Source of the DNA: Ensifer sesbaniae | Lineage (GTDB): Bacteria > Pseudomonadota > Alphaproteobacteria > Rhizobiales > Rhizobiaceae | Length of the DNA stretch: 64,000 nt | Direction: 5' to 3' | Assembly (NCBI RefSeq): GCF_013283665.1 | Contig: NZ_JABEKU010000003.1 | Coordinates: 68,029-132,028, forward strand | Shown here: piece by piece, positions 1 to 64,000 of the stretch | Layout: every line of letters begins with the position of its first letter | How positions within the stretch are numbered: position 1 is the stretch's first letter | Translations under genes and position numbers: made by a program | Notes under the pieces: generated by a model | Told to the model about the DNA's origin: nothing | Database searches by the model: none | What the model saw: the letters and a program-made list of their open reading frames with translations, nothing else

Positions 1-1211
1 GTATAGGCGGAGCCGATCGCGCGAATGTGTCGCAAACTGCCGTCGGCGAGACAGATGCGGAACTCCGAGTTGTAGGCGTTGCCCGTCTCGAGCGCTTCTG
101 CGAACTCGGCCTCGGCGCGCTGGAGATCGTCGGAATGCAGCGCGCTCCTCCAGTCCTCGTAGGTCTCGCTTGTGGAACCGACGCAGCCGTAGAGTTCCCG
201 CATCCGGTCGTCCCAAAGCAGCTTGCCGCTCACGATGTCGAGTTCCCAAATGCCGATCTGCGAGGAGTCCAGCGCGATTTTCAGGCGATGGGAAAGTTCC
301 TGCAGTTGCGCCTTGCTGTGCCTGAGCGCGCGAATGTTGGCTTGCCGCTCGCTCATCAGGCGGCCGGTCAGTACCATCGGCAGGATGATCATCAGGCCGC
401 CGAGAACGATCAATCCGCGGATGAACCAGGCATTACCGGCCGTCGCCGGCCATCCGCTCTTGGGAACGGCTGCAATGCGCCAGGAGCCCCCAGGCAAAAG
501 CACGGTCATCTCGACCGGCGAATGCTTGAAGATTGCCGGGTCGCCGAAGAAGATCGGTCCCTTTGCGCCTGTTCCGTCGCGTCCGGCTATGGCGATATCT
601 ATGCCGGGCTGCTTCGAAAAGAGTCCGCTGTCACGATAGAGGCGATCGATGTCGATGACGGCAGAGACGATGCCCCAGAAGCGATTGCTGCTGCCGCCGG
701 CGTCGATCGATACCGGGAACCGACCGATCAATCCTCGCCCGCCCTGGACGAGGTCAACGGGGCCGGCAAGGACCATCTGGCCGGTGTTCTTCACCCGCAT
801 GACGGCCGCGCGTTGTGCATCATTCCTGCGGTAATCGAGCCCCAGCGCCTTCTCATTTCCTGCGAGCGGGTAGACGAGCGAGACGATGAGGTTCGGCGCG
901 GCGGCGATGCTGCGCAGTTGCGAGCGTTCGGTGAAGATGCTGCGCGAGAGCGTAGCGAAGCGTTTCTGATCCATGCCGGGCTCGGTGACGAGCGTGCCGA
1001 TCAATCCGCGCACCAACTGGATGTTGCCGTTGACGTTGGCCTCGAGTTTGGCGCGGATGGGGTTGAGCTCTTCGGCGATCCGAGCGCGCAGGCGCGCCTC
1101 AGCCACCACCTGGTTCTGATTGTCTGCGAGGATGCCGGCCACCAGGACCACGAAAGCCGCTATGACCGCCGGAAGGTAACTTGGCGCTAAATTTCTGAAG
1201 AGCCTCTTCAT
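1..1211 (-). CDS. CHASE-PAS membrane sensor protein (partial, C-terminus outside window)
   Basis: Read on the minus strand, an uninterrupted frame runs from an ATG at 1211 off the left edge. It begins MKRLFRNLAPSYLP, has one N-terminal hydrophobic segment, then about 240 residues resembling a CHASE periplasmic sensor domain (for example LRARIAEELNPIRAKLE and VSAVIDIDRLYRDSGLF), a second hydrophobic segment (GLIVLGGLMIILPMVLTG), a short coiled linker and a PAS domain (IGIWELDIVSGKLLWDD). The window ends inside the PAS domain, so the output module (GGDEF, EAL or histidine kinase are the usual partners) is unknown. A GTG at 1241, ten codons upstream in the same frame, is an alternative start. 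The long plus-strand frame over this region lacks family features and is a shadow. Confidence 0.85.
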   Translation of the reverse strand, partial: MKRLFRNLAPSYLPAVIAAFVVLVAGILADNQNQVVAEARLRARIAEELNPIRAKLEANVNGNIQLVRGLIGTLVTEPGMDQKRFATLSRSIFTERSQLRSIAAAPNLIVSLVYPLAGNEKALGLDYRRNDAQRAAVMRVKNTGQMVLAGPVDLVQGGRGLIGRFPVSIDAGGSSNRFWGIVSAVIDIDRLYRDSGLFSKQPGIDIAIAGRDGTGAKGPIFFGDPAIFKHSPVEMTVLLPGGSWRIAAVPKSGWPATAGNAWFIRGLIVLGGLMIILPMVLTGRLMSERQANIRALRHSKAQLQELSHRLKIALDSSQIGIWELDIVSGKLLWDDRMRELYGCVGSTSETYEDWRSALHSDDLQRAEAEFAEALETGNAYNSEFRICLADGSLRHIRAIGSAY

Positions 1212-1346
1212 TCCGAGGTTGAAAGCATGTCTGGCAGGCACAAATCACCCCGGTGGCACGCGAATGGCTGTGTATCGACCGGGATGATCCCAAAAGGGTC
1301 TTAACAATTCTTGTTTTAGGCGGCTCTTTTATACGAGGTTACGCAC

Positions 1347-1532
1347 TCAGTCGCGCTTGCGCTCGGGCAGCTTCTTGCGCTTGGTCTCGGCAAGTTCCTT
1401 GAGTTCGCTTTCGCTCATGGATTTTTCCATCCCGCGGGACGCGCCCTTGAGGCTGGATTTCTTGATCTCTCCGCGCTTTGCGGCAAGGGCCGCACCGGCT
1501 GCCTGCTGCTGAGCCTTCGACTTGGCTGGCAT
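1347..1532 (-). CDS. DUF3008 family small basic protein
   Basis: 61 residues, beginning MPAKSKAQQQAAGAALAAKRG and ending in a Lys/Arg/Glu-rich tail (ELAETKRKKLPERKRD). The N-terminal MPAKSKAQQ..AAGAALAAKRG pattern is the signature of the DUF3008 family, very short proteins common in Rhizobiales with no assigned function. A purine-rich ribosome site (aaaggtgg) lies 6-13 bases before the ATG. It sits 82 bases downstream of the DNA ligase on the same strand. The strongly charged, probably helical sequence could bind nucleic acid, but that is inference only. Confidence 0.8.
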   Translation of the reverse strand: MPAKSKAQQQAAGAALAAKRGEIKKSSLKGASRGMEKSMSESELKELAETKRKKLPERKRD

Positions 1533-1614
1533 GGAACACCACCTTTCCGTTGATAGCCCTCTCCCAACGCGCGGCCATCGTCGGTGTTCCCGGATTTCCG
1601 GATGGACCGCGATC

Positions 1615-3234
1615 CTACGTGCCTTCGCGCGCTTCGATCATCGCCTGCAACGTCTCCAGGCGATCGGCGTCGCGCGGCAGCTTGTCCTGCCGAAGGCGGG
1701 CTATGCGCGGAAAACGCATCGCCACGCCGGACTTGTGCCGGGTCGAACGATTGATGCCCTCGAAGGCGACTTCGACGACGAAACCGAAATCGGGCTCGGC
1801 GCGCACGGCCCGGACCGGCCCGAAGCGCTCGGTCGTGTTGTCCCTGACGAAACGGTCGAGAACCTCCAGCTCGGCGTCGGTGAAGCCGAAATAGGCCTTG
1901 CCGACCGGTACCAGCGCCTCCTTTCCGTCGACGGTGGTCCAGACGCCGAAGGTGTAGTCGGAGTAGTAGCTCGAGCGCTTGCCGTGGCCGCGCTGCGCAT
2001 ACATCAGCACCGCGTCGATGTTGAAGGGCGCACGCTTCCACTTGAACCAGGGACCCTTGACGCGGCCCGGCGTATAGGGCGAATCGAGCCGCTTCAACAT
2101 GATGCCTTCGATGACCGGATCGGGCGGGTCGGCACGCAGCCGATCAAGCTCGTCCCAGGACGAGAACGGCACCAGCGGCGACAGGTCGAAATGCTGCGGC
2201 GAGGCGTGTTCGACCAGATCGGCAAGCATTGCCCTTCTTGCGACGAAGCCTTGCGGGCGAACGTCGTCTTCGGCTGAAAAGAGAATGTCGTAAGCGCGGA
2301 TGAAGGCAGGATAGGCCTCGAGGAGCTTGTGGCTGACGGTCTTGCGGTTCAGGCGCTGTTGCAGATCGGCGAAGTTTCGGGTTGCGCGATTGGTGCGCGT
2401 CGTACCGCCGACGAGCAGTTCGCCGTCGATGACGCCGGTGAAGTCCGCGGCTTCCAGCACATCGGGAAAGGCGCCGGAGATCTCGTCGCCGCTGCGGGAA
2501 TAGAGCCGGCGCGCGCCGCCGATATTGGCAAGCTGCACCCGGATCCCATCCCACTTCCATTCGGCGGCGAAGTCCCTGGGGTCGAGCGCGTCGAGATCGC
2601 CTTCGCCGACGGGATTGGCAAGCATGACCGAATGGAAGACGGCAGGCGTCGAAAGCGCAGGTTTCTCGGCCTCGCCCGAAAGCCAGCCGAAGAGCGGCAG
2701 ATAGGGCGGCGACAAACCGTGCCAGAGCGTCTCGATCTCGGCGACATCCTTGCCGCCCATTTCGGCGAGCGCCTGCTTGGCGAGCTTGGCTGATACGCCG
2801 ATGCGCAGGCCGCCGGTCACCAGCTTGAGAAAGGCGAAGCGCGCCGAGGTGTCCAGGTGGTCGAGCATATCGCGCACGACGCTGCGCGCGTCGGCACGGC
2901 CGGTCATCTGCAGGCGCTCGATGGCTTCACCGAGTGGAATATCAGATGCAACGGTGCCGGCGGGCGGCTCCCAGACGAGCGAGACCGTTTCGGCCAGATC
3001 GCCGACATAGTCGTAGGAATACTGGAACAGCACGGCGTCCATGCGTTCGAGCAGCAGGTCGCGGATCATCGCGGGCTTGACGGTGTTCAGCGATAACGTG
3101 CCGGCGATGGCCGCAAGCGCGTAGCCGCGGCTCGGATCCGGAGCGGTCTGGAAGTAATCGGCCAGCAGGCGAATCTTGGCGTTGCGCTGCGGGCTCAAAA
3201 CGAGACGGTCGAGCAGCTCGGCAAAGGCACGCAT
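1615..3234 (-). CDS. ATP-dependent DNA ligase (exonuclease-associated type)
   Basis: 539 residues, a normal length for the bacterial ATP-dependent ligases once annotated as cisplatin-resistance proteins. An N-terminal all-helical ligase domain (about 1-175) precedes the nucleotidyltransferase core. The adenylated lysine is in EWKWDGIRVQ (Lys227); further ligase motifs are RLYSRSGDEIS, GVIDGELLVG, EGIMLKR and GPWFKWKR, followed by a C-terminal OB domain. It seals nicked DNA through an AMP intermediate, probably in repair alongside the NAD-dependent LigA encoded elsewhere. The start is 3 bases after the stop of the exonuclease gene, whose final codons carry the ribosome site (gagggagag), so the two are co-translated. 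The helicase (Lhr-like) and phosphoesterase often grouped with this ligase are not in the window. Confidence 0.93.
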   Translation of the reverse strand: MRAFAELLDRLVLSPQRNAKIRLLADYFQTAPDPSRGYALAAIAGTLSLNTVKPAMIRDLLLERMDAVLFQYSYDYVGDLAETVSLVWEPPAGTVASDIPLGEAIERLQMTGRADARSVVRDMLDHLDTSARFAFLKLVTGGLRIGVSAKLAKQALAEMGGKDVAEIETLWHGLSPPYLPLFGWLSGEAEKPALSTPAVFHSVMLANPVGEGDLDALDPRDFAAEWKWDGIRVQLANIGGARRLYSRSGDEISGAFPDVLEAADFTGVIDGELLVGGTTRTNRATRNFADLQQRLNRKTVSHKLLEAYPAFIRAYDILFSAEDDVRPQGFVARRAMLADLVEHASPQHFDLSPLVPFSSWDELDRLRADPPDPVIEGIMLKRLDSPYTPGRVKGPWFKWKRAPFNIDAVLMYAQRGHGKRSSYYSDYTFGVWTTVDGKEALVPVGKAYFGFTDAELEVLDRFVRDNTTERFGPVRAVRAEPDFGFVVEVAFEGINRSTRHKSGVAMRFPRIARLRQDKLPRDADRLETLQAMIEAREGT

Positions 3235-3237
3235 CCG

Positions 3238-4254
3238 TCACTCTCCCTCGTCGTCGTAGCCGACGAGGTGCAGCGGACGGGCGGCGATGCCCTGAAGCTC
3301 GCACCAGCGCACCAGCGCTTCCTCGCGCCCATGCGTGACCCACACTTCGCCCGGTGCAATCTCGGTGATCGTTGCCGTGAGCTCGGCCCAGTCGCAATGG
3401 TCGGAGATGACGAGCGGCAGTTCGACGCCGCGCTGCTTTGCTCTTTGACGGATCAGCATCCAGCCGGACGCGAAGATGGCGATCGGATCGGCGAAGCGCC
3501 GCGACCATCTGTCGGCGAAGGCGGCGGGCGGGCCGACCACGACCGTACCCCTGAAGTCCTGCTTTTCGTCTGCGGCGAGCGTTGCCGGACGCAGTTCGCC
3601 GAGGTCGATGCCCTGGCTCTGGTAGTAGTCGCAGAGCCGCTGCAGGGCGCCGTGGATGAAGATCGGCTCGTGGTAGCCCGCTTCGCGCAGGAGCGCGATG
3701 ACGCGCTGTGCCTTGCCGAGCGCATAGGCGCCGACGACGTGGGTCCGTTCGGGAAATTGCGCAAGCGACGTCAGCAGCTTGCGGGTTTCGGCCCGGTCGT
3801 CCGGGTGGTGGAAGACCGGCAGACCGAAGGTCGCTTCGGTGATGAAGACGTCGCAGGCGACCGGTTCAAAACCGGCACAGGTCGGATCCCGCCGCCGCTT
3901 GTAGTCGCCGGAGACGACGATGCGCGTGCCGTTGGCGCGGACGGAGATCTGTGCCGAGCCGAGCACGTGGCCGGCGGGATGGAAGCCCACTTCGACACCG
4001 TTCAGTGTCAGCCTTTCCCCGAGTTCGACCGCCTGGGTCGTACCGCAGAAGCCTTCGCCATAGCGAATGCGCATGATGTCGAGGGTTTCGCGGGTGGCGA
4101 GCACCTGGCCGTGGCCGGCGCGGGCATGGTCGGAATGGCCATGGGTAATGAGCGCCCTTTCGACCGGCTGCACCGGGTCGATGTAGAAGTCGCCGATCTG
4201 GCAATAGAGACCCTTGGGGGCGGGATAGAGCAGGGCGTCCGGTTTCATGGACAT
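3238..4254 (-). CDS. Ligase-associated DNA exonuclease, metallo-beta-lactamase fold
   Basis: 338 residues with the metallo-beta-lactamase/beta-CASP metal ligands: ALITHGHSDHARAGH (HxHxDH), GFHPAGHVLGSAQ, VVSGDYKRR and, near the end, WVTHGREEAL. This matches the small SNM1/Artemis-like exonuclease family encoded beside bacterial ATP-dependent ligases (ligase-associated exonuclease). It presumably trims DNA ends before sealing. The ligase follows with a 3-base gap. Two starts are possible, MSMKPDALL at 4254 or MKPDALL at 4248; the difference is two residues. The gene follows the nucleoside hydrolase on the same strand after 82 bases, with no clear terminator between. Confidence 0.9.
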   Translation of the reverse strand: MSMKPDALLYPAPKGLYCQIGDFYIDPVQPVERALITHGHSDHARAGHGQVLATRETLDIMRIRYGEGFCGTTQAVELGERLTLNGVEVGFHPAGHVLGSAQISVRANGTRIVVSGDYKRRRDPTCAGFEPVACDVFITEATFGLPVFHHPDDRAETRKLLTSLAQFPERTHVVGAYALGKAQRVIALLREAGYHEPIFIHGALQRLCDYYQSQGIDLGELRPATLAADEKQDFRGTVVVGPPAAFADRWSRRFADPIAIFASGWMLIRQRAKQRGVELPLVISDHCDWAELTATITEIAPGEVWVTHGREEALVRWCELQGIAARPLHLVGYDDEGE

Positions 4255-4336
4255 AAAGATAGCCGGCGAAGGCGTGTCCGCCAGCCATCTTGTTCAAGTT
4301 TTTCAAGGCACAACATCGGCCGCGCCTCGATCAGGT

Positions 4337-5290
4337 TCAGCCGTTCAGGACGAGCGTGTCGCTGATCAGCTTCAGCGTACGGGCGGCATCGATGTCGATG
4401 CAGGCCTTCTGGCTCGGCAGATCGTCCCAGGGGCTCGGCGGGAAGAGCTTGTTGTCGGGCCGCTGGATCGTCTGACCGTCGGCAATGCCGCCGCAGACGA
4501 CGCGGATCGATCCGCTTCTGACGGTGAAGAGCTCGGGTGCCACGACATAGCCGCAGGCGCAGCTGTCATGCACGACCATGCCGTCGGGCACGTGCTGCTC
4601 GTAGAAGGTGACGTAGAACTGCGAGATGTCGGCGAGCAGTTTGCCGGCTTCGCCGCCCTGCTCGGCAATGTCGGCGATCATCGCCTTGGTCATCACCGTC
4701 TTGGTGGTGACGTCGAGACCGACGACGGTGACTGGCCACGGGGCCGTCATCACGACGTCAGCGGCTTCCGGGTCGCCGTGAATGTTGGCTTCGGCCGCCG
4801 GGGTGATGTTGCCGTTGACGTCGAAGGCGCCACCCATGATGACGACTTCGCGCACGAGCGCGGCAAAATCCGGATCCTCGCGCAGCGCCAGCGCCAGGTT
4901 AGTCATGCGGCCGACCGCAATCAGCGTCACTTGGCCCGGATGGGCGCGAACCGTATCGATGATGAAGCGATGCGCCGGACGCGGGTCGATCGGCAGATCG
5001 ACCGTCTCGGGGACGTCGATGTTGCCGAGGCCGTCGTCGCCGTGGATGAAGGTCGGCCAGCCGACATGCGGGCGGTCGGGGTTGAAGGTCTTGTCGAGGC
5101 CCTTGGCGACCGGTGCGTCGATGCCCCAGCGCTGCTTCAGGAACAGGGCGTTGCGCGTGGTGGTTTCGACCGAGGCGTTGCCGAAGACGGTGGTGATGCC
5201 GATCAGGTCGATGGCCGGATGCCGATGCAGGAAGAGCAGTGCCATCGCATCGTCGATGCCGGGGTCCGTATCGAATATGACTTTGTGCAT
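4337..5290 (-). CDS. Nucleoside hydrolase (inosine-uridine-preferring family)
   Basis: 317 residues starting MHKVIFDTDPGIDDAMA. The DTDPGIDDA calcium-binding motif at residues 7-15 is diagnostic of the inosine/uridine-preferring nucleoside hydrolases, which cleave the N-glycosidic bond of (deoxy)ribonucleosides to free base and ribose for salvage. Later motifs fit: VVIMGGAFDVNGNITPAAEANIHGDPEAA, and HDSCACGYVV supplying the active-site histidine region. I chose the start at 5290 because the family motif begins directly there and a purine-rich stretch (aagaagaacgaaa) precedes it; the frame stays open to 5455 but that extension is low-complexity non-family sequence. Cytoplasmic. No transporter gene for nucleosides is adjacent. 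Confidence 0.9.
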   Translation of the reverse strand: MHKVIFDTDPGIDDAMALLFLHRHPAIDLIGITTVFGNASVETTTRNALFLKQRWGIDAPVAKGLDKTFNPDRPHVGWPTFIHGDDGLGNIDVPETVDLPIDPRPAHRFIIDTVRAHPGQVTLIAVGRMTNLALALREDPDFAALVREVVIMGGAFDVNGNITPAAEANIHGDPEAADVVMTAPWPVTVVGLDVTTKTVMTKAMIADIAEQGGEAGKLLADISQFYVTFYEQHVPDGMVVHDSCACGYVVAPELFTVRSGSIRVVCGGIADGQTIQRPDNKLFPPSPWDDLPSQKACIDIDAARTLKLISDTLVLNG

Positions 5291-5499
5291 TTTCGTTCTT
5301 CTTTTCTTGTTCTTGTGTTTGACGGCCCGCAATGGAGGCAAGATGGCCGCGAAAGTCAATCTCCCTCCCCGGCCGCTTGGGCCGAGACGGAGCGCCTTCC
5401 CGGTGCGTTTCCGTGGGAACATCGCTGCCCGGGCGGACATGGCAAGCTCCTTCACATGGATGGGAACTGCTCATCCAGTGTCAACCGGAGGTCATTGTC

Positions 5500-5820
5500 A
5501 TGCATAAGCTGGTACTCGTTTCGATGATCGTCATCACCGCGGCCACTTCGTTTGCCGCTCCCTCCTTTGCCCAAAGCGCCGGCGGCAAGGGCCGCGGCGG
5601 CGGTGGCGGGCACAGCTCTTCCGACAGCAGCGATTGGTATCCTGGCATCGGCTCCTTCACGCATGGCAACGACAACTACAACCGTCGCCGTCCCAGGGTG
5701 ATCCTGACGAAATCCGGGGCCTACTGTGTTGAAAACCGGCGGTGGGTGGATGCGTCAGGAACCGTGCACGTCTCGCCCTACCGCGAGTGCCGCAACCGCG
5801 TGGACATCGCGATCGATTGA
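5500..5820 (+). CDS. Small secreted glycine-rich protein of unknown function
   Basis: 106 residues. A clear Sec signal peptide (MHKLVLVSMIVITAATSFAA..FAQS, cleavage probably after AQS or FAQ) is followed by a Gly/Ser-rich linker (GGKGRGGGGGHSSSDSS), then a compact region with two cysteines (GAYCVENRRW, PYRECRNRVD) that could form a disulfide in the periplasm. The ATG at 5500 is preceded by an excellent ribosome site (ccggagg, 5484-5490), which decides against the open upstream frame to 5332. I do not recognise a named family. It is divergent from the nucleoside hydrolase and followed by a strong hairpin. Confidence 0.7.
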   Translation: MHKLVLVSMIVITAATSFAAPSFAQSAGGKGRGGGGGHSSSDSSDWYPGIGSFTHGNDNYNRRRPRVILTKSGAYCVENRRWVDASGTVHVSPYRECRNRVDIAID

Positions 5821-5839
5821 GCAGCGCCAACAGGCGACA

Positions 5840-5873
5840 GCAATGCGCAGGCGGGTAATCGCCTGCGCATTGC
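5840..5873 (+). terminator. Strong hairpin after the secreted-protein gene
   Basis: Perfect 14-bp inverted repeat (arms 5840-5853 and 5860-5873, six-base loop) followed by tttgctgttt. It lies 20 bases after the stop of the small secreted protein and probably ends its transcript, though the T-run is short. A second hairpin (GGCCGCG/CGCGGCC, 5888-5906) follows. Confidence 0.6.
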
Positions 5874-6018
5874 TTTGCTGTTTCAGTGGCCGCGCTGGTC
5901 GCGGCCGCGTGACCTTCTCCGCAGCAGCTTAAACTTTCCGAAAGGTGGCGGGCCTTATGTTGAGGCGGGCCCTTCGGGCTTTTCTGCAATTCCTGGATAT
6001 GACGGCGGAGTCACCCTT

Positions 6019-6678
6019 GTGAAGGCTATCCTCGGCAAGTTTCGGCCATCGAAGAGACTGCTCGTCATCCTCGCGGCCGCCTTCGGCGTCTCGGCCGCCT
6101 CCGGCGGAGCCGCCGTCTATGTCAGCCGGGATGCCCTGATGGCGGGACTTTCCAAGCCGAATACCTCGGGCCTCGAATGCACGCTGCTGCGGACCCTCAA
6201 GCTCAGCCACAACGGCCAGCGCTGGATCCGCATGCACGTCAAGACCGATCGCGCCGACGGCGAGACGCGCATGCGCACGGCCCTGCGTGTGGTCGGCGCG
6301 CTGGCGAGGGCCGAGCGGGCCGATCTCTATCAGGTCGTCGTGCTCGATGCGGCCGGCCCAGAGGATCGGGCCCAGGTCCGCGGAGCCGCAATCGGCGCGG
6401 AGGTGCTCTTCGCTCCCGGTCCGCAGAGCGTGCCCGGCATGAGCGAAACCTTCCGCGCTTCCTATAACGCCGGCACGGCCAACTCTGCCGGCGTCTTCCA
6501 CGGCAAGACGGTCGATCTCTCCATGGACGATATCCACACGATGATGGCCGCGATGGACGACCATTCGCCTTGCATCGATCCGTTGGCGGACCCTACCGAA
6601 GCCAAGACCGCCGACGCAGGTGGTGCCGAACATGAGGCCGAACCGGCTGAAACAGCCGAGGCGCCCGCCGGGCATTGA
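6019..6678 (+). CDS. Membrane-anchored protein of unknown function
   Basis: 219 residues from a GTG at 6019, preceded by ggcggag (6003-6009). One N-terminal membrane segment (LLVILAAAFGVSAASGGAAVYV, about residues 14-35) anchors a periplasmic domain with a cysteine in GLECTLLRTLKLSHNGQRW and a second in HSPCIDPLADP, and a charged Ala/Glu-rich tail. The middle (VRGAAIGAEVLFAPGPQSVPG) looks globular. I recognise no named family; similar uncharacterised proteins are expected in Ensifer. The upstream open frame to 5875 runs through two hairpins and is unlikely to be translated. It converges on lysS across a bidirectional hairpin. Confidence 0.65.
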   Translation: MKAILGKFRPSKRLLVILAAAFGVSAASGGAAVYVSRDALMAGLSKPNTSGLECTLLRTLKLSHNGQRWIRMHVKTDRADGETRMRTALRVVGALARAERADLYQVVVLDAAGPEDRAQVRGAAIGAEVLFAPGPQSVPGMSETFRASYNAGTANSAGVFHGKTVDLSMDDIHTMMAAMDDHSPCIDPLADPTEAKTADAGGAEHEAEPAETAEAPAGH

Positions 6679-6720
6679 GCCCGCGGTGCCCGCCAGTAAT
6701 AGTTTCCATTGAAAATCAGA

Positions 6721-6748
6721 AAGGCCCGACGCGTGCGCGGCGGGCCTT
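6721..6748 (-). terminator. Bidirectional hairpin terminator between convergent genes
   Basis: Arms AAGGCCCG (6721-6728) and CGGGCCTT (6741-6748). Read on the minus strand the right side continues into TTTCTGATTTTC, so it best fits a Rho-independent terminator for the gltX-lysS operon, whose last stop codon is 26 bases upstream. It may also stop the plus-strand gene ending at 6678. Confidence 0.7.
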
Positions 6749-6773
6749 CGTGTTCATTGCAATGCGACCTTGA

Positions 6774-8270
6774 TCAGTCGGCCTTGTGGCGGCGCGCGGG
6801 GAAGAGGATGACGTCGCGGATCGACGGCGCATTGGTGAGCAGCATGATCAGGCGGTCGACGCCGATGCCAAGGCCGCCGGCCGGCGGCATGCCCTGGTCG
6901 ATGGCATCAAGGAACTCGTCGTCGAGCTGCTTGGCCTTTTCGCCGCGGGCGTGCGCCTGCTCGAGCTGCTCGACCATGCGGGCGCGCTGCTCTTCCGGGT
7001 CGTTGAGTTCCGAGAAGGCGTTGCCGAGTTCCCAGGTGTTGCAATAGGTCTCGAATCGCTCGACGAGGCGCGGCTCGCCCGGCACTTCCTTGGCGAAGGG
7101 CGAGATGTCCTTCGGGAAATGCGTGACGTGGGCCGGCTGGATCAGCGTCGGCTCGACCTTCTCCTCGAAGACGAAGGCCAGGCATTCGCCCCAGGTCCAG
7201 TCCTTCTCGACCTCGAAGCCGGCAGCCTTGGCGGCAGCGCGGGCTTCTTCGTCGGTCTTCATCGCCAGGAAGTCGATGCCGGTCGCTTCCTTGACGGCAT
7301 CAGGCATCGGCACGCGGCGGAACGGGCCCTTGAAGGAGATCTGCTTGTCGCCATAGGCGAATTCGGTCGAGCCGTGGATCGCCATGGCGAGTTCGGAGAA
7401 CATGCGTTCGACGAGGTCCATGACGTCCTCGTAGTCGGCATAGGCCCAATAGCACTCCATCATGGTGAATTCCGGATTGTGCCGGGTGGAGACGCCTTCG
7501 TTGCGGAAGTTGCGGTTGATCTCGAACACCTTGTCGGTGAGGCCCGAGACCAGCGTCCGCTTCAGATACAGTTCCGGCGCGATGCGCAGGTACATGTCGA
7601 GCTTCAGCGTGTTGTGATGCGTCTTGAACGGCTCGGCGGTGGCGCCGCCATAGACCGAATGCAGCATCGGCGTCTCGACTTCCATGAAGCCGTCGTTTTC
7701 CATGAAGCGGCGGATGCCGGAAACGATCTTGCTGCGTTGCTGGAAGCGCAGCTTCGATTCCTCGTTGGTCATGATGTCGAGGTGACGCTTGCGGTAGCGC
7801 AGCTCGATGTCGGAGAGGCCGTGCCACTTCTCGGGCATCGGCAGCAGCGACTTCGTCAGCATGGTGATCGTCTGGGCGTTGATCGTCAGCTCGCCGCGCT
7901 TGGTGCGGCGCACGACGCCGGTGACGCCGATGATGTCGCCGATGTCGATCATCGGCAGCAGGCCGCGGGCTTCCTCGCTCGTCACGTCCTTGTGGCTGAA
8001 GATCTGGATCTTGCCGGAGGCGTCATGGATATCCATGAACATGCCGGAGTTGCGCGAGGAATAGACGCGGCCGGCAACGGTCACGACATCCTGCGTCTCG
8101 GTGTCCGGCTCCAGGCCCTCATACTTCGCCGTGAGTTCGGCATTGGTCATCGTCCGGTGGAAATGGGCCGGATAGACGTCGCCGATCTGCTCGCGCAGGA
8201 GGTTCAGCTTCTGTGCGCGAACTTCCGTTGCGTCGGAGGAGAGGCCAGTGGTCTCGGTCTTGTCGTTCAT
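6774..8270 (-). CDS. lysS: Lysine--tRNA ligase, class II
   Basis: 498 residues, the usual length for class II LysRS. An N-terminal OB-fold anticodon-binding domain (about 55-170, [30 protein letters not shown]) precedes the catalytic core. Motif 2 is [19 protein letters not shown] and motif 3 [14 protein letters not shown] near the C-terminus. It charges tRNA-Lys using ATP in the cytoplasm. The gene begins 10 bases after the stop of gltX on the same strand, so the two synthetases are almost certainly one transcript, closed by the hairpin at 6721-6748. Confidence 0.97.
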
Positions 8271-8280
8271 CGTGCTCTCC

Positions 8281-9738
8281 TTACTTTCCGCTGCCGACCA
8301 TGGAGGCGACCACCTGGGCCGCCACCTTCAGGCGCTGACGTACCACGGCGCGGCCCAGGATTTCCATGCTGTCGAACAGCGGCAACGAACGCTGCGAGCC
8401 CGAAACCGCAACGAACAGCGGCGCCACGATGACTTTCAGCTTCTTGCCCATGCGCTCGGCGACCGCACGCAGTTCCGCTTCGATCGACTCCTTGTTCCAT
8501 TCCAGGATCTTTTCGAGATCCGGCTGAACGGTGTTCAGGACTTCGAGCAGTTCTTCGGGCGTCGACTTGACGCCGGCAAAGGCTGCCGGCTGCAGTCCGA
8601 GGTCGGACTTGAACAGGAAGCTTGCGAGGTCGGGCAGTTCGCCGAACTTCGAGATGCGCGACTGGCTGAGCTTCAGGCCCTGCTTCAGGCGGTCGTTTTC
8701 GGACGCCCAGGCAAAGACGCGGGCGGCGAACTCCTCTTCCGAGAGCTTTTCGCGGATCCAGCGGGCGTTGAGCCAGTCGAGCTTCTGGATGTCGAAGATC
8801 GCACCGGCCTTGGAGAGGTTTTCCGGATCGAACTTGGCCGCGAGCTCGTCGATCGTCAGCAGCTCCTCGCCCTCGGCGATCTGGATGAAGAACAGGCCGA
8901 GGAAGTTCATCAGCGCTTCCGGCAGGTAGCCGAGCGCGGTGTAATAGGAGATCGACGTCGGGTTCTTGCGCTTCGACAGCTTCGACTTGTCGGCGTTGCG
9001 CATCAGCGACAGGTGCATGAACTTTGGCGGCTCGAGGCCGAGATACTGGTAGATCAGGATGTGCTTCGGCACCGAAGCCAGCCACTCCTCGCCGCGGGCG
9101 ACGTGGGTGATCTTCATCAGGTGGTCGTCGACGACGTTCGCCATGTGATAGGTCGGCATGCCGTCGGCCTTCAACAGGACCTGCATGTCGACGGCGTCCC
9201 ACGGAATCTCGACGTCGCCATAGACGCCGTCGTGGAACTTGCACGAGCCCTCGGTCGGGATCTTCATGCGCACGACATGCGGTTCGCCGGCGGCGACGCG
9301 CGACGTCACTTCCTCAGCGGAGAGGTTGAGGCACAGACCGTCATACTTCGACGGTTTGCCGGCGGCGCGCTGGCTCTCGCGCATCTGCTCTAGCCGCTCC
9401 GGCGTGCAGAAGCAGCGGAAGCCGTGGCCGTTCTCGACGATCTTCTCGACATAGGGACGATACATGTCCTTGCGGTCGCTCTGGCGGTAGGGGCCATAGG
9501 GACCACCGATGTCGGGACCTTCCGACCATTCGAGCCCGCACCATTTCAGCGCGTCCAGCACCTTCTGTTCGAACTCCGGCGTCGAGCGGGTCGCATCGGT
9601 GTCTTCGATGCGCAGGATGAATTCGCCGCCATGCTTCTTCGCGAAGAGATAGTTGAACAGGGCGATATAGGCCGTGCCGACATGCGGCTCGCCGGTGGGG
9701 GAGGGTGCGATGCGTACCCGGACTGCTGAATTTGCCAT
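8281..9738 (-). CDS. gltX: Glutamate--tRNA ligase, class I
   Basis: 485 residues from the ATG at 9738 (MANSAVRVRIAPSPTGEPHVG). The HIGH signature appears as PHVGTAY at residues 18-24 and the KMSKS signature as KSKLSKRK; the C-terminal helical anticodon-binding domain follows (DLGLQPAAFAGVKSTPEELLEVL). It charges tRNA-Glu and, in bacteria lacking GlnRS, also tRNA-Gln for later amidation. The open frame extends to 9828 but family sequence starts at 9738. Rhizobia carry two gltX copies; this one is paired with lysS. Confidence 0.96.
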   Translation of the reverse strand: MANSAVRVRIAPSPTGEPHVGTAYIALFNYLFAKKHGGEFILRIEDTDATRSTPEFEQKVLDALKWCGLEWSEGPDIGGPYGPYRQSDRKDMYRPYVEKIVENGHGFRCFCTPERLEQMRESQRAAGKPSKYDGLCLNLSAEEVTSRVAAGEPHVVRMKIPTEGSCKFHDGVYGDVEIPWDAVDMQVLLKADGMPTYHMANVVDDHLMKITHVARGEEWLASVPKHILIYQYLGLEPPKFMHLSLMRNADKSKLSKRKNPTSISYYTALGYLPEALMNFLGLFFIQIAEGEELLTIDELAAKFDPENLSKAGAIFDIQKLDWLNARWIREKLSEEEFAARVFAWASENDRLKQGLKLSQSRISKFGELPDLASFLFKSDLGLQPAAFAGVKSTPEELLEVLNTVQPDLEKILEWNKESIEAELRAVAERMGKKLKVIVAPLFVAVSGSQRSLPLFDSMEILGRAVVRQRLKVAAQVVASMVGSGK

Positions 9739-9896
9739 GGTCTTTGCCCGTCTGACGTGCTTTTCGCCCTTGCCGAAGAAGATATCCGGCCGTCGGGCGC
9801 GCATTTTATGGGAAGGAAAGGCCCGCAAGGGTGCCGCAACAACGGTATCGGCAGGCTATTCCAGTCGGCTCGCGTGAGACCATAGAACGCCGATCA

Positions 9897-9934
9897 TGTC
9901 AACGGAAACCGGATCACGCCGGTTTTTGTTGACA
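9897..9934. promoter_or_regulatory. 38-bp interrupted palindrome carrying two divergent TTGACA hexamers
   Basis: Arms TGTCAAC..AAACCGG (from 9897) and CCGGTTT..GTTGACA (to 9934) pair except for a two-base mismatch, with a six-base loop. Each end is a perfect TTGACA -35 hexamer: 9902-9897 pointing to gltX and 9929-9934 pointing to the ArsR gene. The plus-strand hexamer has an ATAATG -10 candidate after 16 bases; no good -10 is visible on the minus side. Confidence 0.5.
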
Positions 9935-9956
9935 CTGCCTGCCCCGAGCGATAATG
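9929..9956 (+). promoter_or_regulatory. Candidate sigma-70 promoter of the ArsR-family gene
   Basis: TTGACA at 9929-9934, 16-base spacer, ATAATG at 9951-9956, 37 bases before the ATG at 9994. The spacer is one base short of the usual 17. The putative operator repeats begin at the very next base, an arrangement typical of autorepressed ArsR genes. Confidence 0.5.
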
Positions 9957-9984
9957 AACCAAAAGGTTATTTAACTGAAAGGTT
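9957..9984 (+). promoter_or_regulatory. Candidate ArsR operator: two near-identical 12-mers
   Basis: AACCAAAAGGTT (9957-9968, itself an AACC-N4-GGTT palindrome) and AACTGAAAGGTT (9973-9984) match at 10 of 12 positions and are 16 bases apart start to start, between the -10 and the start codon of the ArsR gene. Position and repeat structure suggest autorepression; no binding data. Confidence 0.45.
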
Positions 9985-9993
9985 TTTTAGAAT

Positions 9994-10341
9994 ATGCCGG
10001 AAGATCGCTTGTCGACGACGCTCTCAGCCCTGGCCGACCCGACGCGAAGGGCGATTCTCGCCCGCCTCGCCCTCGGAGAGGCCTCGGTCGGCGAATTGGC
10101 GGAACCCTTCGAAATGAGCCTGCCGGCGGTCTCCAAGCATCTCAAGGTCCTCGAGCGCGCCGGGCTGATCAGCCGCGGCCGCGAAGCGCAATGGCGCCCG
10201 TGCCGGCTCGAGGCGGCGCCGCTGAAAGACGTCAACAATTGGCTCGACGGCTATCGCCGCTTCTGGGAGCAGAAATTCGACCGTCTCGACGCCTATCTGC
10301 AGGAACTGCAGCGCATCGACCCGGACGCCGGAAAGAACTGA
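9994..10341 (+). CDS. ArsR-family winged-helix transcriptional regulator
   Basis: 115 residues. The fold is the ArsR winged helix: LADPTRRAILARLALGEASVGELAEPFEMSLPAVSKHLKVLERAGLISRGREAQWRPCRLEAAPL, with the recognition helix at SLPAVSKHLKVLE. It lacks the CxC metal site of metal-sensing ArsR members, and the LADPTRRAIL...WRPCRL pattern with a C-terminal FWEQKFDRLDAYL tail belongs to the subgroup usually paired with SRPBCC/AHSA1 or glyoxalase-fold proteins. A VOC-fold gene follows 224 bases downstream, consistent with that grouping; no AHSA1 gene is present here. Probably autoregulated through the repeats just upstream. Confidence 0.9.
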   Translation: MPEDRLSTTLSALADPTRRAILARLALGEASVGELAEPFEMSLPAVSKHLKVLERAGLISRGREAQWRPCRLEAAPLKDVNNWLDGYRRFWEQKFDRLDAYLQELQRIDPDAGKN

Positions 10342-10452
10342 TCGCCGTCGCCTCTTCCGTCCCCGGCCGTTCTGCGGTAAGCAGAACGCGTCGAAAAAGG
10401 CAGGACCGGATATGGTAAGCCCGGTCCCTTCGGTTTTCCAACGAAGCTCTGC

Positions 10453-10502
10453 TCGAACGTCCCGTTCGAACCCACGACGTGGTTCCGATGCAATCGCATC
10501 GG
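10453..10502 (+). other. Run of three small hairpins between ArsR and VOC genes
   Basis: Hairpin 1: TCGAACG/CGTTCGA (10453-10469, 3-base loop). Hairpin 2: weaker palindrome CCACG-A-CGTGG (10472-10482). Hairpin 3: CCGATGC/GCATCGG (10485-10502, 4-base loop). No T-run follows. They may be a leader structure or protein-binding sites; no known family recognised. Confidence 0.4.
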
Positions 10503-10565
10503 TCCGCGGCGGGGTGTGCACATCGACGCAGTCCGCCGCGTTTCTCGAACACGGAGACTGTGAAC

Positions 10566-10946
10566 ATGCGACTGAATCATATCGATCTCTATAGCCCCGT
10601 CGTCGCCGAAACGGCTTCATTCCTCATCGACCATTTCGACCTGACGCTGGTCGAAAAGCGCGGCAAGGACGCCTTCTATCGTCTGACCGACGGGGCCGGC
10701 CTGGTGCTCGTCGTCAGCCCGCCGATCGAGGCGCTCGGCGGCGGCGACCAGGTAAAGCTCGGCGCCCAGACCTACCATATCGGCTTCCTGCTGCCGGCGC
10801 GGACCGAGGTCGACGACGCCTATCGGCGGGTGCACGGAGCCGGCGTCCAGGTGATGGCGCCGCAGGACCGGCATGGCGCCTATGTCTTCTACGCGGTCAT
10901 TCCCGGCAACATTCTGGTCGAGGTCGGCCACCGCGCGGACCTCTGA
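10566..10946 (+). CDS. VOC-superfamily (glyoxalase/dioxygenase fold) protein
   Basis: 126 residues starting MRLNHIDLYSPVVAETASFLIDHFDL, the first beta-alpha-beta of a vicinal-oxygen-chelate fold, with a second module QTYHIGFLLPARTEVDDAYRRVHGAGV and a closing strand GNILVEVGHRADL. Candidate metal or ligand residues are His5, the His of YHIGF and the Glu of LVEVGH. Members include lyases, fosfomycin/bleomycin resistance proteins and dioxygenases, so the substrate cannot be named. The ATG at 10566 follows a ggaga ribosome site; the frame is open to 10479 but that part is not VOC-like. Context with ArsR suggests inducible detoxification. Confidence 0.8.
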   Translation: MRLNHIDLYSPVVAETASFLIDHFDLTLVEKRGKDAFYRLTDGAGLVLVVSPPIEALGGGDQVKLGAQTYHIGFLLPARTEVDDAYRRVHGAGVQVMAPQDRHGAYVFYAVIPGNILVEVGHRADL

Positions 10947-11123
10947 ACGAGACCGGAAGGCCGGCGGAACGTTTCCTGTGGCGAGGCGTTCTCCAACCAG
11001 AAGGCGTGGGGCCGGGCCGCCGGCATGACTCAGCGAGAGAGGAGGAATGATCCTGTTTTTCGCTGAGGGCTCGCGGTCGACGGCCGGTCGGTTCGGCTCC
11101 GCGTTTTCGTGATCTCCCGCAGT

Positions 11124-11160
11124 ATCACGCCCTTCACCTGTGATGGAGGGCGTGATTTTC
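11124..11160 (+). terminator. Rho-independent terminator candidate
   Basis: Arms ATCACGCCCT (11124-11133) and AGGGCGTGAT (11147-11156), followed by tttc. It would end the ArsR-VOC transcript about 180 bases after the VOC stop. The 266-base gap 10947-11212 holds nothing else I can identify. Confidence 0.55.
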
Positions 11161-11212
11161 CTGATCTTTCGCCTGTTATCGCAAGCCGCGGCGCACTTTT
11201 GCGCGACAGGCT

Positions 11213-11962
11213 TCAGTCGAGCTTGCCTTCCTTCCTGAGCCGTGCGTTGCGAGCGACCATGTTGAGGATTTCGACGAGCGCCGAGAAGGCCATGGCGGCG
11301 TAGATGTAGCCCTTCGGCACATGCAGGCCCATGCCTTCGGCGATCAGCGTCGTGCCGATCATCAGCAGGAAGGCGAGCGCCAGCATGACGATCGTCGGGT
11401 TCTTCTCGATGAAGTTCGCCAGCGGACTGGCGGCGACGAGCATCACGGTCACGGCGGCAATCACGGCGATGACCATGATCGGCAGGTGCGGCGTCATGCC
11501 GACGGCGGTGATGATGCTGTCGACGGAGAAGACGAGGTCGAGCAGCAGGATCTGGCCGATCGCGGCGCCGAAGCTGCTGATCGCCGAGGAGGCGATGAAA
11601 TCTTCGCCGTGATCGCTCGGATCGACATTGTGATGGATTTCCTTGGTTGCCTTCCAGACGAGGAACAGGCCGCCGGCAATCAGGATCATGTCCTTCCAGG
11701 AGAAGCCGTGGCCGAAGGCCTCGAAGACCGGCGTCGTCAGCTTGACGATCCAGGCGACGGTGCCGAGGAGAGCGAGGCGCATGACGAGCGCGAGACCGAT
11801 GCCGACGCGTCGGGCCTTCTCGCGATGGGCGATTGGCAGCTTGTTGGTGAGGATCGAGATGAAGATCAAGTTGTCGATGCCGAGAACCACCTCCATGACG
11901 ACGAGAGTAACGAGGGCGACCCAGGCGGCGGGGTCTTGGGCAAGCAACAGGATATCCTGCAT
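11213..11962 (-). CDS. TerC-family integral membrane protein
   Basis: 249 residues with about seven membrane segments and the family aspartates: [14 protein letters not shown] near the N-terminus and [13 protein letters not shown] in the middle. TerC proteins are implicated in metal (for example manganese) export and in tellurite resistance clusters; the specific ion cannot be read from sequence. No other ter genes are adjacent (the DUF533/TerB-like gene at 36 kb is far away). Its upstream region is occupied by a RIME-like palindrome only 20 bases from the start codon, and no manganese riboswitch is evident. Confidence 0.9.
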
Positions 11963-11981
11963 CGGCGATCTTTCCTTTTTT

Positions 11982-12084
11982 GCTGCATGTTTCCTTAAAT
12001 CGCCCTCCGATTTAAGGAAACATGCAGCGCTTCAAAGTGTTGCAGCGGCCTTTGCGCATCTGAAAATACGCGCGGCGCTGTAGG
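11982..12084. repeat. RIME-like double-palindrome intergenic element, copy 1
   Basis: First palindrome is a perfect 21-bp inverted repeat (11982-12002 with 12008-12028, five-base loop) whose outer arm reads GCTGCATGTTTCC. The second half (12030-12084) contains TTCAAAGTGTTGCAGCGG, CTTTGCGC and GCGCGGCGCTGTAGG. The same order and motifs recur at 48109-48211 and, degenerate, at 60624-60690. Size and twin-palindrome layout match the Rhizobium-specific intergenic mosaic elements. Confidence 0.8.
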
Positions 12085-12140
12085 TGGCGCGTCGTCGCGC
12101 AAGAATCGCCGCAGTATTTAAGTAACATCGCGGAGGTGAC

Positions 12141-12170
12141 AAGCGCCGCCGGCCTCTTGCGGCGGCGCTT
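12141..12170 (-). terminator. GC-rich hairpin after the AraC-family gene
   Basis: Arms AAGCGCCGCC (12141-12150) and GGCGGCGCTT (12161-12170), located 7 bases beyond the stop of the AraC-family gene. Probable transcription terminator, although the following T-run is weak. Confidence 0.55.
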
Positions 12171-12176
12171 TACCGT

Positions 12177-13016
12177 TTACGATTTGATCGGAATCCACAG
12201 TTCGACGGCGGCCATGCCCGAATGCGGGTCGAAGCGCTCGTCGTAGCGTTCGATGAGATCGGGCGTCTCCCCATGCTGCAGGCCGGACTCCGGCAGCCAG
12301 GTGCCGAAGATGTGGTCCGCGGTCTTGGCAATCGCGGAAATGTGGCCGCGATGCAGGAAGACAGCGTAGCGCTGCTTCGGCAGTTTCAGCGTCGAAAAGC
12401 CATCGGGCAGTTCGTCGGCTTCGCTGACTTCCGCGGCTGCCATGTAACGGAAGGTTCCGGCTTCGCCATTGCTTTGGCTGCACACGCCATAGGCGATGTC
12501 GCCCTTCTGGCCGGGTATGTTGCCGAAATGGCGGTTGAACCGCTGCCAGAGCGACGGAATGCCCTCGGTGCGGCCATAGGCATAGGTTTCCGCCAATCCG
12601 GCCAACAGCAGGGGCGGGCTGTCTTCGAAGCGTGGCGGGTCGATCTTGAGAAGGCGGGTGTCGTCCATCCTGATAGGCTCCATCAGTTCGATGTTTCGAA
12701 CGTGCCTTTGCTTGCGGACCGTCTCGGGCGTCACGCCGAACTGGTCGCGAAAGGCGCGGGTGAAGGCCTCGTGCGAGTTGTAGCCCGCTTCGAGGGCCAC
12801 CGAAAGAATGCTGAGGGAGCCATCGGCCAGGGCGTAGGCGGCATCGGTCAGCCGTCGGCCGCGAATATAGGCGCTGATCGAGCGGCCGGTGACCAGCCCG
12901 AAAACGCGCGACAGATGGAAGCGCGAGAGGCCTGCGGCCCCGGCGATTTCATCCAGCGATATGTCCTTTGCGAAATGGCTCTCGATGAACCAGACCGCCC
13001 GTCCGATGGCACTCAT
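12177..13016 (-). CDS. AraC-family regulator with C-terminal GyrI-like effector domain
   Basis: 279 residues from the ATG at 13016; GTG 13022 and ATG 13019 are also in frame, but the aaggga ribosome site is correctly spaced for 13016. Residues about 3-100 are the double helix-turn-helix DNA-binding domain (SLDEIAGAAGLSRFHLSRVF and LSVALEAGYNSHEAFTRAFRDQFGVTP). Residues about 120-279 match the GyrI-like small-molecule binding domain (YAVFLHRGHISAIAKTADHIFGTWLPESG). This N-HTH/C-GyrI architecture is that of the Rob/MarA-related regulators that respond to organic or lipophilic compounds. No obvious target gene adjoins; the efflux pair at 14-17 kb is under a TetR gene. Confidence 0.93.
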   Translation of the reverse strand: MSAIGRAVWFIESHFAKDISLDEIAGAAGLSRFHLSRVFGLVTGRSISAYIRGRRLTDAAYALADGSLSILSVALEAGYNSHEAFTRAFRDQFGVTPETVRKQRHVRNIELMEPIRMDDTRLLKIDPPRFEDSPPLLLAGLAETYAYGRTEGIPSLWQRFNRHFGNIPGQKGDIAYGVCSQSNGEAGTFRYMAAAEVSEADELPDGFSTLKLPKQRYAVFLHRGHISAIAKTADHIFGTWLPESGLQHGETPDLIERYDERFDPHSGMAAVELWIPIKS

Positions 13017-13028
13017 CATCACTCCCTT

Positions 13029-13056
13029 GGCAACGCCCTGGTGATAGGGTGTTGCC
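13029..13056. promoter_or_regulatory. Inverted repeat overlapping the AraC-family 5' end
   Basis: GGCAAC-G-CCCT (13029-13039) mirrors AGGG-T-GTTGCC (13046-13056) around six bases. It ends directly upstream of the AraC-family ribosome site, so it could be an autoregulatory operator or an mRNA hairpin. Confidence 0.4.
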
Positions 13057-13127
13057 TCAAGGCGCGCTTGATCGCAATTGCTGGATTGTAACGCCCGGCG
13101 GCCGCCAAGAGTTCGGCGTCGGCCGCT

Positions 13128-13856
13128 CTATTTCTTCGGTCCGTAGGCGGCCATGAAGACGCGGACGGCGGCGGTGACCGTAGCCTCGATCTGTTCCTTG
13201 GGCGGTGCAGAACACATGCCGCCGAACAGACGGTGCTTGAAGAGGCCGGCCTGCGCCATTTCGATGAACTGGCGGGCAGCCATCTCGGTGTTGTCGATAT
13301 TGAGCGTGCCGGCGGGAACCTGCCGGTCGAGATAGGCCTTGAGCACCGTGTAGCCGTTTTCCGGTGCCTCGCTGAAGAAGCGCTCGGCCAGGTGCGGCAT
13401 CCGGTCGATCACGCCGATCACCATGCGCATGGAGCGGATCGTTTCCTCGGCCGTCATGCTGGTCGTCAGCGTCACGCCGAAATCGTAGAGCGATTCCTCG
13501 ACGTCGTCATGATCATTGAGCGCGTGCTTGGCCGTCTGGACCACCCGGGTCTTGCCCTTGATGATCAGCGCCTTGAAAAGGTCTTCCTTGTTCTCGAAAT
13601 AGACGTAGAGGGTGCCCTTCGAGACGCCAGCCTCGCGAGTGATGTCGTTCATGCTGGCGGCGTCGAAGCCGTGGCTCAGGAAGGCACGCCTTGCACCTTC
13701 GAGGATCTGCTCGCGCTTGACCGGGTCCTCACCGGCGGCGTGGCGACCGCCACCCGGACAGAGATCTTCTTCCATGCCGGCTGCCGGCTGCACGATGTCC
13801 CGTTTCCCGGTCTTCGCCGTACTCATGATGGTCGCTTGTTTCCGTCCTGCTCGCAT
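13128..13856 (-). CDS. TetR/AcrR-family repressor of the adjacent efflux pair
   Basis: 242 residues. The DNA-binding domain is REQILEGARRAFLSHGFDAASMNDITREAGVSKGTLYVYFENKEDLFKAL (about residues 48-97), a canonical TetR helix-turn-helix; the C-terminal half is the ligand-binding domain and resembles the AcrR-type C-terminal family (MPHLAERFFSEAPENGYTVL). An N-terminal tail of about 45 residues is longer than usual; a later start MSTAKTG at 13826 is possible, but ATG 13856 has the better spaced ggtga. It is divergent from the HlyD/MFS genes with two matching palindromes in between, so it most likely represses the pump and itself until a drug binds. Confidence 0.92.
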   Translation of the reverse strand: MRAGRKQATIMSTAKTGKRDIVQPAAGMEEDLCPGGGRHAAGEDPVKREQILEGARRAFLSHGFDAASMNDITREAGVSKGTLYVYFENKEDLFKALIIKGKTRVVQTAKHALNDHDDVEESLYDFGVTLTTSMTAEETIRSMRMVIGVIDRMPHLAERFFSEAPENGYTVLKAYLDRQVPAGTLNIDNTEMAARQFIEMAQAGLFKHRLFGGMCSAPPKEQIEATVTAAVRVFMAAYGPKK

Positions 13857-13868
13857 TGATTTTCACCC

Positions 13869-13888
13869 ATCGAACCGCGTGGTTCGAT
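13869..13888. promoter_or_regulatory. TetR operator candidate 1
   Basis: Perfect palindrome ATCGAACC-GCGT-GGTTCGAT, 13 bases upstream of the TetR start codon. Its core GAACC-N4-GGTTC is repeated at 13935-13948. Confidence 0.7.
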
Positions 13889-13934
13889 TTCCTCTTGATA
13901 TGCGACCAGAAAGGGCTTATGTCAAGTTCGGATC

Positions 13935-13948
13935 GAACCGAACGGTTC
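13935..13948. promoter_or_regulatory. TetR operator candidate 2
   Basis: GAACC-GAAC-GGTTC, same core as site 1. Centre-to-centre spacing to site 1 is 63 bp, close to six helical turns, so both sites lie on the same DNA face. It is 37 bases upstream of the HlyD-family start. Confidence 0.65.
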
Positions 13949-13984
13949 AGTTCGTTCAGTAATCTTTAACCAGGCCGGTGCCCA

Positions 13985-15193
13985 ATGTCCGCATCCAACA
14001 CATCCAGCGTTGCTCGCGTCCGTCCCGTCGACGAGAATTTCGAAGTGCAGCAGGAAACCGCGCTTGAGGCAAAGACGCCTGCCGCGGAGCAGACCGCTGT
14101 CCAGGCTCCTGCAGAAGCGGTGCAGCCGCCGAAGAAGGCGCGCAAGCCCATCCTCCCCGTGCTCGGTTTGGCACTTCTGGCCGCCGGCGCGTGGTTCGGC
14201 TACGACTGGTGGACCAATGGCCGCTTCATGGTCTCGACCGATGATGCCTATATCGAAGGCGACATCGCGACGATCTCGCCCAAGGTCTCGGGTTACGTCG
14301 CCAAGGTCGACGCCGTCGCGAACCAGAAGGTGAAGGCCGGCGATCCGCTCGTCACCCTTGACGATGGCGATTACCGCATCGCGGCCGAGCAGGCCGAGGC
14401 AAAAATTGCCACCCAGAAGTTGGCACTCAGCCGTTTCGATGCGCAGATTGCCGGCGCGAAGGCGAGCCTTGCCCAGACCGAAGCGCAGAAAAAGGCTCTG
14501 GAAGCGACGGTGCGTGGCGCCGAGCTCGCGCAGAAGCGCGCGAGCGACCTCCAGTCCAAGGCCGTCGGCACCGTCGCCTCGCTTGACAACGCAGACGTCG
14601 CGCTCGATCAGGCGAGGGCAAACCTTGCGGGCGCCGATGCCAACATCGCGGCCGCCAAGGCAAGCATCACCGTCCTCGAAGCGCAGCGCACGGAAGCGGA
14701 AAGCGAGATCCGTTCGCTTGAGCTTGCGCGCGACAAGGCCAATCGCGACCTCGGCTTCACGGTGCTGAAGGCGCCCTATGACGGCGTCGTCGGCAACGTC
14801 GCGGTTCAGGTCGGCGACCTCGTTTCTGCCGGCCAGCGGCTCGCTGCCCTCGTTCCGGTCGACCAGCTCTATATCGACGCCAACTTCAAGGAGACCCAGA
14901 TCGCCCATCTGGTGCCGGGCTCCAAGGTCAAGGTCCACGTCGACGCCTATGAGGACCATGCGATCGAAGGCACGGTTGCCTCGATCTCGCCGGCCTCCGG
15001 TTCGGTCTTCTCGTTGCTGCCGGCGGAAAACGCCACCGGCAACTTCACCAAGGTGATCCAGCGCGTGCCGGTGCGCATCACCCTGCCGGCCGACGTGCTG
15101 GCCGAAGGTCACCTGCGTGCGGGCTTGAGCGTCGTCGTCGATGTCGACACGCGCACGGCGCCGGATGCGACGAAGGTCGCCGCCACCAAGTAA
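13985..15193 (+). CDS. HlyD-family membrane-fusion protein of an Emr-type efflux pump
   Basis: 402 residues. A cytoplasmic N-terminal tail of about 50 residues precedes one membrane segment (ILPVLGLALLAAGAWFGYDWW), then the barrel-sandwich/lipoyl half-motifs (VSTDDAYIEGDIATISPKVSGYVAKVDAVANQKVKAGDPL and APYDGVVGNVAVQVGDLVSAGQRL) flanking a long alanine/glutamine-rich coiled coil (about 130-235). This is the EmrA/HlyD architecture that bridges an inner-membrane MFS pump to an outer-membrane channel. The DHA2-type MFS gene follows. No TolC-like gene is in the window. Confidence 0.93.
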   Translation: MSASNTSSVARVRPVDENFEVQQETALEAKTPAAEQTAVQAPAEAVQPPKKARKPILPVLGLALLAAGAWFGYDWWTNGRFMVSTDDAYIEGDIATISPKVSGYVAKVDAVANQKVKAGDPLVTLDDGDYRIAAEQAEAKIATQKLALSRFDAQIAGAKASLAQTEAQKKALEATVRGAELAQKRASDLQSKAVGTVASLDNADVALDQARANLAGADANIAAAKASITVLEAQRTEAESEIRSLELARDKANRDLGFTVLKAPYDGVVGNVAVQVGDLVSAGQRLAALVPVDQLYIDANFKETQIAHLVPGSKVKVHVDAYEDHAIEGTVASISPASGSVFSLLPAENATGNFTKVIQRVPVRITLPADVLAEGHLRAGLSVVVDVDTRTAPDATKVAATK

Positions 15194-15343
15194 GCGGACG
15201 AAATGCCGGCGCGCTCCTGGGCGCGCCTTACTGTCGAGACCCCAGCGCGCCATGGAGCGCGTTCAAGTCCGGAACGCCGGCGCGGCGAAACGCGCATGTC
15301 CAGAACGCTGGCGCCAACGGCGCCCATGCAAGGAGTGGCTGAG

Positions 15344-16933
15344 ATGGCCGCAACGGCAACAGCAGCTTCGGTGGCGGCCGCCGCACCGAAGGTCGAGGAA
15401 CATATGGACCCGAAGAGGCTGATCGCCTTCTTCGCCATGGTCGTCGGCATGTTCATGGCGATCCTCGACATTCAGATCGTCTCGGCTTCGCTCGCCGAAA
15501 TCCAGGCAGGCCTCTCGGCCGGCTCGGACGAGATCGGCTGGGTGCAGACCTCCTATCTCATCGCTGAAGTCATCATGATCCCGCTGTCGGGAACGCTGGC
15601 GCGCATCGTCTCGACGCGCGTCCTGTTCTCGGTATCGGCCGCGGGCTTCACCGCGGCGAGCGCGCTTGCGGCAACCGCGACCAACATCGATCAGATGATC
15701 GTCTATCGCGCCATCCAGGGCTTCATCGGCGGCGGCATGATCCCGTCCGTCTTTGCAGCCGCCTTCACCATCTTCCCACCGTCGAAACGCAACGTCGTCT
15801 CGCCGATCATCGGCCTGATCGCGACGCTGGCGCCGACGATCGGCCCGACGGTCGGCGGCTACCTCAGCCATGCCTTCTCCTGGCACTGGCTGTTCCTCGT
15901 CAACGTCATCCCCGGCATCATCGTCGCGACGCTCACTTGGAGCTTCATCGACTTCGACAAGCCGGAACTCGGCCTGATGAAGAAATTCGATTGGTGGGGC
16001 CTGGCGTCGATGGCGATCTTCCTCGGCTCGCTAGAATACGTGCTGGAGGAAGGCAATGCCAACGACTGGTTCAATGACGACCACATCGTCATGGGCGCGG
16101 TCGCGACCGTGCTGGCGGCGATCGTGTTCTTCTATCGCGCCTTCAAGGTCGAATTCCCGGTCGTCGACCTCAGGGCTTTTGCCAACCGCAACTTCGCCTT
16201 CGGCTCGATGTTCTCCTTCGTGATGGGCATCGGTCTCTACGGCCTCACCTATCTCTATCCGCTCTATCTCGGACGCATCCGTGGATACGATTCGCTGATG
16301 ATCGGCGAGACGATGTTCGTCTCCGGCCTTGCGATGTTCTTCACGGCGCCGGTCGCCGGCATACTCTCGGGCAAGCTCGATCCGCGCGTGCTGATGACGA
16401 TCGGGTTCACCAGCTTTGCCGGCGGCACCTGGATCATGGGCCACCTGACGGCCGACTGGGATTTCTACGAGCTGTTCATTCCGCAGATCCTGCGCGGCGT
16501 CGGGCTGATGCTCTGCATGGTGCCGATCAACAACATCGCGCTCGGCACCATGCCGCCGGCGCGCATGCGTGGCGCCTCTGGCCTTTTCAACCTGACGCGA
16601 AACCTCGGCGGCGCAGTGGGGCTTGCGATCATCAACACGATCCTGACCCAGCGCCAGGATTTCCACTATGCGCGCCTTGCCGAGCACGTGCAGTGGGGCA
16701 ATCCGGAAGCGATGGAGCGGTTCGGAAACCTGGCCGCCAGCTTCAATGCGCACGGCCTCGACGGCGCGACGATCGCGATCAAGCAGCTTGCCGCCATGGC
16801 GCAGAAGCAGGCGGTCATCCTGTCCTTCAGCGATATTTTCGTGCTTTTGACGGTGCTGTTCCTGTCGCTGATCCTCGGCGTGATGATGATCAGCAAGCCG
16901 AAGGGCGTCGGCCCCAGCGGCGGCGGCCATTAG
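15344..16933 (+). CDS. DHA2-family multidrug MFS transporter (EmrB-like)
   Basis: 529 residues with about 14 membrane segments. Family motifs include LDIQIVSASLAEIQAGL (TM1, motif D1-like), GWVQTSYLIAEVIMIPLSGTLARIVSTR (motif A region) and LIATLAPTIGPTVGGYL (motif C). It should export hydrophobic drugs by proton antiport with the HlyD protein. I chose ATG 15344 because aaggag lies eight bases upstream; an in-frame ATG at 15296 would add 16 residues. The 150-base gap after the HlyD gene is rich in GC hairpins (for example GGCGCGC/GCGCGCC at 15208-15227), which may tune expression of the second gene. Confidence 0.93.
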   Translation: MAATATAASVAAAAPKVEEHMDPKRLIAFFAMVVGMFMAILDIQIVSASLAEIQAGLSAGSDEIGWVQTSYLIAEVIMIPLSGTLARIVSTRVLFSVSAAGFTAASALAATATNIDQMIVYRAIQGFIGGGMIPSVFAAAFTIFPPSKRNVVSPIIGLIATLAPTIGPTVGGYLSHAFSWHWLFLVNVIPGIIVATLTWSFIDFDKPELGLMKKFDWWGLASMAIFLGSLEYVLEEGNANDWFNDDHIVMGAVATVLAAIVFFYRAFKVEFPVVDLRAFANRNFAFGSMFSFVMGIGLYGLTYLYPLYLGRIRGYDSLMIGETMFVSGLAMFFTAPVAGILSGKLDPRVLMTIGFTSFAGGTWIMGHLTADWDFYELFIPQILRGVGLMLCMVPINNIALGTMPPARMRGASGLFNLTRNLGGAVGLAIINTILTQRQDFHYARLAEHVQWGNPEAMERFGNLAASFNAHGLDGATIAIKQLAAMAQKQAVILSFSDIFVLLTVLFLSLILGVMMISKPKGVGPSGGGH

Positions 16934-16943
16934 AACGGCGGCA

Positions 16944-17102
16944 ATGATCGACCGACAGAACGGGCTCGACATCACCAAGCCGAAGGCGGCCTATATGGGC
17001 GGCTTTGCGATCGTGCGTGTCACGGACGGCTTCATGGATGTGGTGCTTGCAGAGGCTGGCGAGGTCGCCTTTACCGCGGTCTTCGGCAAGCGCTTCGGAT
17101 AG
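16944..17102 (+). CDS. Possible small protein after the efflux gene
   Basis: 52 codons beginning MIDRQNGLDITKPKAAYMGGF and ending AVFGKRFG. The frame begins 10 bases after the MFS stop and has GC-rich third positions like neighbouring genes, which favours coding. The ribosome site is poor, so translation may be coupled to the MFS gene. I do not recognise the family, and it could be the degraded end of a longer gene. Confidence 0.4.
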   Translation: MIDRQNGLDITKPKAAYMGGFAIVRVTDGFMDVVLAEAGEVAFTAVFGKRFG

Positions 17103-17196
17103 TCCAGGAAATACAATCAAAATCAAACAGTTAATGCGGGTAATCCGCTGGCTCTGGACGCGACGCGGAGCTCTGTTTTCCGCGTTATGCAGATTC

Positions 17197-17214
17197 TTGA
17201 TTTACGTACATCAA
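17197..17214. promoter_or_regulatory. Candidate operator of the xylose LacI-type regulator
   Basis: TTGAT-N-TACGTA-N-ATCAA, an 18-bp palindrome with a central self-complementary TACGTA, 33 bases upstream of the regulator start. LacI proteins bind such sites and often repress their own gene. Confidence 0.5.
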
Positions 17215-17247
17215 AAAATCCTCTAAAGGCAGAGCCCGGAGGAAAAC

Positions 17248-18285
17248 ATGCGCCCGACAGTTCACGATATCGCTGCCGAAGCGGGGGTCAGCCTCGCGAC
17301 CGTCGATCGGGTTTTGAACAACCGTCCCGGCGTGCGTGGTGTCACCCGCGACAAGGTCGAGCGTGCCATTGCGACGCTCGGCTATGTGCGCGACGTCGCC
17401 GCCGCCAATCTCGCCAAGAGCCGCAGCTACCCGCTGGTCTTCGTCCTGCCCGAGGGCGACAACACCTTCATGCGCGGCCTCGCCGCCGAGGTGGAGGCGG
17501 CAAGGGCGCGCTCGGCAGTCGAGCGCACGGCAATCACCGTGCTCTCCGTGCCGGCCTTTGATGCGGCGGCCCTTGCCGCGGCGCTGGAAAAGGCGCGGAC
17601 TCTCGGCCCGGCCGGCGTCGCCGTGGTTGCGATCGATGCGCCCGAGGTCGTTGCGGCTGTCGATCGGCTTCGTGAAGACGGCATCGCCGTGGTGACGCTG
17701 GTTTCCGATCTGCCGGGATCGTCGCGGGATCACTTTGCCGGCGTCGACAACATCGCCGCCGGCCGGACCGCAGGCAGCTTGATGGGGCGCTTCCTCGGCG
17801 GTCGCGAAGGGCCGGTCGCGATCGTCGCCGGCTCGATGCTGGTGCGCGACCATCGCGATCGCCTCGAAGGCTTCCGCGCAGCGATGGCCGAAAGCGCGCC
17901 CGGCCGCCGGCTGCTGCCGGTCGTCGAGGGCCATGACGATCCCGCCGAGGTCGAGCAACTCGTCTCGAAGCTCGTCGTCGATCATGCAGACCTCGCCGGC
18001 ATCTACAGTCTCGGCGCCGGCAATCGCGGCTTGATCACGGCACTCGAAAAGGCCGGGCGTCAGACGGATGTTTGCGCCATCGCGCATGAACTCACGCCGC
18101 ATAGCCGCCGGGCACTCTCGTCCGGCACCTTGGACGCGCTGTTGAACCAGGATGCCGGTCATGAGGTGCGCAGCGCCATCCGCGTGCTCAAGGCCCGCGC
18201 CGATGGTCTCGCCGTGATCGGAGCACAGGAGCGCATCCGCATCGAGATTTTCCTGAAGGACAACCTGCCGGTCGAACCGGCGTAA
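17248..18285 (+). CDS. LacI-family regulator of the xylose genes
   Basis: 345 residues. The N-terminal LacI helix-turn-helix is explicit (PTVHDIAAEAGVSLATVDRVLNNRPGVRGVTRDKVERAI, residues 3-41) with hinge and a periplasmic-binding-protein-like sugar domain (LRVFVLP-type start, DNIAAGRTAGSLMGRFLGG). Ligand specificity cannot be read directly, but xylB starts 62 bases after its stop and xylA follows, so it most likely senses xylose or a related sugar and controls the cluster. Ribosome site ggagga precedes the ATG. A palindromic operator candidate lies at 17197-17214. Confidence 0.9.
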   Translation: MRPTVHDIAAEAGVSLATVDRVLNNRPGVRGVTRDKVERAIATLGYVRDVAAANLAKSRSYPLVFVLPEGDNTFMRGLAAEVEAARARSAVERTAITVLSVPAFDAAALAAALEKARTLGPAGVAVVAIDAPEVVAAVDRLREDGIAVVTLVSDLPGSSRDHFAGVDNIAAGRTAGSLMGRFLGGREGPVAIVAGSMLVRDHRDRLEGFRAAMAESAPGRRLLPVVEGHDDPAEVEQLVSKLVVDHADLAGIYSLGAGNRGLITALEKAGRQTDVCAIAHELTPHSRRALSSGTLDALLNQDAGHEVRSAIRVLKARADGLAVIGAQERIRIEIFLKDNLPVEPA

Positions 18286-18347
18286 CGATTTGGAACGACG
18301 CAGTTCCAGACGGGAAGCCGGTTTGGAATTGCCGAATGGAGGCAAGC

Positions 18348-19802
18348 ATGTATCTCGGACTGGATCTCGGCACCTCGGGCGTCAAGGCAATGCTCATCGA
18401 TGGCGACCAGCGCATCGTCGGTTCGGCCTCGGGCGCGCTCGACGTCTCGCGCCCGCATCCTGGCTGGTCGGAACAGGATCCGGCGGACTGGGTGCGCGCG
18501 GCCGAAGAGGCGATCGCCGGGCTGAAGGCGGCGCACTCGGCGGAGCTTGCGGCGGTCAGCGGCATCGGCCTTTCCGGCCAGATGCACGGCGCGACGCTGC
18601 TCGATGCCGACGACCGGGTGCTCCGGCCCTGCATTCTCTGGAACGACACCCGCAGCTTCCGCGAGGCGGCGGCACTCGATGCCGATCCGCAGTTCCGCGC
18701 GATCACCGGCAATATCGTCTTCCCCGGCTTCACCGCGCCGAAGCTCGCCTGGGTGCGGGCCAACGAGCCCGAAATCTTCGCCAAGGTGCGCTGGGTGCTG
18801 CTGCCGAAGGACTATTTGCGCCTGTGGCTGACCGGCGAGCACATGTCGGAAATGTCGGACTCGGCCGGCACCTCCTGGCTCGATACCGGCAAGCGGCGCT
18901 GGTCGGAAAGCCTGCTTGCCGCCACGAACATGGACGAAAAGCAGATGCCGAGCCTAGTCGAGGGAACCGACCCGGCCGGGAAGCTGCGTTCGGAGCTCGC
19001 GGCCCGCTGGGGCATCTCGGGTGATGTCGTGGTTGCCGGCGGTGCCGGCGACAATGCGGCGTCTGCGTGCGGCATGGGCACGGTCGGCGAGGGGAACGCC
19101 TTCGTGTCGCTCGGGACCTCGGGCGTTCTCTTCGCGGCGAATGCGAGTTACCTGCCGAATCCGGAAAGCGCCGTGCATGCCTTCTGCCACGCCCTGCCGA
19201 ACACCTGGCACCAGATGGGTGTCATCCTCTCGGCGACCGACGCGCTCAACTGGTATTCCGGTATTGCCGGGCAGAGTGCTGCGGACTTGAGCAGCGAACT
19301 CGGCGACACCATCAAGGCCCCCTCGGGCGTGACCTTCCTTCCCTATCTTTCGGGCGAGCGCACGCCGCACAACGACGCGGCGATCCGCGGCGCCTTCGTC
19401 GGGCTCGGCCATGAAAGCAGCCGCGTGGCGCTGACGCAGGCGGTCATGGAAGGCGTGTCCTTTGCCATCCGTGACAGTCTGGAAGCTCTTCGCGCCGCCG
19501 GCACGACGCTTTCGCGCGTGATGGCGATCGGCGGCGGTTCGCGCTCGCGCTACTGGCTGAAATCGATAGCAACCGCCCTCAATCTGCCGGTCGATCTGCC
19601 TGATGACGGCGACTTCGGCGCCGCCTTCGGGGCCGCCCGCCTTGGCCTCATCGCCGCGACGGGCGCGGATCCGGTGGCGACCTGCTACGCCCCGCGCACC
19701 GCCGAGACCATCGCGCCCGAGGCGTCGCTGGTCTCGGCCTATGAGGAGAGCTACCAGCGCTACCGGCGGCTCTATCCGGCGATCAAGGGCACCACGTCGT
19801 GA
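18348..19802 (+). CDS. xylB: Xylulokinase
   Basis: 484 residues, FGGY carbohydrate kinase family. Begins MYLGLDLGTSGVKAMLID (phosphate-binding loop); SGQMHGATLLD is the xylulokinase-specific sugar-site motif; GGAGDNAASACGMG and GGGSRSRYWLKSIATAL are the family nucleotide-site signatures. It phosphorylates D-xylulose to xylulose-5-phosphate, the second step of xylose use. Start at 18348 follows atggaggcaagc; the in-frame ATG at 18336 lacks a ribosome site. It follows the LacI-type regulator and precedes xylA, interrupted by an antisense NTF2-like gene. Confidence 0.95.
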   Translation: MYLGLDLGTSGVKAMLIDGDQRIVGSASGALDVSRPHPGWSEQDPADWVRAAEEAIAGLKAAHSAELAAVSGIGLSGQMHGATLLDADDRVLRPCILWNDTRSFREAAALDADPQFRAITGNIVFPGFTAPKLAWVRANEPEIFAKVRWVLLPKDYLRLWLTGEHMSEMSDSAGTSWLDTGKRRWSESLLAATNMDEKQMPSLVEGTDPAGKLRSELAARWGISGDVVVAGGAGDNAASACGMGTVGEGNAFVSLGTSGVLFAANASYLPNPESAVHAFCHALPNTWHQMGVILSATDALNWYSGIAGQSAADLSSELGDTIKAPSGVTFLPYLSGERTPHNDAAIRGAFVGLGHESSRVALTQAVMEGVSFAIRDSLEALRAAGTTLSRVMAIGGGSRSRYWLKSIATALNLPVDLPDDGDFGAAFGAARLGLIAATGADPVATCYAPRTAETIAPEASLVSAYEESYQRYRRLYPAIKGTTS

Positions 19803-19840
19803 CCGCGCTGCGCCGCAAGTCCGGCTCCAGTGCCGGTCGC

Positions 19841-20203
19841 TCAGCGGGCCGGAACCTTGTCGAGGAAGCCGGTGATCGCCTTCAGGCGGCCGTTCTCGAT
19901 CTGGCAGACATCGGTGCCTTCGATGACCGAGGGAGCGCCGTCCAGGCCGAGCGCCCAGGAGAAGCGGAGCGTGTCGGCATAACCGTCCGCCGCACCCTTC
20001 AGCGTGAAGCGGAAGCCGGGAAACTGTCCGTGCACGCCGGCAATCAGGGCATCGATGCCGGCGTGGCCGTCGCCCTGCATGATCGGGTCGCGGTAGGCAA
20101 CGTCGGCGGTGAAGGCCTTCTCGACCAGGGGCGCGCGGCTTGCGGCATCCGTCGTGTTCCAGGCGGCGATGTAACCTTCGGCGATGGCGTTGAAGTCGTG
20201 CAT
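19841..20203 (-). CDS. NTF2-like (SnoaL-type) protein
   Basis: 120 residues, MHDFNAIAEGYIAAWNTTDAASRAPLVEKAFTADVAYRDP, then GIDALIAGVHGQFPGFRF and GTDVCQIENGRLKAITGFLDKVP. This is the conical NTF2/SnoaL fold, used by isomerases, dehydratases and ligand-binding proteins of unknown substrate. Start chosen at 20203 with aaggaac eight bases upstream; the longer frame to 20407 runs antisense across the xylA start. It lies opposite in direction between xylB and xylA, so it is probably a separate insertion, not part of xylose metabolism. Confidence 0.8.
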   Translation of the reverse strand: MHDFNAIAEGYIAAWNTTDAASRAPLVEKAFTADVAYRDPIMQGDGHAGIDALIAGVHGQFPGFRFTLKGAADGYADTLRFSWALGLDGAPSVIEGTDVCQIENGRLKAITGFLDKVPAR

Positions 20204-20345
20204 CGAAGTGTTCCTTTCCTTCGGCGTTTCGATGCTGTCCGTATCGCCGGACGAGGGAATGAAACCAATTACCTTCCACGTAATGGCCGGACCCATCGGA
20301 TAGGCGATGCCGGCCGAAACCACTCTTGAAAGAGGAGCAAGACCC

Positions 20346-21656
20346 GTGAGCACAGGATTTTTCGGCGATATCGCCAAGATCAAATATGAAGGGCCGGAGA
20401 GCACCAATCCGCTCGCCTTCCGCCACTACAACAAGGACGAGATCGTTCTCGGCAAGCGCATGGAAGACCACCTGCGCTTTGCGGTTGCCTACTGGCATAC
20501 CTTCGTCTGGCCGGGCGGCGATCCCTTCGGCGGCCAGACCTTCGAGCGCCCCTGGTTCAAGGACAACATGGAAGCGGCGAAGCTGAAGGCCGACGTCGCC
20601 TTCGAATTCTTCGATCTTCTCGGCGTTCCCTTCTATTGCTTCCACGACGCGGACGTGCGCCCGGAAGGCAAGACTTTTGCGGAGAACACGAAGAACCTCA
20701 ACGAGATCGTTGATCACTTCGAGAAGAAGCAGGCCGAAACCGGCGTCAACCTGCTCTGGGGCACGGCAAACCTCTTCTCCAACCGCCGCTACATGTCGGG
20801 TGCGGCGACCAATCCGGATCCGGATGTCTTTGCTTTCGCGGCGGCGACGGTGAAGACCTGCCTCGACGCCACCAAGCGTCTCGGCGGCCAGAACTACGTG
20901 CTCTGGGGCGGGCGCGAAGGTTATGAGACGCTGCTCAACACCGACATGAAGCGCGAGCTCGACCAGCTCGGCCGCTTCGTCAATCTCGTCGTCGAGTACA
21001 AGCACAAGATCGGCTTCAAGGGCGCGATCCTGATCGAGCCGAAGCCGCAGGAACCGACCAAGCACCAGTATGATTACGACGTCGCGACGGTCTACGGCTT
21101 CCTGAAGAACTACGGCCTCGAAAACGAGGTGAAGGTCAATATCGAGCAGGGCCACGCGATCCTTGCCGGCCATTCCTTCGAGCATGAGCTGGCGCTCGCC
21201 AATGCACTCGGCATCTTCGGCTCGATCGACATGAACCGCAACGACTACCAGTCCGGCTGGGATACCGACCAGTTCCCGAACAACGTGCCGGAGATGGCGC
21301 TTGCCTATTACCAGGTTCTCTCGGGCGGCGGCTTCACCACCGGCGGCACCAACTTCGATGCGAAGCTGCGCCGTCAGTCGCTCGATCCGGAAGACCTGCT
21401 GATCGGCCATATCGGTGGCATGGACTGCTGCGCCCGTGGCCTCAAGGCGGCGGCGAAGATGATCGAGGACAAGGCGCTCTCCGCTCCGCTCGAAAGCCGC
21501 TACGCCGGCTGGCAGGTGCCGGAAGCCAAGAAGATGCTCGACGGCGGATTCTCGCTCGAGGAGATCGAAGCCTGGGTGCTGAAATCGGACCTCAACCCAC
21601 AGCCGAAGTCCGGCAAGCAGGAACTGCTCGAAAACGTCGTCAACCGCTACGTCTAA
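20346..21656 (+). CDS. xylA: Xylose isomerase
   Basis: 436 residues from a GTG at 20346 ([18 protein letters not shown]), preceded by gaggag. Class II xylose isomerase features: catalytic-histidine segment [28 protein letters not shown], metal-binding [16 protein letters not shown], and [20 protein letters not shown]. It converts D-xylose to D-xylulose with divalent metal, feeding XylB. The upstream region shared with the divergent NTF2-like gene (20204-20345) should contain its own promoter. A terminator hairpin follows at 21681. Confidence 0.97.
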
Positions 21657-21680
21657 ACGCTTTCCTGAATTGGTTCGTGC

Positions 21681-21706
21681 GGCGGCTCGGAGTTCTTCGA
21701 GCCGCC
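21681..21706 (+). terminator. Terminator hairpin after xylA
   Basis: Arms GGCGGCTCG (21681-21689) and CGAGCCGCC (21698-21706), followed by gttcgttt, 24 bases after the xylA stop. Confidence 0.65.
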
Positions 21707-22036
21707 GTTCGTTTGGGAGGCTCTGCCACTGCAGCTTGCATCTTCTGCGCGTAAAAAATCCATGACGCTTTCTGGTTGTTGCCGGCGGATGCGCTTGATG
21801 AAATTCTATATCCGATGATTCTGAAGTGATCGCATGGCCGCGGACACCGGGTGTCTTCGGCGACGAGATTGCTTGGGCTGTCGGATTTCAATCTTCGATA
21901 GCATAATTAGTGATACACAATTTACAGTTATTTCTGTATTATAATATGGTAAACCTTCGGTGCAGGGTGCGCCGTACCTTGAGCTGCAGCGGCCACTTGT
22001 TACGCGTGCTGTCGCGGCGCCAGGGGGACAATCCGT
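21707..22036. other. Intergenic region upstream of the chemoreceptor, AT-rich core
   Basis: No convincing gene. The stretch 21899-21955 is distinctly AT-rich (attagtgatacac, ctgtattataatatgg) within high-GC surroundings and probably holds the chemoreceptor promoter; I cannot assign -35/-10 elements with confidence. Confidence 0.4.
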
Positions 22037-23548
22037 ATGACCAGCTTCGATTCGAAAACCAAACTTCTCAATGAGCGTCTGCAGTTCGTCGACCTCGACG
22101 ACGCTCAGCGGACCGCGCTTGCCCGCTCGCTGCCCGTCATCTCCGCTTCGCTCGATACGGCGCTGAACAAGTTCTACGCCAAGGCGCGCGCCAATCCGGA
22201 AACGGCGCGTTTCTTTGCCAGCGAAGCGCATGTGCAGGGCGCCAAGGCCAGGCAGGCCAAGCACTGGGAACTGATCGCCTCCGGCAGGTTCGATGCGCAA
22301 TATGTCGATGCCGTCACCACCATCGGCAAGACCCATGCGCGTCTCGGCCTGGAGCCGCGCTGGTATATCGGCGGCTATGCACTGATCATCGAATCCATTC
22401 TGAAGAGCGTCATCGAGAGTCACCTGAAAGGCTTCCTGCATCGCAACAAGGCGAAGGAGATCGGCACCGACGTGGCAGCCGTCGTCAAAGCTGCGATGGT
22501 CGATATGGACTATGCGATCTCCGTTTATCTCGACGCGCTGCAGGAGGAACGTGAACGCTCCGAAGCGGAGCGGCAGGTTTTGAACGGCCAGCAGGAGGAA
22601 GCGCTTTCGGCGCTCGAAGACTGTCTGAAACGCTTGGCCGACGGCGACCTGACCGCCGTCATTACCAGCGAACTCGCACCGCAATTCGCAAGCCTTCGAT
22701 CCAATTTCAATGCCGCGCTCGGCAAGCTCGACCAGACCTTCGGTGCGATCGTCGGGGCTTCCGAGGAGACGGCAAACAATGCCGGCGAACTGGTATCGGC
22801 CACCGACGACATGGCGCGGCGCACGGAGCAGCAGGCGGCCTCGCTCGAGGAAACGGCGGCGGCACTCGAAGAGATCACCACCATTTCCAAGGAAGCGGCG
22901 TCACGTGCGGAAGAGGCGCGGCGGGTCGTCGGAAATGCCACCGACGAGGCGCGCAAATCCGGCGCCATCGTCGAGCAGGCGGTGGCGGCGATGAGCGCGA
23001 TCGAGGACTCGTCGCGCAAGATCACCCAGATCATCAGCGTCATCGACCAGATCTCCTTCCAGACCAACCTTTTGGCGCTGAATGCCGGGGTCGAGGCGGC
23101 GCGGGCAGGCGAGGCCGGCAAGGGCTTTGCGGTCGTCGCGCAGGAGGTGCGCGAACTGGCGCAGAAGTCAGCGGAAGCGGCGCGCGAGATCAAGGAGTTG
23201 ATCGACAAGTCGTTCGAGGACGTGCTGATGGGTGTGTCGCTGGTCAACAAGACCGGCGAGGCGCTGCACCACATCGGCGACCAGGTGATCAACATCAACG
23301 GTCATATCGACGCGATCGCCGGCTCGGCGCGCGAGCAGTCGGCGGGTATCGCGGAGATCAACACCGCCGTCACCAACATGGATCAGATGACGCAGCAGAA
23401 TGCGGCAATGGTCGAGGAAACCAGCGCCGCAACACATACGCTCATGCAGGTCAGCACCACGCTCAAGGGGCTTGTCGATCAATTCTCCGTATCGGCCGGA
23501 CGGCAAGGGAAACCCAGCCTGGTGGCAACGAACCGGCGTTACGGATGA
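22037..23548 (+). CDS. Soluble globin-coupled methyl-accepting chemotaxis protein
   Basis: 503 residues, no membrane segment. Residues about 1-165 form a protoglobin sensor domain; the proximal heme ligand is probably the His in [14 protein letters not shown]. After a linker the chemoreceptor signalling domain contains the conserved hairpin tip [21 protein letters not shown] followed by [25 protein letters not shown]. Domain order matches aerotaxis sensors of the HemAT class, which bind oxygen and control CheA. The tip reads [10 protein letters not shown] where most receptors have NAAIEAARAG. No pentapeptide for CheR/CheB tethering is seen at the C-terminus (ATNRRYG). Not in a che operon here, so it is an orphan receptor. 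Confidence 0.93.
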
Positions 23549-23576
23549 TCGTCTGTAGAGAGCGGCGGACGAGGGG

Positions 23577-23600
23577 AGGGGGCGCCATGATGGCCCCCCT
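23577..23600 (+). terminator. Terminator hairpin after the chemoreceptor gene
   Basis: GGGGGC (23578-23583) pairs with GCCCCC (23593-23598), with possible extra pairs inside and outside, followed by tttctcttt. The rest of the gap to 23862 (about 260 bases) holds no gene that I can support. Confidence 0.6.
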
Positions 23601-23862
23601 TTCTCTTTGTCGCGCCATCCGTCGAGACGCCCAACTCAGCGCTTCCATGCGTTTGAGGAGGTCGGTGGCGTTGCGAGATGAAATCGATTACAAATCTTCC
23701 GCGAATCTGCGTCCTTGCCTGTTGCCCCCTGCCGAAAATCTGTTAGCTTCGGCGCCTGCAACGTTTCAGGTCCATCCGTTTGAGCAGAAATCGGGTGCTT
23801 TGCACCACTGGTCGCTGACTGTCCGGGCGGACCGATGCCGTTCCATCGGGAGGAAAATCGGG

Positions 23863-24915
23863 ATGAAGACCATCAAGGGGCCAGGGCTCTTTCTTGCGCA
23901 ATTTGCCGGCGATGCGGCGCCGTTCAATTCCTGGGACGCGATCACCAAATGGGCGGCGGATTGCGGCTACAGGGGCGTACAGGTCCCGAGCTGGGATGGG
24001 CGGCTGATCGACCTGAAGAAGGCGGCGAGCTCGAAGGCCTATTGCGACGAGTTCGCCGGCACGGCGCGCGAAAACGGCGTCGAGGTGACGGAGCTGTCGA
24101 CCCATCTGCAGGGCCAGCTCGTGGCCGTGCACCCGGCCTATGACGAGGCCTTCGACGGCTTTGCCGCAGCGGAGGTGCGCGGCAATCCCAAGGCACGCCA
24201 GGCCTGGGCGGTCGAGCAGGTGAAGCTGGCGCTGACGGCGTCGCAGCACCTGGGCTTGAAGGCGATGGCAAGCTTCTCCGGCGCGCTCGCCTGGCCCTTC
24301 GTCTATCCCTGGCCGCAGCGGCCGGCCGGCCTCGTCGAGACCGCCTTCGACGAACTGGCAAGGCGCTGGAGGCCGATCCTCGATCACGCCGAGGATTGCG
24401 GCGTCGACATCTGCTACGAGATCCATCCGGGCGAGGACCTGCACGACGGCATCACCTACGAGATGTTCCTCGAGCGCACCGGCAACCATGCCCGCGCCTG
24501 CATGCTCTACGACCCGTCGCACTACGTGCTGCAGTGCCTCGATTATCTCGACAACATCGACATCTACAAGGACCGCATCCGCATGTTCCACGTCAAGGAC
24601 GCGGAGTTCAACCCGAGCGGACGGCAGGGCGTCTATGGCGGCTATCAGGGCTGGGTCAACCGCGCCGGCCGCTTCCGCTCGCTCGGCGACGGCCAGGTGG
24701 ATTTCGGCGCGGTGTTCTCGAAGATGGCGGCCAACGATTTTGCCGGCTGGGCGGTGGTCGAATGGGAATGCGCGCTGAAGCACCCGGAGGACGGCGCGCG
24801 CGAGGGGGCCGACTTCGTCAGGCACCACATCATCCGCGTCACCGAGAAGGCCTTCGACGATTTCGCCGGCGCCGGCAGCGACGAGGCGGCCAACCGGCGC
24901 ATGCTCGGGATCTGA
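23863..24915 (+). CDS. Sugar phosphate isomerase/epimerase (TIM barrel)
   Basis: 350 residues of the xylose-isomerase-like TIM-barrel (AP endonuclease 2) family. Metal-site residues are visible in DICYEIHPGEDLHDG, MLYDPSHYVLQ, RIRMFHVKDAEFNP and GWAVVEWECALK. Relatives act in inositol and ketoglycoside catabolism as isomerases, epimerases or dehydratases; the substrate is not readable. ATG 23863 has ggaggaaaa upstream; the frame is open to 23545 but that part is unlike the family. A Gfo/Idh/MocA oxidoreductase and a GH1 glucosidase follow on the same strand, suggesting one glycoside pathway. Confidence 0.88.
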   Translation: MKTIKGPGLFLAQFAGDAAPFNSWDAITKWAADCGYRGVQVPSWDGRLIDLKKAASSKAYCDEFAGTARENGVEVTELSTHLQGQLVAVHPAYDEAFDGFAAAEVRGNPKARQAWAVEQVKLALTASQHLGLKAMASFSGALAWPFVYPWPQRPAGLVETAFDELARRWRPILDHAEDCGVDICYEIHPGEDLHDGITYEMFLERTGNHARACMLYDPSHYVLQCLDYLDNIDIYKDRIRMFHVKDAEFNPSGRQGVYGGYQGWVNRAGRFRSLGDGQVDFGAVFSKMAANDFAGWAVVEWECALKHPEDGAREGADFVRHHIIRVTEKAFDDFAGAGSDEAANRRMLGI

Positions 24916-24959
24916 ATGACATGACCTGAGGCAGGGCGGGGCCTGAGGGGCAGACAGCC

Positions 24960-25165
24960 CCTCTCCTCGGGTTTAACCCGAGGACTAACCCTCTCCCCGC
25001 AGGCGGGGAGAGGGGACGCGGATTGCAGCGGGCCTCGAATTGTTGAGGTTGGTGTTGCGGTCACAGGCGTGCGAGCGGGTGCGGCATATCCCTTCTCCCC
25101 GCGTGCGGGGAGAAGGTGCCGGCAGGCGGATGAGGGGCAGCCCTCACCGCGCGGATGAGGGGCAA
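24960..25165. repeat. GC-rich mosaic intergenic repeat, copy 1
   Basis: Three consecutive palindromes: CCTCGGG-TTTA-CCCGAGG region (24965-24983), CCCTCTCCCCGC/GCGGGGAGAGGG (24989-25014) and CCTTCTCCCCGC/GCGGGGAGAAGG (25091-25116), the last followed by TGCCGGCAGGCGGATGAGGG. A partial extra GCGGATGAGGGGCA ends the block. The same modules in the same order occur at 32342-32512 with an unrelated middle segment. Confidence 0.8.
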
Positions 25166-25213
25166 ATCGCGCGACAAAAACCGAAGTTACGAACGGAAAC
25201 AGGGGAGAAGATT

Positions 25214-26395
25214 ATGGCAATCGAAGGAACGAGCGAGAAGCGCGAGCGCCGCATCCGGCTCGGCATGGTGGGCGGCGGCTCCGGCGCCTTCATCGGCGCG
25301 GTGCACCGCATCGCCGCTCGCCTCGACGATCATTATGAGCTGGTCGCCGGCGCGCTGTCGTCGACGCCGGAAAAGGCGGAAAGCTCGGGGCGCGAGCTCG
25401 GGCTCGATCCGTCGCGCGTCTATTCCGACTTCAAGCAGATGGCGATCCGCGAGGCGAAGCTGAAGGACGGCATCGAGGCGGTGGCGATCGTCACGCCCAA
25501 CCACGTGCACTATGCCGCGGCAAAGGAGTTCCTGAAGCGCGGCATCCATGTGATCTGTGACAAGCCGCTGACCTCGACGCTGGCAGACGCGAAGAAGCTG
25601 AAGAAGGCGGCTGACGACAGCGACGCGCTGTTCGTGCTCACGCACAACTACACCGGCTATCCGATGGTGCGGCAGGCGCGCGCGATGGTCGAGAATGGCG
25701 AGATCGGCGCGGTGCGGCTGGTGCAGATGGAATATCCGCAGGACTGGCTGACGGAGAATATCGAGCAGTCCGGCCAGAAGCAGGCGGCCTGGCGCACCGA
25801 CCCCGCACGCTCCGGCGCCGGCGGCTCGACCGGCGATATCGGCACCCATGCCTATAATCTCGGCGCTTTCGTTTCCGGTCTCGAACTGGAGGAGCTTTCG
25901 GCCGATCTCGACAGCTTCGTTCCTGGCCGCCAGCTCGACGACAATGCCCATGTGATGATGCGCTTCAAGGCGAAGGACGGTGAACGCGCCAAGGGCCTGC
26001 TCTGGTGCAGCCAGGTGGCGCCCGGCCACGAGAACGGCCTGATGGTGCGCGTCTACGGCACCAAAGGCGGGCTCGAATGGACGCAGAAGGATCCGAACTA
26101 TCTCTGGTTCACGCCGTTCGGTGAGCCGAAGCGGCTGCTGACCCGGGCAGGTGCGGGCGCGGGCGAGGCGGCCAACCGCGTCAGCCGGATCCCGTCCGGT
26201 CATCCGGAGGGCTATCTCGAAGGCTTCGCCAACATCTACAGCGAAGCGGCGCGCGCCATCTTCGCCAAGCGCAAGGGCGAAAAGGTCGATCCGGCGGTCA
26301 CGTATCCGACCATCGACGACGGCATGAAGGGCATGGTCTTCGTCGATGCCTGCGTCCAGTCATCCAAACGAAATGGTGCCTGGGTAAAGGTGTAA
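25214..26395 (+). CDS. Gfo/Idh/MocA-family oxidoreductase
   Basis: 393 residues. N-terminal Rossmann fold RLGMVGGGSGAFIGAVHR (residues about 13-30), then AIVTPNHVHYAAAKEFLKRGIHVICDKPLTSTLADAKKL, where DKP replaces the common EKP catalytic-lysine motif, and a C-terminal beta-sheet substrate domain with GGSTGDIGTHAYNLGAFVSG. Such enzymes oxidise or reduce hydroxyls of sugars, inositols or glycosides with NAD(P). The start follows ggggagaag. It is separated from the isomerase by the mosaic repeat but has the same orientation and probably the same pathway. Confidence 0.9.
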   Translation: MAIEGTSEKRERRIRLGMVGGGSGAFIGAVHRIAARLDDHYELVAGALSSTPEKAESSGRELGLDPSRVYSDFKQMAIREAKLKDGIEAVAIVTPNHVHYAAAKEFLKRGIHVICDKPLTSTLADAKKLKKAADDSDALFVLTHNYTGYPMVRQARAMVENGEIGAVRLVQMEYPQDWLTENIEQSGQKQAAWRTDPARSGAGGSTGDIGTHAYNLGAFVSGLELEELSADLDSFVPGRQLDDNAHVMMRFKAKDGERAKGLLWCSQVAPGHENGLMVRVYGTKGGLEWTQKDPNYLWFTPFGEPKRLLTRAGAGAGEAANRVSRIPSGHPEGYLEGFANIYSEAARAIFAKRKGEKVDPAVTYPTIDDGMKGMVFVDACVQSSKRNGAWVKV

Positions 26396-26415
26396 CGAAC
26401 CGCCAAACCGACGGA

Positions 26416-26440
26416 AGGGCGGGGACTCTCCCGCCTTTTC
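26416..26440 (+). terminator. Rho-independent terminator
   Basis: GGCGGG (26418-26423) and CCCGCC (26430-26435) with flanking A-T pairs, followed by ttttc, 20 bases after the oxidoreductase stop. The glucosidase therefore probably has its own promoter. Confidence 0.65.
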
Positions 26441-26542
26441 GCGAATTGACATTTGCCGGCAAGGTTTTAGGCCGGCCCGCCAAAGGCGAAAAAACAACGG
26501 GGTCCCGCTCGACGCGGGGCCGGAACGAGACGAGACACAGAG

Positions 26543-27910
26543 ATGACCGATCCCAAGATCCTGGCCCAGCGCTTCCCTGGCGATTTCGTGTTCGGGGTGG
26601 CGACCGCCTCCTTCCAGATCGAGGGCGCCACCAAGGCCGACGGGCGCAAGCCGTCGATCTGGGATGCCTTTTCCAACATGCCGGGGCGCGTCTTCGGGCG
26701 TCACAATGGTGATGTCGCCTGCGACCACTACAACCGGCTGGACGAGGATCTGGACCTGATCAAGAGCCTCGGCGTCGATGCCTATCGCTTCTCGATCGCC
26801 TGGCCGCGCATCATCCCGGAGGGTACCGGGCCGATCAACGAAAAGGGCCTGGACTTCTACGATCGCCTCGTCGACGGCCTGAAGGCCCGCGGCATCAAGG
26901 CCTTCGCAACGCTCTACCATTGGGACCTGCCGCTGGCATTGATGGGGGACGGCGGTTGGACGGCGCGCACGACGGCCTACTCCTTCCAGCGTTACGCCAA
27001 GACGGTGATCGCCCGCCTCGGCGATCGGCTCGATGCGGTTGCGACCTTCAACGAACCCTGGTGCTCGGTCTGGCTCAGCCACCTCTACGGCATCCATGCG
27101 CCGGGCGAGCGCAACATGGATGCGGCGCTCCATGCGCTGCACTTCACCAATCTGGCGCACGGCCTCGGCGTCGATGCCATCCGCTCCGAGCGGCTGAACT
27201 TGCCTGTCGGTATCGTCATCAACGCCCACTCGGTCTATCCCGGCAGCGCCAGCAAGGCAGACAAGGCGGCCGCCGAGCGCGCCTTCGACTTCCACAATGG
27301 CGTCTTCTTCGGCCCGATCTTCAGGGGCGAGTATCCCGAGAGCTTCATGAGCGCGCTCGGCCACCGCATGCCTCTGATCGAGGACGGCGACATGGAGACG
27401 ATCTCGCGCCCGCTCGACTGGTGGGGCCTCAACTATTACACGCCGATGCGGGTCAGCAACGATCCGGCGAAGGGCGCGGAATACCCGGCGACGATCAATG
27501 CGAAGCCGGTGAGCGAGACCAGGACGGATATCGGCTGGGAAGTCCATGCGCCGGCGCTTGGAGCCTTGGTCAAGACGCTGAACGCGACCTACCAGCTTCC
27601 GGAATGCTACATCACTGAGAACGGCGCCTGCTACAACATGGGCGTCGAGAACGGTGTCGTCGACGACCAGCCGCGGCTCGACTATATCGCCGACCACCTG
27701 TCGGTGACGGCGGACCTGATTGCCGAGGGCTATCCGATGCGCGGCTATTTCGCGTGGAGCCTGATGGACAATTTCGAATGGGCCGAAGGCTACAAGATGC
27801 GTTTCGGCATCGTCCATGTCGACTACGACACCCAGGTGCGCACCATCAAGAAGAGCGGCCATTGGTACAAGGCGCTCGCCGAAGAGTTTCCGAAGGGCAA
27901 CCACGTCTGA
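26543..27910 (+). CDS. GH1 beta-glucosidase
   Basis: 455 residues, full length for glycoside hydrolase family 1. Begins with the family signature FPGDFVFGVATASFQIEG; general acid/base Glu171 in TFNEPW; nucleophile Glu359 in YITENGA; further GH1 landmarks are GVDAYRFSIAWPRI, WWGLNYYTP and FAWSLMDNFEWAEGY. It hydrolyses beta-glucosides (cellobiose-like or aryl glucosides) by retention. No signal peptide, so cytoplasmic, acting on imported glycosides. Context with the isomerase and oxidoreductase supports glycoside catabolism. Confidence 0.95.
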   Translation: MTDPKILAQRFPGDFVFGVATASFQIEGATKADGRKPSIWDAFSNMPGRVFGRHNGDVACDHYNRLDEDLDLIKSLGVDAYRFSIAWPRIIPEGTGPINEKGLDFYDRLVDGLKARGIKAFATLYHWDLPLALMGDGGWTARTTAYSFQRYAKTVIARLGDRLDAVATFNEPWCSVWLSHLYGIHAPGERNMDAALHALHFTNLAHGLGVDAIRSERLNLPVGIVINAHSVYPGSASKADKAAAERAFDFHNGVFFGPIFRGEYPESFMSALGHRMPLIEDGDMETISRPLDWWGLNYYTPMRVSNDPAKGAEYPATINAKPVSETRTDIGWEVHAPALGALVKTLNATYQLPECYITENGACYNMGVENGVVDDQPRLDYIADHLSVTADLIAEGYPMRGYFAWSLMDNFEWAEGYKMRFGIVHVDYDTQVRTIKKSGHWYKALAEEFPKGNHV

Positions 27911-27970
27911 CGGATCGGGGTAGGTGGGGTCAACCCGCCACCACGCCAAGAGATACCGCAGTGCGCAGTC

Positions 27971-28840
27971 TTACCGGCGAACCGGCAGGACCTCGAGGCT
28001 CTGCCGGTCGAGTTGGGCCAGCACTTCCTTGAAACCGTAGCGCGGCTTCCAGTCGAGCTTTTCGATTGCCGCGCTCGGATCATAGACCCGATCGATCGTC
28101 TCCGGCAGCGCCCAGCCGCGATCGGCGAAGGCCTGGGACAATTTTGGCGCCCGCTCGCGCAGGAGCCCTGCCGCATCCTCTGCCAGGCGGCGGCAATCGG
28201 TCGGAAGCAGCGGTGTTTCGCCCGAGATGATGTAGCGCTGGAAGGCGGGGCCGCCATTGTCGAGTGCGGCCACATGCGCCGCAGCCACGTCGCGTGCATC
28301 GATGCCGCGGTGCAGGCGATAGCTTGCGACCCGGTCCGCGGCCTCCGGGAAAGAGCGCGACATGCGCAGCACCCGCACATGCAGGGCACGATCCGCGGCG
28401 TTTTCGAGCAGGGCTTCGGCCGCAAGCTTGGTGTGGTGATAGATCGTGTGCGGTTTCGGCGGCGTTTCCTCGGTGATCCAGGCGCAGCCTCTCTCCGTCA
28501 CCGCGTGGCCATAGAGCGCCGTCGTGCTGGTAAAGACGATGCGGCCGACGCCCGCGGCCTGCGCCGCGGCAATCACCAGATGCGTGCCCATCACGTTGAC
28601 GCGCTCGAATTCCTGATCGGCAACCGTATCGACGTGGGGCGCATGCAGTGCGGCCGTATGGATTACGGCATCTGCGCCTTCCATCGCGCGCTCCAGCAAT
28701 TCGCCATCGACGAGATCGCCGACAACGGTCGTCGTGCCGAAGGGTATGCGGTCGACGCCGATAACGTCGTGGTCGGCGGCGAGTGCGTTGTAGATGGCTC
28801 GGCCAATACGGCCCGAGCTTCCGGTCAAGACGATGCGCAT
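27971..28840 (-). CDS. NAD-dependent epimerase/dehydratase (extended SDR)
   Basis: 289 residues. Nucleotide-binding GSSGRIGRAI at residues 7-16, FTSTTALYG strand and catalytic YHHTK (Tyr-x3-Lys). MRIVLTGSSGRIG is typical of nucleotide-sugar epimerases and uronate dehydrogenase-like SDRs. Substrate unknown. Convergent with the glucosidase, 60 bases apart. Confidence 0.85.
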   Translation of the reverse strand: MRIVLTGSSGRIGRAIYNALAADHDVIGVDRIPFGTTTVVGDLVDGELLERAMEGADAVIHTAALHAPHVDTVADQEFERVNVMGTHLVIAAAQAAGVGRIVFTSTTALYGHAVTERGCAWITEETPPKPHTIYHHTKLAAEALLENAADRALHVRVLRMSRSFPEAADRVASYRLHRGIDARDVAAAHVAALDNGGPAFQRYIISGETPLLPTDCRRLAEDAAGLLRERAPKLSQAFADRGWALPETIDRVYDPSAAIEKLDWKPRYGFKEVLAQLDRQSLEVLPVRR

Positions 28841-29255
28841 GTTCTACCTCGTAACCCTGTTCCTGCCCGTTAGCATGAAACGAGATCGGGTGCAGTCCGT
28901 TCGAACAAGGATATCCAAGGCGGGGATTTGCCCGCTGCAGGCAGGCTTTGCAGTAAAAGAGCATGGTTTTGCCATTCTCTCGCCGATCACGGAAAATCAT
29001 GCCTGTGAAATCGGACGGCAGTTCTCCATAAGAGCCGTAGATTATGTCGCATGCGGGCCATGCGGCGCCAAAGTTGAACTGACTGGTTGCTTGATGCTAG
29101 AGAAGTGCTCCCTGTTCCGAATGCGTTGTCGAATGTCGGCCTGACCGGACGCGCCTTCCATCCCGTCTTCCGTCGGGATCATGAGTTTTGAACATTCCGA
29201 GAGCACCTATGTATCCGCACATTTCGACTGCGCCTCTTTCGGGGATCTCCGAACG
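28841..29255. other. Intergenic region between epimerase and metN
   Basis: 415 bases without a supportable gene. It must contain divergent promoters. I looked for a SAM-II type riboswitch before metN and did not find its conserved core. Short inverted repeats occur (for example CCCGTC-TTCC-GTCGGGA near 29162-29178) but nothing diagnostic. Confidence 0.4.
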
Positions 29256-30338
29256 ATGAGCGTTTCCGCCCAAAGCGCCACGCCATCGGCCGACGCGGCC
29301 GTCGTCTTCGACGGCGTTTCCAAGCATTTCCCCGCCTCCGGCAACAGCGGCGCTTTTACCGCGCTCGACAATGTCTCGCTGACCGTCGATCGCGGCTCGA
29401 TCACCGGCATCATCGGCCGTTCCGGCGCCGGCAAGTCGACGCTGATCCGGCTGGTCAACGGCCTGGAAAAGCCGACGGGCGGCAAGGTGCTGGTCAATGG
29501 CGTCGACGTCGGCGCGCTCGACGAGGCGGCGCTGCGCGCGCTTCGCCGTTCGGTCGGCATGATCTTCCAGCACTTCAACCTGCTTTCGTCGCGCACCGTG
29601 TTCGGCAACGTCGCGCTGCCGCTGGAGATATCAGGCATGGACAAGCGCGCGATCGAACAGCGCGTGCGGCCGCTGCTCGATCTCGTCGGCCTTGCCGACA
29701 AGCATGGACGTTATCCGGCCGAACTCTCGGGTGGTCAAAAGCAGCGCATCGGCATTGCCCGGGCGCTGGCGACCGAGCCGAAGCTGCTGCTCTCCGACGA
29801 GGCGACATCGGCGCTGGACCCCGAGACGACCCAGTCGATCCTCGAACTCCTGAAGCGCATCAATGCCGAACTCGGGCTGACGGTGCTGCTCATTACCCAC
29901 GAGATGGAAGTGGTGAAGGCAGTGACCTCCGATGTCGCGGTCATCGATCACGGCCGCATCGTCGAGCGTGGCCATACCTTCGACGTCTTCACCCATCCGA
30001 AGCACGCGACGACGCGGGCGCTGCTTTCGGGCCTGGCGGGTTCGAAGCTTCCCGATGCGGTGGTCCGTGCGTTGAAGCCGCAGCCGGCCGCTGGCGACCG
30101 TGCCGTGGTGCGGCTCACCTTCTTCGGCGCTGCGGCCGAGAAGCCGCTGATCTCGCAATTGATCAAGTCCGTCGGCGCCGAGGTCAACATCATCGCCGGC
30201 ACGATCGACGAGATCGGCGGCGCGCCCTATGGCTCGCTGGTCGTTGCCTATGGCGCGGATGCGGAGACATCCGGTCGCGCCGAGCGCTTCTTCACCGAAA
30301 ATGGTCTGGTCACGGAGGTGCTCGGCTATGTCGCCTGA
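29256..30338 (+). CDS. metN: Methionine ABC importer, ATP-binding protein
   Basis: 360 residues. Walker [11 protein letters not shown]-loop [14 protein letters not shown], signature [10 protein letters not shown], Walker [13 protein letters not shown] and H-loop LITHEME, followed by a C-terminal NIL regulatory domain (about 270-355, [19 protein letters not shown]) that binds methionine and inhibits transport. The ATG at 29256 begins the family sequence; an in-frame ATG at 29181 would add 25 unlike residues. metI overlaps its 3' end by 11 bases and metQ follows. Confidence 0.96.
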
Positions 30339-30993
30339 TCTTCTGTTGCGCATCGGCAGCGCCACCATCGACACGATCTACATGGTCGCGGTCGCCGGCC
30401 TGATCGGCTCGCTGATCGGCCTGCCGATTGGCATCTTCCTCGCCACCAGCGGCAAGGGCGAGCTCTTCCCGGCACCGACGCTGAACCACATCGTCGGGCT
30501 GATCGTCAACGCCACGCGCTCGACGCCGTTCATCATCCTCGTCGTTGCCATCATTCCCTTCACCCGGCTGCTCACCGGCACCTCGATCGGCACCAAGGCG
30601 GCGATCGTGCCGCTGACGATTGCGACCATCCCCTTCGTCGCGCGACTGGTCGAAGCCGCGATCCGCGAGATCGACAAGGGGCTGATCGAAGCGGCGCGCG
30701 CCATGGGCGCAACGCCGATGCAGATCGTCTTCAAGGTGCTGCTTGCCGAAGCGCGGCCAGCGCTGACGCTGGCGCTCACCATGACCGCCGTCAGCCTGAT
30801 CGGCTATTCGGCGATGGTCGGGGCCGTCGGCGGCGGCGGGCTCGGCGACCTCGGCATCCGCTACGGCTACCAGCGCTTCATGCCCGACGTGATGCTCGTC
30901 GTCGTCATCGTGCTCATCGTGCTGGTGCAACTCGTCCAGAGCGCCGGCGACGGCCTAGCGCGGCGCTTCGACAAGAAGAACCGCAAGACCTGA
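30328..30993 (+). CDS. metI: Methionine ABC importer, permease
   Basis: 221 residues, five or so membrane segments and the coupling-helix EAA motif [22 protein letters not shown]. MetI-type permease, working as a dimer with two MetN. Start at 30328 inside metN, with acggaggtg upstream; the overlap implies coupled translation. metQ begins 37 bases after its stop. Confidence 0.96.
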
Positions 30994-31030
30994 TTCCTCC
31001 CAAGACTTGAACGTGAACAAGGAGACATCC

Positions 31031-31807
31031 ATGAAGAAGCTCATCATCGCAGCGGCGATTGCTGCTCTTACGGCCGGTACGGCGCTTGCCGAAACCATCA
31101 AGGTCGGCGTAACGCCGGGCGAACATGCCCAGATCATGGAGAAGGTGAAGGAGATCGCGGCACCGAAGGGCCTCAACATCGAGATCCTCGAATTCTCCGA
31201 CTACGTCGTTCCGAACCAGGCGCTGGCCGATGGTGATCTCAATGCCAACTCGTTCCAGCACCAGCCCTATCTCGACAACCAGATCGCCGATCGCGGTTTC
31301 GATATCGTCAGCGTCGGCACCACCATCACCACGCCGATGGGCGTCTATTCGAACAAGGTGAAGAGTCTCGACGAGCTTCAGGACGGCGCGACGATCGCCA
31401 TTCCGAACGACCCGACCAATGGCGGCCGCGCGCTGCTCGTTCTCGCCTCCAAGGGTCTGATCAAGGTCAAGGAAGATGCCGGCTTGAAGGTAACGCCCGC
31501 CGACATCACCGAAAACCCGAAGAACATCACCTTTGCCGAGCTCGATGCAGCACAGCTTCCGCGCTCGCTGCAGGACGTCGATGCGGCCGTGATCAACACC
31601 AACTACGCCATGGAAGCCGGCCTGCATCCGAAGAAGGACGCGATCGCCATCGAAGGCGAGAAGTCGCCCTACGCCAACGTCATTGCCGTACGCAAAGCCG
31701 ACAAGGATGCGCCGTGGGTGAAGACGCTGGTCGAATCCTACCACGACGATAAGGTGAAGGCCTTCATCAACGACACCTTCAAGGGCGCGCTGATCCCGAG
31801 CTGGTAA
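31031..31807 (+). CDS. metQ: Methionine-binding periplasmic protein
   Basis: 258 residues. Signal peptide MKKLIIAAAIAALTAGTALAET, then the NlpA/MetQ fold (IKVGVTPGEHAQIMEKVK, LEFSDYVVPNQALADGDLNANSFQHQPYLD, IPNDPTNGGRALLVL, AVINTNYAMEAGL). There is no lipobox cysteine at the cleavage site, so this MetQ should be a free periplasmic protein, unlike the lipoprotein forms. Strong ribosome site aaggagacatcc. A terminator follows, closing metNIQ. Confidence 0.96.
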   Translation: MKKLIIAAAIAALTAGTALAETIKVGVTPGEHAQIMEKVKEIAAPKGLNIEILEFSDYVVPNQALADGDLNANSFQHQPYLDNQIADRGFDIVSVGTTITTPMGVYSNKVKSLDELQDGATIAIPNDPTNGGRALLVLASKGLIKVKEDAGLKVTPADITENPKNITFAELDAAQLPRSLQDVDAAVINTNYAMEAGLHPKKDAIAIEGEKSPYANVIAVRKADKDAPWVKTLVESYHDDKVKAFINDTFKGALIPSW

Positions 31808-31831
31808 GCTTCTCTCAAAAAGAACACGAAC

Positions 31832-31865
31832 CCGCGCGCTGCAATCGCGGCGCGCGGTTTTTCTT
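31832..31865 (+). terminator. Rho-independent terminator of metNIQ
   Basis: CCGCGCGC (31832-31839) pairs with GCGCGCGG (31850-31857), followed directly by tttttcttt. Classic intrinsic terminator 25 bases after the metQ stop. Confidence 0.85.
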
Positions 31866-31917
31866 TGACCGCAAGGCTCGCTTGGCTATCCTCCGGGCGC
31901 TTCGAGGAGGATGCAAC

Positions 31918-32325
31918 ATGAGTGTGATGAATGGCGGCTGCCTCTGCGGCGCAATCCGGTATGAGGCGAAGGGGCAACCCCTCTATTCCGGCTTCTGTCA
32001 TTGCCGCGACTGCCAGCGTACGACCGGAACCGGTCATTGCTGCTACATGATCTTCGGCCGCGCGGACGTTGCGGTATCAGGTACATGCCGCGGCTACGAA
32101 ACGCGCGCCGAAAACGGCAATCCCTCGATCCGCTATTTCTGCGAAACCTGCGGCAGCCAGATCTTCGGCTCCGGTCCTCCAGGCGATCCGCGCTTATCGA
32201 TCTATGCCGGCACGCTCGACGATCCCTCGGTGTTTCGCCCGACTGACGCGATCTTCACCCGCAGCCGGCACGAATGGGACCGCAGCGCGCTGTCGCTCGA
32301 GGAATGCGAGGCGTTGCCGGGCTAA
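31918..32325 (+). CDS. GFA-family zinc-binding protein (CENP-V/formaldehyde-activating fold)
   Basis: 135 residues with the family cysteine pattern: GGCLCGAIRYEA (CxC), FCHCRDCQRTTG (CxxC-type), and FCETCGSQIFG (CxxC), which bind two zinc ions in this fold. The family was named for glutathione-dependent formaldehyde-activating enzyme, but most members have unknown function, and spontaneous adduct formation is debated. Ribosome site gaggagg directly upstream. Isolated single gene between the met terminator and a mosaic repeat. Confidence 0.88.
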   Translation: MSVMNGGCLCGAIRYEAKGQPLYSGFCHCRDCQRTTGTGHCCYMIFGRADVAVSGTCRGYETRAENGNPSIRYFCETCGSQIFGSGPPGDPRLSIYAGTLDDPSVFRPTDAIFTRSRHEWDRSALSLEECEALPG

Positions 32326-32341
32326 CCGCAACAGCAAGATT

Positions 32342-32512
32342 TGCCCTCTCCTCGGGTTTAACCCGGGGACTAACCCTCTCCCCGCAGGCGGGGCGAGGGG
32401 ACGTGCCCGAAAGCGGCCGTCACGAGTTGGAGCTTGATCTGTGGAACGGGCGGTGTCGCAAGTCCCTTCGCCCCATTGCGGGGAGAAGGTGCCGGCAGGC
32501 GGATGAGGGGGC
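32342..32512. repeat. GC-rich mosaic intergenic repeat, copy 2
   Basis: CCTCGGGTTTAACCCGGGG, then TAACCCTCTCCCCGCAGGCG with its complement, an unrelated segment of about 60 bases, then CCTTCGCCCC/GGGGAGAAGG and TGCCGGCAGGCGGATGAGGG. Same modules and order as 24960-25165, with several point differences that weaken the hairpins. Confidence 0.8.
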
Positions 32513-32528
32513 ATTTCTGCGGAGCAGG

Positions 32529-33473
32529 TCAGCTTCCGAGGTGGCGCTCGCCGCGCTTCTTCGCCAACTCGATCTGCTTCTGGCGCTGGCGGTAGCGTTC
32601 GCGGTCCTCGTCGGTGCGGATCTCATAGCAGTGAATGCAGGAGACGCCTTCCTCGTGATGCGGCGAGGCGAGGTCGGCCGGGGTAAGCGGCTGGCGGCAG
32701 GCGTGGCAGAGCGTGTGTTCGCCTTCTTTCAGGCCGTGGGTCACGGAGACGCGTTCGTCGAAGACGAAACAGGCGCCCTCCCACAGGCTTTCTTCCTGCG
32801 GCACCTCTTCGAGATATTTCAGAATGCCGCCCTTGAGGTGGTAGACGTCGTCGAAGCCCTGCTCCTTCATGAAGGCGGTCGCCTTCTCGCAGCGGATGCC
32901 GCCGGTGCAGTACATGGCGATCTTCGGCTTGTTGTGCAGACCGGTGTGGTTGCGCACCCAGTCCGGAAACTCGCGGAAGGTCTTGGTCTGCGGATCGACC
33001 GCGCCCTTGAAGATGCCGATCGCCGTCTCGTAATCGTTGCGTGTATCGATGACGATCGTATCGGGATCGGAGATCAACGCGTTCCAGTCCTTGGGATCGA
33101 CATAGGTGCCGACGATCTTGTTGGGGTCGATGTTCTCGACGCCCATGGTGACGATTTCCTTTTTCAGCCGCACCTTCATGCGCAGAAACGGCATCGAAGA
33201 CGCTCGGCTTTCCTTATGCTCCAACGCCGCAAGCTCCGGCTGCGCACGCAAGAATGCAAGGACGGCGGCGATGCCGGCATCCGTGCCGGCGATCGTGCCG
33301 TTGATGCCCTCGTGGGCGAGCAGCAGTGTACCCTTGACGCCGTTTTCGTCGCAGACGGCCTGCAACGGTGCGCGGAATTCGGCGAAGCGCGGGAAGCTTG
33401 CGAAATGATAGAGCGCGGCGACGAGGAACTGGCCATGCGTCTGCGGGCGCGGGGTCGTGGAAATGTCGGTCAT
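32529..33473 (-). CDS. trhO: tRNA uridine(34) hydroxylase, rhodanese-type (TrhO/YceA)
   Basis: 314 residues. N-terminal ferredoxin-like domain ([20 protein letters not shown]...EGINGTIAG) followed by a rhodanese domain with the catalytic loop [14 protein letters not shown] (Cys about 188) and a C-terminal cysteine cluster ([15 protein letters not shown]). This is the YceA family that hydroxylates U34 in certain tRNAs to make 5-hydroxyuridine, the precursor of mo5U/cmo5U-type wobble bases. Single gene; the 96-base gap to the CHAD gene carries its promoter or read-through. Confidence 0.9.
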
Positions 33474-33569
33474 GGCCCGTGCAAATACAGCTTTCGCGCC
33501 GCAAGCGCAATCGCGGCGGCCGAGAGGGGCACTCTGTCGCGCCGCGGACGATCGGCCGGAGCGGCCCTG

Positions 33570-34478
33570 TTAACGCGCGGCGTCCAGCCAAAGCAGCCGG
33601 ATCGTCCGGCTCTCTTCGTCAGGCTGCTCCTGGAAGACCGTTGCAGCCAGCTTCAAAGCGTCGCCGCGCAAGGTTTCCTGCCTTGCAATGACGGCGGCGA
33701 TGAGATGGGCCTGGTCCTGGCTGTTACCGGCGAGGCCCGGCTCCTCGTTGATCAACTGGACCAGGACGGCGAGATCGTTGAGGTGGCCGAGTATGTCGAC
33801 CAGCGTCTTGGTCTCGTTGCGTTTGGCCTGCATGGCGGACCGCCAGGTCTCGCGCATAAGCCCGAGATGCATGCGGTAGTCCTGTGCCCGTTTGCGCAAT
33901 TCGTGGAACGGGTCCGCCTCCGTGCTCGATCCGCATGCCTCCTTGGCGCGGGCGGCGCGCTTGAGTGTCCGGCGCCAGCCTTTCGTCAACCGGGCCGCCG
34001 TCTTGTTGCGGCGGTCATCGAAAGATACCTGGCCCAGTGCCTGCAGTGCCTGCTCGCAATTGACGATGGTGCCGGCGACGCGATCCTCGATGTCGGTCTC
34101 GCGGGCGGCGATGTGGTCGCGACGGGCCGTTAGCCGTTCGCAGACATGGGCAAGCGCCCTTTCTTCCTCCTCACTGCAAGCCCCAGCCCTGAGATAGTGG
34201 GCGTTTTCGACGAGGGCGGCGGCATCGCGGACGCTCGAGAGATTGCGGGCCATGTCGCGAATGCGCGCGTTTTCGTACTTCTGGAATTGCGGCGCGTCGG
34301 CGGCGACGAGCCGGTAGAGCGAGCGCAGGCGCTTGAAGTTCTTGCGGGCGTCATGGATGGCCTCGTGCAGGCCCTGAGGGCGGTCTTCGAGGATCATGAC
34401 CGCCTCGGTGAGCTGTTCGGCGGCAATGGCACGGAAATCGTCAGTAAACGGCCGTCCGGGCCGGAAGGCGTAGGTCAT
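33570..34478 (-). CDS. CHAD-domain protein
   Basis: 302 residues starting MTYAFRPGRPFTDDFRAIAAEQL. CHAD domains are conserved alpha-helical bundles rich in His and basic residues that bind polyphosphate; visible elements are AIHDARKNFKRLRSLYRLV and PFHELRKRAQDYRMHLGLM, which supply the conserved His/Lys/Arg. Its start overlaps the CYTH stop by four bases (ATGA), so the two are translationally coupled. In many bacteria CYTH and CHAD are fused; here they are split. Probably involved in polyphosphate or triphosphate biology. Confidence 0.9.
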   Translation of the reverse strand: MTYAFRPGRPFTDDFRAIAAEQLTEAVMILEDRPQGLHEAIHDARKNFKRLRSLYRLVAADAPQFQKYENARIRDMARNLSSVRDAAALVENAHYLRAGACSEEEERALAHVCERLTARRDHIAARETDIEDRVAGTIVNCEQALQALGQVSFDDRRNKTAARLTKGWRRTLKRAARAKEACGSSTEADPFHELRKRAQDYRMHLGLMRETWRSAMQAKRNETKTLVDILGHLNDLAVLVQLINEEPGLAGNSQDQAHLIAAVIARQETLRGDALKLAATVFQEQPDEESRTIRLLWLDAAR

Positions 34479-34948
34479 GACTGGGGTTCCATCAGCCCCT
34501 CTGTGGCAAGCGCCTGGTTGGAGTAACGACGGTCGCCGGTGACTTCGCGACCGATCCAACTGGGCAATGCCGGTATGTCGGTCTCGCGCTTCATCTCCAC
34601 TTCGGCAACGATAAGGCCCTTGAGCGCGCCTTCGTAGACATCCACTTCCCAGATGAAGCCCTTGTGCGGCACGCGGTAGCGCCGTTTTTCAATGATGATG
34701 CCGATCGCCTGGGTCAGCATCTCGCGGGCGTCGTCCAAAGGCAAGTCGTATTCATACTCGTTTCTGACGAGCGCCGACTTGCCGATCTTTATGGTGAGGC
34801 GGGCCCATTTGTTGCCGTGGATCCGCACGCGCAGCGAGCGGTCGTCCATGGTCACGACATAGGCTTGCCTGAGGTCGATGCCTTTGTCCGCATGCTCTCG
34901 CCACCCGTCGGAAGCGACCAGAAACTTGCGTTCTATTTCCTTCGCCAT
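34475..34948 (-). CDS. CYTH-domain inorganic triphosphatase-like protein
   Basis: 157 residues. Begins with the diagnostic ExExK motif (MAKEIERKFLV), then alternating charged strands of the triphosphate tunnel (LRVRIHGNKWARLTIKIG, YEYDLPLDDA, IEKRRYRVPHKGFIWEVDVYEG, AEVEMKRETD). The family cleaves inorganic tripolyphosphate or, less often, makes cAMP or hydrolyses thiamine triphosphate. Bacterial single-domain members are mostly tripolyphosphatases. The CHAD gene is coupled downstream through ATGA. Confidence 0.92.
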   Translation of the reverse strand: MAKEIERKFLVASDGWREHADKGIDLRQAYVVTMDDRSLRVRIHGNKWARLTIKIGKSALVRNEYEYDLPLDDAREMLTQAIGIIIEKRRYRVPHKGFIWEVDVYEGALKGLIVAEVEMKRETDIPALPSWIGREVTGDRRYSNQALATEGLMEPQS

Positions 34949-35150
34949 GGATAATCCGCCATTTCGATAGGCTCGCCGCCATCAAACTATCGCTTTCGCG
35001 CGAAGGCTCAAGTCATCTCTTTGTTGTAGGTAATATTTTATCTTCGACTTATATGAGAATGCCGCACACTTGCGCCCTTGGGTCTCGACAACCGATGGCC
35101 GGCGGAGTATGCGGAAGGCATATTCAATCGTTTTAAAAAGGACGATCGGC

Positions 35151-35789
35151 ATGAGCGCGAAAACCGACAGGCTTCTTTCCATCCTCAAATTGCAGCCGGT
35201 CGTTCCGGTTCTGGTGATCGACGACGCCGCGACCGCCGTTCCGCTGGCGCGCGCCCTGGTTGCCGGTGGGTTGAAGGCGATCGAGATCACGCTGCGCACG
35301 CCGGCTGCGCTCGAAGCGATCAGTGCCGTTGCCCAGGAAGTCGAAGGCGCGGTTGCGGGTGCCGGCACGATCCTCAATGCCGCACAGTTCCAGGCGGCGG
35401 TCGAAGCCGGCTCGAAGTTCATCGTCAGCCCTGGCACGACGCAGGAGCTGATCGACGTCGCCAACGACCACGAAGTGCCGCTGCTGCCGGGTGCCGCCAC
35501 GGCGAGCGAAGTCATGGGCTTGCGCGAAGAAGGCTACGACGTCATGAAGTTCTTCCCGGCCGAGCAGGCCGGCGGTGCAGCCTATCTCAAGTCGCTGTCC
35601 TCGCCGCTTGCCGGCACGCTCTTCTGCCCGACCGGCGGCATCTCGCTTTCGAACGCGCGCGACTATCTGACGCTGCCGAACGTCGTCTGCGTCGGCGGCT
35701 CCTGGGTTGCGCCGAAGGATCTGGTCGCCAAGGGCGACTGGGCCGGCATCACCAAGCTCGCGGCGGAAGCCTTCGCGCTCAAGGGCTGA
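35151..35789 (+). CDS. eda: 2-dehydro-3-deoxyphosphogluconate (KDPG) aldolase
   Basis: 212 residues. Class I aldolase of the Entner-Doudoroff pathway: IEITLRTPAALEAI holds the catalytic Glu, and GYDVMKFFPAEQAGG carries the Schiff-base Lys; GAATASEVM and PTGGISLSNARDYL are the phosphate-binding loops. It splits KDPG to pyruvate and glyceraldehyde-3-phosphate. Ribosome site aaaaagga. edd and zwf are not adjacent. A terminator follows. Confidence 0.95.
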   Translation: MSAKTDRLLSILKLQPVVPVLVIDDAATAVPLARALVAGGLKAIEITLRTPAALEAISAVAQEVEGAVAGAGTILNAAQFQAAVEAGSKFIVSPGTTQELIDVANDHEVPLLPGAATASEVMGLREEGYDVMKFFPAEQAGGAAYLKSLSSPLAGTLFCPTGGISLSNARDYLTLPNVVCVGGSWVAPKDLVAKGDWAGITKLAAEAFALKG

Positions 35790-35815
35790 GTGCGACGCAC
35801 CGATGTCCAGTTCCG

Positions 35816-35842
35816 AAGGCCGGGCCGACGCCCGGCCTTTTT
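35816..35842 (+). terminator. Rho-independent terminator of eda
   Basis: Ten-base arms AAGGCCGGGC (35816-35825) and GCCCGGCCTT (35830-35839), four-base loop, followed by tttcg. Confidence 0.85.
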
Positions 35843-35993
35843 CGTTGGTACGCCTCGACCTTCTCGCCTCTGGCGCGAATTTGTATTTTCCCTGCAACGT
35901 TCCTATGTCTCAATCCATTCAGCGATGGGCGCGCGGGCGGCGCTCCCTTTCGCCCGTCCCCGACCGTCCGGAACCGAGAAGGAGCGAAACCCG

Positions 35994-36707
35994 ATGTTCG
36001 ACGCGAAGAAATTGCTGGATCAGTTTCTGGGATCGCAGGTGCCCGGTGCCGGCGGCACGGTGCGCGATCGCGCGACCCAAGTGACGCAGCTTGCCAAGGA
36101 CAATCCGCTGGCGACCGGCGCCATCGCCGCCGTCCTGCTCGGAACAAAATCGGGTCGCCAGCTTGCCGGCAATGCCGCGGTGCTCGGCGGCCTCGCGGCG
36201 ATCGCGGGTCTCGGTTACCAGGCCTACAAGAATTATCAGGCCGGCAACACGCCGGGCGGCGCGACGGTTGCCAAGGGTGAACCGGAACTCCTGCCGCCAC
36301 CGGCCGATTCCGGCTTCGCATCTGCGCCGGAGGCCGTCAGCGACGATTTCGCGCTGACGCTGGTGCGCGCCATGATCGCGGCCTCGCGCGCCGATGGCCA
36401 TATCGATGAGGCCGAGCGCCGGCACATCATGGACAAGCTGTCGGTTTCCGGCCTTTCGGCCGATGCCGCCGCCTTCCTGGAGAGCGAGCTTGCCAACCCC
36501 GTCGATATCGACGCGATCGTCGGCGCCGCAAAGACCGAGGAGGAGCGCGTCGAGATTTATACCGCATCGCGCCTGACGATCGAGCCGGAGACGCGTGCGG
36601 AGCGCGGTTATCTCGACCTGCTCGCCGGCCGCCTCGGTCTTCCGGACGCGCTGGTCGATCACATCGAGGCGACGGTATCGGCCGCCAAGGTGCCGGCCAC
36701 GGCCTAG
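35994..36707 (+). CDS. DUF533 family protein with TerB-like domain
   Basis: 237 residues. N-terminal half is Gly/Ala-rich with a possible membrane-associating segment (AVLGGLAAIAGLGYQAYKNYQ), followed by a linker and a TerB-like helical domain (ALTLVRAMIAASRADGHIDEAERRHIMDKLSVSGLSADAAAFLESELANPVDIDAIVGAA). The ADGHID-E metal-binding-like pattern is typical of the YebE/DUF533 family. Function unknown. Ribosome site gaaggagcgaa. Single gene between the eda terminator and a tandem repeat. Confidence 0.88.
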   Translation: MFDAKKLLDQFLGSQVPGAGGTVRDRATQVTQLAKDNPLATGAIAAVLLGTKSGRQLAGNAAVLGGLAAIAGLGYQAYKNYQAGNTPGGATVAKGEPELLPPPADSGFASAPEAVSDDFALTLVRAMIAASRADGHIDEAERRHIMDKLSVSGLSADAAAFLESELANPVDIDAIVGAAKTEEERVEIYTASRLTIEPETRAERGYLDLLAGRLGLPDALVDHIEATVSAAKVPATA

Positions 36708-36736
36708 CACATCGGGTGAGCGCTCATGGGTGTATC

Positions 36737-36794
36737 ACCGGTTTGAACAGCGTTCATAACCGGTTTGAACGGCGTTCATAACCAGTTTGAATTT
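36737..36794. repeat. Tandem 22-bp repeat (2.6 copies) with embedded palindromes
   Basis: Copy 1 is 36737-36758 and copy 2 is 36759-36780; they differ at one base. A third copy is truncated at 36781-36794. Each full copy carries a TGAAC-N3-GTTCA palindrome, so two identical half-site pairs lie 22 bp (about two helical turns) apart. Located after the DUF533 gene and 165 bases before the acetyltransferase gene; looks like a regulator-binding array. Confidence 0.7.
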
Positions 36795-36958
36795 GTATCG
36801 GCCGCCGCTCTGGCCTATGCCAGATGACGAGGATGAGAGCGCGATCGGGAAGATGTATGTGGTTTCCGCCCGGATCCGCTCTAACTTATTGTAATCGATC
36901 ACGGTTATGGTTTGGGGATCGATCGGCCCGAAACCGTCGTGGTCCAGAGGAGCGGCCG

Positions 36959-37654
36959 ATGCGTGATCTCAGGAACTGGAAGGGATGCCCGGCGCCGAAG
37001 GGCGTCGCGCTCGAAGGGCGCTTCGTCAAGCTCGAGCCTTATGAGCGCGACCGGCATCTGCAGGACCTCTGGGACGGTCTCGGCGGGATGGCGATCAATC
37101 CGCTGCTCAAATATTTCACGCAGCCGGATTTTAGGGATATCGAGGATTTCGACGCGTGGCTGACGGCGGCGCAGGAGAAATCCGGCTGGGTCACCGAGGT
37201 CTTTCGCGACAAGGCGACCGGCATCGTCGTCGGTATGGCCAACTACATGCGTGCCGATCCCGCCAATGGCGTCGTTGAAGTGGGAGCCGTGGCCCATGGC
37301 GCCGCCATGGCGCGCTCACCGCTCTCCACCGAAGTCCATTACCTGATGGCGAAACACGTCTTCGAGGACCTCGGCTATCGTCGCTACGAATGGAAATGCC
37401 ACAGCGAGAACATGGCGAGCCGCAACACGGCGGCGCGCCTCGGTTTTACCTTCGAGGGCATCTTCCGCCAGCACATGATCTCCAAGGGCGGAAACCGCGA
37501 CACGGCCTGGTTCTCGATGATCGACAGCGAGTGGCCGCTGCTCAATGCCGCATTCGAAACCTGGCTCGCAGTTGATAATTTCGACGAGGATGGTCGCCAG
37601 ATACGGCGGCTTGAAGATATACGTGCGGACCTAGAGCGGCAGGCGGCCAAGTAA
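36959..37654 (+). CDS. GNAT-family N-acetyltransferase
   Basis: 231 residues of the RimJ/RimL-like acetyltransferase type: GRFVKLEPYERDRHLQDLW at the start, GIVVGMANYMRADPANGVVEVGAV, then YRRYEWKCHSENMASRNTAARLGFTFEGIFRQHMI, where the N-S-R-A-A-LGF pattern is the acetyl-CoA and substrate region. Substrate unknown (amino-terminal, antibiotic or small-molecule amine). Start chosen at 36959 after gaggagcgg; the in-frame extension to 36824 is not family-like. A tandem repeat upstream may regulate it. Confidence 0.85.
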   Translation: MRDLRNWKGCPAPKGVALEGRFVKLEPYERDRHLQDLWDGLGGMAINPLLKYFTQPDFRDIEDFDAWLTAAQEKSGWVTEVFRDKATGIVVGMANYMRADPANGVVEVGAVAHGAAMARSPLSTEVHYLMAKHVFEDLGYRRYEWKCHSENMASRNTAARLGFTFEGIFRQHMISKGGNRDTAWFSMIDSEWPLLNAAFETWLAVDNFDEDGRQIRRLEDIRADLERQAAK

Positions 37655-37694
37655 GCGCCTGATGCTCGTCGCACCGGACAACAGCAGGGAAGTC

Positions 37695-37901
37695 ATGCAG
37701 AACAAGGAAAAGTCACCGGCGATCGCGGCTGCGATCATTCTCGTCGTCGCCGGCCTCGGCTTCTTCGTGCTGCCGTCGATCATGCTGAGGCTCGGCGACA
37801 TCTCGCCCTGGCTGGCCGTCGCCTTCGGCGTGATCTTCGTCCTGGGTTTCTTCCTGCTGTTCTGGCTCCGGGCCCGCTACCAGCGCAAGCGCGGACTTTG
37901 A
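37695..37901 (+). CDS. Small two-helix membrane protein
   Basis: 68 residues, MQNKEKSPAIAAAIILVVAGLGFFVLPSIML and LAVAFGVIFVLGFFLLFWLRARYQRKRGL: two membrane helices with a short loop and a basic C-terminus. No family recognised. ATG 37695 has aggga close upstream; ATG 37662 is an alternative in frame. It follows the acetyltransferase by 40 bases and may share its transcript. Confidence 0.65.
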   Translation: MQNKEKSPAIAAAIILVVAGLGFFVLPSIMLRLGDISPWLAVAFGVIFVLGFFLLFWLRARYQRKRGL

Positions 37902-37983
37902 CGATCGCTTCCTGCCCGAGCATCCCGCTTTCAAGTGGCATCACTGGCAGCGGAAGGATGGCGTAGAAACGAATGCCGGAGCG

Positions 37984-39039
37984 TCAGCTCTGCAGCGCCG
38001 CGCCGAGAAGCACCAATCCAAGCAACAGAACCAGGGCTGCACCGGCGATCTCGATGCCATGCGAGATCCGGGCGGCGGCGGTGCCGCTCGAGGCGTAGCG
38101 GAGCGCAAAGCCCTTGGCGGTCACGGCCATGGTTGCAAGGATCGAGACGGTGATCGCCGTGCCGAGCGACATGGCGAAGACGGAGAGCACGCCGCCGAGA
38201 TAGAGCCCGTTCAGGAGCGCGAAGGAAAGCACGATGAGCGCGCCGGAGCAGGGCCGCAGGCCGACGGCGATGACGGCCGACCAGGCTTCTCGAAGCGCGA
38301 AACGATCACCTTTCAGCAGCGACGGATCGGGCGCATGTGCATGCCCGCAGCTGGCGCAGACTTCGCCCGGGCCGTGGCTGTGCCCATGGTGCCCATCGTG
38401 CGCGTGATGATGATGGTGATCGTGACGATGAGAGTCGTGATCGTGCGCGAGATGGATATGCCCGCCGCCGGCAACTGAGGCCACGGCAACAGGACGCAGC
38501 ATCGACCGCAGCTTGCGCAGGAGCAGCCAGCCGCCGAAAACGGTGATCAAGGCGTAGCTGGCGATCTCCAGCCAACGGGTCGCGGCGGTCATGTTGATCG
38601 AAGAGCCGCGCAGCAGCAGGTAGACGGCGCCGATCAAGAGGATCGCGACGATCCCCTGCAGGATCGAGGACAGGAAGGAGAGCATCACGCCGCGCTTCAG
38701 TTCCGTCTCATTGGCGATCATGTAGGAGGAGATGACTGCCTTGCCGTGGCCGGGGCCTGCGGCGTGCAAGACGCCATAGGTGAAGGAAAGCCCGACCAGC
38801 GACCAGAGCTGCCAGGGGTTCTCCCGCATGCCCTTCAGCGCGCTGGTCATCATGCGGTAGAAGCCCTGCTGCTCCATGTTCACCCAGGCGAAGAAGCCGC
38901 CGAGGAAGCCGGTCGTCTTGAACGCAGGTTCGGCTGTGCCTATGCCGAGCGGCGACTGGGCCGCAGCGAAGGTAGCGGAAAGCGCCGTGACGATGAGCGC
39001 TGCCGTGACCAGACGTCCAATGCTGCGGGAGTTCAGCAT
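37984..39039 (-). CDS. NicO-family nickel/cobalt exporter
   Basis: 351 residues starting MLNSRSIGRLVTAALIV. Several membrane segments, the family motif GVLHAAGPGHGKAVISSYM (residues about 90-107), GLRPCSGALIVLSFAL later, and a long cytosolic His-rich loop (about 194-236, HDHDSHRHDHHHHHAHDGHHGH, plus CASCGHAH) expected to bind metal. Family members (RcnA/NicO) export or import Ni/Co. Its start overlaps the DUF1007 stop by seven bases, so the two are coupled. An apparent longer frame to 39705 is only the antisense-free shadow of the upstream gene in another frame. Confidence 0.9.
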   Translation of the reverse strand: MLNSRSIGRLVTAALIVTALSATFAAAQSPLGIGTAEPAFKTTGFLGGFFAWVNMEQQGFYRMMTSALKGMRENPWQLWSLVGLSFTYGVLHAAGPGHGKAVISSYMIANETELKRGVMLSFLSSILQGIVAILLIGAVYLLLRGSSINMTAATRWLEIASYALITVFGGWLLLRKLRSMLRPVAVASVAGGGHIHLAHDHDSHRHDHHHHHAHDGHHGHSHGPGEVCASCGHAHAPDPSLLKGDRFALREAWSAVIAVGLRPCSGALIVLSFALLNGLYLGGVLSVFAMSLGTAITVSILATMAVTAKGFALRYASSGTAAARISHGIEIAGAALVLLLGLVLLGAALQS

Positions 39040-39677
39040 GAGATCTCTATCCTGGTTGCGAAGAGCTTCGACATGTCCGTGCCTGTCGGATCGTTCCAGA
39101 AGGCATCGGTCAGGGTGTCCTTGTTCTCGGCGAGAACCTCGTCGGGGTCGGGGCGGACGACCTTGTGTTCGCAGGCGCTGATCTTGTCGCCGACGACGGT
39201 CAGGTCGTTGTCGGTCGGGAAATCCATCGCCGTATACATGGTCGGATCGTAGACGCCGAAGGAAAGCTTGCCCTTGAGCGGCATCGGCTCGGCCGGCTTG
39301 ACCGCGAACATCATCAAGAGCTGGCCGTCCTTGTAGTCGACGTTGATGCTTTGCGGCTTGTTGACCTTGATGGTTTTGCCGTTGTCGAGGATCGTCGTGT
39401 AGTAATTGTACTCGGAGAGCGACTCCAGCACGGTCTGGCCGACTTCCTTCAACTCGTCCGGATCGAGCATCGCATTCGAGTTCTTGTCGAAATCGAGGAC
39501 CACGCTCGACGAGAACAGCTCGTCGAAACGCCAGACGTTCCGGAGCTCGCTGATTTCGGCCTTGTCGTCGGAGACCACCTCGAGCCGCGCTTCCGCGAAG
39601 ATATGCGGGTGGGCAAAGGCCAGCGACGGTGCAAGCAGGGTGGCAAGGCCGACCGTGGCGAGGCGCTTGATTTTCAT
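39033..39677 (-). CDS. DUF1007 periplasmic protein, partner of the NicO exporter
   Basis: 214 residues. Signal peptide MKIKRLATVGLATLLAPSLAFA followed directly by HPHIFAEARLEV, so the mature protein begins with an N-terminal HPH, a plausible metal-binding amino-terminal site. Asp-rich EF-hand-like DKNSNAMLDPDEL (about 64-76) could bind a cation. DUF1007 genes are commonly paired with NicO transporters, sometimes fused. Overlaps the transporter gene by seven bases. Confidence 0.88.
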   Translation of the reverse strand: MKIKRLATVGLATLLAPSLAFAHPHIFAEARLEVVSDDKAEISELRNVWRFDELFSSSVVLDFDKNSNAMLDPDELKEVGQTVLESLSEYNYYTTILDNGKTIKVNKPQSINVDYKDGQLLMMFAVKPAEPMPLKGKLSFGVYDPTMYTAMDFPTDNDLTVVGDKISACEHKVVRPDPDEVLAENKDTLTDAFWNDPTGTDMSKLFATRIEISC

Positions 39678-39794
39678 GAGGCGGCAATCCTTTCGACCGG
39701 GGCAACCGTCCCGCGATTCGTATCCGGGAATGTACCGGAAATGGGACGGAATTGGGACTTGGCCGATCGCGTCGTTCGTTGATGGCCCTTTCTG

Positions 39795-40688
39795 TCAGTG
39801 CGGCCTGCGGAACCAGGCGTGCAGGAAATCGACGAAGGTCCGGACCTTGGCCGGCAGATAGCGGCGATGCGGATAGATCGCATAGATGCCGCGGTCACGC
39901 GGCAGGAAATCGTCGAACAACGTCACGAGTTCGCCTGTCGCGATCTTCGGCCGTGCGATGAAGTCCGGAATGACGGCGATGCCCATGCCGGAGACGGCGG
40001 CCCGTAAAGCGGCGAGCGGACTGTTGACCTCGATCGGGCCGCTTACCGGGACGGTGAAGGCCGAGCCATCGGCCTCGACGAAGCGCCAGTTCGAATAGGA
40101 GCGGCCATTGGTGTCGAGAATGCAGGGGATCTTGGAAAGGTCGGTCGGGTGCTCGATCGGGCCGGATTTTTCCAGGAACTCCGGGGCGGTGCAGATCAGC
40201 ACCTGGAAATCATCGAGCTTGCGGGCGATCAACGTCGAATCCTCCAGCCGCGTGATGCGGATGGCGACATCGAAACCTTCCTCGACCAGATCGACGAAGC
40301 GGTCATCGGAGACGATCTCAAGTGAAAGTTCCGGGTGCTGCTTGCCGAAGTCCACGAGCGACTGGCCGATCTCCGCATCGACGAAGGTGCGCGGTGCGGT
40401 AATGCGCAGCCGCCCTTTCAGGTCGGAATTGTTGGCGCGCACGAGATCGGCAAGGTTGTCGATCTCCTTCAGGATTTCCGATGCCGTGCGATAATAGGTA
40501 TGGCCGGCCTCCGTCAGCGAGAACTGCCGCGTGGTGCGGTTGAGCAGCAGCGCGCCGAGTTCGTCCTCAAGCTCACGCACGTATTTCGAAAGCAGCGCCT
40601 TCGACTTGCCGACGCGCCGTGCGGCGGCCGAGAACCCCTCGGCGTCCACGACATCGATAAAGGCGCGGATGCGGGTGAGTGTGTCCAT
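39795..40688 (-). CDS. LysR-family transcriptional regulator
   Basis: 297 residues from MDTLTRIRAFIDVVDAEGFSAAARRVGKSKALLSKYVRELEDELGALLLNRTTRQFSLTEAG, the LysR winged HTH (residues 1-60), with the LysR substrate domain after a linker helix. The RRVGKSKALLSKYVRELE style belongs to the CrgA-like subgroup that often regulates neighbouring oxidoreductases or transporters. An upstream ATG at 40718 would add ten residues. No adjacent divergent enzyme gene within 690 bases; target unknown. Confidence 0.9.
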   Translation of the reverse strand: MDTLTRIRAFIDVVDAEGFSAAARRVGKSKALLSKYVRELEDELGALLLNRTTRQFSLTEAGHTYYRTASEILKEIDNLADLVRANNSDLKGRLRITAPRTFVDAEIGQSLVDFGKQHPELSLEIVSDDRFVDLVEEGFDVAIRITRLEDSTLIARKLDDFQVLICTAPEFLEKSGPIEHPTDLSKIPCILDTNGRSYSNWRFVEADGSAFTVPVSGPIEVNSPLAALRAAVSGMGIAVIPDFIARPKIATGELVTLFDDFLPRDRGIYAIYPHRRYLPAKVRTFVDFLHAWFRRPH

Positions 40689-40718
40689 GGCGGTCTTTCT
40701 TTCTTGCTCTCGGGGCAC

Positions 40719-41031
40719 GTCCTTGATTCGTCATCGAAGGTTTCACATTCGCGACGATACAGGCACCAGATTGTCCGTCGCTTGCGTCTCTTGCTCCGGC
40801 TTCAGCGAACGCTGACGAACGTCCTATTAACTCCAGCCTTTTCAACAGTTTGCGTCGGTGATCGATCTGGCGAAAATCGTTCAATGATTGTGAACATCAG
40901 CAGTTTTGCCCGTGTGGGAAAAAATTCAACTGCCAGTGCGAAAAAACTCTTGATTACGACAGGGTTTTTTCTTACCTACGCCCTTGCCCAAAGTCGCACG
41001 TGCCTGTGGGTGTCCGCCGACCCTCGATTAG
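40719..41031. other. Intergenic stretch before the decarboxylase leader
   Basis: About 310 bases between the LysR gene and the structured leader. No supportable gene. AT-rich part around 40880-40975 (tgattgtgaacatc, aaaaaactcttgattacgac) probably holds the decarboxylase promoter; I cannot fix its hexamers. Confidence 0.35.
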
Positions 41032-41387
41032 GTGAGGGTATCGGTAAGGTACCTGGAACTAACCCCTCCAGTCGCTATTCCGGCCAACCGGGAAATGCGA
41101 GGACATCTTGAAGCAACGACGGTGCGGGCCTTTCTGGTGTCTGCCGGCTCTCCAACAGCCGGGGTTACTGAAGAGGCACACCTTCATTGCCGGAAGTGCG
41201 GTTGGGTTATCCCCTCCAATCCATGGCAGACAAAGCCGAATTGAAGCCTAGGCGGGCTTTGATTCATCGTTCGCGCATCGAGCGCATGCATGGTTCCGGG
41301 GTCTCCACCGGCTGGTTCCAGCGCATGTGCGCGTATGCCCTTTGTCCTCCGTGAAAGCGGAGCATTTTGGATCAGGGGAATATGGCC
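41032..41387 (+). promoter_or_regulatory. Structured 5' leader of the decarboxylase gene (speF-type candidate)
   Basis: Successive hairpins: CCGGCT/AGCCGG (41144-41162) nested in GGTGT/ACACC (41136-41182); AAAGCC/GGCTTT (41232-41260); CGCATGC/GCATGTG (41283-41329) enclosing CCGG/CCGG and TGG/CCA pairs; and CTCCG/CGGAG (41347-41362) followed by catttt, 12 bases before the ribosome site. A structured RNA called the speF motif is known upstream of COG0019 decarboxylase genes in alphaproteobacteria; this has the right place and gene, but I cannot confirm the consensus from sequence alone. Confidence 0.5.
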
Positions 41388-42521
41388 ATGACCACCGCAC
41401 GCATCATCGACTTCCTCAACACCCGACGACCCGAAGGTCCGTGCCTCGTTGTCGACCTCGACGTCGTGCGCGACAACTTTAGGGCATTCCGCCACGCGCT
41501 GCCCGACAGCGCGATCTACTATGCCGTCAAGGCCAACCCGGCGCCGGAAATCCTGCGCCTTCTCGCCGGTCTCGGCTCCTCTTTCGATTGCGCGTCCGTC
41601 GCTGAAATCGAAATGGCGCTCGATGCCGGTGCGACCCCGAGCCGCATTTCTTATGGCAACACCATCAAGAAGGAGCGCGACATTGCCCGCGCCCATGCGC
41701 TTGGGGTCAACCTGTTCGCGGTCGACAGCCACGAGGAAGTCGAGAAGATCGCGCGTGCAGCCCCCGGCGCCCGCGTGTTCTGCCGCGTGCTGACCAATGG
41801 CGAAGGCGCCGAATGGCCGCTGTCGCGCAAGTTCGGCTGCGTCCCGCAGATGGCCGTCGACGTTCTCGTCTACGCCCATCAGCACGGCCTCGTCTCCTAC
41901 GGCGTCTCGTTCCATGTCGGTTCGCAGATGACGAAGCTCGACGCCTGGGACGCGGCTCTCTCGGATGCCAAGCGCGTCTTCGTTCAGCTTGCCAAGCGCG
42001 GCATCGAGCTGAAGATGGTCAACATGGGTGGCGGCTTCCCGACGAAGTATCTGAAGGACGTCCCGACGGCGGAAGCCTACGGCCAGGCGATCTTCGGTGC
42101 GCTGAAGAAGCACTTCGGCAACAACATCCCGGAGACCATCATCGAGCCCGGTCGCGGCATGGTCGGCAATGCCGGCGTGATCAAGGCAGAAGTCGTTCTC
42201 GTGTCGAAGAAGTCGGACAACGACGCCCATCGCTGGGTGTTCCTCGACATCGGCAAGTTCGGCGGCCTTGCCGAAACCATGGACGAGGCGATCCGCTACC
42301 CGATCCGCACGGCGCGCGATACCGATGACATGGAGCCTTGCGTGCTCGCCGGCCCGACCTGCGATTCGGCCGACGTGCTCTATGAAAAGAACATGTATCC
42401 GTTGCCGATCTCGCTTTCGATCGGCGACGAGGTTCTGATCGAAGGCACCGGCGCCTATACGACGACCTACTCGGCCGTCGCCTTCAACGGCTTCGAGCCG
42501 CTGAAGGCCTACGTGATCTGA
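41388..42521 (+). CDS. Group IV PLP-dependent ornithine/lysine decarboxylase
   Basis: 377 residues, alanine-racemase-type TIM barrel. The PLP lysine is in YYAVKANPAPEILRLL; GVSFHVGSQM, NMGGGFPTKYL and PETIIEPGRGMVGNAG bind the cofactor phosphate; GPTCDSADVLYE carries the catalytic Cys/Asp; EGTGAYTTTYSAVAFNGF closes the site. It makes putrescine from ornithine (or cadaverine from lysine), the entry to polyamines. S. meliloti has such an enzyme known as Odc2; I do not assert orthology. Start at 41388 because aggggaat is correctly spaced for it and not for ATG 41382. Confidence 0.94.
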   Translation: MTTARIIDFLNTRRPEGPCLVVDLDVVRDNFRAFRHALPDSAIYYAVKANPAPEILRLLAGLGSSFDCASVAEIEMALDAGATPSRISYGNTIKKERDIARAHALGVNLFAVDSHEEVEKIARAAPGARVFCRVLTNGEGAEWPLSRKFGCVPQMAVDVLVYAHQHGLVSYGVSFHVGSQMTKLDAWDAALSDAKRVFVQLAKRGIELKMVNMGGGFPTKYLKDVPTAEAYGQAIFGALKKHFGNNIPETIIEPGRGMVGNAGVIKAEVVLVSKKSDNDAHRWVFLDIGKFGGLAETMDEAIRYPIRTARDTDDMEPCVLAGPTCDSADVLYEKNMYPLPISLSIGDEVLIEGTGAYTTTYSAVAFNGFEPLKAYVI

Positions 42522-42529
42522 TCCGGCTT

Positions 42530-42551
42530 GCTCCCGTCCTTGGACGGGAGC
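42530..42551 (+). terminator. Hairpin after the decarboxylase gene
   Basis: GCTCCCGTCC (42530-42539) and GGACGGGAGC (42542-42551), ten pairs with a tiny loop, eight bases after the stop. No T-run follows, so it may stabilise the mRNA or attenuate, not fully stop, transcription into the next gene. Confidence 0.5.
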
Positions 42552-42609
42552 GCCATCTCACAATTTTCATTCGGTCCGCCTGAAGCGGTTTTGATGACGG
42601 GAGGCCCCG

Positions 42610-43200
42610 ATGGCCGCTGTTGTTGACGCCCTGCGCGCATTCTTCGCGCCCACCACATTTGTAATCGATGCCGAAAATCCGGGCGACGTCGTCGCTCGCG
42701 AGAACCTGCTCGACCGTGCCATGGGGCCGGAGCGCCGCCGCAAATCGTCGGAAAAGCTGCGCAGCGGTCGGCTGCCGGCTGAAGGCCTCGCCTTCGTCGC
42801 GCGTGACATCGACGGTCACGTGATCGGCACGGTGCGTCTCTGGAATGTCGAAGCCGGCGTCAGCCGCGAAGGCCATGCCGTGCCGGCGCTGCTGCTCGGT
42901 CCGCTCGCCGTTGATCCGGCGCACGAGGGCAAGGGTATCGGCGGCATGCTGATGCGCGCGGCAATCGAAGAGGCCAAGAACCGTGGCCATGGTGCGATCC
43001 TGCTCGTGGGCGACGCGGCCTATTACGAGCGCTTCGGCTTCTTTGCGAGCCGCACCCAGCATCTCGTCATGCCCGGTCCATTCGAGCGCAACCGGTTCCT
43101 GGCGCTCGAGCTTAGGGATAACTGGCTTGAAGGCGCTGCAGGCATGATCGTCGCCAGCGGCCGCAAGCTGGCGATGCCGCCGGTCCGCCGCGCCGCCTGA
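42610..43200 (+). CDS. GNAT-family N-acetyltransferase (YhbS-like)
   Basis: 196 residues. Acetyl-CoA loop LLLGPLAVDPAHEGKGIGGMLMRAAIEEAKNRG and AAYYERFGFFAS are standard GNAT motifs A and B; the arrangement LARD-IDGHVIGTVRLW-PALLLGPLAV matches COG3153 (YhbS). Substrate unknown. It lies 88 bases after the decarboxylase on the same strand, so acetylation of a polyamine or related amine is a reasonable but unproven idea. Ribosome site gggaggcccc. Confidence 0.85.
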   Translation: MAAVVDALRAFFAPTTFVIDAENPGDVVARENLLDRAMGPERRRKSSEKLRSGRLPAEGLAFVARDIDGHVIGTVRLWNVEAGVSREGHAVPALLLGPLAVDPAHEGKGIGGMLMRAAIEEAKNRGHGAILLVGDAAYYERFGFFASRTQHLVMPGPFERNRFLALELRDNWLEGAAGMIVASGRKLAMPPVRRAA

Positions 43201-43541
43201 GCCTCTTTCCGCCGCCAACCCTGCGGCGGCGGATCTTTCGCTGCTCCCTTGCTGGTCCGATGCGATCGGCGAGGGAGCAGACGCCCGAGGGGGGCGCTTT
43301 TTCCCGATGATTTTGTGAGCCTCCCTGACAACGCGGCGTCGCTGGCCCGTCCTTGCGGGCAAGGACTCGTGTACCCGGATGGAAACCTCCCGCATGGATC
43401 CGTTCATTCGCGGGGCAGAACATGGCCTATCTCGCGACGGTTGCGGCCTCGGGGGGCGTCGGCCCGGCATCGCGTCTGTCGCCGGCGTGGCGCTTGGTCT
43501 GGCAGTCGGTGGGCGTCGCCGCCTCCTTCGGGGGCAGCCTG
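43201..43541. other. Convergent intergenic region with hairpin
   Basis: CCGCCGC/GCGGCGG hairpin at 43209-43229 right after the acetyltransferase stop is a likely terminator. The remaining bases contain only short frames without family features; I see no supportable gene. Confidence 0.45.
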
Positions 43542-44177
43542 TCAGGCAGTCGCGCGGCGATAGAGGGCGAGCGAACCGGCAAGCGCCAGTAGCGCGCCGC
43601 CACAGAGCCGGTCGAGCCACACGGCGCCGGATTGCTTGAGGAAGGCGGTGGCCTGCGCACCGAGCAGCGCATAACCAAACATCACGGCAAGATCGACCGA
43701 GGCAAAGACGAGTGCCAGGATGGCATATTGCGGCGCTTGCGGCGCGGCGGCGTCGATGAACTGCGGCAGGAAGGCGGTGAAGAACAGGTAGCCCTTGGGG
43801 TTGGTCACCGCGACGAGGAAGCTCTTGAGGAAGATGGCGACAGAGGAGACGGGATGATCGGAGCCGCTTGCTTCGGTTGCGACCTGGATCGAGCCTTTCG
43901 ACCGCAACAGCATGATGCCGAGAAAGGCGAGATAGGCCGCGCCCAGCCATTTGACGACGGTGAACCAGAATTCGGAGGCGGCGAGCAGCGCCCCAAGACC
44001 GAGTGCGACCGCACCGATCAGCACGAAATCGGAGAGAACCGCGCCGATCATGCCGGCGGTTGCGCGCTTTACGCCGTAGCGTGAGCCGTTGGTGAGTGCG
44101 AGCAGGACCGTGGGGCCGGGCGTCGCGATGCCGATGAAGGCAACCAGCGCGAATGCGAGTATCGTCATGTCGGTCAT
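43542..44177 (-). CDS. LysE/RhtB-family amino-acid exporter
   Basis: 211 residues with about six membrane segments. The opening ILAFALVAFIGIATPGPTVLLALTNGSRYGVKRATAGMIGA is the LysE/RhtB signature (PGP motif), and FLVAVTNPKGYLFFTAFLPQFI is the conserved NPK region. Exports amino acids or their derivatives. Start 44177 has ggagg upstream. Convergent with the acetyltransferase, divergent from the glyoxalase-related gene. Proximity to a basic-amino-acid decarboxylase is suggestive but not proof of substrate. Confidence 0.92.
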   Translation of the reverse strand: MTDMTILAFALVAFIGIATPGPTVLLALTNGSRYGVKRATAGMIGAVLSDFVLIGAVALGLGALLAASEFWFTVVKWLGAAYLAFLGIMLLRSKGSIQVATEASGSDHPVSSVAIFLKSFLVAVTNPKGYLFFTAFLPQFIDAAAPQAPQYAILALVFASVDLAVMFGYALLGAQATAFLKQSGAVWLDRLCGGALLALAGSLALYRRATA

Positions 44178-44456
44178 GATATCCTCCCTGCGTCTTCCGC
44201 GCCGTAGTCGTCCCACAGCTTTTGCGCGTGCGCAATCCTCTTCTGCGCTTGCGCGATTGCCGCCTTTCCAGGCCGAGTTTGACAGCGTAGCCGGCATCCC
44301 CTATGGAGACGGCAGGGTGAAGGTCCCTGCCGTCCGCGAGCGTCAAGCTTTGGTGAAATCCTTCTTCGAGACACGGTCAGCCGAAACGGCATGCGAACCG
44401 GTGGTAATGCGGACTCCCATCTCCAAGGAATGCATGCCGCTGCAGGAGACCCTCTC

Positions 44457-44903
44457 ATGACGCGCGGATCAACCACGCTTCCCTCACTTGATGCCCTGAA
44501 AGACCAGGCGAAACGCCTGCGCACCCGCCTTGCTGCCGAAGGCGAAACCATCGGCCATTCCCGATCGCTCGAGCTGATCGCGGCCCAATACGGCTATCGC
44601 GATTGGAACACGCTGCATGCGGCCGTCGGCAACCGGCCGCCCTTCAATCCCTGGATGCTGGGCGCGCGGGTGAAGGGGCGCTATCTCGGCCAGGCCTTCA
44701 AAGGCGAGATCCTGTCGGTGCAGGCGCTGACGGCGCAGCCCGGACGGTATCGCCTGACGATGAAATTCGACGAACCGGTCGACGTCGTCACCTTCGAGAG
44801 CTTTTCCGCTTTTCGCCAGCGGGTGACCGCGACGGTGGACGAGACGGGAAGGACGATCGAAAAAACCTCGAACGGCCTTGCTCAACTCGAACTCGAATGG
44901 TGA
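44457..44903 (+). CDS. Glyoxalase-related small protein
   Basis: 148 residues. The first 60 residues (LPSLDALKDQAKRLRTRLAAEGETIGHSRSLELIAAQYGYRDWNTLHAAVG) match the 'glyoxalase-related' helical domain found alone or fused to VOC domains, with the typical SLELIAAQYGYRDWNTLHA. The C-terminal half (LGARVKGRYLGQAFKGEILSVQALTAQPGRYRLTMKFDEPVDVVTF) looks like a small beta-barrel. Function unknown. ATG 44457 has caggagacc upstream. The 235-base gap after it contains no supportable gene. Confidence 0.75.
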   Translation: MTRGSTTLPSLDALKDQAKRLRTRLAAEGETIGHSRSLELIAAQYGYRDWNTLHAAVGNRPPFNPWMLGARVKGRYLGQAFKGEILSVQALTAQPGRYRLTMKFDEPVDVVTFESFSAFRQRVTATVDETGRTIEKTSNGLAQLELEW

Positions 44904-45133
44904 GGCTGCGCTGCCGAAAACGGTCCGAGGGGCGCCCCTCTTTTCCTCGCACGCCGTTCCGAAGAACCTGACCTTGCGGCCCCGGCACGATGGTCGACGC
45001 TCGCGGTCGGGGCAGGCGCGATATCCTGCAGCTGATCGTCGGGCTCGGCGTCTACCTGATGCGCCGAAGCGATTGGCTGCGCGACGTCTTCTTCACACCT
45101 CGCGTGCCGACCCGCAGCGGCACCTCCGGCGTC

Positions 45134-45159
45134 ATGGATCAGACGATCGTCTGGTCCAT
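45134..45159. repeat. 26-bp near-perfect palindrome at the cysE 3' end
   Basis: ATGGATCAGACGA (45134-45146) mirrors TCGTCTGGTCCAT with one mismatch; the central CAGACGATCGTCTG is perfect. It overlaps the last codons and stop of cysE, which therefore reads MDQTIV-stop, while the other strand reads MDQTIVW. No T-run, so a terminator role is doubtful. Confidence 0.6.
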
Positions 45160-45966
45160 CTCCGCTGCAGGTACCTCGTCGACGCGGTGAATGCGCACGA
45201 CGGTTGCCGGGACGCCCGCGACCGTTGTGCGGGGCGGGACAGGCTTCAACACGACACTGCCTGCGGCGATCTTGCTGAATGCGCCGACCTCGATGTTGCC
45301 GAGGATCTTGGCGCCGGCGCCGATCATGACGCCGCGGCGGATCTTCGGATGCCGGTCGCCGGTTTCCTTGCCGGTGCCGCCGAGCGTGACGTTCTGAAGG
45401 ATCGAGACCTGGTCCTCGATGACCGAGGTTTCGCCGACGACGATGCCGGAACCGTGGTCGAGCATGACGGCGCGCCCGATCCGGGCCGCCGGGTGGATAT
45501 CGGGGCCGAAAACGAGGGAGGCGAGGTTCGAGAGCCAGTTGGCGACGTCCCTGCGGCCATCGATCCAGAGCCGATGGGCGGCGCGATAGGTCTGCAGCGC
45601 CTGAAAGCCCTTGAGGTTGAGGAGGACATGCAGCAGGCCCGGGCAGGCGGGATCGCGCTCCATCACCGCCTGAAGGTCCGCCTCGGCGGCGGTGAGAGCG
45701 TCGGCGTCCGCTTGGAAAACATCCGAAAGAAGCTGTGCCAGCGATCGTTCGTCGACGCGGGCGACGGAAAGACGATTGGCGAGAACGGCTGCGAGCGCCG
45801 CTGCATCCGACCGGTCCTCGGTGACCAGTCGCAACGTTTGCGCCATGACCGGTTCGCGCATCGCGAGCGCCCGGGCTTCCGCACGGATGAGGTTCCAGAC
45901 CTCACCGTCCGCCAGCGGCACAACGGTCGAGCCAGCATAGAGTGGAGCTTCGGCGCCTGCGGTCAT
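45139..45966 (-). CDS. cysE: Serine O-acetyltransferase
   Basis: 275 residues. N-terminal helical domain, then a left-handed beta-helix of hexapeptide repeats (DIHPAARIGRAVMLDHGSGIVVGETSVIEDQVSILQNVTLGGTGKETGDRHPKIRRGVMIGAGAKILGNIEVGAFSKIAAGSVV) containing the catalytic His/Asp of MLDHGSG. It transfers acetyl from acetyl-CoA to L-serine, the first committed step of cysteine synthesis; the C-terminal tail is the usual site of cysteine feedback and of CysK docking. That tail here ends EMDQTIV, so the terminal Ile that docks into CysK is one residue from the end. It is last in the cobW-WD40-cysE operon, 10 bases after the WD40 stop. Confidence 0.94.
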   Translation of the reverse strand: MTAGAEAPLYAGSTVVPLADGEVWNLIRAEARALAMREPVMAQTLRLVTEDRSDAAALAAVLANRLSVARVDERSLAQLLSDVFQADADALTAAEADLQAVMERDPACPGLLHVLLNLKGFQALQTYRAAHRLWIDGRRDVANWLSNLASLVFGPDIHPAARIGRAVMLDHGSGIVVGETSVIEDQVSILQNVTLGGTGKETGDRHPKIRRGVMIGAGAKILGNIEVGAFSKIAAGSVVLKPVPPRTTVAGVPATVVRIHRVDEVPAAEMDQTIV

Positions 45967-45976
45967 TGTTCGCCTG

Positions 45977-46966
45977 TTATCCCGCGATATCGACGACGCC
46001 GCAGTCGCCCTCGGCCGAACCGAAAGCAAGCTGCCGGCCATTCTTGTTCCAGGCCATGGCGGTGATGGCGCCCTTGCCCGGGCGGCGCAGCAGCACTTCC
46101 TTGCCGTCGGCAAAGCGGGCGCCCAGGATCATGCCGTCCTGATAACCGATGGCGACGATGTCTTCGGTTGGATGGCAGCAGACCGAGGTCACCATGATGT
46201 TGGCGCGGGTGCCGAGTTCCAGCGGCGCCTTGCCCATCGGCCCATCCTTGCCCTGGAAGGGCCAGACGATTGCCGCCGGCGCACCCGAGGACGCAAGCCA
46301 CTTGCCCTTGGCCGACCAGGAGAGCGACTTCACCTTTGCCGGATAGCCGGTCATGCGCATGTGGCGCGCCTCGGTGCCGGGCTTGGCATCGAGCTTCCAG
46401 CCATGCAGCGCGTTTTCCTGCATCGTCGTCACGAGGAAGCGGCCATCGGGCGAGAAGGTCACGCCGGTGTGGGCGCCCTTCCATTCCAGATCGATCGGCT
46501 GGCCCGAGGTCCCGACCCAATGCAAGGAAACGCCATTGTAGCGGGCCGCGGCGACGCGCAGACCCTTCGGCGCGAAGGCGAGGCCCTCGACGGTGCGCTC
46601 TTCCGTGAATTCCTTCGTCGTGCCATCGGCGAGGCGCACATGGGTGGTCTTGCCATAGGCGTAGGCGACAGACCCTTGCGGACCCGCGGCAACTTGCGCG
46701 ATCCACTTGCGTGGCGCTTCGGCCACCAGCGATGTGGTGCCGTCGGCGGCCGTACGCATCACCTTGCCGTCTTCGCCGCCGGTCAGCAGCGTATCGTTCG
46801 CCTCGTCGACGACGAGCGACAGCAGGCCCTCGTGAACCTCCGTCGTCTTGTGGCCGAGGTCGAGGCGGTGAACGGCGCCGATGGCTTCGGCGAAGAAGGG
46901 AACGCCTTTGAGAAAGGCCACGCCGACGACGTGACCTTCGAGATCGAGAGGAGCGACGGTCGGCAT
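45977..46966 (-). CDS. WD40-repeat protein coupled to the CobW GTPase
   Basis: 329 residues in seven or so WD-like blades (for example GKVMRTAADGTTSLVAEAPRKWI, GLAFAPKGLRVAAARYNGVSLHWVG, GVTFSPDGRFLVTTMQENALHGWKL, SLSWSAKGKWLASSGAPAAIVWPF, MAWNKNGRQLAFGSAEGDCGVVDI). Its ATG overlaps the CobW stop in TGATG, so translation is coupled. Presumably a cytoplasmic scaffold; no signal peptide. WD40 proteins adjacent to COG0523 GTPases are seen in rhizobia, but their role is unknown; a partner or client-recognition role for the zinc GTPase is inference. Confidence 0.88.
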   Translation of the reverse strand: MPTVAPLDLEGHVVGVAFLKGVPFFAEAIGAVHRLDLGHKTTEVHEGLLSLVVDEANDTLLTGGEDGKVMRTAADGTTSLVAEAPRKWIAQVAAGPQGSVAYAYGKTTHVRLADGTTKEFTEERTVEGLAFAPKGLRVAAARYNGVSLHWVGTSGQPIDLEWKGAHTGVTFSPDGRFLVTTMQENALHGWKLDAKPGTEARHMRMTGYPAKVKSLSWSAKGKWLASSGAPAAIVWPFQGKDGPMGKAPLELGTRANIMVTSVCCHPTEDIVAIGYQDGMILGARFADGKEVLLRRPGKGAITAMAWNKNGRQLAFGSAEGDCGVVDIAG

Positions 46967-48066
46967 CAGTTCGGCTGCGCCTCGCATGCCTTAAAGGTGC
47001 GCTCGAGCTTTTCACGGTCGAGATCGCGGCCGATGAAGACGAGGCGGCTCTCGCGCTTCTCGCCATCCTTCCAGGCGCGCTGATGGTCGCCCTCGATGAT
47101 CATGTGCACGCCCTGGACGACATAACGCTCGGCATCGCCGGCAAAGGCGATGATGCCCTTCAGGCGCAGGATGTTCGGGCCGTCCGTCTGGGTGATCTTC
47201 TGGATCCAGGGGAAGAAGCGGTCCGGGTTCATCTCGCCGCCGCGGAGCGAGATCGACTGCACCGTCACGTCATGGATCGGCGAGGGCGCGTGATCGTGGT
47301 GATGATGATCGTGGTCATGATCATGGTGGTGGTGATCGTGATCATGATGGTGGTGATGGTCGTGATTACAGTCCGGACCGCAGGCATGATCATGGTCATG
47401 CTCGTCCTGATCGAGGAAATGCGGATCGTTTTCCAACGCCTTTTCGAGGTTGAAGGCGCCCTGGTCGAGGACCTTCGCCAGATCGATGTCGGAGCGTTGC
47501 GTGCGGTAGATACGGGCCGACGGATTGATGACGCGCACGGTCGCTTCGATGCGCTCCAGTTCCTCCGGGGTGACAAGGTCGGTCTTGTTGAGCAGCACGA
47601 CGTCGGCAAAGGCGATCTGGTCTTCCGCCTCGCGGCTGTCCTTCAGGCGGAGCGGCAGGTGCTTGGCGTCGACGAGTGCAACGACGGCGTCGAGCTCGGT
47701 CTTGGCGCGCACGTCATCGTCCATGAAGAAGGTCTGGGCGACAGGTACCGGATCGGCAAGGCCGGTGGTCTCGACGATGATCGCGTCGAAACGGCCGGGG
47801 CGGCGCATCAGGCCTTCCACCACGCGGATCAGATCGCCGCGCACGGTGCAGCAGACGCAACCGTTGTTCATTTCGTAGATTTCCTCGTCGGACTCCACGA
47901 TCAGGTCGTTGTCGATGCCGATCTCGCCGAACTCGTTGACGATGACAGCGTATTTGCGGCCATGGTTCTCGCTGAGAATGCGGTTCAGGAGCGTCGTCTT
48001 GCCGGCACCGAGATAGCCGGTGAGCACGGTGACGGGGATCGGCTTCTGCGGGGATGTTTCGGTCAT
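46966..48066 (-). CDS. CobW/COG0523-family GTPase, probable zinc chaperone
   Basis: 366 residues. Walker A GYLGAGKTT (17-25), the metal-binding CVCC motif (Cys70, 72, 73), NKTD (160-163) for guanine specificity, a very long His/Asp-rich loop (about 223-259) and the C-terminal CobW domain (LRLKGIIAFAGDAERYVVQGVHMI). With CxCC and a His-rich loop and no cobalamin genes nearby, it is most like the zinc-related ZNG1/YeiR/ZigA group, which load zinc into client enzymes. I see no Zur box upstream, but a RIME-like element occupies the promoter region. First gene of the operon with WD40 and cysE. Confidence 0.92.
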   Translation of the reverse strand: MTETSPQKPIPVTVLTGYLGAGKTTLLNRILSENHGRKYAVIVNEFGEIGIDNDLIVESDEEIYEMNNGCVCCTVRGDLIRVVEGLMRRPGRFDAIIVETTGLADPVPVAQTFFMDDDVRAKTELDAVVALVDAKHLPLRLKDSREAEDQIAFADVVLLNKTDLVTPEELERIEATVRVINPSARIYRTQRSDIDLAKVLDQGAFNLEKALENDPHFLDQDEHDHDHACGPDCNHDHHHHHDHDHHHHDHDHDHHHHDHAPSPIHDVTVQSISLRGGEMNPDRFFPWIQKITQTDGPNILRLKGIIAFAGDAERYVVQGVHMIIEGDHQRAWKDGEKRESRLVFIGRDLDREKLERTFKACEAQPN

Positions 48067-48108
48067 GGGAACCTCTGGGATTTCCGGATGCGGCAGGCAG
48101 ACATCCTA

Positions 48109-48211
48109 CTGCATGTTTCCTTTAATCGCCGCTGATTAAAGGACAAAACATGCAGCAGTTCAAAGTGCTACAGCGACCTTTGCGCGTCTGGTCAGACGCG
48201 CGGCGCTGTGG
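48109..48211. repeat. RIME-like double-palindrome intergenic element, copy 2
   Basis: First palindrome CTGCATGTTT..CTTTAATC (48109-48127) with 48134-48155, imperfect by a three-base insertion. Second palindrome CTACAGCG/CGCTGTGG (48168-48175 with 48204-48211) enclosing CGCGTCTG/CAGACGCG (48183-48200). Same order and motifs as copy 1 at 11982-12084. Confidence 0.85.
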
Positions 48212-48356
48212 TCGCGTCTCATATAGGAGATGCAGCGACGATGCGCAAATGGCGCTGGTGATTTTGCCGAGGGGGAGACGGGGTCGCCCGAGCACCCGAT
48301 AACCCTCCCTTCATCAAAATCGGCGAGAGTGCGCGCCACATCGTAGGGGTGCGCAG

Positions 48357-49448
48357 GTGAAGACGATTTCCATCAACGGCCGGTTCCTGACCCAGCCGCT
48401 TACCGGCGTGCAGCGCTTTGCCCGCGAGATGACCCGGGCGCTCGACGCGCGCATTGCGTCCGGCCAGGTGCCGCATGGCCTGAAGGGAGTGCGCTGGCGG
48501 CTGCTGATACCGGGCAAGACGGTGGACGACCCCGGTCTCAAGGCGATCTCGGTCGAGTCCTTCGGCTCGGGCCCGGGCCATGTCTGGGAGCAGGGAGCGC
48601 TCTATTGGCGGGCGCGGCGCGACACGCTCATCGGCTTCGGCGGCAGCGGTCCGGTACTACACGGCGACCAGGTGGTGGTGATCCATGACGTCACCCTGTT
48701 TCGCCACCCAGCCTCGTTCGGCCGCGGCTACCGGCTGTTCCACGGGACGCTCGGCCACCTTCTCACGCGGCGGGCGAAGATCGGAACGGTCTCGAACTTC
48801 TCGCGCCACGAACTCGCCGACGTCTTCCGCGTGCCGGCCGCCGGCATCGACGTGATCTACAATGCGACGGACCATTTCGCAGCGCTTCGGCCGGACGAGG
48901 GGATCATCGAGCGGCTGGGGCTTGGCGACACGCCGTTCTTCCTGCTCGTCGGCACGCTGAAGCCCAACAAGAACGTCGAGTTCGCAGTCCGCGCTTTCGA
49001 GGCCCTTGGCGCCGGCAACCACAAGCTCGTCGTCGTGGGCGGGACCGATCCGACCGTGTTTCGCGACGTTGCGCCGACGTCGAAGGGCAACCTGATTTTT
49101 CCAGGCCGCCTGACGGACGAGGAGATCGCCGGGCTGCAACGGCGCGCCGTCGCCTTCGTCTTTCCGAGCCTCTACGAGGGCTTCGGCATTCCGCCGCTCG
49201 AAGCAATGACGCAAGGGTGTCCGGTTCTTGCGGCCGATATCCCGCCGGTCCGCGAGGCCTGCGGCGATGCGGTGCGCTACTTCGATCCCGCGAAGACGGA
49301 GACCTTGGTCGAAGCGATGCGGACGATCTCCGCCGACGAGGCTCTTCGCCGGGCGTTGCGGCATTCCGGCTTCGACAACGCCAAGCGCTTTTCCTGGGAG
49401 GGAAGCGCCGTGGTGTTGCTCAACATGCTGGCCGCACGGCAGGGCTGA
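48357..49448 (+). CDS. Glycosyltransferase family 4 protein
   Basis: 363 residues from GTG 48357 (KTISINGRFLTQPLTGVQRFAREMTRAL), preceded by agggg. GT-B fold: VVVIHDVTLFRHPASF in the N-domain, FFLLVGTLKPNKNVEFAVRAFEAL and FPSLYEGFGIPPLEAMTQGCPVLAADIPPVREACGDA in the C-domain, the last being the EX7E nucleotide-sugar motif. GT4 enzymes build surface polysaccharides. The GT2 gene and the flippase on the opposite strand suggest a small polysaccharide locus. Confidence 0.93.
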   Translation: MKTISINGRFLTQPLTGVQRFAREMTRALDARIASGQVPHGLKGVRWRLLIPGKTVDDPGLKAISVESFGSGPGHVWEQGALYWRARRDTLIGFGGSGPVLHGDQVVVIHDVTLFRHPASFGRGYRLFHGTLGHLLTRRAKIGTVSNFSRHELADVFRVPAAGIDVIYNATDHFAALRPDEGIIERLGLGDTPFFLLVGTLKPNKNVEFAVRAFEALGAGNHKLVVVGGTDPTVFRDVAPTSKGNLIFPGRLTDEEIAGLQRRAVAFVFPSLYEGFGIPPLEAMTQGCPVLAADIPPVREACGDAVRYFDPAKTETLVEAMRTISADEALRRALRHSGFDNAKRFSWEGSAVVLLNMLAARQG

Positions 49449-49473
49449 TCCGTTCTGCGCGAGCTTGGGGCGA

Positions 49474-50352
49474 TCAGAGATCGAGAACCCGCATGGGGTC
49501 CAGTCGCCCACGGACAAAATCGCCAAGGGCGATCAGGTTACCCTTGAGGCGGCCGCGGCGATCGACCAGGCCCTGTGGTTTGAGGCTGCCCAGGATGTTG
49601 GCGGCGATGTTGCCGCCCATCAGGTGCAGCGCCCATTTCAGCCCGACCGTGCCCTTGTTGCGCAGATAGAGCGGGTTGGCGACCTGCGAATAGCCGAAGC
49701 GCAGGCCCGAGGTACGGCCGCGCTTGTTGCCGAGATGGACGCCGCGGAGCGCAGGCGACTTCACGATCCGGCCGCGCGAAGCCAGACGCCGGCAGAAGTC
49801 GACATCCTCCTGCCAGCCATAGAGCGGCAGCCGCTCGTCGAAGCGGGTGCGTTCGGCGGCAATCGCCGAGACGCGGAAGACCATGTTGCAGCCATAGGCG
49901 TTGAACGCCGGTTGCGCGACATTGTCCGGCCGAGCGCCTGGGTCCGCGTCGAGGATCGCTCTGGCATCGGCAACCGATATGCCCGGGCCATGAATGCCGT
50001 CGGCCAGAACCAGGCCGGTTGCCACGACGACATCCGCCTCGCGCTCGAACAGTCCTGCCGCCTCGGCGAGAAAATCGCTGCGCGGCAGGAAATCATCGTC
50101 GAAAAAGACGATCAGATCGGCGGTTTTCGCTTGGTCGAGAATGGCGTTGCGCTGTGCGCTGGAGCCCTTGTTGCCGGCGACGATACGGATCTCCAGGGGC
50201 AGCGCGCCGATGCTGGCCTCGTCGACGTCCTCCGCCGCGCTCGGGCAGATCAGGACGGCGTCCGGCAGCCGCGTCTGCCGCGTCAGGTGCTGCAGGGTTT
50301 CGGATAGAACCTCGCGGCGGCCCGCGGTCGCTATGCCGACGACGATGTTCAT
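49474..50352 (-). CDS. Glycosyltransferase family 2 protein
   Basis: 292 residues of the GT-A fold. IVVGIATAGRREVLSETLQHLTRQTRLPDAVLI is the nucleotide-sugar start; LIVFFDDDFLPRSDF holds the DxD metal motif; YGWQEDVDFCRRLASRGRI is the ED catalytic-base region. Transfers a sugar to a polysaccharide intermediate, donor unknown. Stop codon 25 bases from the convergent GT4 stop; the flippase lies 78 bases upstream on the same strand, so flippase and GT2 are probably one transcript. Confidence 0.92.
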   Translation of the reverse strand: MNIVVGIATAGRREVLSETLQHLTRQTRLPDAVLICPSAAEDVDEASIGALPLEIRIVAGNKGSSAQRNAILDQAKTADLIVFFDDDFLPRSDFLAEAAGLFEREADVVVATGLVLADGIHGPGISVADARAILDADPGARPDNVAQPAFNAYGCNMVFRVSAIAAERTRFDERLPLYGWQEDVDFCRRLASRGRIVKSPALRGVHLGNKRGRTSGLRFGYSQVANPLYLRNKGTVGLKWALHLMGGNIAANILGSLKPQGLVDRRGRLKGNLIALGDFVRGRLDPMRVLDL

Positions 50353-50430
50353 GGGGCGCTCTCCGCTCTTTTGGGCGCGATCTAACCGGAAATTCGTGCA
50401 GTTTCTCTTAGCGCCCTACCTTCTTTGCGC

Positions 50431-51834
50431 CTAGGCAGTGTTCGTTCTCGGCGCCCGCATCATCAGCCGCAATTGGTTGAGCGCGAGCAAGCAGAGCAGA
50501 CCGCCGAAGACAATGCCGGCACCGATCGTGACGTAGCCGGTTTCACCGGAGAAGGAGAAGGCCAAAACGGCCGCACCAAGTCCGGCGGCGGCGAAGAGCA
50601 CGGGTGGCCAGGAAAAATCGAAGGCAAGCGAGGACATCAGGCGCAGGCCGACCAGAGCGGCGAGGATGGCGCCGATGGCGCTGCCCCAGGCGAGTGCCGC
50701 ATCGTAAGCCCCGGTCACGGTCAGGGCTGCCAGTGCTCCAAGGCTCAGAAGCGCGCAGTCGGCAACGGCGAGCAGCAGGATCAGTGCCAGGCGTTGCCTC
50801 AGATGCAATGGCGTCGGCAGCATGATCTGCGTCAGCGTGCGAACAAGCGAGAGCATGATGATGGCCGGTGCGGTGGCGAGGAAGCCTCGCTGCAGATCCG
50901 GGCTGACGACAAGCCAGGCAGCGGGCAGAAGGACGGCGAAGATGCCGGCTGCCATCATCAGCGCGAAGCTCGTCAACAGCGCGTAATATCGCCCGAGTTG
51001 TCGGGCCAGGTCCGAGCCATCGCCGGCGCGGTCATGCGCAGTGACGATCTCCGGATACTGGATCGCCTGAAGGGCCGAAACGATGAGCACGAATGGGCGT
51101 TGCAGCAGGTCGAGCGCGAGCAGGGCGCCTGCGGCGCCTGTCGCGCCGAGCGCCGAAGTGAGGATCGCTTTCAGCGCCAGGGGCGCGAACATGGCGGCGG
51201 TGGCGGCCCCGGCCGAGACGCTGCCATAGACCAGATGCTTGCGGAAACGGGCACCGTCGAGCGCAGCGGCAGGACGCGTGGCCGCGCGGCGTGAGAGCAG
51301 GAATGCAAGCAGACCATAGGCAGCGTAGCCGGCGAAAAGGCCGGTAACGGTCGAAAGAAAGCTCGGCGAAACCAGCGCTCCGGCCAAGGTTCCCGCGGCA
51401 AGAATGGTGGCGCGCGATCCCTGCAACACCGAGAAGGCGCGAAAGTCCTGGCGGAAACGCAGCATGGTCAGGTGCAGGTCGCTGCCGCCTTGCGCAATCG
51501 AGACCAGACCGCCGACAAGCGCCACGACGGGCGGCACACCGAAGAGCAGGGACGTGCCCGCCGCGAGCAGGCACAGGACGGCGCAGGCCACGGCTTCGAT
51601 CAGGATTGTGCGTCGTTCCGCCGCTTCGCTCTCCGCGTCTGGTCCCGGGTAGAAGCGCGTGCAGGCAAAGCGCACCCATTCGAAGGCGGCGATCGCTGCG
51701 AACTGACAGATCGAGATGAAGAGCGAGTAGCTGGCATAGTCGGCCGGCGCCAGCCAATGGGCGACGATGATCAGCAGACCGAAGGCGATGACGGCCTGGT
51801 AGAAATAGGCGCCGAGCGCAACGATCTTCGCCAT
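50431..51834 (-). CDS. Polysaccharide flippase-like membrane protein (Wzx type)
   Basis: 467 residues, about 12-14 membrane segments, beginning MAKIVALGAYFYQAVIAFGLLIIVAHWLAPADYASYSLFISICQF, the start typical of the MOP/PST (Wzx, O-antigen export) family. No catalytic motif. It presumably flips undecaprenyl-linked repeat units. Start 51834 chosen with aagggcag upstream over the open frame to 51885. With the neighbouring GT2 and GT4 genes it suggests assembly of a surface or capsular polysaccharide; polymerase and export genes are not in the window. Confidence 0.85.
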   Translation of the reverse strand: MAKIVALGAYFYQAVIAFGLLIIVAHWLAPADYASYSLFISICQFAAIAAFEWVRFACTRFYPGPDAESEAAERRTILIEAVACAVLCLLAAGTSLLFGVPPVVALVGGLVSIAQGGSDLHLTMLRFRQDFRAFSVLQGSRATILAAGTLAGALVSPSFLSTVTGLFAGYAAYGLLAFLLSRRAATRPAAALDGARFRKHLVYGSVSAGAATAAMFAPLALKAILTSALGATGAAGALLALDLLQRPFVLIVSALQAIQYPEIVTAHDRAGDGSDLARQLGRYYALLTSFALMMAAGIFAVLLPAAWLVVSPDLQRGFLATAPAIIMLSLVRTLTQIMLPTPLHLRQRLALILLLAVADCALLSLGALAALTVTGAYDAALAWGSAIGAILAALVGLRLMSSLAFDFSWPPVLFAAAGLGAAVLAFSFSGETGYVTIGAGIVFGGLLCLLALNQLRLMMRAPRTNTA

Positions 51835-51913
51835 GGGGTTCTGCCCTTCCGTTTCGCGCTCGTGATAGCGCAAAACCGCAAACAAAGTGTTTGCCGGACC
51901 GCCGCCTCCGTCC

Positions 51914-52705
51914 TCAGTCGAGGTCGACCGGGTCGAAATCCCTCATGTCTTCCAGCAGTTCGATAAAGCCTTTGACCGCATGGGCGATCAAGACATCACC
52001 CCGTGCTGCCGTGGCGGCGGCGGCGTTTCCGGCAACACCCTCGCTGTTGAGGTCGCGCATCTTCCAACCGAAGGCATGCGGGCCGTAGGCGCGCAGATGC
52101 TTGAAGCGCGCGGCAAATTCCTCCTGGCGGGAGCGGAAATCGGACGCCTTCGCCATGTCGACCTTGTCGGGATGGAGTGCCAGCATGACCGATGTCTCGA
52201 TATCGCCGCCGTGGATGTCCAGCGCCTTGTCCTCCGGCCTGATCCAGCCGTCCGGTTGGCCGAATCGGGTCCAGTTCGTTGCGACGGCCAGCATATTGAA
52301 GCGCACGCGCGCTTCGGTGGCGACGATTGTCATCAACGGCGAGTTGCCGCCATGGGCGTTCAGCATCACGAATTTGCGGATGCCCTGCCTATGAAGATCA
52401 CCGGCAATGCCGAGCCAGCGCTCGACCGCCTCGCCATAGGCAAGGGTTCGGCTGCCGGCGACATCCATGTGTTCGATCGAGTAGCCGACCGGCTCGGCCG
52501 GCAGGAAAGTGACGGGCAGGTCGGCGGGGAGCGCCGCGATCGTGCGGGAGACGATGCCTTCTGCAATCAGCGTGTCGGTTTCGAAGGGCAGGTGAGGGCC
52601 ATGCTGTTCATGGGCGCCGAGCGGCAGCACGGCAATCCAGTCACGGCGGGCGCCCTCCGGAAGGTCGGCCGGATTGTCCTGCCATCGCGGTTCAGGCATC
52701 GACAT
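51914..52705 (-). CDS. Creatininase-family amidohydrolase
   Basis: 263 residues. Metal ligands are clear: IAVLPLGAHEQHGPHLPFETDTLIAEG (Glu-x-H..D), MLNAHGGNSPLM (His) and DIHGGDIETSVMLAL (Glu). This is the creatininase superfamily, which includes creatinine hydrolase, mycofactocin maturase and riboflavin-pathway FAPy deformylase; the substrate cannot be chosen. Start 52705 (MSMPEPRWQDN) has ggagg upstream. It is divergent from a MarR-type gene with an AT-rich, repeat-bearing spacer, suggesting MarR control. Confidence 0.88.
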   Translation of the reverse strand: MSMPEPRWQDNPADLPEGARRDWIAVLPLGAHEQHGPHLPFETDTLIAEGIVSRTIAALPADLPVTFLPAEPVGYSIEHMDVAGSRTLAYGEAVERWLGIAGDLHRQGIRKFVMLNAHGGNSPLMTIVATEARVRFNMLAVATNWTRFGQPDGWIRPEDKALDIHGGDIETSVMLALHPDKVDMAKASDFRSRQEEFAARFKHLRAYGPHAFGWKMRDLNSEGVAGNAAAATAARGDVLIAHAVKGFIELLEDMRDFDPVDLD

Positions 52706-52819
52706 TTCTCTTCGATCCTCCACGTCAATTGTCGTAAAACTGTTATTTGAGTCATACAGTTCGTAATCGCAAGCTGTATTGTTATAAGTGTTCGACGCAG
52801 AGATTCGGCAGGAGGTCCA
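52706..52819. promoter_or_regulatory. Divergent creatininase/MarR promoter region
   Basis: 114 bases, AT-rich in the middle. It carries repeated ACTGT/ACAGT words: CTGT at 52741, ACAGT at 52757 and CTGTA at 52776, including ACAG-N14-CTGT. Plausible MarR binding and overlapping promoters; exact sites not determinable. Confidence 0.4.
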
Positions 52820-53317
52820 ATGGGCAAGAAGAACAAGGCCGAAAAGAAAGGCAAGAACGGCAAGAAGAAGGACGAGCTCCTGACAGAGCCGCACGATCTT
52901 GCTGCTATCCTTGTCCAGGCTGCGCGGTCCATGCGCACCGTACTTTCCCGTAATTTGCTCGAAAGTGGTCTCTACGCCGGACAGGACGGCGTGATGCTGG
53001 CGCTGGCCGAAACCGACGGCATGACCGCGGGGGGCCTTGCCGCCAGGCTTGGGGTCAAGGCGCCGACCATGACCCGCACGATCGGCCGGATGGAGGCGCA
53101 GGGCTTCCTCGAGCGCCGGCCGGACGAGGACGACGCGCGGCTCACCAAGGTCTATCTCACTGAGCCCGGCCGCAACCGCCTGCAGATCATCGCCGAAGCC
53201 GGCCAGCATTCGGAAAAGCTCGCGACACGCGGCCTGACCGAGAAGCAGGTGCGCACCCTGATGAAACTGCTGCGCGCCGTCGACAGCAATCTCCAGGCCG
53301 CCCGGGCCGCCGACTGA
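52820..53317 (+). CDS. MarR-family transcriptional regulator with Lys-rich N-terminal tail
   Basis: 165 residues. The first 20 are an extreme Lys/Gly stretch (MGKKNKAEKKGKNGKKKDE), probably disordered and DNA-binding, followed by a MarR winged helix (GQDGVMLALAETDGMTAGGLAARLGVKAPTMTRTIGRMEAQGFLERRPDEDDARLTKVYLTEPG; wing DEDDAR). Ribosome site ggaggtcca. Divergent from the creatininase-family gene, its likely target. The N-terminal tail is unusual for the family. Confidence 0.92.
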   Translation: MGKKNKAEKKGKNGKKKDELLTEPHDLAAILVQAARSMRTVLSRNLLESGLYAGQDGVMLALAETDGMTAGGLAARLGVKAPTMTRTIGRMEAQGFLERRPDEDDARLTKVYLTEPGRNRLQIIAEAGQHSEKLATRGLTEKQVRTLMKLLRAVDSNLQAARAAD

Positions 53318-53348
53318 CCCCCCTTGTTCGCCGCATATTGCCGTGGCG

Positions 53349-53377
53349 ATTTAAACAGTTTAAATAGGGATTTAAAT
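53349..53377. promoter_or_regulatory. Candidate LacI operator with second half-element
   Basis: ATTTAAAC-A-GTTTAAAT (53349-53365), a perfect 17-bp palindrome, followed by ATTTAAAT (53370-53377). AT-rich palindromes in a GC-rich genome, 125 bases upstream of a LacI-family start codon, are good candidates for its autoregulatory operator. Confidence 0.6.
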
Positions 53378-53502
53378 TTATGGCACTCGTGCGTCCACTG
53401 AGACGCGCGAAGAGTGCCGCAAGGCATGCCGCAACAACCTCATTCGGATTGGATCGTGGGGTTGATGTGGCCGGGGGCGGAACAGGGCTTACAGGGGGCA
53501 TC

Positions 53503-54525
53503 GTGGCGCAAAAGGTCAAGCTTTCGACGATCGCGGAAACACTTGGTCTATCGACGGCAACGGTATCCCTGGCCCTGCGCGACAGTCCGTTGGTCGCAAC
53601 CGTCACTCGCGACAAGATCAAGGAACAGGCGCGCGCGCTCGGCTATATCTACAACCGCCGCGCCGCCAGTCTCAGAACATCCCGCTCAGGCATCATCGGC
53701 GTCGTCGTGCACGACATCATGAACCCGTTCTACGGGGAAATCCTGAAAGCGATCGAGGCCGAGCTCGACCGTGACAAGCAGACCTTCATTCTCTCCAACC
53801 ACTATGACTCGGTCGACAAGCAGCGCGACTTCATCGAGACGCTGCTGCAGCTTGGCGGCGACGGCGTGATCATGTCGCCGGCGATCGGCACGCCGCTGGA
53901 GGACATCCAGCTTGCCGAGGACAACGGCATGCCGGCAATCCTGATCGCCCGCTCGATCGAGGGCGTTGACGTGCCGATTTTCCGCGGCGACGACGCCTAC
54001 GGCATCTCGCTTGCCACCAATCACCTGATCGGCCTCGGCCACCGCTGCATCGCCATGGTCGGCGGCACGGACCAGACCTCGACGGGGCGCGACCGCTATC
54101 AGGGCTATGTCAACGCGCTGCGCAAGGCCAATATCGAGGTTGATCCGGAACTGCGCATTCCCGGCCCCCGCACGAAGCAGGGCGGTTTCGAGGCGGCGGT
54201 GCATCTGCTCTCGCTGCCGCAAAAGCCGACGGCGGTCGTGTGCTGGAACGACCTGGTGGCGATCGGCATGATGAACGGCATCGCCCGCGCCGGTCTGGTG
54301 CCCGGCGCCGACATTTCGGTCACCGGCTACGACGACCTCGAAGAAGCGTCGATCGCCACGCCGGCGCTCACCACCGTCTGGAACGGCCAGGCCGATGTCG
54401 GCCGCAGTGCTGCCCGCGCGCTCCTCGACAAGCTTTCCGGCAGCCACGAACCCGACGGCATCCATCTGATCAAGCCGGAAATGCGCATCCGCCAATCGAC
54501 GGGCCCGTTGCGCGTCATCGCCTGA
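53503..54525 (+). CDS. LacI-family transcriptional regulator
   Basis: 340 residues from GTG 53503 (acagggggcatc upstream). HTH VKLSTIAETLGLSTATVSLALRDSPLVATVTRDKIKEQARALGYIYNRRAASLRTSRSGIIG with hinge, then the periplasmic-binding-like ligand domain (VVVHDIMNPFYGEILKAIEAEL, PTAVVCWNDLVAIGMMNGIARAG, DISVTGYDDLEEASIATPALTTV). The frame is open to 53380 but the HTH starts at this GTG. A 2-hydroxyacid dehydrogenase follows 24 bases later, so it probably controls a sugar-acid or hydroxyacid pathway including that enzyme. Confidence 0.92.
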   Translation: MAQKVKLSTIAETLGLSTATVSLALRDSPLVATVTRDKIKEQARALGYIYNRRAASLRTSRSGIIGVVVHDIMNPFYGEILKAIEAELDRDKQTFILSNHYDSVDKQRDFIETLLQLGGDGVIMSPAIGTPLEDIQLAEDNGMPAILIARSIEGVDVPIFRGDDAYGISLATNHLIGLGHRCIAMVGGTDQTSTGRDRYQGYVNALRKANIEVDPELRIPGPRTKQGGFEAAVHLLSLPQKPTAVVCWNDLVAIGMMNGIARAGLVPGADISVTGYDDLEEASIATPALTTVWNGQADVGRSAARALLDKLSGSHEPDGIHLIKPEMRIRQSTGPLRVIA

Positions 54526-54549
54526 GACCTCTCCCGACAGGAGTTGCCC

Positions 54550-55518
54550 ATGTCCAAGAGCCGCACGCGCGTTCTCGTGCCCGGAAAGATCCATCAACGG
54601 GTGATCGATCGACTGGCCGGGCAGTTCGACGTCGCCAGGATAGAGAGCGCCGATCCGGCATTGGTGACGCCGGACATGCAGGATGTGAAGGCGGTTGCCG
54701 TCGCCGGCCGACTGCCGGGAGCCCTGATGGACGTCCTGCCGCAGCTCGAGATCATCGCCAATTTCGGCGTCGGCTATGATGGCGTTGAGGTCGCACATGC
54801 GGCCGCCAAGGGTATTGCCGTCAGCAATACACCGGATGTTCTGACCGAAGAGGTGGCCGATACTGCGATTGGCCTGCTGCTGAACACGCTCCGGCAACTG
54901 CCTCAGGCAGAACAATGGCTGCGCCAGGGGCGCTGGAGCCGCGAGGGCGCGTTTCCTCTGTCGCCGCTGTCCCTGCGCGGCCGAAGCGTCGGTCTTTATG
55001 GCCTCGGGCGCATCGGCCTCTCGATCGCCAGGCGGCTCGAAGCCTTCGGTGTGTCGATTGCCTATCACACGCGCAGCCCGCGCGAAGGCCTGCCCTATGC
55101 CTACCATTCGACGCTCGTCGGCCTCGCGGCGGCCGTCGATACGCTCATTGTCATCGTGCCCGGCACCGAGGCGACGCGGCGGACGGTGAATGCCGATGTG
55201 CTTGCCGCGCTGGGCAGTGACGGCGTGCTGGTCAATGTCGGCCGCGGCTCGACGGTCGACGAACCGGCGCTGATCGCGGCGCTTCAGGGCGGGGTGATTG
55301 CCGGTGCCGGCCTCGATGTCTTCGAGAACGAGCCACACGTGCCGGATGCGCTGATGGCGCTGCCGAACGTTTCGCTCCTGCCGCATGTGGCTTCGGCCTC
55401 GGTGTTCACACGCAACGCCATGGCCGATCTCGTCGTCGACAATATCGAAGCCTGGTTTGCGACCGGAAAGGCGTTGACGCCGGTGCCGGAAACGCCGTTC
55501 ACGCGGCGCGCGGGTTGA
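54550..55518 (+). CDS. D-isomer 2-hydroxyacid dehydrogenase
   Basis: 322 residues. NAD(P)-binding GLYGLGRIGLSIARRLEAFG; catalytic residues Arg in LVNVGRGSTVDEPAL, Glu in DVFENEPHVPDAL and His in LLPHVASASVFTRNAM. Belongs to the glyoxylate/hydroxypyruvate reductase group, which reduces glyoxylate, hydroxypyruvate or other 2-ketoacids. Start 54550 has caggagttg upstream. Second gene of a probable LacI-dehydrogenase operon; the glutaminase gene is convergent. Confidence 0.93.
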   Translation: MSKSRTRVLVPGKIHQRVIDRLAGQFDVARIESADPALVTPDMQDVKAVAVAGRLPGALMDVLPQLEIIANFGVGYDGVEVAHAAAKGIAVSNTPDVLTEEVADTAIGLLLNTLRQLPQAEQWLRQGRWSREGAFPLSPLSLRGRSVGLYGLGRIGLSIARRLEAFGVSIAYHTRSPREGLPYAYHSTLVGLAAAVDTLIVIVPGTEATRRTVNADVLAALGSDGVLVNVGRGSTVDEPALIAALQGGVIAGAGLDVFENEPHVPDALMALPNVSLLPHVASASVFTRNAMADLVVDNIEAWFATGKALTPVPETPFTRRAG

Positions 55519-55562
55519 CACCCGGCATCGTTGCCTCAGGCGACGATAGGGAGGCAGAAGCG

Positions 55563-56321
55563 TCAGGCGGCCAGGCGAGCAGCGGCGTAAGTCCGCACGG
55601 CGTCGCCGAAGGCCTTGAACAGGCTGGCCGAGGGGGTGTCGGTGCGCACCCAGTATTCCGGATGCCATTGTACGCCAACGGCAAAGGCCTTGGCGCCGAT
55701 CACCGAAACCGCTTCGATCGTGCCGTCGTCGGCTACCGCCTCGACAGCCAGGCGCGGAGCCGCGGCACCGATTGCCTGCCGGTGCAACGAGTTGACGCGG
55801 ATGCGGCCGGCGCCAAGCACCGGAGCGAGGCAGCTTCCTTCCTTGACGATGACGTCCTGGCGGATGCCATAGGCAACGTCGAGTTCCTTCACGTCGGGCT
55901 TGCGGTGATCCCAGATCCCCGGCTGGTCCTGGATTTCGGTTGCCAGCGTGCCGCCGAGCGCGACGTTCAGCTCCTGAATGCCGCGACAGATGGCGAGCAG
56001 CGGCACGCCGCGCTCCAGCGCCCGGCGGATCAGCGGCAGGCTGGTCGCGTCGCGGCCGGGATCGAAGGGACCATCCGTGTCCTTGGCCTCCCGGCCATAG
56101 AGTGATGGATGAACGTTCGAACGGGCTCCGCTTGCAAGCACGCCGTCGACGCGGTCGAGGATTTCGTCGGTGTCGTTTCCAGTTTCGAGCGCCGGAATGA
56201 GGAAGGGCATGACGCCGGCGCCTTCGACGGCGGCGCGCACATATTGATGGGCAACGACATGCCAGACATTGCCGTCGAATTCGCGGAAATCGCAGGGGAT
56301 GGCAACGACAGGTTTCGACAT
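55563..56321 (-). CDS. Class I glutamine amidotransferase of the gamma-glutamyl-GABA hydrolase type
   Basis: 252 residues. Nucleophile Cys in PLLAICRGIQELNVALGG, and catalytic His-Glu in VGVQWHPEYW; the PFLIPAL and VDGVLASGARSNVHPSLYG segments match the PuuD/peptidase C26 family. PuuD cleaves gamma-glutamyl-GABA in putrescine breakdown; many relatives cleave other gamma-glutamyl amides. The typical puu partners are absent here, so the substrate is not assigned. Start 56321 has cggagcc upstream. Confidence 0.88.
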   Translation of the reverse strand: MSKPVVAIPCDFREFDGNVWHVVAHQYVRAAVEGAGVMPFLIPALETGNDTDEILDRVDGVLASGARSNVHPSLYGREAKDTDGPFDPGRDATSLPLIRRALERGVPLLAICRGIQELNVALGGTLATEIQDQPGIWDHRKPDVKELDVAYGIRQDVIVKEGSCLAPVLGAGRIRVNSLHRQAIGAAAPRLAVEAVADDGTIEAVSVIGAKAFAVGVQWHPEYWVRTDTPSASLFKAFGDAVRTYAAARLAA

Positions 56322-56751
56322 CGTCAGGCTCCGTAACAGGCTCGAGAAAAGCCTTGCCGTCAGATGTGGATGAAAGTCAACTGGGAAGGTGGCGGGCTGG
56401 ATCGCTGCGCCGATCCAGGGCCGATCGCCTGGGAAACGCCCTCTGAAAAGGGCAGGAAATCGCAGGTAATTCTTTAAGTTCGAGTAACCATCCTGCACGC
56501 AAGTTTGGGATCGTCCGCCATTATCGTAGAATTGCCAAAGTTGCAGCCGCGCCCCTTTATTGTGCGGATACCTATGTTTGGTTGCAGAAACCGACTGTTG
56601 TTCAGCGCGCTTCGCACTACTGAGTTGAACTCTCGGGTCTTACCGGCGCGCCCGGCGATTTTTCTGGGATTCGATACTTTTTTCGGGGCGTTAGACGAAA
56701 TCATTCGTTAAGTCATCACCCTTAACAATCCGGTAAACCGGAGCTTGGTTC
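56322..56751. other. Intergenic region between glutaminase and GGDEF-EAL genes
   Basis: 430 bases without a supportable gene; divergent promoters must lie here. Near the GGDEF-EAL start there are two TTAA words ten bases apart (56708-56725), close to but not matching the CtrA spacing. Confidence 0.35.
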
Positions 56752-59061
56752 ATGATGCGACCTGGACAGAGCGCTCTTCCGACTGACGTGTATCTGTCAT
56801 CCGTGAGCTCGCTCTACGAACATCGCAAGACGTTGCTGATCGGCATGTTGTCGCATGTCGTGACGTTCCTGCTCGTCTATCTCAAGACCAGTGATCCGCT
56901 TTATCTCGCCTGTTCCGGCGCGATCTTCGTGTTCTGGGCGCTGCGCAATCTCGATATGGCGCGGTTCGACCGGCAGGATTTCGCCAATGCCGACCGGGCG
57001 ATGGTGCGCAAATGGGAGAACCGCTACATCGTCGGTGGCGTCAGCGTCACGCTCACCTGCGGCATCGCCTGCGGCTATGCCATTGCCGTCAGCCGGGATT
57101 CCTTTTCCGAGCTTGCCACCATTTCGGTGACACTGGCCTCGATGATCTCGCTCGTTGGGCGCAATTACGGCTCGGAGCGGGCCGTGCTTCTCCTATCGTC
57201 GTCTGCGTGCCTGCCGATCGTTATCGGCCTGATCACGTTGCAGGACGTGTTCATGCTGGTGCTCGCCTTGCTGATCCTGCCGTTCATCCTTTCCACCTGG
57301 ATGATGGCCAACAATGTGCGCGCCTTCCTCTATGAAAACGTGTTGGCGGCGCGCGAGATCGCGACCATTGCCGGCCAGTTCGACGCCGCGCTCAACAATA
57401 TGACGCATGGCTTGTTCATGCTGGATGGCGACGGCCGCGTCGTGGTGGCCAATGAGCGTGCGAGCGAATTGCTGGCGCTTGGCGACAGGACCGAACTCAA
57501 GGATTGGCTGCTCGATGACGTGATCCGCCGCGGCGGGCGGCGCATGCGGCTCGGTGCGGAGAAGACCAAGGCGATCTCGCGCCAGCTCGACCTGCTGCTC
57601 AAGGGCAAGCGCCCACGGGTATTGATCCCGGTCAGCGAGGAACTGCATCTCGAATTTTCGGCCAGCCGCCGCGACAATGGCGATATCGTGCTGATCTTCG
57701 AGGACGTGACGGCGCGCGTGCAGGCGGACAAGCAAATCTTGCACATGGTGCGTTTCGACAAGCTGACGGAGTTGCCGAGCCGCGACTATTTCGCAGAGCT
57801 GGTCGTGGCCGCCGCAAGCGGCGACGAGAAGGAGGACCGGCTCGTCGGCCTGATGGTCCTCGACGTCACCGAGTTCAAGCATGTCAACGACATGCGCGGC
57901 CACATCGTCGGCGACAAGCTGCTGCAGGCGATTGCCGGCCGGTTGAAGGCGCTCGCCGGCGACGATGCGATTGCGGCGCGACTGATGGGCGACGAGTTCG
58001 TCGTGTTCTTTCCGAACAAGGCCGGCGTGGCCGATCTGGAAGAGCAGATGCGTGGGCTTCACACGGATCTGCGCGGCACCTACGTTGCCGGCGGCTTCAC
58101 CTTCAACATGACCGTGAGCGCGGGCTTCGTCATCGCATCGAACGTGGATCTGAAACTCGAAGACCTGCAGATCAAGGCGGATCTTGCGCTTTCGGAAACC
58201 AAGCTGCGCAACCGGGGCGGCTGCACAGCGTTCGAAGCCGAGATGGACGCCCGCTATGTCGACCGTCAGAAGCTCAAGGCCGACCTGCGTGAGGCGATCA
58301 ATGCGCAGAGCCTGACACTCTCCTACCAGCCGATGTTCGCGCCGGGCGGCGGCCGGGTCGAGTGCTGCGAGGCGCTGGCGCGCTGGACACATCCGGAGCG
58401 CGGGCCGGTGCCGCCGAACGTCTTCATCCAGCTCGCCGAGGAATTGGGGCTGGTCACGCAGATCACACGTTTCGTGCTCGATCGGGCCTGCCGGGATTGC
58501 ATGGACTGGCCGAACGATGTGTCCGTCTCCGTCAACCTCTCGGTTCTCGACCTTCGCAGCAGCGAGATCGTCACGATGGTCACGGATGCCCTTCAGGCAA
58601 CCGGCCTCGATGCTTCGCGGCTGCATCTGGAAGTGACTGAAAGCTGCCTGATGGACGAGCCCCTCAAGGTGCAGGCGATCCTGCGCGAGCTGCGTGGCCT
58701 CGGCATCACTATTGCCATCGACGATTTCGGCACCGGTTATTCGAGCCTCAGCTATCTCGATGCCCTCCCGGTCGACATCATCAAGATCGATCGCTCCTTC
58801 GTGCGCAACATCCGCGAGGATTCGCGCCGCTTCAAGCTCCTGCGCGGGACGGCCAATCTTGCCCGTGCCCTCGGCCTGCGCATCGTCGTCGAAGGGGTCG
58901 AGACGGCCGATCAGCTACAGCTGATCACCGAGCACAATTGTGCCGATTTGATACAGGGCTTTGTCTTTGCCGCCCCCATGCCTGCCTCTGCCATTGCGAC
59001 GCTTTGCAAGAACGGTGTGCCAAAACGAGGCACGAAACCCGGCAGCAAGCGCATCGCCTGA
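56752..59061 (+). CDS. Membrane GGDEF-EAL protein, probable c-di-GMP phosphodiesterase
   Basis: 769 residues. Five or six membrane segments in residues about 25-195, a PAS-like domain (about 210-325, FDAALNNMTHGLFMLDGDGRVVVANERASELL), a GGDEF domain (about 330-495) and an EAL domain (about 510-755). The GGDEF signature is altered to MGDEF (residues about 411-415), so cyclase activity is doubtful. The EAL motifs are intact: CCEALARW, SVNLSVLDL, LEVTESCL, IDDFGTGYSSLSYL, IKIDRSFV and VVEGVET. It should therefore degrade c-di-GMP to pGpG, possibly with the GGDEF as a GTP sensor. The FeeM-type acyltransferase follows on the same strand. Confidence 0.93.
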   Translation: MMRPGQSALPTDVYLSSVSSLYEHRKTLLIGMLSHVVTFLLVYLKTSDPLYLACSGAIFVFWALRNLDMARFDRQDFANADRAMVRKWENRYIVGGVSVTLTCGIACGYAIAVSRDSFSELATISVTLASMISLVGRNYGSERAVLLLSSSACLPIVIGLITLQDVFMLVLALLILPFILSTWMMANNVRAFLYENVLAAREIATIAGQFDAALNNMTHGLFMLDGDGRVVVANERASELLALGDRTELKDWLLDDVIRRGGRRMRLGAEKTKAISRQLDLLLKGKRPRVLIPVSEELHLEFSASRRDNGDIVLIFEDVTARVQADKQILHMVRFDKLTELPSRDYFAELVVAAASGDEKEDRLVGLMVLDVTEFKHVNDMRGHIVGDKLLQAIAGRLKALAGDDAIAARLMGDEFVVFFPNKAGVADLEEQMRGLHTDLRGTYVAGGFTFNMTVSAGFVIASNVDLKLEDLQIKADLALSETKLRNRGGCTAFEAEMDARYVDRQKLKADLREAINAQSLTLSYQPMFAPGGGRVECCEALARWTHPERGPVPPNVFIQLAEELGLVTQITRFVLDRACRDCMDWPNDVSVSVNLSVLDLRSSEIVTMVTDALQATGLDASRLHLEVTESCLMDEPLKVQAILRELRGLGITIAIDDFGTGYSSLSYLDALPVDIIKIDRSFVRNIREDSRRFKLLRGTANLARALGLRIVVEGVETADQLQLITEHNCADLIQGFVFAAPMPASAIATLCKNGVPKRGTKPGSKRIA

Positions 59062-59195
59062 CGCTGCGACCCCAAATTCCGTCCTGTTCTGACGCTGCCC
59101 ACTCCACAGCAAGTTTTTGATTAGTAAGGATAAATACATCCCATTTTGACGCGCATCGCTCTACGTCGATCGATTTAATTCACGAATTCTTAGGG

Positions 59196-59211
59196 TTAAC
59201 AGAAAGTTAAC
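59196..59211 (+). promoter_or_regulatory. CtrA box 1 (TTAA-N7-TTAAC)
   Basis: TTAAC at 59196, six spacer bases, TTAAC at 59207: exactly TTAA-N7-TTAA. Upstream of the acyltransferase gene, 64 bp (six helical turns) from box 2. Confidence 0.7.
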
Positions 59212-59259
59212 GGTGAACTGTTCCGTTTTGCGGTTGCCGCTCCATTTCCCGTCAATAGG

Positions 59260-59275
59260 TTAACGATTTGTTAAC
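59260..59275 (+). promoter_or_regulatory. CtrA box 2 (TTAA-N7-TTAACC)
   Basis: TTAAC at 59260 and TTAACCAT at 59271, seven bases between the TTAA words; this is the full alphaproteobacterial CtrA consensus. It ends 16 bases before the acyltransferase start codon, overlapping or adjoining its ribosome site, a position that would allow repression or autogenous-style blocking. Confidence 0.75.
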
Positions 59276-59291
59276 CATTGAGGTCTGGAAT

Positions 59292-60065
59292 ATGGATGAG
59301 ACGGTTCGCCAGGCGGAGCCTGGGCGTTTTTCTGAAAAGCTGATGCAATTGCTCGATCGTGTCGAATATCGGCGGGTCGAAACCGGCGAGGACATGGAGG
59401 ACATCGCGCGGCTGCGCTACAAGGCCTACAAGTCCGTCAATCTGATGGAGTTGACGGGCTCGACGCTGATCGATGATCTCGACTTCGACAGTCACGCCTA
59501 TGTCTTCGGCATCTATCTCGACGAGAGCCTCGTCAGCACCGTGCGCGTACATCACGTGACGCCGGCGCATCGCGCCAGCACGTCGGGCCTGATCTTCGGC
59601 GCGGAGATCGACGCGTTCCTCGATGCCGGCATGGTCCTGGTCGATCCGGGTCGATTGGCCGTCGATCCAGATGTCATCGGTGACGAGATGCGGGCGCTTC
59701 CCTACCTGACGCTTCGCCCGGTCGCCATGGCCTGCGAATACTTTTCCGCCGACCGTTGCCTGACGGCCTGCCGGCCGCGCCACACCGCCTTCTACAAGCG
59801 CATTTTCGCCTCGGAGACCGTGGTCGCCAAGCGCGAGAACCTGGGGGTCTACAATGCCGACGGTGCCTTGCTCGTGGCGCAGGTGAGGGGGCAGCGGCCT
59901 TCGATCCTCGACCGCTATCCGATCTTCGATTCAGAGCCTTTCGAACGCCGCATGATGTTTGCCGATCGCAGTGAGGTGCCGTTCGCGCCGTTGACGATCC
60001 TGCCGACCGCGCGCATGGCGCAAACCGGCTATGGTCGCTCCTACCGAACTTCCGTCTTCCGCTGA
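59292..60065 (+). CDS. FeeM-type N-acyl amino acid synthase-like acyltransferase
   Basis: 257 residues. The LuxI/FeeM-like GNAT fold is suggested by DIARLRYKAYKSVNLMELTG, HAYVFGIYLDESLVSTVRVHHVTPAHR, DAGMVLVDPGRLAVDPDV, and ALPYLTLRPVAMACEYFSADRCLTACRPRHTAFYKRIF. FeeM proteins take acyl chains from acyl-ACP and join them to tyrosine or other amines; rhizobial members make signalling or membrane lipids of mostly unknown structure. Cytoplasmic. Start 59292 has gagg eight bases upstream; a TTG at 59268 would overlap CtrA box 2. It follows the GGDEF-EAL gene by 230 bases and has its own CtrA-type control region. Confidence 0.8.
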   Translation: MDETVRQAEPGRFSEKLMQLLDRVEYRRVETGEDMEDIARLRYKAYKSVNLMELTGSTLIDDLDFDSHAYVFGIYLDESLVSTVRVHHVTPAHRASTSGLIFGAEIDAFLDAGMVLVDPGRLAVDPDVIGDEMRALPYLTLRPVAMACEYFSADRCLTACRPRHTAFYKRIFASETVVAKRENLGVYNADGALLVAQVRGQRPSILDRYPIFDSEPFERRMMFADRSEVPFAPLTILPTARMAQTGYGRSYRTSVFR

Positions 60066-60258
60066 CGGTCTTCGATATCGACATCGGAGGGTGGAGCGCG
60101 CCCGTGTGCGCCGCCCTTGCTGCTGGCCGCGACATATCGCCCCATCAGATACCGCTAAAGGACGGGTTTTCGTTGCGCCCGGCCCAAGCATTGTGTAAGG
60201 GCAGCTATAAGGGTTTTCGCGACTTTTCGCGGGAGCCATGCTTCGATTAGGAGCGGCG

Positions 60259-60309
60259 ATGACCAAGGGTTACGCCGTGGCATTCAGGGAGAATTTGAAC
60301 GATGGCTGA
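60259..60309 (+). CDS. 16-residue leader ORF overlapping the oxidase subunit IV start
   Basis: MTKGYAVAFRENLNDG, ATG at 60259 with an excellent aggag site five bases upstream; its stop codon lies inside the next gene's start region (ATG at 60302). Overlap could couple translation of subunit IV. May also be chance; length too short for family assignment. Confidence 0.35.
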   Translation: MTKGYAVAFRENLNDG

Positions 60310-60526
60310 GCATCATTCTGGACCGGTCGATGTGGGAGCCCCGATGGACTATCCGGAGCACGAGAAAACCTACCGCATGTTCCTGAGCGCATCGAAGTAC
60401 GGCACGCTGTTTTGCGTGGCGCTGCTGATTGCGATGGCTGCCGCATTCTTCACGACGATGGGCTTCTTCTCCTCGCTCGTGCTCTTCATTCTGCTCAACG
60501 TCGCAGGTTTCTTCTTCCTGCGCTAA
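60302..60526 (+). CDS. aa3-type cytochrome c oxidase subunit IV
   Basis: 74 residues, MDYPEHEKTYRMFLSASKYGTLFCVALLIAMAAAFF, with two close hydrophobic stretches forming one or two membrane helices. The DYPEHEKTY motif before the helix is diagnostic of the small alphaproteobacterial subunit IV that caps the aa3 oxidase. The other oxidase genes are elsewhere; placement next to pntA is typical for alphaproteobacteria. Two hairpins (60547-60572, 60575-60590) follow. Confidence 0.9.
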   Translation: MAEHHSGPVDVGAPMDYPEHEKTYRMFLSASKYGTLFCVALLIAMAAAFFTTMGFFSSLVLFILLNVAGFFFLR

Positions 60527-60546
60527 TCCGCGTCATCGGACTGATT

Positions 60547-60590
60547 GCCGAGGAGCTGGACGCTTCCTCGGCCACCGGGCGCGAGCCCGG
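60547..60590 (+). terminator. Two hairpins after the subunit IV gene
   Basis: GCCGAGGA/TCCTCGGC (60547-60572) and CCGGGC-GCGA-GCCCGG (60575-60590). No T-run, so intrinsic termination is uncertain. Confidence 0.45.
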
Positions 60591-60623
60591 ACGAAGTTGC
60601 ATGCCGTCGACTGGAGGCGTTGA

Positions 60624-60690
60624 CGCTGCACGGCACTTCAAAACGCTGCAGCGACCTTTGTGCACCCAATAGGATGCGCGGCGCTGTAAG
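60624..60690. repeat. RIME-like element, degenerate copy 3
   Basis: Retains CTTCAAAACGCTGCAGCG, CCTTTGTGC and GCGCGGCGCTGTAAGG, the second-palindrome half of copies 1 and 2, but has lost the first long palindrome except for GCTGCA. Confidence 0.65.
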
Positions 60691-60980
60691 GCTTGGAGAT
60701 CTCCATGTCCCGGGCATTCGCTGCAACGGGACATGTTTCCTCACTGCGTGAGGGGGGAGTGGAAAGCAGACCCGCGATGCCGGGCGAGGCTCGGGCGTCG
60801 ATCGGCGGCCGGACCGCCTACGGTTCGAACACTTTGGGTGTCTGTTTCCAGAAAATATGTGCTTGGCACCCCAGTGCCTCGCATATGGGGGCGTGTAGGC
60901 TCGATTGGCCGCACGCTTTGCAGTCGGAGAGAATGCCCGCATTCCGGCCTTGGCTCGATTGCGGCCAAGGAGGGGGATTT
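60691..60980. other. Intergenic region upstream of pntA
   Basis: 290 bases, no supportable gene. Contains TGTCCCG/CGGGACA (60708-60735) and CCTCAC-TGC-GTGAGG (60739-60753) hairpins, then a plain stretch to the pntA ribosome site; presumably the pnt promoter. Confidence 0.4.
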
Positions 60981-62126
60981 GTGAGCGAGATTGTCTTTGT
61001 CGCCAAGGAAACGGACCCGAACGAGGGTCGCGTTGCCGCATCGCCGGACACAGTGAAGAAACTGAAAAGCCTCGGCTTCGACGTCATCGTCGAGGCGGGC
61101 GCCGGATCGCTGTCGCGCATTCCGGACACTGAGTTCGAAAAGGTCGGGGCCCGGATCGGGGCGATTGCCGACGCCAAGACGGCTGACGTGGTGTTGAAGG
61201 TGCGCCGGCCGACGACTGCCGAAATCGGCGGCTACAAGTCGGGCGCGATCGTGCTGGCCATCATGGATCCCTATGGCAACGAGGCGGCGATCGCCGAGAT
61301 GGCCAAGGCGGGCTTGACTGCGTTCGCGATGGAGTTGATGCCGCGCATCACTCGGGCGCAGTCGATGGACGTGCTCTCGAGCCAGGCGAACCTCGCGGGT
61401 TACCAGGCCGTGATTGACGCCGCTTGCGAATATGACCGTGCGCTACCGATGATGATGACCGCGGCCGGCACCGTTCCCGCCGCCAAGGTCTTCGTCATGG
61501 GTGCGGGCGTTGCCGGCCTGCAGGCGATCGCGACGGCCCGCCGTCTCGGTGCCGTGGTTTCGGCGACGGACGTGCGTCCGGCCGCCAAGGAACAGGTCGC
61601 TTCGCTCGGCGCCAAGTTCATCGCCGTCGAGGACGAGGAGTTCAAGGCGGCCGAAACGGCCGGCGGTTACGCCAAGGAGATGTCCAAGGAGTATCAGGCC
61701 AAGCAGGCGGCACTCGTTGCCGAGCATATCGCCAAGCAGGACATCGTCATCACCACGGCGCTGATTCCTGGGCGCCCGGCGCCGCGGCTCGTTACCCGTG
61801 AGATGCTGAAGAGCATGAAGCCCGGCTCGATCGCGGTCGACCTTGCGGTCGAGCGCGGCGGCAACGTCGAGGGTGTCGAGCCCGGCAAGGTCACGCAGGT
61901 CGAGGACGTCAAGGTCATCGGCCATCTCAACGTGCCGGGCCGCATCGCGGCTTCCGCGTCCGGTCTCTACGCCAAGAACCTCGTCACTTTCCTGGAAACC
62001 ATGGTCTCCAAGGAAACCAAGGCGCTTGCGCTCGACATGGAGGACGAGCTCGTCAAGGCGACGGCGCTCACCCATGGCGGTGAGGTCGTGCATCCGAACT
62101 TCGGCGCCAGCAAGGGGGACAAGTGA
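60981..62126 (+). CDS. pntA: NAD(P) transhydrogenase subunit alpha, part 1
   Basis: 381 residues from GTG 60981, with a strong aaggaggggg site. Domain I of proton-translocating transhydrogenase: SEIVFVAKETDPNEGRVAASPDTVKKLKSLGFDV at the N-terminus, dinucleotide loop FVMGAGVAGLQAIATARRLGAVVSATDVRP, and RQD-like loop. It binds NAD(H) at the cytosolic face. The subunit lacks the membrane domain, which is the separate next gene, the three-polypeptide arrangement of alphaproteobacteria. Stop and next ATG overlap as TGATG. Confidence 0.96.
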   Translation: MSEIVFVAKETDPNEGRVAASPDTVKKLKSLGFDVIVEAGAGSLSRIPDTEFEKVGARIGAIADAKTADVVLKVRRPTTAEIGGYKSGAIVLAIMDPYGNEAAIAEMAKAGLTAFAMELMPRITRAQSMDVLSSQANLAGYQAVIDAACEYDRALPMMMTAAGTVPAAKVFVMGAGVAGLQAIATARRLGAVVSATDVRPAAKEQVASLGAKFIAVEDEEFKAAETAGGYAKEMSKEYQAKQAALVAEHIAKQDIVITTALIPGRPAPRLVTREMLKSMKPGSIAVDLAVERGGNVEGVEPGKVTQVEDVKVIGHLNVPGRIAASASGLYAKNLVTFLETMVSKETKALALDMEDELVKATALTHGGEVVHPNFGASKGDK

Positions 62127-62536
62127 TGGCGAATGAACTTCTCGACAAGGCGCTCGCCGATCTCGACCGGGCAGTGGAAGCGGTCCGCACCGCTGCGGAA
62201 TACGTGCCCGACACGGCCGGCGCCATCGCCCATGGTGCCACCGGCGGCGCGATCGATCCCTTCGTCTTCCGCCTGGCGATCTTCGTCCTGGCGATCTTCG
62301 TCGGCTACTACGTGGTCTGGTCGGTTACGCCGGCGCTGCATACGCCGCTGATGGCGGTCACCAACGCGATTTCCTCGGTCATCGTCGTCGGCGCTCTGCT
62401 TGCCGTCGGCATCTCGGCCTCGGGGCTGGCGACGGGTTTCGGCTTCGTGGCGCTGGTGCTTGCCGCCGTCAACATCTTCGGCGGCTTCCTCGTCACCCAG
62501 CGCATGCTGGCCATGTACAAGAAAAAAGACAAGTGA
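62126..62536 (+). CDS. pntAB: NAD(P) transhydrogenase subunit alpha, part 2 (membrane)
   Basis: 136 residues. Cytosolic N-terminus, then four membrane helices (FRLAIFVLAIFVGYYVVWSV, TPLMAVTNAISSVIVVGALLAVG, ALVLAAVNIFGGFLVTQRML), ending MYKKKDK. Forms half of the proton channel with PntB. The ATG overlaps the pntA stop by one base; pntB starts 10 bases after its stop. Also called pntA2. Confidence 0.95.
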   Translation: MANELLDKALADLDRAVEAVRTAAEYVPDTAGAIAHGATGGAIDPFVFRLAIFVLAIFVGYYVVWSVTPALHTPLMAVTNAISSVIVVGALLAVGISASGLATGFGFVALVLAAVNIFGGFLVTQRMLAMYKKKDK

Positions 62537-62546
62537 GGCCGGCCCG

Positions 62547-63947
62547 ATGAACGCTAACTTCGCAGCCTTCCTCTACCTCGTCTCCGGCGTCCTGTTCATC
62601 ACGGCGCTGCGCGGCCTGTCGCACCCGACCACCAGCCGCAGGGGCAATGTCTACGGCATGATCGGCATGGGCATTGCCATCGTCACGACGCTCCTGCTGG
62701 CGTTGCCGTCCTTCGGCGGCCTGATGCTGATCGTCGTCGGTCTTGCCATCGGCGGCAGCATCGGCGCCGTCATCGCCCGGCGCATCGCCATGACCTCGAT
62801 GCCGCAGCTCGTCGCGGCCTTCCACTCGCTGGTCGGTCTCGCCGCCGTCCTGGTGGCGGCTGCCGCGATGTATGCGCCGGAAAGCTTCGGTATCGGCACC
62901 GTCGGCGACATCCATGCGCAGGCGCTGGTCGAAATGTCGCTCGGCGTCGCGATCGGCGCGATCACCTTTACGGGTTCGGTCATCGCCTTTCTGAAGCTCG
63001 ACGGGCGCATGTCCGGCAAGCCGATCATGCTGGCGGGACGCCACGTCATCAACGCCGGTCTCGCTGCGGCGCTGGTCGTGCTGGTGGTCATGCTGGTGCT
63101 GACGCAGAGCACGACGGTCTTCTGGCTGATCGTCGCGCTTTCGCTGGTGCTTGGTGTGCTGATCATCATCCCGATCGGCGGCGCCGACATGCCGGTGGTC
63201 GTGTCGATGCTCAACTCCTATTCGGGTTGGGCCGCGGCCGGCATCGGCTTCACCCTCGGCAACCTGGCGCTGATCATCACCGGCGCGCTCGTCGGCTCCT
63301 CCGGTGCGATCCTGTCCTACATCATGTGCAAGGGCATGAACCGCTCGTTCATCTCCGTCATCCTCGGCGGCTTCGGCGGCGAGAACGGGGCCGCGGCGGC
63401 TGACGACGGCATCCAGCGCACGGTCAAGCAGGGCTCGGCTGACGATGCCGCCTTCCTGATGGCGAATGCCTCGAAGGTGATCATTGTGCCGGGCTACGGC
63501 ATGGCGGTCGCCCAGGCGCAGCATGCGCTGCGCGAAATGGGCGACCAGCTGAAAGCGGCCGGCGTCGAGGTCAAATACGCGATCCATCCGGTCGCGGGGC
63601 GCATGCCCGGCCACATGAACGTGCTGCTCGCAGAAGCGAACGTCCCCTATGACGAAGTGTTCGAGCTCGAGGACATCAACTCCGAGTTCGCACAGGCCGA
63701 TGTCGCCTATGTCATCGGCGCCAACGACGTCACCAACCCGGCGGCCCGCGACGACAAGTCCTCGCCGATCTACGGGATGCCGATCCTCGACGTCGACAAG
63801 GCCAAGACCTGCCTCTTCGTCAAGCGCTCGCTCGGCTCCGGCTATGCCGGCATCGACAATACGCTGTTCTACAAGGATGGCACGATGATGCTGCTCGGCG
63901 ACGCCAAGAAGGTGACGGAAGACATCGTCAAGGCGCTGAACCACTGA
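62547..63947 (+). CDS. pntB: NAD(P) transhydrogenase subunit beta
   Basis: 466 residues. About nine membrane helices to residue 270, then domain III that binds NADP(H): IVPGYGMAVAQAQHALREMGDQLKAAGVEVKYAIHPVAGRMPGHMNVLLAEANVPYDEVFELEDINSEF. With PntA and PntAB it couples proton entry to NADH-to-NADPH hydride transfer at the inner membrane, a main NADPH source for biosynthesis. Last gene of the operon; a terminator follows. Confidence 0.97.
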   Translation: MNANFAAFLYLVSGVLFITALRGLSHPTTSRRGNVYGMIGMGIAIVTTLLLALPSFGGLMLIVVGLAIGGSIGAVIARRIAMTSMPQLVAAFHSLVGLAAVLVAAAAMYAPESFGIGTVGDIHAQALVEMSLGVAIGAITFTGSVIAFLKLDGRMSGKPIMLAGRHVINAGLAAALVVLVVMLVLTQSTTVFWLIVALSLVLGVLIIIPIGGADMPVVVSMLNSYSGWAAAGIGFTLGNLALIITGALVGSSGAILSYIMCKGMNRSFISVILGGFGGENGAAAADDGIQRTVKQGSADDAAFLMANASKVIIVPGYGMAVAQAQHALREMGDQLKAAGVEVKYAIHPVAGRMPGHMNVLLAEANVPYDEVFELEDINSEFAQADVAYVIGANDVTNPAARDDKSSPIYGMPILDVDKAKTCLFVKRSLGSGYAGIDNTLFYKDGTMMLLGDAKKVTEDIVKALNH

Positions 63948-63973
63948 GGTTCATCCCGAACCACGATACAAGG

Positions 63974-63998
63974 ACGCCCGCCTTCCGGCGGGCGTTTT
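63974..63998 (+). terminator. Rho-independent terminator of the pnt operon
   Basis: ACGCCCGCC (63974-63982), loop ttcc, GGCGGGCGT (63987-63995), followed by tttc. 26 bases after the pntB stop. Confidence 0.9.
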
Positions 63999-64000
63999 CG

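Follow-up and report, generated by a model that had tools for sequence, protein, structure and literature searches.

A FeeM-type acyltransferase gene behind two conserved TTAA-N7-TTAA boxes is a candidate member of the CtrA regulon in Ensifer

Two exact TTAA-N7-TTAA boxes lie upstream of a gene for a FeeM-type acyltransferase (feeM) in Ensifer sesbaniae. Because of the motif, its conservation and the controls described below, we regard it as likely that both sites are genuine CtrA operators and that phosphorylated CtrA directly controls the transcription of feeM. Binding of CtrA, as well as its sign and timing at this promoter, we infer from comparison of sequences. The gene is a new, deeply conserved candidate for the CtrA regulon, of interest above all because a gene for a c-di-GMP enzyme is linked to it, and the arrangement suggests that the cell cycle controls a fatty-acyl product made next to that enzyme.

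The two boxes and their conservation

The window, i.e., the whole 64-kb stretch of DNA analysed here, spans G000:C3:68029-132028 and carries on the + strand the genes for a membrane-PAS-GGDEF-EAL protein of 769 aa (56752-59061; PF00563, PF00990 and PF12860), the FeeM-family GNAT-fold N-acyltransferase of 257 aa (59292-60065) and an aa3-type cytochrome oxidase subunit IV (coxIV; 60302-60526; PF07835), a neighbour outside the proposed system. These are followed by a gene that we take, from its sequence, to be pntA. A gap of 230 bp separates the GGDEF-EAL gene from feeM, and both boxes fall within it on the + strand: the distal box TTAACAGAAAGTTAA at 59196-59210 and the proximal box TTAACGATTTGTTAA at 59260-59274, with their first bases 64 bp apart. 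The sequence-only reading had found both sites and their offset, albeit with each end overshooting onto the next C (59211 and 59275). As it had also pointed out, the proximal box runs on into TTAACCAT (59271-59278), and 16 bases separate 59275 from the ATG at 59292. A Shine-Dalgarno sequence, GAGG, was read at 59280-59283 (+ strand), where the alignment of the relatives has GGGG in the majority. No GANTC was found in the gap. Separately, a terminator-like hairpin followed by a T run was noticed at 59309-59323, within the first codons of feeM, but is uninformative, as one such structure was found versus 1.1 in shuffled sequences.

The claim that the pair exceeds chance was borne out. Exact TTAA-N7-TTAA occurs twice in the 64-kb window, both times before feeM, versus 0.03 sites expected, and none of 100 shuffles reached two. 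When the 250 bp before feeM, which are richer in AT, were shuffled 20,000 times on their own, the probability of at least one site was 0.0074 and that of at least two was 0.00005. On the scale of the whole genome (6.9 Mb) the enrichment is mild, with 41 sites versus 31 for the reversed-pattern control (1.3 times). A lone site thus means little, and it is conservation rather than any single count that carries the case.

Alignment of the upstream region across Ensifer genomes, proposed as a check along with the original observation, made the motif finding much stronger than one sequence could show: the feeM protein was found in all 16 genomes of the genus, and all 16 keep both boxes at the constant offset of 64 bp, the distal box standing at a similar position in the relatives. 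The gene is present in 20 of 33 genomes of the sister genus Sinorhizobium, and 18 new loci from these (which, together with L033, were covered, the split gene of G220 being left out) carry the distal box in 17 cases and the proximal box in 16. An alignment of 35 Ensifer/Sinorhizobium sequences gives 99.5% conservation for the TTAA columns, versus 82% for the N7 spacers and 68% for everything outside the TTAAs. The same alignment exposed two further conserved blocks on the + strand, TTTTGCGGTTGCCG between the boxes (59226-59239; most columns at 90% or above) and GTCAATAGG abutting the proximal box (59251-59259; 8 of 9 columns at 90% or above), which may be promoter contacts.

In wider samples, the feeM protein was found in 139 of 199 genomes of the family and in 48 of 249 of the order; of 337 genomes sampled across the class (E <= 1e-15), two had it, the window's own and one other from the order. 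Among the named loci (the best 80 of 382), at least one box occurs within 250 bp of feeM in 68; other spacers score far lower in the same 80 loci (N5, 4; N6, 10; N8, 2; N9, 8). With the line between distal and proximal placed at -50, a division that depends on the called start codons, 30 of these loci have both boxes, 26 the distal box alone, 12 the proximal box alone and 12 neither. Boxes near -31 recur in other genera. The three neighbouring genes of the named loci served as controls and were empty throughout, with no box before the GGDEF-EAL gene (0/79), coxIV (0/80) or pntA (0/69).

A family-wide sample, composed of the window's locus plus 85 of 136 matching genomes from outside the genus (mostly the higher-scoring ones, with 15 same-genus loci left out), showed a box before feeM at 44 of 86 loci, L108, which ends at a contig edge, being entered as box-free; shuffles gave a mean of 0.75 and a maximum of 4. 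Outside the family, the box occurs at 12 of 20 loci, which represent eight further families of the order (20 of 38 matching non-family genomes), versus a mean of 0.074 and a maximum of 1 in shuffles, and no box precedes the GGDEF-EAL gene in the 15 of 19 order-level loci with enough flanking sequence. Neither coxIV nor pntA was found in the fetched flanks of these 20 loci. The exact box is missing from 12 of the 80 best named loci, 42 of the 86 family loci and 8 of the 20 order-level loci.

Two points did not survive wider comparison. The boxes had been described as lying in phase, which stands within Ensifer/Sinorhizobium (64/10.5 = 6.1 turns) but not elsewhere, where successive boxes are also 35, 55, 78 and 80 bp apart, although the 35-bp pairs may be non-homologous to the pair in the window and their division into distal and proximal depends on the called start codon. 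We therefore reject helical phasing as support for joint action outside these two genera. Likewise, we examined whether a one-mismatch near-box at 56722-56736, ahead of the GGDEF-EAL gene, might be a third CtrA site, and rejected it, since it is not conserved: an exact box is found at its position in none of 16 relatives (15 of the genus and one of the sister genus) and in none of the 79 named loci. A half-site, TTCGTTAA, near 56722-56736 is nevertheless conserved in the relatives' loci L068-L083.

CtrA in this genome and the sign of control

The genome encodes CtrA at G000:C3:307914-308585, which scores 426 bits against NF045991 (cut-off 350), a model exceeded in just 1 of 14 control genomes. 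Intended as a positive control, the genome's own ctrA locus contains no exact box and a single one-mismatch site, versus 0.24 expected. We scanned proteins beside the genome's other exact boxes, 27 of the 39 that flank N7 sites, chosen by hand and mostly near the site, and 9 of the 27 are of kinds typical of CtrA targets: two flagellins, a FliN-type protein, an OmpR-like regulator near the flagellins, minC, ftsK, a HAMP protein, a DUF1465 protein and a BTLCP (HvyA-type) protein. The DUF1465 protein is presumably RcdA, and HvyA has a link to CtrA. A further 11 of the 27 are of other kinds, among them a transglycosylase, a phasin, MutL, a GNAT protein and outer-membrane proteins, and 7 gave no Pfam hit. 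The distance from site to called start is 41 bp for minC and 140 and 233 bp for the flagellins.

Several of these genes recur in published work. The sections consulted of a study on Sinorhizobium meliloti place CtrA at flaA-C, mcp, minCD and rcdA, with minCD repressed and flaA activated (PMC4433202), and the full CtrA motif of Caulobacter is given as TTAA-N7-TTAA in part of PMC4287350. In Agrobacterium tumefaciens, TTAA-to-AATT changes derepressed two promoters, one of them that of dgcB, where the site lies at -52 (PMC7003649, in part), and the transglutaminase homologue HvyA takes part in the cell-cycle control of the Caulobacter capsule (PMC4241560, in part). The feeM promoter thus resembles the CtrA regulon of Caulobacter, S. 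meliloti and Agrobacterium in its exact full box, in the CtrA encoded by the same genome and in the occurrence of the same box at flagellin, minC, ftsK and rcdA-type genes, but differs in that its target is a FeeM-type acyltransferase. A box alone is no proof, as the same sections on S. meliloti report that rem has a predicted CtrA motif yet is neither bound nor CtrA-dependent, and that the rcdA and cpdR1 promoters are bound without any change in transcript on depletion (PMC4433202).

feeM is absent from the three genomes closest to S. meliloti 1021 (96% over a stretch of pSymB), and none of them gives a match to GGDEF-EAL at E <= 1e-100; the S. meliloti ChIP-seq was therefore probably unable to reveal this target. 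Among the matches listed in literature searches on S. meliloti locus tags, on FeeM in Alphaproteobacteria and on CtrA together with acyltransferases or autoinducers, there was no report of this gene, the supplementary ChIP-seq tables of PMC4433202 lying outside their scope.

How CtrA would act on feeM can be considered in the light of Caulobacter, for which the sections consulted of PMC4287350 give a position rule: full sites activate when their first base is at about -35 to -39, half-sites over the -10 element repress, and ctrA P3 is taken to be repressed by a full site at -14. By this rule, the distal box would serve a transcription start near 59231-59235 and the proximal box one at about 59295-59299. 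The latter start lies past both the Shine-Dalgarno sequence (59280) and the ATG (59292), so the proximal box more likely represses or blocks transcription. In the likeliest layout, the distal box would lie upstream of the core promoter and activate, and the proximal box would act as a repressing site or a roadblock, positioned either on the transcription start or within the leader. Two such opposed sites might confine expression to intermediate CtrA activity, as in a band-pass. A scan for the sigma-70 consensus before feeM gave no match (0.5 in shuffles) and was uninformative, which leaves the start site and the roles of activator and repressor as guesses. Cell-cycle-timed production of an acylated metabolite, as the sequence-only reading had it, is putative in both timing and product.

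A second TTAA element and alternative explanations

Comparison of the upstream regions revealed a second arrangement, TTAA-N2-TTAA, which precedes feeM at 68 of the 86 loci in the family sample and at 66 of the 80 named ones (the best 80 of 382). In the named sites the two middle bases are always GG, CC or CG (34, 28 and 4, respectively), hence our notation TTAA-SS-TTAA; in the family set the same holds for 66 of 71 sites, the other five having TG, TA, AG, AT or AA. The element, seen in one relative as TTAAGGTTAA, does not match the standard CtrA arrangement, yet no element is more widespread in the family sample. It often occurs together with the N7 pattern: a further TTAA stands 7 bases before it (TTAA-N7-TTAA-SS-TTAA) at 44 of 66 named loci, and the distal box of the relatives often lies inside this wider element. 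When partners on either side are counted (TTAA before; TTAA or TAAA after), 52 of the 66 have one at the N7 distance. TTAA-SS-TTAA may be a third CtrA half-site or a site for another protein. It is rare in the window's own genome as a whole, with 2 sites versus 12 for the reversed-pattern control; one (L164 1501-1510) is near a membrane transport gene and the other (L165 1501-1510) near genes for PAS_5 (PF07310) and rhomboid proteins. Among the matches listed in a literature search with literal TTAA-SS-TTAA strings, no title concerned this element.

This element is the basis of an alternative that we judge unlikely, namely that the promoter is read chiefly by another regulator, one specific for paired TTAA half-sites (TTAA-SS-TTAA with its flanking TTAA), CtrA perhaps sharing or borrowing the sites. 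The N2 arrangement outnumbers the N7 pair in the family sample (68 versus 44 of 86), its middle bases are strictly restricted at the 66 of 80 named loci that have it, and it is still present in 11 of the 12 named loci that lack an exact N7 box, all of which speaks for this alternative. The frequent N7 partners of the element, by contrast, suggest that it may be a third CtrA half-site. Moreover, the window and its eight closest relatives of the genus lack TTAA-SS-TTAA altogether and keep both N7 boxes, and in the order-level loci the balance is reversed, N7 occurring in 12 of 20 and N2 in 2.

The remaining explanations appear weaker still. If CtrA bound the promoter with an effect on transcription that is nil or too small to matter, feeM would resemble the rcdA and cpdR1 promoters of S. 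meliloti, whose transcripts did not change on depletion in the part of PMC4433202 consulted; we hold this to be very improbable, because a silent site would not need TTAA columns kept at 99.5% across 35 sequences, and because the boxes recur before feeM in other families of the order. That the sites are chance occurrences or ordinary AT-rich intergenic DNA gains some credit from the genome-wide excess of just 1.3 times over the reversed control, but is hardly credible given the conservation, the preference for the N7 spacer and the empty controls at neighbouring genes. Direct control of feeM by CtrA is accordingly the reading that we prefer.

The FeeM-type enzyme and its PAS-GGDEF-EAL partner

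The identification of the gene product as a FeeM-type acyltransferase was upheld: it scores 135.4 bits against PF21926 (cut-off 27), and its predicted fold best matches FeeM. In the AlphaFold2 model (pLDDT 82.9, built with 40 sequences), FeeM (PDB 2g0b) was recovered with a Foldseek E value of 8.5e-11 and aligned over 179 residues with a Z of 19.1 and an rmsd of 2.7, the next match having a Z of 14.6. Fold comparison alone revealed FeeM, as sequence searches of solved structures gave no match with the single protein and three, at E 0.6-1.0, with the 40-row profile. R42, D61, D64 and R85 are invariant among the 40 sequences, in what we take to be a resemblance to the active-site pattern of LuxI and FeeM. 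The protein thus belongs to the same Pfam family as the FeeM N-acyl amino acid synthase, but identity over the aligned core is just 16-18%, and synthesis of N-acyl amino acids is here putative. It also shares a GNAT-related fold with the LuxI-type acyl-homoserine lactone synthases (LasI, Z 14.5; RpaI, Z 14.6), whose Z values lie clearly under that of FeeM, and no LuxI-family Pfam hit was obtained at E 0.001. In the fee biosynthetic cluster, FeeM is accompanied by the carrier protein FeeL; no acyl carrier protein was detected among three scanned neighbours of feeM here (GGDEF-EAL, cytochrome oxidase subunit IV and Peptidase_C26). The reaction catalysed is probably the transfer of a fatty acyl group to an amine. 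In G007 (L031/L032) and G220, feeM is broken into two frames; in G220 (L264/L265 and L272/L273) the GGDEF-EAL gene is split too, which may reflect decay or an assembly error.

The PAS-GGDEF-EAL gene is a conserved partner. All 80 of the named loci (the best of 382) have it upstream of feeM on the same strand, at a distance of at most 500 bp in 79 of them (2.2 kb in the exception, L233), as do 19 of 20 order-level loci, despite differing downstream genes; in the family sample it was detected, irrespective of orientation, in the flanks fetched for 79 of 86 loci. EAL, DDFGTG and EGVET are retained in all 79 aligned partner proteins, that of the window included, 2 of 81 frames having been left out as short. 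The GGDEF site of the same 79 reads MGDEF in 55, VGDQF in 10, MGDQF in 7, VGDEF in 2 and GGDEF in 3, two falling outside the eight forms listed. These motifs suggest that the partner is an active phosphodiesterase with a degenerate cyclase domain. Its N-terminus contains several hydrophobic segments and gave no Pfam hit. Nevertheless, five Sinorhizobium genomes (L267-L271) have the GGDEF-EAL gene directly beside coxIV and lack feeM, so the two genes are linked but not strictly co-dependent. Seven Sinorhizobium genomes, including those nearest to S. meliloti 1021, have neither feeM nor a GGDEF-EAL match (E <= 1e-100; the incomplete G240 was left out).

The FeeM-type enzyme probably shares a pathway with the adjacent protein, a probable c-di-GMP phosphodiesterase. 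The arrangement recalls RpfF/RpfR of Burkholderia and Cronobacter, in which an enzyme gene of the acyl-signal type stands beside a PAS-GGDEF-EAL gene, the signal in our case being putative. The synthases differ, the one here having a FeeM/GNAT fold and RpfF being described as an enoyl-CoA hydratase in the part of PMC4698668 consulted, and the partner here, unlike RpfR, has a hydrophobic N-terminus. At most, therefore, feeM and the GGDEF-EAL gene work like the RpfF/RpfR pair; they are not a member of that system. It is attractive to speculate that they form an acyl-signal cassette of Rhizobiales, in which the FeeM-type enzyme would make an acyl-amide signal, the membrane-PAS-GGDEF-EAL protein would sense it and degrade c-di-GMP, and CtrA would switch on synthesis for a limited phase of the cell cycle, the distal box activating and the proximal one repressing. 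As a whole this proposal is tentative and rather doubtful. If it is true, the cassette would parallel RpfF/RpfR but employ an unrelated synthase, and would tie together the stage of the cell cycle, an acyl signal and c-di-GMP.

Apart from this speculation, the lasting linkage between feeM and the gene for a c-di-GMP enzyme points to a defined pathway. A CtrA target that is present in several families of the order, is absent from the genomes nearest to S. meliloti and lies outside the published reports we found would add the synthesis of acyl metabolites to a regulon of motility and division.
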